Shown here: positions 1-22,273 of the stretch, one piece after another
Numbering within the stretch: position 1 is the stretch's first letter
Layout of the letters: every line of letters begins with the position of its first letter
IMG/VR virus record: IMGVR_UViG_3300030329_000974
Coordinates: 1 to 22,273 of that record
From: a virus
Reading direction: 5' to 3' (one strand)
DNA length: 22,273 nucleotides
Position numbers and translations under genes: made by a program
Notes under the pieces: model-generated
What the model saw: the letters and a program-made list of their open reading frames with translations, nothing else
Told to the model about the DNA's origin: nothing
The model's database searches: none

Positions 1-2
1 GT

Positions 3-1604
3 TTGATCAGGTTGCGTGAGGTTATTGAGGTTCAGCACGACGAATGGGCGGCAAGCACCAGTTACGCGCAAAATGATTTAGTTCGATTTGGCAATAATGT
101 TTATAAAAAAACAGATAGTGGCTCAGATACTTCTGGGTCTTCACCGCCTGTACACCTTTCTGGCTCTGAAACATATGGCGCGATAACTTGGGCATATCAG
201 CATAGCGGTTCTGGTTATTTGCAAATCACAGGCTATACCAGCGCAACGGTTGTTGCGGCTACCTTTAAAAATACTAATGGCGTTTTGCCAGCAAGTGTTG
301 TTGGCAGCGGCACACCGACAACCCGTTGGTCATTAGGCGCGTTTGATGGCGACCAAAAGTTCCCGCGTGCTGTAGCATTTTATGAAGAGCGTCTGTACTT
401 TGCTGGCACTACAGGTCAGCCACAGACCATCTTTGGGTCGGTAAGTGCTGACTTTGAGAACCACACACCAGGCACTAATGATGACGATGCTATTAACATT
501 ACTATTGCCTCAGATCGTGTCAATGTAATCAAGCATTTACTGCCAGCGCGGTTTCTTCAGATCCTAACTACAAGTTCTGAGTTTACGCTGTCTGGTGGCA
601 CTGGTGCAGAACCTGTAACGCCTACTAACGTCAACGTCTTGCGTGAGACTACGTTTGGCACATCTAACATTCGGCCAGTGCGTGCTGGCAATAGCACAAT
701 CTTGTTGCAGAAAGGTTCTGAACGGGTCAAAGAGATCACGTTTGATCTGGATACTGATGGCTTGCTGGGCGTGGATTTAACTATTCTGGCAGAGCATGTT
801 GCTAGTGGTGGCCTAACAGACATGGTTTGGCAGCAGGAGCCAGAGTTAATTTTGTGGTTTGTGCATAGTGATGGCACCCTTGTAGGGCTTACCTATGACC
901 GCGCTAATGGCGCTGTAGGCTGGCATCAACATCCGTTAGGCAATAGTGGTGTTGTTGAAAGCATCACGTCGATCCCAAGCGGTGCAGAAGATCAGGTGTA
1001 TATTTCTGTAAAAAGGACGATCAACAGTTCTGTTGTGCGCCACATCTGTTATTTGAAGCCCATTGATTTTGGTTCTGATATTGAAGATGCGTGTTTTGTA
1101 GATAGTGGCCTTACCTATACTGGCTCTGACACAACGAGCATTACTGGTCTAAATCACCTAGAGGGTGAAACTGTGCAGATACTGGCAGATGGGTCTACAC
1201 ATCCAGACAAAACTGTTTCTGGTGGCGCAATCACTCTTGAGCGTAGCGCTGGCAAAGTGCATGTAGGTTACAATTACAATTCATTTGTTGAAACCTTGCG
1301 CTTAGAAGCTGGCGCAGAAGATGGTGTTTCCCAAGGTAAAATTAAAAGAATACATGGTGTTACGGTAAGGTTGCTTAATAGCGTGGGCGTTGAACTTGGC
1401 CCCGACACAAATAATCTTGACCGTATACCGTTCCGCGACAGCAGTATGGCAATGGATACAGCCGTGCCTATGTTTACAGGCGATAAAGAAATTTCGTTTC
1501 CATCAGGTTACGACAATGATGCGCGGGTGGTGGTACAGCAGTCCCAGCCATTGCCCATGACTATCCTTGCAGTTATGAGAAGGTCAAACACGTTTGATGC
1601 TTAG
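3..1604 (+). CDS. Podovirus tail nozzle / tail tubular protein B-like protein (5' end outside window)
   Basis: Forms the distal nozzle of a short tail (T7 gp12-like role), the channel through which DNA leaves the virion and to which fibres attach. The reading frame is open to the window edge, so the TTG at base 3 is probably not the true start and the 533 residues seen are a C-terminal part. Residues about 11-68 carry a module with aromatic spacing W..ST.Y..ND.VR...NVYK and a later TWAY, like the small carbohydrate-binding-type modules seen in phage tail proteins. Residues 117-135 (FPRAVAFYEERLYFAG) and about 276-300 (WQQEPELILWF..SDGTL..LTYDR) are the patterns I associate with the nozzle family. 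The end overlaps the next gene by 8 bases, so the two are probably translationally coupled. The family is fairly sure; the exact length is unknown. Confidence 0.85.
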   Translation: MIRLREVIEVQHDEWAASTSYAQNDLVRFGNNVYKKTDSGSDTSGSSPPVHLSGSETYGAITWAYQHSGSGYLQITGYTSATVVAATFKNTNGVLPASVVGSGTPTTRWSLGAFDGDQKFPRAVAFYEERLYFAGTTGQPQTIFGSVSADFENHTPGTNDDDAINITIASDRVNVIKHLLPARFLQILTTSSEFTLSGGTGAEPVTPTNVNVLRETTFGTSNIRPVRAGNSTILLQKGSERVKEITFDLDTDGLLGVDLTILAEHVASGGLTDMVWQQEPELILWFVHSDGTLVGLTYDRANGAVGWHQHPLGNSGVVESITSIPSGAEDQVYISVKRTINSSVVRHICYLKPIDFGSDIEDACFVDSGLTYTGSDTTSITGLNHLEGETVQILADGSTHPDKTVSGGAITLERSAGKVHVGYNYNSFVETLRLEAGAEDGVSQGKIKRIHGVTVRLLNSVGVELGPDTNNLDRIPFRDSSMAMDTAVPMFTGDKEISFPSGYDNDARVVVQQSQPLPMTILAVMRRSNTFDA

Positions 1605-2019
1605 ATTTTTGCCGTTTGCTCAAGATCATGTGCAGCATATTAAGTTAATGTTTGATCTTTCTGAGGATGGTCGAAAAGCATTAGTTGAGCATAAAGATAT
1701 AAGGGGCTACACACTTTTTGAGGAAGATGTTGTGCTTGGAATTGGTGGCGTACACAACATATGGCAGGGCGTAGGTGAAGCGTGGCTGCTGCTAGGTAAG
1801 GAAGCGTTTGCGCGGCCCAAGACTGTAGCGCGACATACGGTATATATGTTTGCGCATATGCAGGAAGAGTATAAGTACCAACGTATTCAAGCCAGCATCT
1901 CAGTAAAGGATGTAAAAGCTAAAAGGTTTGCAGAATGGCTTGGTTTTGAAAATGAGGGTATAATGAAAAAATACGGGCCTGATGGCTCGGATTACTATCG
2001 TTATGCAAGGGTGATGTAA
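1597..2019 (+). CDS. GNAT-like acetyltransferase, candidate internal virion protein A (T7 gp13-like position)
   Basis: A 140-residue protein with a GNAT (N-acetyltransferase) fold pattern. Hydrophobic strands surround GVGEAWLLLGKE, and the C-terminal part KRFAEWLGFENEGIMKKYG followed by DYYRYARVM matches the motif-B end of phage GNAT proteins. Many podoviruses have such a protein between the nozzle and the internal core proteins, where T7 encodes gp13, so it may be ejected or used in assembly rather than act as a soluble enzyme; that is inference. ATG at 1597 is preferred over the TTG just before it, with GAGAAGG about 13 bases upstream. It overlaps the nozzle gene by 8 bases and its stop shares a base with the next start (TAATG). 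Confidence 0.75.
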   Translation: MLRFLPFAQDHVQHIKLMFDLSEDGRKALVEHKDIRGYTLFEEDVVLGIGGVHNIWQGVGEAWLLLGKEAFARPKTVARHTVYMFAHMQEEYKYQRIQASISVKDVKAKRFAEWLGFENEGIMKKYGPDGSDYYRYARVM

Positions 2020-2528
2020 TGGAGCCAATGACGATTGCAGCAGGTGCGTCTGCTATATCAGGCATACTTGGCTTTAAGGGCAACCAAGCTGCTGCACGCA
2101 CGGCACAGCAAACCGCTGATTACAATGCTGCGCTTGCAGAAAATGAGGCTGTTCTTCTTGCGCGTGCAACCACTGCAAGAGAAGCTGCTGTGCGGCGTGC
2201 TTCTGATGCCTTGGCTGGCAGCCAGATTACAGCGATTGCCAAGTCTGGCGTAGAAATAAGCGGCAGTCCCTTAAAGGCTCTGGCAAACACTTATTTCAAT
2301 ACCGAAGAAGATGCGATGCGGATTCGTTTTGCTGGCGATATACAGCAAATGAACAAAGAGTCCGAAGCTGCGCTGGCGCGTGCCGAAGGGCGTGCAAGGG
2401 CGTCTGGTTTCCGCCTTGCTGCCATGAATTCCTTGGTTGGCGCGGCTAGTGGTGTGGCTGGCGCATATCAGCAACAAAGTTTGCTTGGTCTGCAAAAAGA
2501 CTTCTACAAACAAAAACTAGAGGCTTAA
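2019..2528 (+). CDS. Internal virion protein B-like (T7 gp14 position)
   Basis: A 169-residue, Ala-rich, largely helical protein. It has a short hydrophobic N-terminus (TIAAGASAISGILGFKG, residues 4-20), a long amphipathic helical middle rich in Ala, Glu and Arg (about 22-145), and a second small hydrophobic patch (LVGAASGVAGAY, about 143-155). This resembles the small internal virion/ejection proteins of podoviruses that form part of the trans-envelope channel during DNA ejection. The placement supports this: it sits directly before two very large internal protein genes. Start ATG at 2019 overlaps the previous stop by one base. The function is assigned by size, composition and order, not by a catalytic motif. 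Confidence 0.7.
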   Translation: MEPMTIAAGASAISGILGFKGNQAAARTAQQTADYNAALAENEAVLLARATTAREAAVRRASDALAGSQITAIAKSGVEISGSPLKALANTYFNTEEDAMRIRFAGDIQQMNKESEAALARAEGRARASGFRLAAMNSLVGAASGVAGAYQQQSLLGLQKDFYKQKLEA

Positions 2529-2531
2529 CAA

Positions 2532-5213
2532 ATGCCACGGATACCTCTTTACAATAGAATAGGAACGCCAAGTGAAGAAATCCGTGCGCAATCTGTTGGG
2601 CCACGCGCTTCAATAGATGCTTTTGCTGCGCCAAGCAGGGCTGTTGTGCAGCTTGGTCAAAGCATCGGTGCCGCAGGTCAAAGATACTCTCAGCAAATGA
2701 ACCAGTTTGAGGCGAAGAAGGCTCAAATTGAGTTTGATTTTGCTATGGCAGAAAAAGAAGCGGAAACAGACCGTGTATACCGTGAAACTGCTATGGACTA
2801 CACGCGGCAAAGTGCAGACTTCAGAAGCACAAATGAAGACACATCAGTAGATGGTTTTAGGAAGGGCCATGATGAGTTGAATGACAGGTTTGTGCAAAAT
2901 ATTGATACGCGCAACGATTTGACGCAAGACCAAAAGCGCGACATTAAAGGCCGTCTAATGCCTACTTTCATTGCCGAATCAAATCGCGGCGCAGGTGAAG
3001 CTTTTGATCGTGGCCAAACTGTGCGTAGTCAGGTGGCAAAACAAAATATATTCTCAATGATTGGCCAAGCGCGGCAGTACCATGAGGGGCATCCAGAACG
3101 CAAAAGGCTTGTCATAGACATTGAAACAAATATTCTCAAGGCTGAAAGAGATGGCCTGAATACAGGCTTTAGCGTGCAATCTGTACGCACAGCTTTTGAA
3201 ACAGGTGATATTGATAACCGCATCTTGGCCGCTACAACGGATAAGGAACTCGACAGAGTTGTAAAAGATATAAATTCTTCTCGGGTTCTTGGGCCAAACT
3301 CGCAAGCTACTTTGCGCAATCGTGTAAATGCCAGAAGAAACCAGCTTTCTGGGGAAGCCTATCAAGAGATTGTTGGCAGTCTACAGGTGTTGGATGTGCA
3401 ATTTGAAGATCAAGATGAAATGATCGCTGCTGCCAAGGCAGGAGAGGTTTATACCAACGTCAGCACTAATGGTGAACAAGTAGTAATTGATTTTGGTCGA
3501 GTAAAACCGGACGTGCGTCAGGGGTTTATAGACACTACTATTCCACGACTGTTCAAAGACATTGATGATAATGTTGGTCAAGTAATGATTAGCGAGGTGA
3601 TTTCTAAAGTAAGATCTGGCAATTCAGTATTAGATACAATTTCAGACGTTGCTAGTTATTATGGCGATGAATTTTTAAGTAAAACGCGCAAAGACAAAGA
3701 TGACGTTGATGCTGTTGTTGTTGAAATTGCTCAACAAATGCAGCAAGAGGCAGCGCGTCAGGTAGACAGCGGCAACTTTGATGAAGCAGAAGTAAACAGG
3801 CTTTTGGACTCCTCTGAAGCTGTTTTGTTACAAACAATATCTGGAAATACGCCGTTCATTGAACGTGGCGATGCCATCGGGACTACTGCAAGTACCATAG
3901 CTGGCAATGTAGCCAAGATGCGCGGCGCTATGTTGAAAGCAAAAGGTGACAATCAAGAGTTTGAGATTGCCATGGGCCTTGCGATGCGCAGCAATTTGGC
4001 ACCGTCTCAAAGTGACTTCAAACCCAAAACTTTGAAAAAAGTTGCCGACAAAATCGTATTCGACAACCTAGAAGACCTAGACAATGCTTTGCGACTTTTG
4101 GGTCGAAACAATCTTAAATCAGAGCGATTTGCTGGCACCATGTCTGCGGCCATACAGTTTCTTGATGACCCAAACCTCGATTTGAGAAACCCACCGGATC
4201 AAGTCACCTTGGGCTTGGCAATCTTCCAAAGAATGAAGCTGAACGAAACTTTGCTTGATTTGCACCTGACAGATTCAGAGCAAAGATTTTTTAACACACT
4301 AGATTTTTTGGATGACATTCATGGCACAACTGGAGCGTTGCAGATTATGCGACAGCAAAGGTCTGATACCAATGTCAGTGCCAAGTATGATCTTGTGCGA
4401 GATCAGATAGAGACAATGGCACAAGAGGTAGTGGATCAGCCTTGGTACATTGATATTGTCAATGCGCTACCGTTTGTGGAAATAGAGCCAGAACAAGATC
4501 AGCCTGTGAACCTTGGTTATGTGCAAGACACAGTAAGCCGTTTGACAAAAGAATACATAAAGTTGGGCATGGATGCAGAGCCAGCTTTGACCAAGGCCGC
4601 AGAAGATTTTGCCAAGACGCATATCGTAGTAGGCAATAACTATGTTTTGAATGTGCGTGAAATGCCTGAGAACATTAGCCAAATGTCTGATTTAGCAGTG
4701 CAATTTTTCTTAGACCAAAACCCAAATATGAGTCAGTTATTTGATGAACAAGATATTGATAGTTCACAGCTTGGCATCGTAAACATCACAGGCTCTGTAG
4801 ACCTTTGGTATCTTACAAGAGATGGCGGCTATTTGGTGGTTGATGACGATGGCAATTATGTAACTTTTACACTTGGTCAGTTGAATGCGTTTGCAAAATC
4901 AGCGGAAGAAAAAGCACTTGAAGAAAGAAATCAAAACATTGAAGAAAGAAATCAAAACATTCTTGAAAGTTCTGCTAAAGAAAGTTTTGAAGAGAAGATG
5001 GCTCGTTTAAAGCCCGACGTAATTTATTCAGAGGGTGGCATGGAAAGTCTGCTAAAAGGAAGGCCAACTTTCCCGCCTACAGATAAACAAGTCCCGTATC
5101 GTAGGGTGGGAGATGAATTCTTTAGAATAATGGATGATGGTAGCCTAGACAGATTTCCAGCAGGTCCATTAGTAACACGTAAACTGCTAGACATGATGGA
5201 ATACGAAAACTGA
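2532..5213 (+). CDS. Large internal virion protein, 893 aa (T7 gp15-like position)
   Basis: A long, mostly helical, charged protein in the place of the T7 gp15 internal core protein, which lines the ejection channel in the periplasm. The N-terminus (residues about 35-130) is rich in Gln, Glu and Arg with coiled-coil character. The middle has many helical segments and few Cys. I see no lysozyme, transglycosylase or peptidase motif. Near residues 796-812 the sequence NIEERNQ occurs twice, encoded by an exact 21-bp tandem duplication. Start ATG 2532 has AGAGG about 11 bases upstream inside the previous gene's end. The stop overlaps the next ATG by one base (TGATG at 5211-5215). The role is inferred from order and architecture. 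Confidence 0.7.
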   Translation: MPRIPLYNRIGTPSEEIRAQSVGPRASIDAFAAPSRAVVQLGQSIGAAGQRYSQQMNQFEAKKAQIEFDFAMAEKEAETDRVYRETAMDYTRQSADFRSTNEDTSVDGFRKGHDELNDRFVQNIDTRNDLTQDQKRDIKGRLMPTFIAESNRGAGEAFDRGQTVRSQVAKQNIFSMIGQARQYHEGHPERKRLVIDIETNILKAERDGLNTGFSVQSVRTAFETGDIDNRILAATTDKELDRVVKDINSSRVLGPNSQATLRNRVNARRNQLSGEAYQEIVGSLQVLDVQFEDQDEMIAAAKAGEVYTNVSTNGEQVVIDFGRVKPDVRQGFIDTTIPRLFKDIDDNVGQVMISEVISKVRSGNSVLDTISDVASYYGDEFLSKTRKDKDDVDAVVVEIAQQMQQEAARQVDSGNFDEAEVNRLLDSSEAVLLQTISGNTPFIERGDAIGTTASTIAGNVAKMRGAMLKAKGDNQEFEIAMGLAMRSNLAPSQSDFKPKTLKKVADKIVFDNLEDLDNALRLLGRNNLKSERFAGTMSAAIQFLDDPNLDLRNPPDQVTLGLAIFQRMKLNETLLDLHLTDSEQRFFNTLDFLDDIHGTTGALQIMRQQRSDTNVSAKYDLVRDQIETMAQEVVDQPWYIDIVNALPFVEIEPEQDQPVNLGYVQDTVSRLTKEYIKLGMDAEPALTKAAEDFAKTHIVVGNNYVLNVREMPENISQMSDLAVQFFLDQNPNMSQLFDEQDIDSSQLGIVNITGSVDLWYLTRDGGYLVVDDDGNYVTFTLGQLNAFAKSAEEKALEERNQNIEERNQNILESSAKESFEEKMARLKPDVIYSEGGMESLLKGRPTFPPTDKQVPYRRVGDEFFRIMDDGSLDRFPAGPLVTRKLLDMMEYEN
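4918..4959 (+). repeat. Exact 21-bp tandem repeat, two copies, in frame
   Basis: TTGAAGAAAGAAATCAAAAC followed by A occurs twice back to back inside the internal virion protein gene, keeping frame and duplicating seven residues of a charged helical segment. Identity at the DNA level suggests recent slippage, unlike the fibre repeats further right. Confidence 0.85.
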
Positions 5214-8200
5214 TGTTGGATAATCAAAACACTCAAGATCCAAACTATATCAGACCATCGACGCCACTTGGAGTTGGCGCGGTCAGAGCCGCAGAGGCAG
5301 CGCAAGCACGCGCTTTGCAGCAGTTAACACCAGTAGGTGCTGGTGAGTTTTTACAAAGCATTTATGAAGAAGACTGGATGCTTTCGTGGGCTTTGCAGGG
5401 CAAAACAGAGTTTGCACCTGACCCTAAGTATCAACTTAGCCAAGATCAATTTAATGCGTTGGTGCAAGATATTCCAGAGCAATATCATGACTTTGTTGAT
5501 GACACCGTAAGTTTAGCGCATGCACAGGATGTACGTCAAAAGGTGCTGCGTTCTGTGCAAAACGAAGAAAAGTTAGCGTCTTGGGGCTGGTCTGGCGTAC
5601 CTCTGCGGCTGGTAATGAATGTCTTAGATCCTGGGGCAATACTTGTGACAGCGGCAACAGAAGGTGTTGCTGCGCCTTTAATTTGGGGCAACAAAGCAAC
5701 AAAGCTAGGAAGAGCCATTCGTAGTGCTGCTGGTGCAGGTGTATCGAATGCTGCGGTTGAGGCGTACATTTCTGCGCATAGCGAAACTAGGGATGCTTAC
5801 GATATTCTTTACGCGACCACTGCTGGCATCATCCTTGGTGGTGGCATGGGTGCTGTAAGCCGTGTTGGCAATGAGGCAGAGATAGATGCTGCTTTGCAAA
5901 ACATTTCAAAAGCAGCGCAAGACGCATCAGAGAAAGAGGCTGTTGCAAAATTCAAGGAAGTCTTTGGCGTAGAAGATGGCCCATCACCTGCGGGTGCCGC
6001 AATCAATGAGTTTGAGCCGCCACAGCAAGTTATTAATATGCGTTCTGACACTGATGCGGTGGCAGAGGCTTTGGGCGACACTGAAGGTGCCTTTAGGGGC
6101 AACTGGCGTATCGACATGGCCGCTTACCTTTTGAATTCGGACAACCCTATTATAAATTTTTTAGGCAGAGTGTTGCCAGAAGACAGTGTTGGCGCAAGGA
6201 AAGGCCGCAAAACAACCGTTGAAGACTCGGCTGATCTTCTGAAGATTAATAACATGAAACGTAAGTTTGTGTCGTTCTACTCTGTTTACGGCAAGGCTTA
6301 CAAAGATTGGGCTAAAGAAAGCAACATTGGGTTTTTTTCACGTCAAAAGAACAGCAATAGGAAAACTTTTGGCGAGTTAGTTGCTGACGCGATTGAAAGG
6401 CCAGAGGGCCAATACCCAGAGCCTGTGGTTAGAGCGGCACGAAGACAGGCCCGCATTTTCAAAGAACTTGTCGAAGAAGCAAGGGCTGCTGGCGTTGTCG
6501 GCTTTGAAAACATACCGTCTGATCTGCGTTATTTTACACATCGCTGGAACAAAAGTCTCTTTGCACAAGCAAACACTGCATATGGCGGCGCTATGATTCG
6601 CAAACTCCTAACGCAAGGATTGGTCAAGGGATCTGCGGATCTTGATGAAGAAGCTGCAAGCCTGATTGCTAACGCTATGCACAAGAAAATTACCGAAAGC
6701 GCACAAGGCATGGACAGCGGTTTCCAACGCATTTTCACTGCTGATAGTAGGGATGTGCTGCGTCAGATAGTTGAAGAGGAAGAGTTGATGGAGCCAGGTC
6801 AGCTTGACCGGCTTCTAGATTTGTTTGAAGGCCGCCCAGAAAATGTACCGGCACGCGCAAGGCGTCGTCTTGTGTTTGACATGGAACATTCTGAGCAATT
6901 CTTCAACGATGTAACAAGACAATGGGAAGTTCTTAGAGTCAAAGATCTGACTGAGAGGGATGCAGAACAAGTCTTTACATCGTATGTGTCAGAAATGACA
7001 GGTAGGATTGCTCTGGCGCAAAAGGGCATAAAATCCGATACAGAGTTCAATACCCTTTTGCAGCGTGCAAAAGATTATGCGCCAAATGAAGGCACAGCAG
7101 AGGTTAGAAAAAGGAACGTAAAGCGTATCGAAAAAGAAGAGTTGATCGCTAAGACGCTATACAACATGATTATTGGGCGGCGTGCGCCTTTAGCTGGCGA
7201 TCCTAACAGCGCAGGCATGAAGGCCCACCGACTTCTGATGGACTATAATTTTATCCGTCTTATGAACCAAGTTGGTTTTGCGCAAATGGCAGAATTAGGT
7301 AACGCTGTGCAAATCGGTGGCATTAGGGGCATTTTGCAAGCGGTGCCTGCGTTTAAGGGAATGCTTAAGCGTGCGCGTAATGGTGAACTAGAAGATGATG
7401 TGTTGGCTGAAATAGAAGCAGCAACAGGAATTGGTGGAGATCGTATGATTAACTACTCCATCAATAGAGAACAAGATTTTGGTTTGTTCCCAGAGTCTTC
7501 TCACACAAATCTTTCAGATCGCGTAATTAACAGAATAAATTCTGTCATGATGCCGTTGAAGCGCGGTACGGCAGATATATCAGGTATGGCACCAATTACG
7601 TTGGCGTTAGAGCGTATGGCTGCAAGAGTTGCTGTGCAAACCTTGACTGACGCAGCTTTTGGCATCCGCAAGTTAGGCCAAGGTTTAACAAAGGCTGGCA
7701 CAGAGGCAGCAACGCGGCGTCGTTTGCAAAGTCTTGGCCTGTCAGATGATATGGCAGAAAAGGTGTTCCGCAACATCCGAGAACACACTGACACCGTGAA
7801 CTCTACGTTGTTCCGCAATAAAAAAGTAAAACGGATCAACATGGAAAAGTGGGATCAGGATGCACAGGATGCCTTCATTGTAGCCATTTCTCGTTGGACG
7901 CGCCGCAGTATTCAGCAAAACGATGTCGGTAGTTTGGCTTTGTTTATGACAAGACCAATGGGGCAGATGATAAGCCAGTTTCGGACATTTATGATTGTTT
8001 CGTATGGCAAGCAGTTGCTGCATCACATTGCCATGAATGATGCCAAAGCATATTACGCTATGATGATGTCTGGCTTGGTGGCGTCTATGAGTTACGCAGC
8101 ACAAACACAAGTGCGTTCTATTGGCATGGGTGAGAAAGAACGAAAAAAGTATTTAGAAGAGCGTCTGACTATTAAGGAGTTAGCAAAGGCGGGATTTGCG

Positions 8201-8509
8201 CGAAGCAGTTGGGCCACGTTTTTCCCAACTTTGATTGATACTCCGATATCGTTTTTTGATGATCCTGTATTTGCCTATAGAACAACAGGTTTGGCAACAA
8301 ACGCATTAAAGGGGGTGCCAGCGTTTGACTTGCTTTTTGGTGGATTTGACGATTTTCAATCATTTACACGCGCAGCTTTCGATGAGGACAAGCGTGTCAC
8401 TCAAGGACAAGTAAAAGCATTGGCAAGTCTAGGGCCGTTTCAAAACGCACTTGGCATACAAAACATGCTGAATGCAGCGTTAGAAGACTTCCCAACCAGA
8501 TCTCGCTAA
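5213..8509 (+). CDS. Very large internal virion protein, 1098 aa (T7 gp16-like position)
   Basis: The largest of the internal core set, in the position of T7 gp16, which is ejected ahead of the genome. The N-terminus (MLDNQNTQDPNYIRPSTPLG) is followed by an amphipathic Gly/Ala-rich stretch at about residues 139-228 that could be membrane active. Basic helical regions follow, then a Met/Ala-rich helix near residue 945 and a C-terminus rich in Phe and Asp (FFDDP, FGGFDDF). No lytic transglycosylase signature is visible at either end, unlike T7 gp16. ATG 5213 overlaps the preceding TGA by one base, indicating coupling. A 55-base gap with no obvious hairpin separates it from the fibre genes. Assignment rests on size and order. 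Confidence 0.7.
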   Translation: MLDNQNTQDPNYIRPSTPLGVGAVRAAEAAQARALQQLTPVGAGEFLQSIYEEDWMLSWALQGKTEFAPDPKYQLSQDQFNALVQDIPEQYHDFVDDTVSLAHAQDVRQKVLRSVQNEEKLASWGWSGVPLRLVMNVLDPGAILVTAATEGVAAPLIWGNKATKLGRAIRSAAGAGVSNAAVEAYISAHSETRDAYDILYATTAGIILGGGMGAVSRVGNEAEIDAALQNISKAAQDASEKEAVAKFKEVFGVEDGPSPAGAAINEFEPPQQVINMRSDTDAVAEALGDTEGAFRGNWRIDMAAYLLNSDNPIINFLGRVLPEDSVGARKGRKTTVEDSADLLKINNMKRKFVSFYSVYGKAYKDWAKESNIGFFSRQKNSNRKTFGELVADAIERPEGQYPEPVVRAARRQARIFKELVEEARAAGVVGFENIPSDLRYFTHRWNKSLFAQANTAYGGAMIRKLLTQGLVKGSADLDEEAASLIANAMHKKITESAQGMDSGFQRIFTADSRDVLRQIVEEEELMEPGQLDRLLDLFEGRPENVPARARRRLVFDMEHSEQFFNDVTRQWEVLRVKDLTERDAEQVFTSYVSEMTGRIALAQKGIKSDTEFNTLLQRAKDYAPNEGTAEVRKRNVKRIEKEELIAKTLYNMIIGRRAPLAGDPNSAGMKAHRLLMDYNFIRLMNQVGFAQMAELGNAVQIGGIRGILQAVPAFKGMLKRARNGELEDDVLAEIEAATGIGGDRMINYSINREQDFGLFPESSHTNLSDRVINRINSVMMPLKRGTADISGMAPITLALERMAARVAVQTLTDAAFGIRKLGQGLTKAGTEAATRRRLQSLGLSDDMAEKVFRNIREHTDTVNSTLFRNKKVKRINMEKWDQDAQDAFIVAISRWTRRSIQQNDVGSLALFMTRPMGQMISQFRTFMIVSYGKQLLHHIAMNDAKAYYAMMMSGLVASMSYAAQTQVRSIGMGEKERKKYLEERLTIKELAKAGFARSSWATFFPTLIDTPISFFDDPVFAYRTTGLATNALKGVPAFDLLFGGFDDFQSFTRAAFDEDKRVTQGQVKALASLGPFQNALGIQNMLNAALEDFPTRSR

Positions 8510-8564
8510 TAGGGTTACGCAAAAATGTGTTTTCTGATAGATTTAGGCAGATTGGAGCAAAGAC

Positions 8565-9833
8565 ATGACAGTTAGCAGCACCACTACAAAAAGTTCGCAT
8601 TCGGGGAATGGTTCTCTCGACACCTTTGCCTATGCCTTCAAAATCTTTGCAGACGATGACTTGGTTGTTATTATCCGCACCAACTCTACTGGTGCTGAAA
8701 CAACTAAGACAAAGACAACGCATTATACGGTTACAGGCGTTGGCAGTGCATCAGGTGGCAACGTCGTATTTACCAGCGGCAACATTCCGGCGTCAGGTGA
8801 AACTGTTGTTATTAAAAGAAGTTTAACTCTTACGCAAGCTACCGATTATGTAGCCAATGACCCGTTCCCTGCCGATAGTCACGAGGATGCGCTTGATCGC
8901 TTGACCATGATTGCGCAACAGCAACAAGAGGTGTTTGACCGTGCTGTTGTTTTGCCGGAAACAGACACAGCGTCTACGACCATTCCTAATTCTGTAACTC
9001 GTGCCAGCAAATACTTGGCGTTTGATTCCAGTGGCAATCTTACTGCAGCAGCAGGAACGGCTGACGTGACTCCCATAGGGTCTGTTATGGAATCTGTGGT
9101 TGGCGCTTCTACTTTAAACACTGCTCGTACTGAATTACTTAGCGGAACAAATATTTCAGTAAACACTGCCAATACTATTACGACTCTTAATTCTAACGGC
9201 GATCTGACTTTGACGCCTAACGGCACCGGTACTGTAATTGTTAGCACTGACCTAGATGTTGATAACATTAACATCAATGGCAATACTATCAGCAGCACTG
9301 ATACGAACGGTAACATAACGTTAGACCCCAATGGCACGGGCAGTGTTGCAATAACCTCGGCTAATCTTGTCTTAACTAGCGGTAACGGAATTGATTTTAG
9401 TGCAACAGCCGACAGTTCCGGCACGGCAGCGTCTGAAGTTTTTGATGACTATGAAGAAGGTTCTTTTACGCCTACATGGGCAAGTGGTCTTACATCAATT
9501 TCATACACCAGCCAGGTCGGCAGATATGTAAAAATTGGCACTTTTGTTTATTGCCAAATACTTCTTGATGCGAGTAGTGCTACTAAGGACAGCGGTCAGG
9601 TTAAGATTGGTGGCCTGCCGTTTACATCAGCAAATGTGACAGGATCACATGGCAGTGGTGTATGTGCAAACACAGCAGGAGGCTTTGATATCGGCGATGG
9701 TGTTGTGTTTGAGATTCAAAACAACGACACAGAGTTGATCTGGCATAGCGAAAGTGGCGCGGATTATGCGGGAACTTCTTTGAGCGATCAGAACGCACCC
9801 ATGAAATTTACAGTCACCTACATTGCGGCTTAA
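8565..9833 (+). CDS. Tail fibre protein 1 with T7 gp17-type N-terminal domain (422 aa)
   Basis: Residues about 12-125 form the adaptor domain that anchors podovirus fibres to the tail. Diagnostic pieces are LDTFAYAFKIF, an SASGGNVVF strand, TDYVANDPFPADSHEDALDRL and a short helix QQQQEVFDRAV. After it comes a beta-rich shaft with two similar repeats containing NGDLTLTPNGTGTV and NGNITLDPNGTGSV (about residues 210-265). A C-terminal globular part starts near EVFDDYEEGSFTPTW, a start I associate with receptor-binding or fibre-tip domains. GGAG lies 8 bases before ATG 8565. It is one of two fibres sharing the N-terminal domain, so it may provide an alternative or accessory receptor specificity. 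Confidence 0.85.
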   Translation: MTVSSTTTKSSHSGNGSLDTFAYAFKIFADDDLVVIIRTNSTGAETTKTKTTHYTVTGVGSASGGNVVFTSGNIPASGETVVIKRSLTLTQATDYVANDPFPADSHEDALDRLTMIAQQQQEVFDRAVVLPETDTASTTIPNSVTRASKYLAFDSSGNLTAAAGTADVTPIGSVMESVVGASTLNTARTELLSGTNISVNTANTITTLNSNGDLTLTPNGTGTVIVSTDLDVDNININGNTISSTDTNGNITLDPNGTGSVAITSANLVLTSGNGIDFSATADSSGTAASEVFDDYEEGSFTPTWASGLTSISYTSQVGRYVKIGTFVYCQILLDASSATKDSGQVKIGGLPFTSANVTGSHGSGVCANTAGGFDIGDGVVFEIQNNDTELIWHSESGADYAGTSLSDQNAPMKFTVTYIAA

Positions 9834-9845
9834 CAGGAGTTAAGA

Positions 9846-10124
9846 ATGTCACTGACAAAAGAATTTGAATATGATTGCGAAGTTCGTGGGCCTTACAAGT
9901 CTGTACAGGTTCGAAAAACCACTATCATAAAAGATAGTGGCGCAGAGATAAGCAGGACTCACCATCGGCATGTTTTGCAATGTCGTGACAAGTCTAGCGG
10001 ATCATGGGCAGACACAGATATTTCTTCTGAAGATTCGTCTGTGCAGGCAGTATGTAATGCGGTGTGGACTTCTCAGGTAAAAACCTCTTATCAAACGTTC
10101 AAAGATTCCTTGAACAAGGGGTAA
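9846..10124 (+). CDS. Small conserved-looking protein of unknown function between two fibre genes
   Basis: A 92-residue soluble protein with no membrane segment. It starts MSLTKEFEYDCEVRGPYKSV and has a basic KVQVRKTT-like strand, a His-rich turn (SRTHHRHVLQC) and an Asp/Ser-rich loop (DTDISSEDSSVQ) before a C-terminal helix. I believe similar short proteins occur beside fibre genes of marine phages, but I cannot name a function. Its start has a good ribosome site (AGGAG, 7 bases upstream). It lies between two paralogous fibre genes, so a role in fibre folding or attachment is possible but only inferred. Confidence 0.75.
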   Translation: MSLTKEFEYDCEVRGPYKSVQVRKTTIIKDSGAEISRTHHRHVLQCRDKSSGSWADTDISSEDSSVQAVCNAVWTSQVKTSYQTFKDSLNKG

Positions 10125-10130
10125 TAATTA

Positions 10131-13100
10131 ATGACTGTAAGTGCAGGTTCTGTCGCTTATAAACTATACACGGGCGATGGCAGCACGCATGTTTTCGCTT
10201 ACACGTTTCGCATTTTTAAAGATACAGAACTACTTGTTTTAATTAGAAATAATACAACCGGCGCTATACATATAGCAACAGACAATGCGCGTAGCGGCAG
10301 CTATGATCCTGACACGCATGTCGGCGGCCAAGGTTTGAATACAGCTTATATTCTGTCTGGCGTAGATTCGGCTAGTGGCGGCAATGTAACATTTAAGTAC
10401 GATACGGGCAGTCCATCAGACGCGCATTATAGTGGCACAGATTACAGGCCGCAGTCTGGTGAAAGCGTCATTATTATCAGGTTGCCAACGGTAAGCCAGG
10501 AAACAGATTATGTAGTGGGTGGCGCGTTTCCTGCCGAGTCGCATGAAGATGCGCTTGATAAGCTGACATTCCATGTGCAGCGTTTAGAAGACAGGGTAAA
10601 CAAAAGCATTCAAAGGTCAGAGGCTGACACTGGCGTTGTTGGCAGCAGCATAGATAAATCTTTATCAGTATTGCCTGACCACGCTACCCTAAAAGGCAAA
10701 GTTCTATCCTTTAATTCAAGCACTGGGGCAACAGAGGCAACTATAAGTGCAGCGGATGTCACGCTGCTAACAAGTTCCCAGACATTAACAAACAAAAGTT
10801 TATCAGCACCCATTCTTAGCGGTTCTTCCAGTTCGGCTGGATCTATCCTGTTTAAAGAAGACACAGACAACGGCACCAATGCAGTTACATTAATTGGGCC
10901 AGCGTCTACAGCAGACATTACAATAACGCTGCCAGCTAACGCAGGCACTATTGCCCTAACGTCTGACATACCTACAAGCGGCATATCTAGTGGCAATATT
11001 GCAACATTTACAAGTGGCGTAGTTGACGATGATTTCCTACGCATAACTGGCACTGCTGTAGAAGGCCGATCAGCGTCTGAGGTTTTGTCTGATATTGGCG
11101 CACAGGCTAGTTTGACCTTTGGCATTGGTGATGCGAATGCTGTCAAAATTGACAGTGCTTCAGTAGCAGATGATGAGTATGCACGCTTTACATCCAGCGG
11201 TTTGGAAAGCCGGTCAACATCAGAGGTTCTGTCTGACATTGGCGCTATAAGCACGTCAAGCACTGACACCCTTACAAATAAAACGCTAACCAGTGCAGTG
11301 TTAAACGACACTATTTCCGGCACCAGCATCAAAGATGAAGACAACATGGCGTCTGACAGCGCCAGTCATTTGGCCACACAACAGTCCATCAAAGCCTACG
11401 TTGATGCAGAAATTTCTGGAGTTTCAGCAGGTGATATTACTGGCGTTACGGCTGGCACAGGGCTGTCTGGCGGCGGTTCTTCTGGTGATGTTACCCTTAA
11501 TGTTGATACTGGTATATCAAACGGCCAGATAGCAGCCTTTACCAGCGGTGCTGTAGACAACGATTTCCTCAGAATAGATGGCACAGCCATTGAAGGCCGA
11601 TCTGCATCAGAGGTGCTTTCAGATATCGGCGGTCAAGCCAGCCTGACATTCGGCATCAGCAATACAAATGCCGTCAAGATTGACAGCAGTTCAGTAGCTG
11701 ATGATGAGTATGCCAGGTTTACGGCCAACGGGCTTGAAAGCAGGGCGACATCTGAAGTGCTGTCTGATATTGGCGCACAAGCTTCGCTGACGTTTGGCAT
11801 CTCAAACACGAACGCTGTAAAAATTGATAGTTCATCAGTCGCTGATGATGAGTATGCCCGTTTTACTGCAAACGGTCTGGAGAGTCGGTCAACCAGCGAG
11901 GTGTTGTCTGACATAGGCGCACAGGCATCACTTACCTTTGGCATATCAAATACCAACGCGGTCAAGATCGACAGCGCATCTGTTGCTGACGATGAATATG
12001 CGCGGTTCACTGCAAACGGCTTAGAGAGCAGAGCAACATCTGAGGTTCTTTCGGACATAGGGGCTATTACAGCTAGTTCCTCTGATACACTCACAAACAA
12101 AACAATAGATGCTTCGCAATTATCCGGCACAGTCGCCAACGCCAGACTGGACGCGCAACTTCAAGATGTAGCTGGCCTCGCTGTAACAGACGGTAACTTT
12201 ATCGTGGGTGATGGCAGCAACTTTGTTGCAGAGTCCGGTGCTACTGCCAGAACAAGTCTGGGGCTTGGTACAGCAGCGGTGCTGGACACCGGCATATCTA
12301 ACACAAACATCCCGAAGTTCACATCTGGCGTTGCGGACGATGATTTTTTACGAGTAAACGGAACAGATATCGAAGGTCGTTCTGCTTCGGAAGTCCTGTC
12401 TGACATAGCAGCTATGCCACTAGCTGGCGGTACGTTTACAGGTGACGTTACACTAACAGACACTGACACCGGGTCTTCAGAGGGTCCGGTCCTCACTTTA
12501 AACAGAGACAGCAGCAGCCCCGCAGATGCCGACTTTCTTGGGACAATAAAATTTAACGGCGACAATGACGCTGGAGAAAGCATTACATACAGTCAAATTA
12601 CTACAAAAATATCCGATAACACTGATGGCGCGGAAGATGGAAATCTCATTTTTAAAGTGTTTGAAAACGGTACACAAAACGCCAGCCTTACTATGAAAGG
12701 CAATGCTACGATTTTTAACAACAGAGACGTAAGACTTGATACTGGAGTAAATTTACTATTTGAAGGCGCAACTTCTAACGCCAACGAAACCACGCTGACC
12801 GTTGTTGACCCAACCGCTGACCGTACCATCACATTACCGGATGCGACTGGCGAGGTTGTTCTAAACAGCAGCGGCGTTACTACACTTTCTTCAACGGCAG
12901 ATGGAGGTGCTATTCTTAAATTAGTGTCGAATGACCCAAGCGATGCTGCTGATTGGAATGGCGAAGGCGAAATACAGTTCTTTGCAGAAAACGATGCCAG
13001 TGAGTCTATAGAATACGCAAATATAATAATGATCACAACGGATGTAAGTGATGGCAGTGAAGATGGCTGGCTTTACTTTCAAGGAATGTATAACGGCACT

Positions 13101-13814
13101 CTAGCAAGTCGTTTTGCAATGGGTTCAAATTCAATTTTTTATTTACTTTCGGGTGGAGCGAATGATCCTGCTATTGAATGGAACGCCACTAAGGGAACAA
13201 GTTATGATGTACAATTAAAAACAGCTACTCCAACAGCCGACCGCACCATTACCCTGCCGGATGCTACCGGCACGGTAGGAGAATTACTAATAGCTAGCGG
13301 TTCTGTTTCAGATGTAAGTAGTCTTGATTTTGACAGTTCAGTAGTAACTGGGTTTAAAGGATACAGACTAGAATTAACAAACGTAATACCGGCTACAGAC
13401 AATGTAGATGCGTACCTAAGACTTGGTACGTCTAATTCTGCCGACAGTGGCTCTACTGATTACGGTCAAGTTGATTACATATATGGTGTTTATGGTACTA
13501 ATAGTCGTAGTGGCCCAGCCATTTACGCATTTAATAAAACGTTTATAGAACTTGCCTATAGTTTTGGTGCGCTTGGTACGGGAACAGGTGAAAATGCACA
13601 CTTTCACATAAACCTTCCCAATGGCGGTTCATCCGGCACTTATAAACACATTCAATTATTGCCCAACATATATAGCTATTACCCAATATTATATGGACAA
13701 AGAATACACGGCGCAATTTATCGAAACACAAGCCCAATAAATTATATCAGCATATATTTAGAAAGTGGAAATATTGCTAGTGCAGATTATCGTCTTTTTG
13801 GAGAAGTAGGATGA
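10131..13814 (+). CDS. Long tail fibre protein 2 with T7 gp17-type N-terminus and internal repeats (1227 aa)
   Basis: Residues about 8-165 repeat the fibre adaptor domain (THVFAYTFRIFKDTELLVLI, DSASGGNVTF, ETDYVVGGAFPAESHEDALD and a following helix). The shaft contains seven copies of a module ending in SEVLSDI, four of them 48 residues long and nearly identical. It also has beta-helix-like pieces ADRTITLPDATGE and ADRTITLPDATGT. The last ~180 residues, from GELLIASGSVSDVSSLDF on, look like a distinct globular tip and are probably the receptor-binding part. The gene is separated from the 92-aa gene by six bases, with AAGGGG upstream. Its stop overlaps the next ATG (ATGA). The 1.4-kb repeat region is unusual at codon level. 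Confidence 0.85.
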   Translation: MTVSAGSVAYKLYTGDGSTHVFAYTFRIFKDTELLVLIRNNTTGAIHIATDNARSGSYDPDTHVGGQGLNTAYILSGVDSASGGNVTFKYDTGSPSDAHYSGTDYRPQSGESVIIIRLPTVSQETDYVVGGAFPAESHEDALDKLTFHVQRLEDRVNKSIQRSEADTGVVGSSIDKSLSVLPDHATLKGKVLSFNSSTGATEATISAADVTLLTSSQTLTNKSLSAPILSGSSSSAGSILFKEDTDNGTNAVTLIGPASTADITITLPANAGTIALTSDIPTSGISSGNIATFTSGVVDDDFLRITGTAVEGRSASEVLSDIGAQASLTFGIGDANAVKIDSASVADDEYARFTSSGLESRSTSEVLSDIGAISTSSTDTLTNKTLTSAVLNDTISGTSIKDEDNMASDSASHLATQQSIKAYVDAEISGVSAGDITGVTAGTGLSGGGSSGDVTLNVDTGISNGQIAAFTSGAVDNDFLRIDGTAIEGRSASEVLSDIGGQASLTFGISNTNAVKIDSSSVADDEYARFTANGLESRATSEVLSDIGAQASLTFGISNTNAVKIDSSSVADDEYARFTANGLESRSTSEVLSDIGAQASLTFGISNTNAVKIDSASVADDEYARFTANGLESRATSEVLSDIGAITASSSDTLTNKTIDASQLSGTVANARLDAQLQDVAGLAVTDGNFIVGDGSNFVAESGATARTSLGLGTAAVLDTGISNTNIPKFTSGVADDDFLRVNGTDIEGRSASEVLSDIAAMPLAGGTFTGDVTLTDTDTGSSEGPVLTLNRDSSSPADADFLGTIKFNGDNDAGESITYSQITTKISDNTDGAEDGNLIFKVFENGTQNASLTMKGNATIFNNRDVRLDTGVNLLFEGATSNANETTLTVVDPTADRTITLPDATGEVVLNSSGVTTLSSTADGGAILKLVSNDPSDAADWNGEGEIQFFAENDASESIEYANIIMITTDVSDGSEDGWLYFQGMYNGTLASRFAMGSNSIFYLLSGGANDPAIEWNATKGTSYDVQLKTATPTADRTITLPDATGTVGELLIASGSVSDVSSLDFDSSVVTGFKGYRLELTNVIPATDNVDAYLRLGTSNSADSGSTDYGQVDYIYGVYGTNSRSGPAIYAFNKTFIELAYSFGALGTGTGENAHFHINLPNGGSSGTYKHIQLLPNIYSYYPILYGQRIHGAIYRNTSPINYISIYLESGNIASADYRLFGEVG
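10980..12413 (+). repeat. Seven-copy protein repeat region in the long fibre
   Basis: Four 48-codon units lie at 11103-11246, 11634-11777, 11778-11921 and 11922-12065; the last three are directly tandem. Three related 41-codon units lie at 10980-11102, 11511-11633 and 12291-12413. All end in (E)(G/S)RS/A-x-SEVLSDI-x. The 48-residue units differ by only a few residues yet use mostly different synonymous codons. They probably form repeating shaft segments of a trimeric fibre. Confidence 0.85.
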
Positions 13815-14104
13815 CCAAAAAAGCCGTTGTTACAAATGATGGATTACAACTTGTTAATCTTTCTCAAACAGAAGAAGACTTGGAAAAATTAAAGGTTACT
13901 CAGCGAAATGATAATATGCCAGAAAAATTAAAGTCTGGGATAAGGGCTACGCGCCAGCTTTTGTTTGAAGAGGCGGATATAGAAATATTTAAATTAGAAG
14001 ATAGCGGCGGCGACACCAGTGCATGGCGCACTTACCGGCAGCAACTACGCGATGTAACTAAGCAATCTGATTTGAACAACATTAGCTGGCCTAGTAAACC
14101 ATGA
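13811..14104 (+). CDS. Tail assembly chaperone-like protein
   Basis: A 97-residue protein whose C-terminal half reads RATRQLLFEEADIEI, then AWRTYRQQLRDV and NNISWPSKP. The pattern is R..LL....D, W..YRQ.LRD, and I.WP.KP. I recognise it as the phage tail assembly chaperone family (Pfam Phage_tail_APC), usually encoded next to fibre genes and thought to help fold or trimerise fibres. The N-terminal ~40 residues are not recognisable. ATG 13811 overlaps the fibre stop (ATGA), which supports coupling with the fibre. The domain call is by eye; the exact partner is inferred from adjacency. Confidence 0.7.
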   Translation: MTKKAVVTNDGLQLVNLSQTEEDLEKLKVTQRNDNMPEKLKSGIRATRQLLFEEADIEIFKLEDSGGDTSAWRTYRQQLRDVTKQSDLNNISWPSKP

Positions 14105-14271
14105 GCAAGTCAACGGTATTATCTGTGCAATCACAGCTAGACACTCACGAGGCAGTCTGCGCGGAGAGGTGGAAGGAAACCATTTTGCGCATTAAACGTA
14201 TTGAACATATCATGATAGGTGCTGCTGGCACGATTATAGTGTTGTTGCTGGGCATCATAGTGAATGGATGA
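14101..14271 (+). CDS. Small single-pass membrane protein, XhlA-like, lysis region
   Basis: A 56-residue protein. A soluble charged N-terminal half with a short amphipathic helix (ERWKETILRIKRIEHIM) is followed by one transmembrane segment (about residues 36-54, GAAGTIIVLLLGIIV) and a two-residue tail. This layout matches XhlA-like hemolysin-type phage proteins, which assist holins at the inner membrane. Start ATG 14101 overlaps the upstream TGA (ATGA) and its own stop overlaps the next ATG, so it belongs to the coupled lysis operon. Function is by analogy. Confidence 0.7.
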   Translation: MSKSTVLSVQSQLDTHEAVCAERWKETILRIKRIEHIMIGAAGTIIVLLLGIIVNG

Positions 14272-14456
14272 TTCATGTGTTCTTGCTTTTTGTATATTTA
14301 GGCGTTGGTAAGGATAAGAACTTAGTTAGTAACGATATGTATTTTCGCAGCATTGATGACTGCGTGTATTTTGCACAACGACTGCACAAACAAGGGCAGA
14401 ACATCACTGCTTATTGTTTGCCAAAACTGGTAGATGACAAAGTTAGGGTTTATTGA
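14268..14456 (+). CDS. Short protein with N-terminal hydrophobic leader and two cysteines, unknown function
   Basis: A 62-residue protein. Residues 1-13 (MIHVFLLFVYLGV) are hydrophobic and could be a short signal or anchor. The remainder is polar and contains MYFRSIDDCVYFAQRLH and ITAYCLPK, so two cysteines lie about 23 residues apart and could form a disulphide in the periplasm. I recall similar small proteins (YF.S..DC.YFA..L....AYC.P) from marine phage lysis regions, without known function. ATG 14268 overlaps the previous stop (ATGA); its own stop overlaps the next ATG (TGATG). Confidence 0.7.
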   Translation: MIHVFLLFVYLGVGKDKNLVSNDMYFRSIDDCVYFAQRLHKQGQNITAYCLPKLVDDKVRVY

Positions 14457-14902
14457 TGCTTGCGGAACTTGCAGCGGCCAATGCCGCATTCCAAGTTATC
14501 AAGACAACCATCCAGAATGGCAAGGAAATTCATTCTGCCGGAAAAGCTTTGAGCCAATTTCTTGGTGCCAAAGAAGAAATTGAACGTGAGGCAAATAAAA
14601 AGCGTGCAAGGGGTGTAGGCGGTGCCGATCTTGAAGAGTTTATGGCGCTTGAAAAGATTAGAGAGCAAGAGAAACAGTTAAAAGAAATAATGATTTATGC
14701 TGGCAGACCTGGCATGTGGAAGGACTACCAGAAATATTGCGAACAAGCTAAAGATGGCCGTGCTGCTGCTAGGAAAGCTGCCGCAAGAAAGAAAGCAGTT
14801 TTGCGTGAAAAGATAGGGCTTGGCCTTGTAGGAATATTGCTTGCCGCTGCAATCGGTGGTCTGGTTTATATTGTGCTAATAGCTAAAGGTAGTATCAAAT
14901 GA
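14456..14902 (+). CDS. C-terminally anchored membrane protein of the lysis region, unknown function
   Basis: A 148-residue protein. The N-terminus (ELAAANAAFQVIKTTIQNGK) is helical. A Lys/Arg/Glu-rich coiled region follows with DLEEFMALEKIREQEKQLKE and MIYAGRPGMWKDYQK, then a strongly basic Ala-rich stretch (AAARKAAARKKAV). A single transmembrane helix lies at about residues 122-143 (GLVGILLAAAIGGLVYIVLI). The A-A-N-A-A-F and YAGRPG-W motifs are ones I associate with a common uncharacterised marine phage family. The cytoplasmic coil plus C-terminal anchor would suit a holin partner or a regulator of lysis, but this is inference. ATG 14456 overlaps the upstream TGA; the TTG three bases earlier is less likely. 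Confidence 0.75.
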   Translation: MLAELAAANAAFQVIKTTIQNGKEIHSAGKALSQFLGAKEEIEREANKKRARGVGGADLEEFMALEKIREQEKQLKEIMIYAGRPGMWKDYQKYCEQAKDGRAAARKAAARKKAVLREKIGLGLVGILLAAAIGGLVYIVLIAKGSIK

Positions 14903-15093
14903 GTGCTGAACAGATCCTAAAATATAAAATTCTTCCGCGTTTTATGATGCTGGTTATGACAATAATGTACATCAGAGTTTTGGAGTGGGGAATGTCTTTG
15001 GAAGATTTGTCAACGCAACAAAGCGCAATGATATCAATATGTTCTGGCGCAATGACCGGCGCTTTCGCTGTGTGGTTGGGATCTGAGAAATGA
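14899..15093 (+). CDS. Small two-helix membrane protein, candidate holin
   Basis: A 64-residue protein with two probable transmembrane segments (about residues 12-30, PRFMMLVMTIMYIRVL, and 44-61, ISICSGAMTGAFAVWLG). They are joined by a polar loop (SLEDLSTQQ), and the tail is a charged SEK. Size and topology are those of a class II-type holin, which forms holes in the inner membrane to release or trigger the endolysin. The STQQSAM..CSGAMTGAFAVWLG part resembles small holin-like proteins of marine phages. Starts and stops overlap both neighbours by four bases (ATGA). A second holin-like gene follows, so which one acts as the timer is open. Confidence 0.65.
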   Translation: MSAEQILKYKILPRFMMLVMTIMYIRVLEWGMSLEDLSTQQSAMISICSGAMTGAFAVWLGSEK

Positions 15094-15269
15094 AGACGGT
15101 GTGGGTGGTCATACTGGTGACCGCTGTCTCGCCATTCAACTATAACGTGGCACCGCTCACCGACGCTGATACTCTTGAGGAATGCCATCAAAGGGCCGTC
15201 TACATAGAGCATGATATCCAACGTAGCGACAATCAAGAGATGATGTGCATAAGGGTGGACTACGAATGA
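15090..15269 (+). CDS. Short secreted or anchored protein with two cysteines, unknown function
   Basis: A 59-residue protein. An N-terminal hydrophobic stretch (VWVVILVTAV, residues 4-13) follows MKT, like a short signal sequence. The mature part contains DTLEECHQRAVYIEHDI and EMMCIRVDYE, giving two cysteines about 20 residues apart. Its architecture parallels the 62-residue protein three genes upstream. No lipobox is evident. ATG 15090 and TGA 15267-15269 overlap the neighbours. A periplasmic lysis accessory (spanin-like) role is conceivable but unsupported by a motif. Confidence 0.65.
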   Translation: MKTVWVVILVTAVSPFNYNVAPLTDADTLEECHQRAVYIEHDIQRSDNQEMMCIRVDYE

Positions 15270-15643
15270 TAAATACGTTGATACCGATTGTAGGCGATTT
15301 AGCAAGTGGCTGGCTCAGGGGCAAGGCAGATGAAAAGGCTGCACAGTCTAGGGTGAAGGTGGCAAAGGCAGAGGCCGAGGCCGAGGTGATGAAGGTCGCC
15401 GCCACGCATGAGGCCGGTTGGGAAAAGATCATGGCCGAGGCCAGCAAAGATAGCTGGAAAGATGAGGCATGGACTATTTTATTTATAGTTATCATAGCCA
15501 TGTGCTTCATCCCGCCGCTACAGCCCTATGTAGAACGTGGGTTTGCGGCGTTAGAAACTACGCCGGATTGGTTTCAGTGGGCCATGTATGCTAGTATAGC
15601 TGCATCATTTGGTCTTAGAGGCATAAAGGGGCTGAAGAAATGA
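15266..15643 (+). CDS. Holin-like protein (3TM holin / GTA-type family)
   Basis: A 125-residue protein. The N-terminal segment INTLIPIVGDLASGWL is weakly hydrophobic. Next is a long charged helix rich in Ala, Lys and Glu (about 20-60), then DSWKDEAW at 62-69. Two transmembrane helices follow at about 68-87 (AWTILFIVIIAMCFIPPL) and 102-120 (WFQWAMYASIAASFGLRGI), and the tail is basic (KGLKK). This order fits the holin family described for phages and gene transfer agents (Pfam Holin_3TM_3-like), with the conserved KDE-W junction. ATG 15266 is chosen because it overlaps the previous stop as ATGA; a GTG 21 bases upstream in frame is less likely. Confidence 0.7.
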   Translation: MINTLIPIVGDLASGWLRGKADEKAAQSRVKVAKAEAEAEVMKVAATHEAGWEKIMAEASKDSWKDEAWTILFIVIIAMCFIPPLQPYVERGFAALETTPDWFQWAMYASIAASFGLRGIKGLKK

Positions 15644-15786
15644 GCTTGTACAGGAACATCCACGCCAAGCGTAAAAGAATCAAAGCTGGCAGTGGTGAGA
15701 AAATGCGCAAGGTTGGCAGTAAGGGTGCGCCTACTGCTAAAGCATTTAAACGATCTGCAAAAACTGCCAAGAAAAAGAAGAAATGA
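15640..15786 (+). CDS. Very basic 48-residue small protein, unknown function
   Basis: Begins MSLYRNIHAKRKRIKAGSG, continues with EKMRKVGSKGAPTAKAF and ends in a run of lysines. About a third of residues are Lys or Arg, with no hydrophobic core, so it probably binds nucleic acid or the virion. I recall nearly the same small protein from many marine phages, always without known function. Here it lies directly between holin-like and lysozyme genes, with ATGA overlaps on both sides. The recognition is strong but by memory only. Confidence 0.75.
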   Translation: MSLYRNIHAKRKRIKAGSGEKMRKVGSKGAPTAKAFKRSAKTAKKKKK

Positions 15787-16232
15787 ACAAAGATAAGCTA
15801 CGAGAAGAACTTGCAGAGGACGAGGGCTGCAAGTTTGAGATCTACCTAGATCACCTTGGCCTACCTACGTTTGGCATAGGGCATTTGGTAGTTGAGGAAG
15901 ATATAGAGCATGGTCAGGCTGTCGGCACACCTGTCGATGAAGAGCGTGTGCGGCAAGTGTTTGCCTTGGATATCGCTTCAACGCTGGATGAGTGTCAGGT
16001 TCTGTACCCAGACTTTGACGATCTGCCGGAAGAATGCCAGTTAATCATAGCTAATATGATGTTTAATATGGGCAGACCGCGCCTCTCAAAATTCAAGGGC
16101 ATGAAGGCTGGCGTTGATGCGAAAGATTGGAACAGGGCGGCAGACGAGATGGTGGACAGCCGCTGGCACGATCAAGTCCCCAACAGGGCCAAGCGACTCG
16201 TTAAGCGTATGAGGGCTTTGTCTGATGGCTAA
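15783..16232 (+). CDS. Endolysin: GH24 phage lysozyme (muramidase)
   Basis: Hydrolyses the beta-1,4 bond between N-acetylmuramic acid and N-acetylglucosamine in peptidoglycan. Residues Glu14, Asp23 and Thr29 (in EDEG, YLDHLG and LPTFGIGH) have the same spacing as the T4 lysozyme triad Glu11-Asp20-Thr26. The GIGH turn is intact, and the helical domain (LIIANMMFNMGRPRLSKF, then a WH.Q.P.RAKRL end) also fits the family. The 149-residue length is normal for this class. There is no signal or anchor sequence, so it needs a holin for release, and two holin-like genes sit just upstream. Start ATG 15783 overlaps the previous stop. This is the firmest enzymatic call in the window. Confidence 0.93.
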   Translation: MNKDKLREELAEDEGCKFEIYLDHLGLPTFGIGHLVVEEDIEHGQAVGTPVDEERVRQVFALDIASTLDECQVLYPDFDDLPEECQLIIANMMFNMGRPRLSKFKGMKAGVDAKDWNRAADEMVDSRWHDQVPNRAKRLVKRMRALSDG

Positions 16233-16542
16233 GACGCCAGCATGGCAACGTAAGGCTGGCAAGAATCCCAAGGGTGGCTTGAACCGGAAGGGCAGGGCAT
16301 CTGCCAAGCGGCAGGGCATGAACCTAAAAGCGCCTGTGAGGAAGGGTGACAACCCACGCAGGGCCAGTTTTCTAGCGCGTATGGGTGGCATGAGGGGGCC
16401 GGAACGAGATGCGAAGGGCAAACCTACCAGGCTCCTCCTTAGTCTTAGGGCATGGGGTGCAAGCAGCAAGGCTGACGCAAAGAAGAAGGCTGCTGCTATC
16501 TCCAAAAGAAACAAAACCAAAAAAGGTAAGTCAAAAAAATAA
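16225..16542 (+). CDS. Basic small protein, DUF6321-like, unknown function
   Basis: A 105-residue, strongly basic protein. Motifs are PAWQRKAGKNPKGGLNRKGR at the N-terminus, a central GDNPRRASFLARMGGMRGP and KGKPTRLLLSLRAWGASSKA, then a Lys-rich tail. I recognise this layout as the DUF6321 family, frequent in marine phages. The fold and the conserved WQRK, NPKGG and GDNPRR motifs suggest nucleic acid or virion binding; no activity is known. ATG 16225 overlaps the lysozyme gene by 8 bases. The TAA lies at the left edge of a hairpin terminator, making this the last gene of the rightward structural operon. Confidence 0.75.
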   Translation: MAKTPAWQRKAGKNPKGGLNRKGRASAKRQGMNLKAPVRKGDNPRRASFLARMGGMRGPERDAKGKPTRLLLSLRAWGASSKADAKKKAAAISKRNKTKKGKSKK

Positions 16543-16564
16543 GGGGGCAAAACCCCCCTATTTA
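16533..16564. terminator. Bidirectional hairpin terminator between convergent operons
   Basis: Stem AGGGGG (16542-16547) pairs with CCCCCT (16554-16559) across the loop CAAAAC. On the - strand the stem is followed by TTATTTTTTT, a strong U-tract for the leftward operon. On the + strand the tail TATTTAT is weaker. The hairpin covers the stop region of both the rightward basic-protein gene and the leftward zinc-finger gene. Confidence 0.8.
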
Positions 16565-16686
16565 TCCCCCCCATATTTCTCTGGGTGAAGACAGCCAAGG
16601 CATATATCCTCACCAGTGCCTAGCGTAACCCAGTTGTTTTCAAAGTAATCACATTGCTTGCCGCAGTATGCGCAGTTAAACAACAT
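16558..16686 (-). CDS. Small Cys4 zinc-finger protein, last gene of the leftward operon
   Basis: The ATG at 16686 gives a 42-residue protein. It contains FNCAYCGKQCDYF and then ICLGCL, so a C-x2-C ... C-x2-C pair that could bind zinc. The C-terminus is HPEKYGGDK. A GTG at 16752 would add 22 basic residues, but it has AGGAG only one base away, while ATG 16686 has AAGAAG about six bases upstream and overlaps the previous stop by 11 bases. The short form is therefore preferred. Function unknown; zinc ribbons of this size in phages are often DNA-binding or adaptor proteins. The stop lies in the terminator stem. Confidence 0.6.
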   Translation of the reverse strand: MLFNCAYCGKQCDYFENNWVTLGTGEDICLGCLHPEKYGGDK

Positions 16687-17122
16687 GGATCTTCTTGTAG
16701 ATTTGTGAGTTTTTGCTTTTGTGGCTTTGCGGTTCTTCTGGGCCAAATTCACGCTCCTTCAACTCGTCAACAAGATGCTCTGCTTTTTCTAACCAGCTTG
16801 TGAATTTTGGTGAAGGTACGCGCTGCGACACATGAATCATTGTGGAATGATCTCTGTTCAAAACATGCCCCATCCTGCAATACGATATGGTTGTATGATC
16901 TTCACAAAGGCGCACAAACAGTTGCCGTGCATCCACAAAGTATGCCTTACGGCGCTTGCCGCGTAACTCTGCCAAGCTAAACTTGGTCACTTGTTGCACG
17001 ATTTCAACAATGTCCAGAGCCTCTAACTCGCGGCAGTATTTTTTCCACTCACTTTGGGACATCCTGTTAGCTTTTTGTCTGCCTGATATTACCCTCTCCG
17101 ACATTGGAATTATCTTTTGCAC
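16676..17122 (-). CDS. DnaA domain IV-like DNA-binding protein (no ATPase domain)
   Basis: A 148-residue protein. Residues about 43-100 match DnaA domain IV, the helix-turn-helix domain that binds DnaA boxes: basic RGKRRKAYFVDARQLFVRL followed by GHVLNRDHSTMIH, equivalent to the RDHTTV signature. There is no Walker motif or AAA+ domain, so it cannot be a full initiator. It might bind the host or phage origin, recruit replication proteins or compete with host DnaA; these are inferences. The GTG at 17122 is chosen because GGAGG lies 6 bases upstream (GGAGGAAGAACGTG); the ATG at 17104 has no comparable site. It is the ninth gene of the leftward operon, overlapping both neighbours. Confidence 0.75.
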   Translation of the reverse strand: MQKIIPMSERVISGRQKANRMSQSEWKKYCRELEALDIVEIVQQVTKFSLAELRGKRRKAYFVDARQLFVRLCEDHTTISYCRMGHVLNRDHSTMIHVSQRVPSPKFTSWLEKAEHLVDELKEREFGPEEPQSHKSKNSQIYKKIHVV

Positions 17123-17279
17123 GTTCTTCCTCCGTTATCATTTCCATTGCTGCTTCAAAACAACGCTTCGTGAATAACAGCATTTCTCTGCTGTCCATTT
17201 TTTTGATGTGGAGGTTGCCATCAACGCTGACAGCAACCCCATCGTTTCTAGGTATCACTAGGAATGTTTGCTGGTTCAT
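17067..17279 (-). CDS. Small protein of unknown function (70 aa)
   Basis: Starts MNQQTFLVIPRNDGVAVSVD, with an N-terminal beta-strand pattern. A helix follows (REMLLFTKRCFEAAMEMITEEERAK), then a polar tail. I recognise no family. ATG 17279 has AAAGGA about six bases upstream; the longer in-frame extension to 17324 would overlap the preceding HTH gene by much more. Overlap with the excisionase-like gene upstream is 32 bases and with the DnaA-like gene downstream 56 bases, so expression is probably coupled. Confidence 0.55.
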   Translation of the reverse strand: MNQQTFLVIPRNDGVAVSVDGNLHIKKMDSREMLLFTKRCFEAAMEMITEEERAKDNSNVGEGNIRQTKS

Positions 17280-17463
17280 CCGTAATCCTTTCGATTTCGG
17301 CTCGTGTAATGTACCAACGCCCACCCAAACGCTTGCCCTTGATAATGCCCCTCTGGAGCATCCTGTTGACTATGTTGAGTTGAGCCTTGGTATCCTTGCC
17401 AAACAACACTAGAGCGGCCTCTCTGGGCCTTAGAAGCGCCTTAGAAGGGGATGTCTGGGTCAT
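17248..17463 (-). CDS. Excisionase / MerR-type HTH small DNA-binding protein
   Basis: A 71-residue protein. LLRPREAALVLFGKD, then IVNRMLQRGIIKGKRLGGRWYITRAEIER, is the pattern of the helix_turn_helix_17 / AlpA-Xis class: a recognition helix, a wing with K-R-L-G-G-R-W, then a helix starting with RAE. These proteins bend or mark DNA in excision, replication or transcription. No integrase is visible here, so an accessory replication or recombination role is as likely as excision. ATG 17463 (AAAGG about 9 bases upstream) is preferred over ATG 17493, which lacks a ribosome site and would overlap the SSB-tip gene more deeply. Confidence 0.7.
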   Translation of the reverse strand: MTQTSPSKALLRPREAALVLFGKDTKAQLNIVNRMLQRGIIKGKRLGGRWYITRAEIERITDEPANIPSDT

Positions 17464-17788
17464 CGTCCTCTGCCTTTGGCTGTGGTGCCGCATATTTGGT
17501 GCTGATTGCGTTGCCGATTGGCTTCATAGCTGGCTGTGAAATGCCGTCAGCGATACTGTCCTCACCCTCATACTCAGTGACACGGGAGATGCGAATAGAG
17601 ATAGTGCCATCCTCGTTGGCGAACAGGGATACTTGATGTCGCTGGCCTTCTCTGAAATGCAAATCGGCAGGAACCTTTTGCTCCGCTGAATAAGGCTGCC
17701 AATTGCTGTTGCTATACTGCGCCTTGCCCTTTCCCTCAGTGTTGGGAAACAGCTTGATATAGGTAAGTGTGTCATAGCGTCTAGCCAT
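17441..17788 (-). CDS. Probable single-stranded DNA-binding protein with SSB-like acidic C-terminal tip
   Basis: A 115-residue protein ending AEDDDPDIPF, very close to the conserved DDDIPF tip through which bacterial SSB recruits repair and replication proteins. The N-terminal ~85 residues (RYDTLTYIKLFPNTEGKGKA, later RHQVSLFANEDGTISIRIS) look beta-rich with aromatic residues, consistent with an OB fold, but do not match ordinary SSB that I can recall. A Pro/Ala/Lys linker joins the two. It directly follows the annealing-protein gene (8-base overlap), with AAGGAG upstream, the usual neighbourhood of a phage SSB. Likely coats ssDNA during recombination or replication. The tip is seen; ssDNA binding is inferred. 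Confidence 0.7.
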   Translation of the reverse strand: MARRYDTLTYIKLFPNTEGKGKAQYSNSNWQPYSAEQKVPADLHFREGQRHQVSLFANEDGTISIRISRVTEYEGEDSIADGISQPAMKPIGNAISTKYAAPQPKAEDDDPDIPF

Positions 17789-18401
17789 TCTTTTTTAACT
17801 CCTTCATGCGCTTCTGGCATAGGTTTTTGATTGTCTGGAAGATCTCAGGAAACTCTTTGTTTGCGATGTCCATGTACTTCTTTGTGAAGTCTGCGTTCAT
17901 CCAGTCGGTGATCTGCTTCATGTCAAACTCAGGCACACAATCCGCTGCTTGCTGTTCTAACTCTAACAAACTAGCCGGTGGCTGCTTGGGTGGTGGCATG
18001 GATGCAATAGCTTCTTCCTTTCTTCCCACGCCATCCATCTCGTTAGCTGAAGCATACTCGCCGCCAGCCAAGCCGAGGGATGCCAAGGCACGGCCAATGG
18101 CAGATGTCTCACAGTTCTCCACGGCGCTTGTCTTGTTGACGTTGCCTTGGCCCCTGATCTCCTCGGCCATGCCGCTGCCGACAATAGTGCCGTCCATGTT
18201 GTGTATTGTAGCTTTGACGACAACGCGCTGGCCATCGTCTACCAGTATGTGTGTGTCTACACCGTACTCAGTGCCGTGCATCTGCCGGAATGCTTCCATC
18301 CTATGCACAACCTGGGTGTACTTCTTGCCGCCGCGCTGTGTAACGCCATGGCTGGCGTTCAACTCAGAGACAAGGGCCATTGTTGGTTTGAGATCAGTCA
18401 T
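17781..18401 (-). CDS. ERF/Rad52-like single-strand annealing protein
   Basis: A 206-residue protein. After about 45 residues comes a beta-rich part (THILVDDGQRVVVKATI, DGTIVGSGMAEEIRG). The key segment at about residues 89-122, VENCETSAIGRALASLGLAG then GEYASANEM, matches the core of phage recombinases of the ERF/Rad52-type superfamily (TSA..RAIGRAL...G...AS..E). A Pro-rich linker precedes a helical C-terminus ending in KRMKELKKNG, perhaps for partner binding. These proteins anneal complementary ssDNA and usually act with an exonuclease and SSB, both present in this operon. ATG 18401 has GGAG six bases upstream. Subfamily (ERF versus Sak) is not settled by eye. Confidence 0.75.
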   Translation of the reverse strand: MTDLKPTMALVSELNASHGVTQRGGKKYTQVVHRMEAFRQMHGTEYGVDTHILVDDGQRVVVKATIHNMDGTIVGSGMAEEIRGQGNVNKTSAVENCETSAIGRALASLGLAGGEYASANEMDGVGRKEEAIASMPPPKQPPASLLELEQQAADCVPEFDMKQITDWMNADFTKKYMDIANKEFPEIFQTIKNLCQKRMKELKKNG

Positions 18402-18606
18402 TCATTTCTCCGCTGGAAACGCCTAGTTTATCAGAGATCAGGTGTACAAACAGCGCCAAACTTTTCTCCATTTCAGCGACCCTGTTGTTGTTGTCATAGA
18501 CTGCTTTGTGCAATTCATCCACGCGCACAAACAACTCGTTGATGCTCTCCTGCATGTCCTCACGAGTGACATACGGTGTGCCGATATCCACAGGTTCATT
18601 CTGCAT
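18394..18606 (-). CDS. Small helical/coiled-coil protein, unknown function (70 aa)
   Basis: ATG 18606 has a strong AAGGAG seven bases upstream and gives a 70-residue protein; the extension to 18678 is unlikely. Residues about 15-60 (TREDMQESINELFVRVDELH, then NNNRVAEMEKSLALFVHLI) show heptad-like hydrophobic spacing, suggesting a coiled coil or dimer. No catalytic or metal-binding motif. It overlaps the annealing-protein gene by 8 bases and the winged-helix gene by 11 bases, so it may be an accessory to recombination, but this is positional inference. Confidence 0.65.
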   Translation of the reverse strand: MQNEPVDIGTPYVTREDMQESINELFVRVDELHKAVYDNNNRVAEMEKSLALFVHLISDKLGVSSGEMND

Positions 18607-18919
18607 TGTAAAACTCCTTGTGCCACATGACCAACTGGCCACGACCTGACATGCCTTTGCGTTTGGTGCCATCAGCAACGATAATACCTTTCTCTTTTAG
18701 CTGTTTGTATCTAGCCGTAACGGTGCTATAACCGTGTTGCGGCAGGGCTTTCAGCACTTCGTCTGAAATGCACCCTGCTGCACCGAAAAACCAGATTGCA
18801 TCAGCGACTACGCTTTCCATCTCCGTTGCGTTGATGCTTTCTGCGGCGTCATGACTGGTGGCAGGGTCATCCCTGCGCACCAGCTTGTATGCAGGGGTGT
18901 CAAACAAATCAGTCACCAT
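18596..18919 (-). CDS. Winged helix-turn-helix DNA-binding protein
   Basis: A 107-residue protein. The N-terminal part has RRDDPATSHDAAESI, a phage motif I associate with small HTH proteins. It is followed by a winged-helix pattern: helix VADAIWFFGAAGCISDEVL, recognition helix HGYSTVTARYKQLKEKGII, and a wing with TKRKGMSGRGQLVMW. Probably a regulator or DNA-binding accessory of the operon. ATG 18919 overlaps the upstream stop (TGATG) and has GGAG about 6 bases upstream; the GTG at 18931 is a weaker alternative. Confidence 0.7.
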   Translation of the reverse strand: MVTDLFDTPAYKLVRRDDPATSHDAAESINATEMESVVADAIWFFGAAGCISDEVLKALPQHGYSTVTARYKQLKEKGIIVADGTKRKGMSGRGQLVMWHKEFYNAE

Positions 18920-19131
18920 CACACTCTCCACACTCTGATTGTGCCATCCGCTTGCTTGCGCGACGTTAATTGAATGCCTCGCATTTTTGCTGCGCCGTAT
19001 GCGTTATTAGCCAGCTTGCGGGACGGCATGACAAAGCTATCTCCAGATTGCATTTCTTCGATGAAATGCCACTTCGCATTGATGTCGCCCTTCTCAGGCA
19101 TGGGAATGTTTTTCTCGATTTTAATTTTCAC
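18919..19131 (-). CDS. Small conserved-looking protein of unknown function, GTG start (70 aa)
   Basis: The GTG at 19131 is selected: GGAGG lies exactly five bases upstream, and GTG overlaps the nuclease stop as TAGTG. The alternative ATG at 19143 sits on that ribosome site itself. The protein begins MKIKIEKNIPMPEKG and has a central FIEEMQSGDSFVMPSRKLAN. It ends RGIQLTSRKQADGTIRVWRV. The pattern DSF..P, then a helix, then RK..DG.RVWRV is one I know from many phages without function; the beta-hairpin end and basic residues could bind DNA. Confidence 0.7.
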   Translation of the reverse strand: MKIKIEKNIPMPEKGDINAKWHFIEEMQSGDSFVMPSRKLANNAYGAAKMRGIQLTSRKQADGTIRVWRV

Positions 19132-20024
19132 TAGAACCTCCATAGTTGGTGGGCTACGTCTACGATTGATGGGCCATGACGACGTGCTATTTCGTTGAAG
19201 TCTGGCTGTACGAGGCCAGCCAGCGTGCGCCATGATCCGTTGGCGGCCTTCAGCAAATTCTGACTTATCTGCCATGACCGCACTGCTTCAGCGTATGCTT
19301 TCTCCAAAGCGTCAGGCTTGAGTTGGTCACAGTTGTCAGCGTCAGCTATGTAGTAGCCAGACGCGGAGACAAACAGCAGCGACGGTGGCTCGCCTGTAGC
19401 TTTGTAATAGACAGCTTGCTGAATTTGTTGTTGCGCTGTGGGCGTGATGCCCTGCACCTTTGGTACTCGCCACGAGCGGGTGCCGTCTTTTTTTGGTGGG
19501 TTGCGCAGGGGCGGCTTGGCTTTCAGATCACACTGTATGCCACCGCCGGAATAATCTTGATAAAGCATTATAGGCACATCAATCTTTGGCTCGTTGTGCC
19601 AACGTTGATATTCACCTTCAATCATGTTGGCGTGTTTGAACGCCTCACGCACACCATCAACAGCATGCAAAATCATATCTGGAATGTAGTCTTTGAATGC
19701 TTCAAACTCTTCAGCGTCCTTGCCGCCATCCCATTGGCGCGGCTTGTACTTGTTGAAACGCTCCATAATTTGAGCAATAGCCTTGGCTGGTTCCATACCA
19801 TCCTGTTGGCCGACCATAGGTTGATAGGTGTCTACTCCAAGAATGAGGTTGGCACCACCCTGCACCATGATTCCGCACCACGGCCTAGCTGCCATCGGCA
19901 TCCTGACTCCAAGATGGCGGCAGTACAACTTTAAAACTAACTCCCACTTTTCTTGTGTAGCGCCTGACGAACTGTCATGCTTTGCGCCAATCGGCAATCG
20001 GTAGGTTGGTGTTTCTCTGTCCAT
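19131..20024 (-). CDS. RecB-like PD-(D/E)XK family nuclease (phage exonuclease)
   Basis: A 297-residue protein, first gene of the leftward operon. A metal-site-like GGGIQCDLKAKPP is followed by SWRVPKVQ. Then comes TAQQQIQQAVYYKATGEPPS leading to LLFVSASGYYIAD: the Q-x3-Y helix typical of RecB/Cas4-like nucleases, before a hydrophobic strand. Which acidic residues form the catalytic set is not clear by eye. With the annealing protein and SSB-tip protein downstream it would make the ends for single-strand annealing recombination, as lambda Exo does for Beta (analogy). ATG 20024 has AGGAAAG about 6-12 bases upstream, near a divergent promoter. An alternative is a related nuclease that trims replication intermediates. 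Confidence 0.7.
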   Translation of the reverse strand: MDRETPTYRLPIGAKHDSSSGATQEKWELVLKLYCRHLGVRMPMAARPWCGIMVQGGANLILGVDTYQPMVGQQDGMEPAKAIAQIMERFNKYKPRQWDGGKDAEEFEAFKDYIPDMILHAVDGVREAFKHANMIEGEYQRWHNEPKIDVPIMLYQDYSGGGIQCDLKAKPPLRNPPKKDGTRSWRVPKVQGITPTAQQQIQQAVYYKATGEPPSLLFVSASGYYIADADNCDQLKPDALEKAYAEAVRSWQISQNLLKAANGSWRTLAGLVQPDFNEIARRHGPSIVDVAHQLWRF

Positions 20025-20062
20025 TGTGTGCTTTCCTGTGGTTTTCTGTGCTTTCTGCGGGT

Positions 20063-20092
20063 GTTATTGCATACGACTTGACAGACTGTCAA
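20063..20092 (-). promoter_or_regulatory. Candidate leftward promoter of the recombination operon
   Basis: On the - strand TTGACA (20092-20087) is a perfect -35 box. AATAAC (20068-20063) is a 4-of-6 -10 box at 18-base spacing. Start of transcription would be near 20056, some 32 bases before the nuclease ATG. The -10 match is weak, so strength is uncertain. Confidence 0.5.
20078..20092. promoter_or_regulatory. 15-bp perfect palindrome, candidate operator overlapping both -35 boxes
   Basis: TTGACAG-A-CTGTCAA has 7-bp arms around a single central base. Each arm contains TTGACA, the consensus -35 element, on its own strand. It lies 21 bases before the ATG of a Cro/CI-like HTH gene and 54 bases before the divergent nuclease gene. 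Dyad symmetry of this size is typical of dimeric HTH repressor operators. Operator function is inferred. Confidence 0.65.
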
Positions 20093-20106
20093 TACATTTG
20101 TTAAAA
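20078..20106 (+). promoter_or_regulatory. Candidate rightward promoter of the HTH regulator
   Basis: TTGACA (20078-20083) is followed, after exactly 17 bases, by TTAAAA (20101-20106), a weak -10 with 3 of 6 matches in an A-rich region. Transcription would begin at about 20113, the A of the HTH start codon, so the message may be leaderless. Confidence 0.5.
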
Positions 20107-20112
20107 AAAGAT

Positions 20113-20316
20113 ATGACGTTATCTGAGTATCTAAAAGCAAACCGAATTAGTCAGGCTAAGTTTGCACGGCGCTGCAACTTGTCACCGGCTGCCATTTGTC
20201 GAATACTTGATGGCAACAGATATCCAACACCGGAAACGATGCGTCGTATTTTTCTAGCAACAGAAGGGCAGGTGAAACCTCATGACTTTTTTACCGAAAA
20301 AATGCGAACTATGTAA
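20113..20316 (+). CDS. Cro/CI-like helix-turn-helix transcriptional regulator
   Basis: A 67-residue protein with the HTH_3-type layout: MTLSEYLKANRISQAKFARR, then NLSPAAICRILDGNRYPTPE and TMRRIFLATEG. The recognition helix is SPAAICRILDG. Length and lack of a C-terminal domain resemble Cro more than CI. It probably binds the palindrome at 20078-20092 and controls both divergent operons (inference from position and symmetry). No Shine-Dalgarno sequence is present, only TTAAAAAAAGAT, consistent with leaderless or A-rich initiation. The gene overlaps the next by 35 bases. Confidence 0.85.
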   Translation: MTLSEYLKANRISQAKFARRCNLSPAAICRILDGNRYPTPETMRRIFLATEGQVKPHDFFTEKMRTM

Positions 20317-20470
20317 CGGTTCTGGATGGATTCGTGTGAGCAGCAACTGGGATGAGGGCGATGTTGTGCCTGATATCTGCCCTGATTGCGCTGGCACTGG
20401 TGAGTTTTATCTACAGCGTCCTGAGTTTTTTCAGGAAGCTGACATCGATGCGCAAGGCGCATTTAAATAA
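20282..20470 (+). CDS. Small zinc-ribbon protein with DnaJ-type CxxCxGxG motifs
   Basis: A 62-residue protein with CELCNGSGW (from residue 8) and CPDCAGTGEF (about residue 34): two CxxCxGxG elements, enough for one zinc site of the DnaJ central cysteine-rich domain, which normally has four. No J domain is present. Such isolated half-fingers occur in phages and may mediate protein binding; a chaperone role is not implied. ATG 20282 overlaps the HTH gene by 35 bases. The acidic C-terminus (EFFQEADIDAQGAFK) is not recognisable. Confidence 0.65.
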   Translation: MTFLPKKCELCNGSGWIRVSSNWDEGDVVPDICPDCAGTGEFYLQRPEFFQEADIDAQGAFK

Positions 20471-20481
20471 AGGCGGTATAG

Positions 20482-20685
20482 ATGGCACAACAGATTGCTT
20501 ATTATTGTTGCGACGTTTGTGACAGCACCTGGAGTACAGGATGGGCTGAACATTATACGATTAAAAATATGCGTGATTACTGCGCAGTATGTCAAACGAC
20601 ACCTAAACATGCAGAGACGTGCATATCCACGCCAATTTATGTTAAAGGCTCTTGCAGAAAAGAGCATTCAAATAAAGGAGTATAA
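20482..20685 (+). CDS. Small Cys-rich zinc-ribbon-like protein, unknown function
   Basis: A 67-residue protein. The N-terminal YYCCDVCDSTW and central DYCAVCQTT form two C-x2-C pairs about 23 residues apart, a plausible zinc ribbon, and further Cys residues lie at ETCISTP and GSCRKEH. Start ATG 20482 has AAAGGCGG seven bases or so upstream. Its neighbours are another zinc-ribbon gene and an AT-hook-like gene, so a DNA- or RNA-related role in early infection is possible. Confidence 0.6.
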   Translation: MAQQIAYYCCDVCDSTWSTGWAEHYTIKNMRDYCAVCQTTPKHAETCISTPIYVKGSCRKEHSNKGV

Positions 20686-20687
20686 CT

Positions 20688-20843
20688 ATGTTACAATCCA
20701 TCATCAGATTGTTTTTCCCCTCTCTCTCACAAACTGTGGCAGAGCAACCAAGTGCAACACCACCGCGCATTGTAGAAAAAACAGCGCCAAAGAAAGCTGT
20801 TGCAAAAAAGCGTGGCCGTGGCAGACCTAAGAAAAAGGTGTAG
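20688..20843 (+). CDS. 51-residue basic peptide with AT-hook-like tail
   Basis: MLQSIIRLFFPSLSQTVAEQ is a short hydrophobic/amphipathic start. It is followed by PSATPPRIVEKTAPKKAVAK and a C-terminal KRGRGRPKKKV. The GRGRP core flanked by basic residues is the AT-hook signature, which binds the minor groove of AT-rich DNA. AAAGGAG ends seven bases upstream of ATG 20688, a strong ribosome site that makes this a credible gene despite its size. A DNA-binding or nucleoid-associated role is inferred. Confidence 0.65.
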   Translation: MLQSIIRLFFPSLSQTVAEQPSATPPRIVEKTAPKKAVAKKRGRGRPKKKV

Positions 20844-20860
20844 TTTATCAAGAGGGTTTC

Positions 20861-21445
20861 ATGGACGATCTGACTGTTCAGTGCGCCACAGCAGATGATT
20901 TGACATATATCGACAGTCTGCAAAAAAAGAACGCTGAAGACTTGGCTTTTTATCCAAAGCAAGTTTTTGAACGCGAAGTAGAAAATTTTAGGGTGATATT
21001 GGCAAAGGTCAACGCTGAACCAGCAGGCTATATCTATCACGGCGCTTTAGGCCCAGCTTGTAAAATTCATCAAGCATGTATTCAATACGACCTACGCGGT
21101 CAGCTTTATGGTGCTGGCTTAGTACGCCATCTTTTGCAGATTGCTGATTTGTCAAATGTCCTATCTGTTACGCTGCGTTGCGGCTCAGACATTGCCGCCA
21201 ATGACTTTTGGAAAGCCATGGGGTTCTATTGTGAAGCGGTTACGCAGGGTGGCGTAAGGCGCATGAGGGATATTAACTGTTGGCGTTATGATTTACAGCA
21301 ACCTTTGTTTACTATCCAAGGTGAGCCGAGCCGCAAGAAAAAAGACGCATCGTTTTGGGCAAAGCGAGGAAATGTCTCTGCCTCACCATACGCTAGGGGC
21401 AAGCAAATGAGGGCTTACAGAAAGTTGATTACATCTAATGACTAA
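20861..21445 (+). CDS. GNAT family N-acetyltransferase (194 aa)
   Basis: Transfers an acetyl group from acetyl-CoA to an unknown acceptor. The acetyl-CoA loop is IQYDLRGQLYGAGLVRHLL (about residues 73-91, R-G-x-x-x-G-A-G), preceded by a beta strand pair with AGYIYHGAL. Motif B is seen in AANDFWKAMGFYCEA (about residues 110-124). The C-terminal ~50 residues (GEPSRKKKDASFWAKRGN and a basic Arg/Lys tail) are extra to the usual domain and could bind nucleic acid. AAGAGGG lies just upstream of ATG 20861. It overlaps the nuclease gene by 8 bases, suggesting joint expression. Confidence 0.75.
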   Translation: MDDLTVQCATADDLTYIDSLQKKNAEDLAFYPKQVFEREVENFRVILAKVNAEPAGYIYHGALGPACKIHQACIQYDLRGQLYGAGLVRHLLQIADLSNVLSVTLRCGSDIAANDFWKAMGFYCEAVTQGGVRRMRDINCWRYDLQQPLFTIQGEPSRKKKDASFWAKRGNVSASPYARGKQMRAYRKLITSND

Positions 21446-21824
21446 AATGCAGCGTAGCAAAGGCTCTGCCTTTGAAAGATGGTGCTGTAATGAGATTATG
21501 CAGCACCTAGGTTACGAGAACGTGCGCAGGAACCTCTCACAATATCAAGAGAAGGGCGGTGCCGATATCATCATTCCGTATTGGGCCATTGAGTGTAAGC
21601 GGTACGCCAAGGGGCCAGTGGGCGGGGCTGACGCATGGTGGCATCAGGCTGTTAACTCTGCTGGCGACCTTTCTCCGCTACTAATCTATAAATATGACCG
21701 GCACGAGCCTGTGTGTAAGCTGTTTCTCTGCGACGTGAACAAAGAGTTTACCGGCAGTGATGCAACGGTGCTGGTTTCTCTGCCTACTTGGTTCTACATT
21801 GTGCGCGAGGCTATTCCTTTCTGA
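21438..21824 (+). CDS. PD-(D/E)XK endonuclease, Holliday-junction resolvase-like
   Basis: A 128-residue protein with a clear nuclease core: SKGSAFERW gives Glu13, KGGADIIIPYWAIECKRYA gives Asp43, Glu52 and Lys54 (D...E-x-K), and WWHQAV supplies the following helix with Gln. Size and motif order are those of small phage and archaeal-type resolvases, which cut branched DNA before packaging or after recombination. Substrate is inferred. ATG 21438 overlaps the acetyltransferase stop; an ATG at 21447 is an alternative. It is the last gene of this rightward group; no hairpin follows at once. Confidence 0.8.
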   Translation: MTKMQRSKGSAFERWCCNEIMQHLGYENVRRNLSQYQEKGGADIIIPYWAIECKRYAKGPVGGADAWWHQAVNSAGDLSPLLIYKYDRHEPVCKLFLCDVNKEFTGSDATVLVSLPTWFYIVREAIPF

Positions 21825-22032
21825 TGGGGTTGCCAGTCAATGCGATTCATGATATTAAGAATTTCTTAGCATAGCCGCGCAGCATACGGCGCATTGCCGA
21901 GAAAGCAGCGCACTGCCTACATGCTTTCCTTTTATTTATATAAAAAAAGGCATGGCTGAGTGCATCGCATAGCAGGCATTGCTTAGTATCATTGCCGCGC
22001 AGCATTGCTAGGAATTTCCTCCAAGTCAAACT
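21825..22032. other. Repeat-rich stretch after the resolvase-like gene
   Basis: GCCGCGCAGCAT occurs as a direct repeat at 21874-21885 and 21994-22005, 120 bases apart. An imperfect hairpin (CATGCTTT... against ...AAGGCATG, 21920-21954) encloses AT-rich sequence. GCATTGC words recur at 21891, 21976 and 22003. Apart from the doubtful - strand ORF I see no gene, tRNA or clear promoter. Confidence 0.5.
21847..22005 (-). CDS. Doubtful small zinc-finger-like ORF (52 aa)
   Basis: From ATG 22005 the frame gives MLRGNDTKQCLLCDALSHAF then FYINKRKACRQCAAF. The C-x2-C ... F-Y-x-N-K-R-K ... C-R-x-C pattern resembles small phage zinc-finger proteins. GGAGG lies 12 bases upstream, which is long. No convincing promoter is visible on that side and repeats fill the region, so it may be chance. 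A longer frame to 22092 is less likely. Confidence 0.3.
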   Translation of the reverse strand: MLRGNDTKQCLLCDALSHAFFYINKRKACRQCAAFSAMRRMLRGYAKKFLIS

Positions 22033-22064
22033 AAAAGAGGGGCTTACGCCCCTCTCTCTTTGTC
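22033..22064 (+). terminator. Hairpin terminator of the rightward HTH-to-nuclease operon
   Basis: AGAGGGGC (22036-22043) pairs perfectly with GCCCCTCT (22048-22055) around loop TTAC, followed by CTCTTTGTCTT. A short A-run precedes the stem, so it may also work on the - strand. It is the first strong hairpin after the resolvase-like gene, about 210 bases downstream. Confidence 0.75.
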
Positions 22065-22192
22065 TTGATTGAGGAAAGTAATTAAGTTCCAATTCTCATT
22101 AATTTGAAAAACTCAAATTCTCAATTGGTGTCAGTCAGCACAGTTACCTTAGTTGATAATAAAGTTGCTCTTATAACTTTACTTATAGGCAT
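22065..22192. other. AT-rich non-coding stretch with imperfect dyad
   Basis: CCAATT...TTAATTTG (22089-22106) and CAAATTCTCAATTGG (22114-22128) form an imperfect inverted repeat across AAAAACT. AATTCTCA occurs as a direct repeat at 22091 and 22116. A second short dyad AAAGTT...AACTTT lies near 22161-22180. No ORF is supported. It could hold operators, a promoter or an origin, but no clean -35/-10 pair is visible. Confidence 0.45.
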
Positions 22193-22225
22193 AAAAAAAG
22201 AGCGAGAGTTTCCTCTCGCCCTTTT
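22193..22225 (-). terminator. Hairpin terminator, stronger on the - strand
   Basis: GCGAGAG (22202-22208) pairs with CTCTCGC (22213-22219) around TTTC. On the - strand the stem is followed by TCTTTTTTTA, a strong U-tract; on the + strand the tail is CCTTTTG. It would end a leftward transcript entering from beyond the right edge. Confidence 0.75.
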
Positions 22226-22273
22226 GAAAAACTACTAGGTAGTCCTCCTTGGTGATCTATATATGGGATAACT

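Follow-up and report, generated by a model that had tools for sequence, protein, structure and literature searches.

Control of divergent promoters by one operator region is already known. At the OR region of phage lambda, operators overlap the −35 regions of the divergent promoters PRM and PR, and the cI transcript from PRM is leaderless. In the Escherichia coli bio operator and in tetO of Tn10, the operator region likewise controls both divergent promoters. Dimers of the Cro/CI type, such as the 434 and P22 repressors, usually recognize a site with arms of about 5 bp and an uncontacted centre. In phage PY54, the whole genome holds a single 16-bp palindromic operator for Cro (OR3), situated between divergent genes, and the mRNAs are leaderless, starting at the AUG (PMC4488713). 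In prophage CP-933P, the counterpart of Cro is YdaS, which binds the intergenic DNA between two opposed operons and represses both promoters (PMC8630535).

The sequence analysed here (the window) is a stretch of 22,273 nucleotides from a virus, positions 1 to 22,273 of IMG/VR record IMGVR_UViG_3300030329_000974. An 88-nt gap between the start of a leftward gene (20024) and that of a rightward gene (20113) contains the dyad TTGACAGACTGTCAA (20078–20092, no strand assigned), in which 7-bp arms flank one central base. Its outer arms, TTGAC (20078–20082) and GTCAA (20088–20092), enclose a non-conserved N5 spacer, AGACT (20083–20087). Comparison with related phages indicates that the dyad is probably an operator for a single dimer of the adjacent 67-aa Cro-like protein, lying over the −35 elements of both divergent promoters.

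The bio operator and tetO involve other regulator families and other promoter geometry, and the likeness to them is one of description. The likeness to lambda comprises divergent promoters with a site over the −35 regions, a regulator with a Cro/CI-type helix–turn–helix (HTH) and, as predicted here, a leaderless transcript. However, lambda has three operators and two competing repressors, whereas one putative operator and one adjacent regulator are present here. PY54 resembles the locus in its small Cro protein, its single palindromic site between divergent genes and the leaderless mRNA, again predicted here; in contrast, OR3 represses cI alone and is up to 40 bp away from the cro promoter, while the dyad holds both −35 boxes (PMC4488713). 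PY54 is also a temperate phage with CI. At the present locus, the divergent gene encodes an exonuclease, and neither a tyrosine integrase (19 records searched) nor a serine recombinase (17 records) was found, several of the records being 31–37 kb and single records possibly incomplete. YdaS, the closest solved structure to the HTH protein, protects 65 bp with several repeats and stands opposite the CI-like PaaR2 (PMC8630535), whereas here there is a single 15-bp site, and the divergent position is not occupied by a CI-like partner gene. PY54 Cro, with its single OR3 and leaderless mRNAs, and YdaS, with its multi-site region, thus bracket this case. Nothing directly comparable was found in the literature on shared −35 boxes in back-to-back promoters, and a layout that makes each arm one of the two −35 hexamers is in keeping with known principles.

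A lysogeny switch of the lambda type was considered and rejected: the divergent gene encodes an exonuclease, not a CI-type repressor, there is one dyad, and no integrase was found in the records searched. In addition, a search for prophages in the genomes of 84,980 bacterial and archaeal species confirmed no relative of the exonuclease. With neither found, such a switch is unlikely, and the locus is better read as one that times and autoregulates early genes. In their structural genes the phages are similar to short-tailed phages, and an internal virion protein matches ones of rhizobial and Pelagibacter phages. The only cultured relatives found in the phage collection searched are HTVC106P and C72C1, with about 28% exonuclease identity. 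A search for a phage RNA polymerase gave no match, but the control likewise matched nowhere.

The rightward gene (20113–20316, + strand) had been described in the initial annotation as a Cro/CI-like regulator, and profile searches bear this out. The 67-aa product matches PF01381 (HTH_3) with 24.7 bits, above the curated cut-off of 23, and PHROG 35 (transcriptional repressor) with an E value of 3.6e-11. An AlphaFold2 model (pLDDT 86) predicts a five-helix all-alpha fold (helices at residues 3–9, 14–20, 25–33, 40–49 and 62–66), with the HTH at helices 2–3 and a putative recognition helix at residues 25–33. The best structural matches are HTH regulators, the first being YdaS of CP-933P, with 35% identity over the HTH. 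The protein is not a member of the Pfam YdaS_toxin family, against which it scores 15.8 bits (curated cut-off 30).

The leftward gene was said to open a recombination operon, and structure and gene order agree with this. It encodes a RecE/lambda-exonuclease-like PD-(D/E)XK nuclease (19131–20024, − strand) and is preceded by the Shine–Dalgarno sequence AGGAAAG (20037–20031, − strand). The protein has no convincing Pfam or PHROG match, but its AlphaFold2 model (pLDDT 94) matches RecE (Z 13.4) and lambda exonuclease (Z 9.2). In C72C1, the gene for a 28%-identical protein is divergent from a small repressor gene and is followed by genes for a Sak-like annealing protein and a single-stranded DNA-binding protein (SSB). 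The corresponding positions in the window (17441–18401, − strand) are occupied by a 206-aa protein of PHROG 11717, a family of unknown function, and a 115-aa protein with no family match; their places relative to C72C1 suggest annealing and SSB roles, respectively. Two further leftward genes were observed. A 148-aa protein at the far end of the operon (16676–17122, − strand) carries a DnaA C-terminal DNA-binding domain (PF08299, E 1.7e-13) and is possibly a replication or origin-binding protein. An 81-aa excisionase-like HTH protein (17248–17493, − strand) matches PHROG 1840 (E 4.9e-05), yet no integrase was found in the records searched.

Although repressor and exonuclease are ordered alike in C72C1, the TTGAC-N5-GTCAA dyad is absent between the two genes (L116:3459–3752). 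This suggests that the gene arrangement is more widespread than the operator proposed here.

The perfect palindrome is not significant by itself and is no rarer than chance: the window contains one with arms of at least 7 bp, whereas Markov simulation yields 3.3 on average. For TTGAC-N5-GTCAA, the chance expectation is 0.04 per 22 kb. Relatives were collected in two scans of viral contigs, with 43 loci matching the HTH protein and 62 the exonuclease. After removal of duplicates, 39 distinct sites, with exonuclease identities down to about 51%, were compared, and all retain TTGNC-N5-GNCAA without insertion or deletion. The dyad is exact or has one mismatch in nearly all close and middling relatives. 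In this comparison the sites had been located by their best match to the dyad pattern, which carries a risk of circularity. The alignment was therefore repeated for 36 distinct relatives, anchored solely on the HTH start codon and blind to the dyad. Again, TTGNC-N5-GNCAA occupies identical ungapped columns, in 36 of 36 rows, in agreement with the first analysis.

Changes were counted on a phylogeny of the exonuclease proteins. Eight of the 10 arm positions are unchanged (0, 0, 0, 4, 0 in the left arm and 0, 2, 0, 0, 0 in the right), whereas the spacer positions changed 8, 10, 14, 14 and 2 times and the left flank 9.3 times on average. Information content is 1.86 bits per arm position and 0.50 elsewhere. 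The exceptions in the arms are TTGCC and TTGTC, and conservation does not extend to the inner pairs by which the dyad reaches 15 bp. Invariant arms beside a variable spacer and flank indicate that the conserved unit is the two 5-bp arms, TTG(A)C and G(T)CAA, and that the centre between them is largely unconstrained. A chance palindrome is ruled out by this conservation, even though a perfect palindrome is no rarer than chance. The perfect 15-bp dyad of the initial annotation is thus present in the window, but only its outer arms are kept among relatives, and, judged from that comparison, the full symmetry in the window is partly accidental.

Each arm reads outward as TTGACA, rightward at 20078–20083 and leftward at 20092–20087, so that the two −35 boxes do lie in one dyad, as had been proposed. 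Both hexamers are perfect, and the site was missed by a simple promoter scan because both −10 boxes are weak. In the promoter facing the HTH gene, the −35 is followed after 17 bp by a weak −10, TTAAAA (20101–20106, + strand), the first T of which is invariant in all relatives. Among the spacings compared over 19 groups, 17 bp to a TA-rich −10 gets the highest score, and relatives have TATATT, TATTAT, TAAAGT or TACAAT at the equivalent place or within 1 bp of it; this −10 is therefore backed by comparison. In groups with the HTH gene directly downstream it ends 5–6 nt ahead of the ATG. Taking the usual distance from −10 to start as 6–7 nt, the HTH transcript is predicted to start at or within 1–2 bases of the AUG (20113 is the A of the ATG), as a leaderless mRNA. 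The rightward start expected at 20113 is thus consistent with the −10 spacing in relatives. No Shine–Dalgarno sequence for the HTH gene was seen in the window.

In the promoter facing the exonuclease operon (−35 at 20087–20092, − strand), the sixth base of the hexamer is A in about 96% of weighted relatives. This leftward TTGACA is better kept than the rightward TTGAC[A/C/T], in which the sixth base is not conserved. A TATGnAATA block is moderately conserved in the leftward −10 region, and spacings of 15 and 18 bp score best. In the window, a likely candidate is the extended −10 TG-C-AATAAC (20063–20071, − strand), with an 18-bp spacer and a predicted start near 20056, although the −10 assignment is unsure.

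These promoters raise the question of whether the dyad is merely two overlapping back-to-back −35 boxes, the arms being kept by the needs of the polymerase and the spacing inherited, with no repressor involved. Both arms are TTGACA-like, the exceptions TTGCC and TTGTC would be tolerable as −35 variants, and the rightward −10 at 17 bp is supported. However, the N5 spacer is free of insertions and deletions across the tree, whereas the flanking spacings shift by at least 1 bp, and this rigidity favours an operator over bare −35 boxes. The fifth base of sigma-70 −35 boxes is conserved no better than its neighbours. Here, in contrast, the C at arm position 5 is invariant while position 4 varies. 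Furthermore, a second, related promoter-like block conserved in these phages (record ~25215, − strand) carries TGTTGACA and no inverted second arm. Together, the invariant C and this one-armed block suggest that promoter needs alone do not account for the dyad, which is also linked to the gene of a DNA-binding protein. An explanation by promoters alone is accordingly rather unlikely.

A different role for the shared element, in this lineage of short-tailed phages in which no lysogeny gene was found, would be that the dyad is itself a switch. With one polymerase at a time on the element, the recombination and regulator operons would alternate even before the repressor builds up, and a single dimer would then lock both off. 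This is rather unlikely; if true, the self-switching dyad would be a minimal one-site timing switch of a phage, with a leaderless regulator mRNA.

The preferred reading, an operator of the adjacent HTH protein, agrees with the position of the site relative to its neighbours. The distance from dyad to HTH start is 19–21 nt in all but one of the relatives possessing the HTH gene. In L060, an ORF with its own Shine–Dalgarno sequence lies between dyad and HTH gene. The distance to the exonuclease ranges from 39 to 614 nt, because other ORFs are inserted between in several relatives. A fixed distance on one side and a variable one on the other suggest that the site belongs to the HTH gene. A two-fold symmetric site in a regulator's own promoter, conserved across relatives, is one mark of an autoregulated operator of the Cro type, and the locus has such a site.

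Some findings count against this assignment. In L099/L100 the HTH gene is absent and nine of the 10 arm bases are still there, with TTGCC as the left arm, which would also suit a site kept for its promoters. In addition, recognition-helix residues 25–27 vary among relatives while the arms remain constant, and no specificity code emerges. In the closest clade, the helix types SPAA, SRAA and SRAT pair with the inner bases A, C and T, but the pairing breaks in other clades and tracks descent. The covariation of recognition helix and dyad looked for in relatives is therefore not clear, whereas the conservation of the dyad itself is.

The dyad could instead be the operator of another protein, either a second Xre-type regulator (record 22761–22937, − strand) or a host factor. 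A second HTH_3 gene is found in the majority of the records searched, and G017/L100, without the first HTH gene, retains one HTH_3 gene and most of the dyad. Against this, the dyad keeps its fixed distance from the first HTH gene even where the exonuclease is displaced, and an adjacent autoregulated gene is the usual arrangement. Another binder is therefore considered distinctly improbable. The second Xre-type gene itself is small (58 aa; L107:3761–3937, − strand) and belongs to a separate leftward operon; HTH_3 matches besides the Cro-like gene occur in most records searched.

The exact dyad is found in 12 of 21 records searched, as a single copy in 11 and as two copies in one; the record of the window has one. 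A lone GTCAAC half-site is present in 17 of the 39 distinct relatives (L049, L050, L056–L058, L062, L063, L069, L073–L084 and L093). It lies upstream of the dyad on the exonuclease side, 16–19 bp away and in constant orientation, and could serve as an auxiliary half-site or as a further leftward −35. Neither the window nor its clade has a second half-site of this kind. The claim of one site, simpler than the three-site operators of lambda, therefore stands for the window and not for all relatives: control by a single site may be confined to certain lineages, including that of the window.

Activators of the Cro/CI family, such as lambda CI, sit near −42. That the HTH protein selects between the promoters, activating one and repressing the other in the manner of CI at lambda OR, is very improbable indeed, since the extra half-site in 17 relatives could permit asymmetric occupancy but is lacking in the window, and the centre of the dyad is at about −28 relative to each predicted start (20113 and ~20056), inside both promoters, where bound protein would exclude the polymerase.

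The centre near −28 is a repressing position. For the operator of the HTH protein, we infer binding, dimerization, repression of both promoters and the following order of events. Host RNA polymerase would start rightward at or next to the HTH start codon, giving a leaderless mRNA, and would use the opposite −35 to transcribe the exonuclease operon leftward. With rising levels of the HTH protein, a dimer would occupy TTGAC-N5-GTCAA and block the polymerase at both promoters. The outcome would be negative autoregulation and a timed shut-off of the early recombination genes.

The dyad provides a regulatory site recognizable from sequence in marine phages for which the collection of phages searched contains no close cultured relative. 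It also offers a very compact model for how two operons can be governed from one dimer site. Operator specificity could be examined on the roughly 40 natural variants of site and regulator, among which are relatives with extra half-sites, displaced genes or no regulator, and sites such as TTGAC-CGCGT-GTCAA, TTGAC-TATGT-GTCAA and TTGTC-AGGCT-GTCAA.

The rest of the rightward operon (20282–21824, + strand) encodes a Zn-finger-like 62-aa protein, small ORFs, a 194-aa GNAT acetyltransferase (20861–21445, + strand) within the regulator operon, and a RusA-like resolvase/PDDEXK endonuclease (21438–21824, + strand). In L079–L083 and L084, a similar protein also follows the HTH and zinc-finger-like genes. 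The second promoter-like block is leftward, ahead of the second leftward operon, and has the form AATATCATTTTTC-n-TGTTGACAGTCTAT...TGGTAGGG...AAAGGATCAA; its site at ~25215 of the record (~6216 in L107) is outside the window, and others are in G004, G001, G002, L010, L017 and L018. A similar block, AATATCATGGATCGTGTTGACA, occurs farther along the rightward operon region in L015–L026 and L073–L084.
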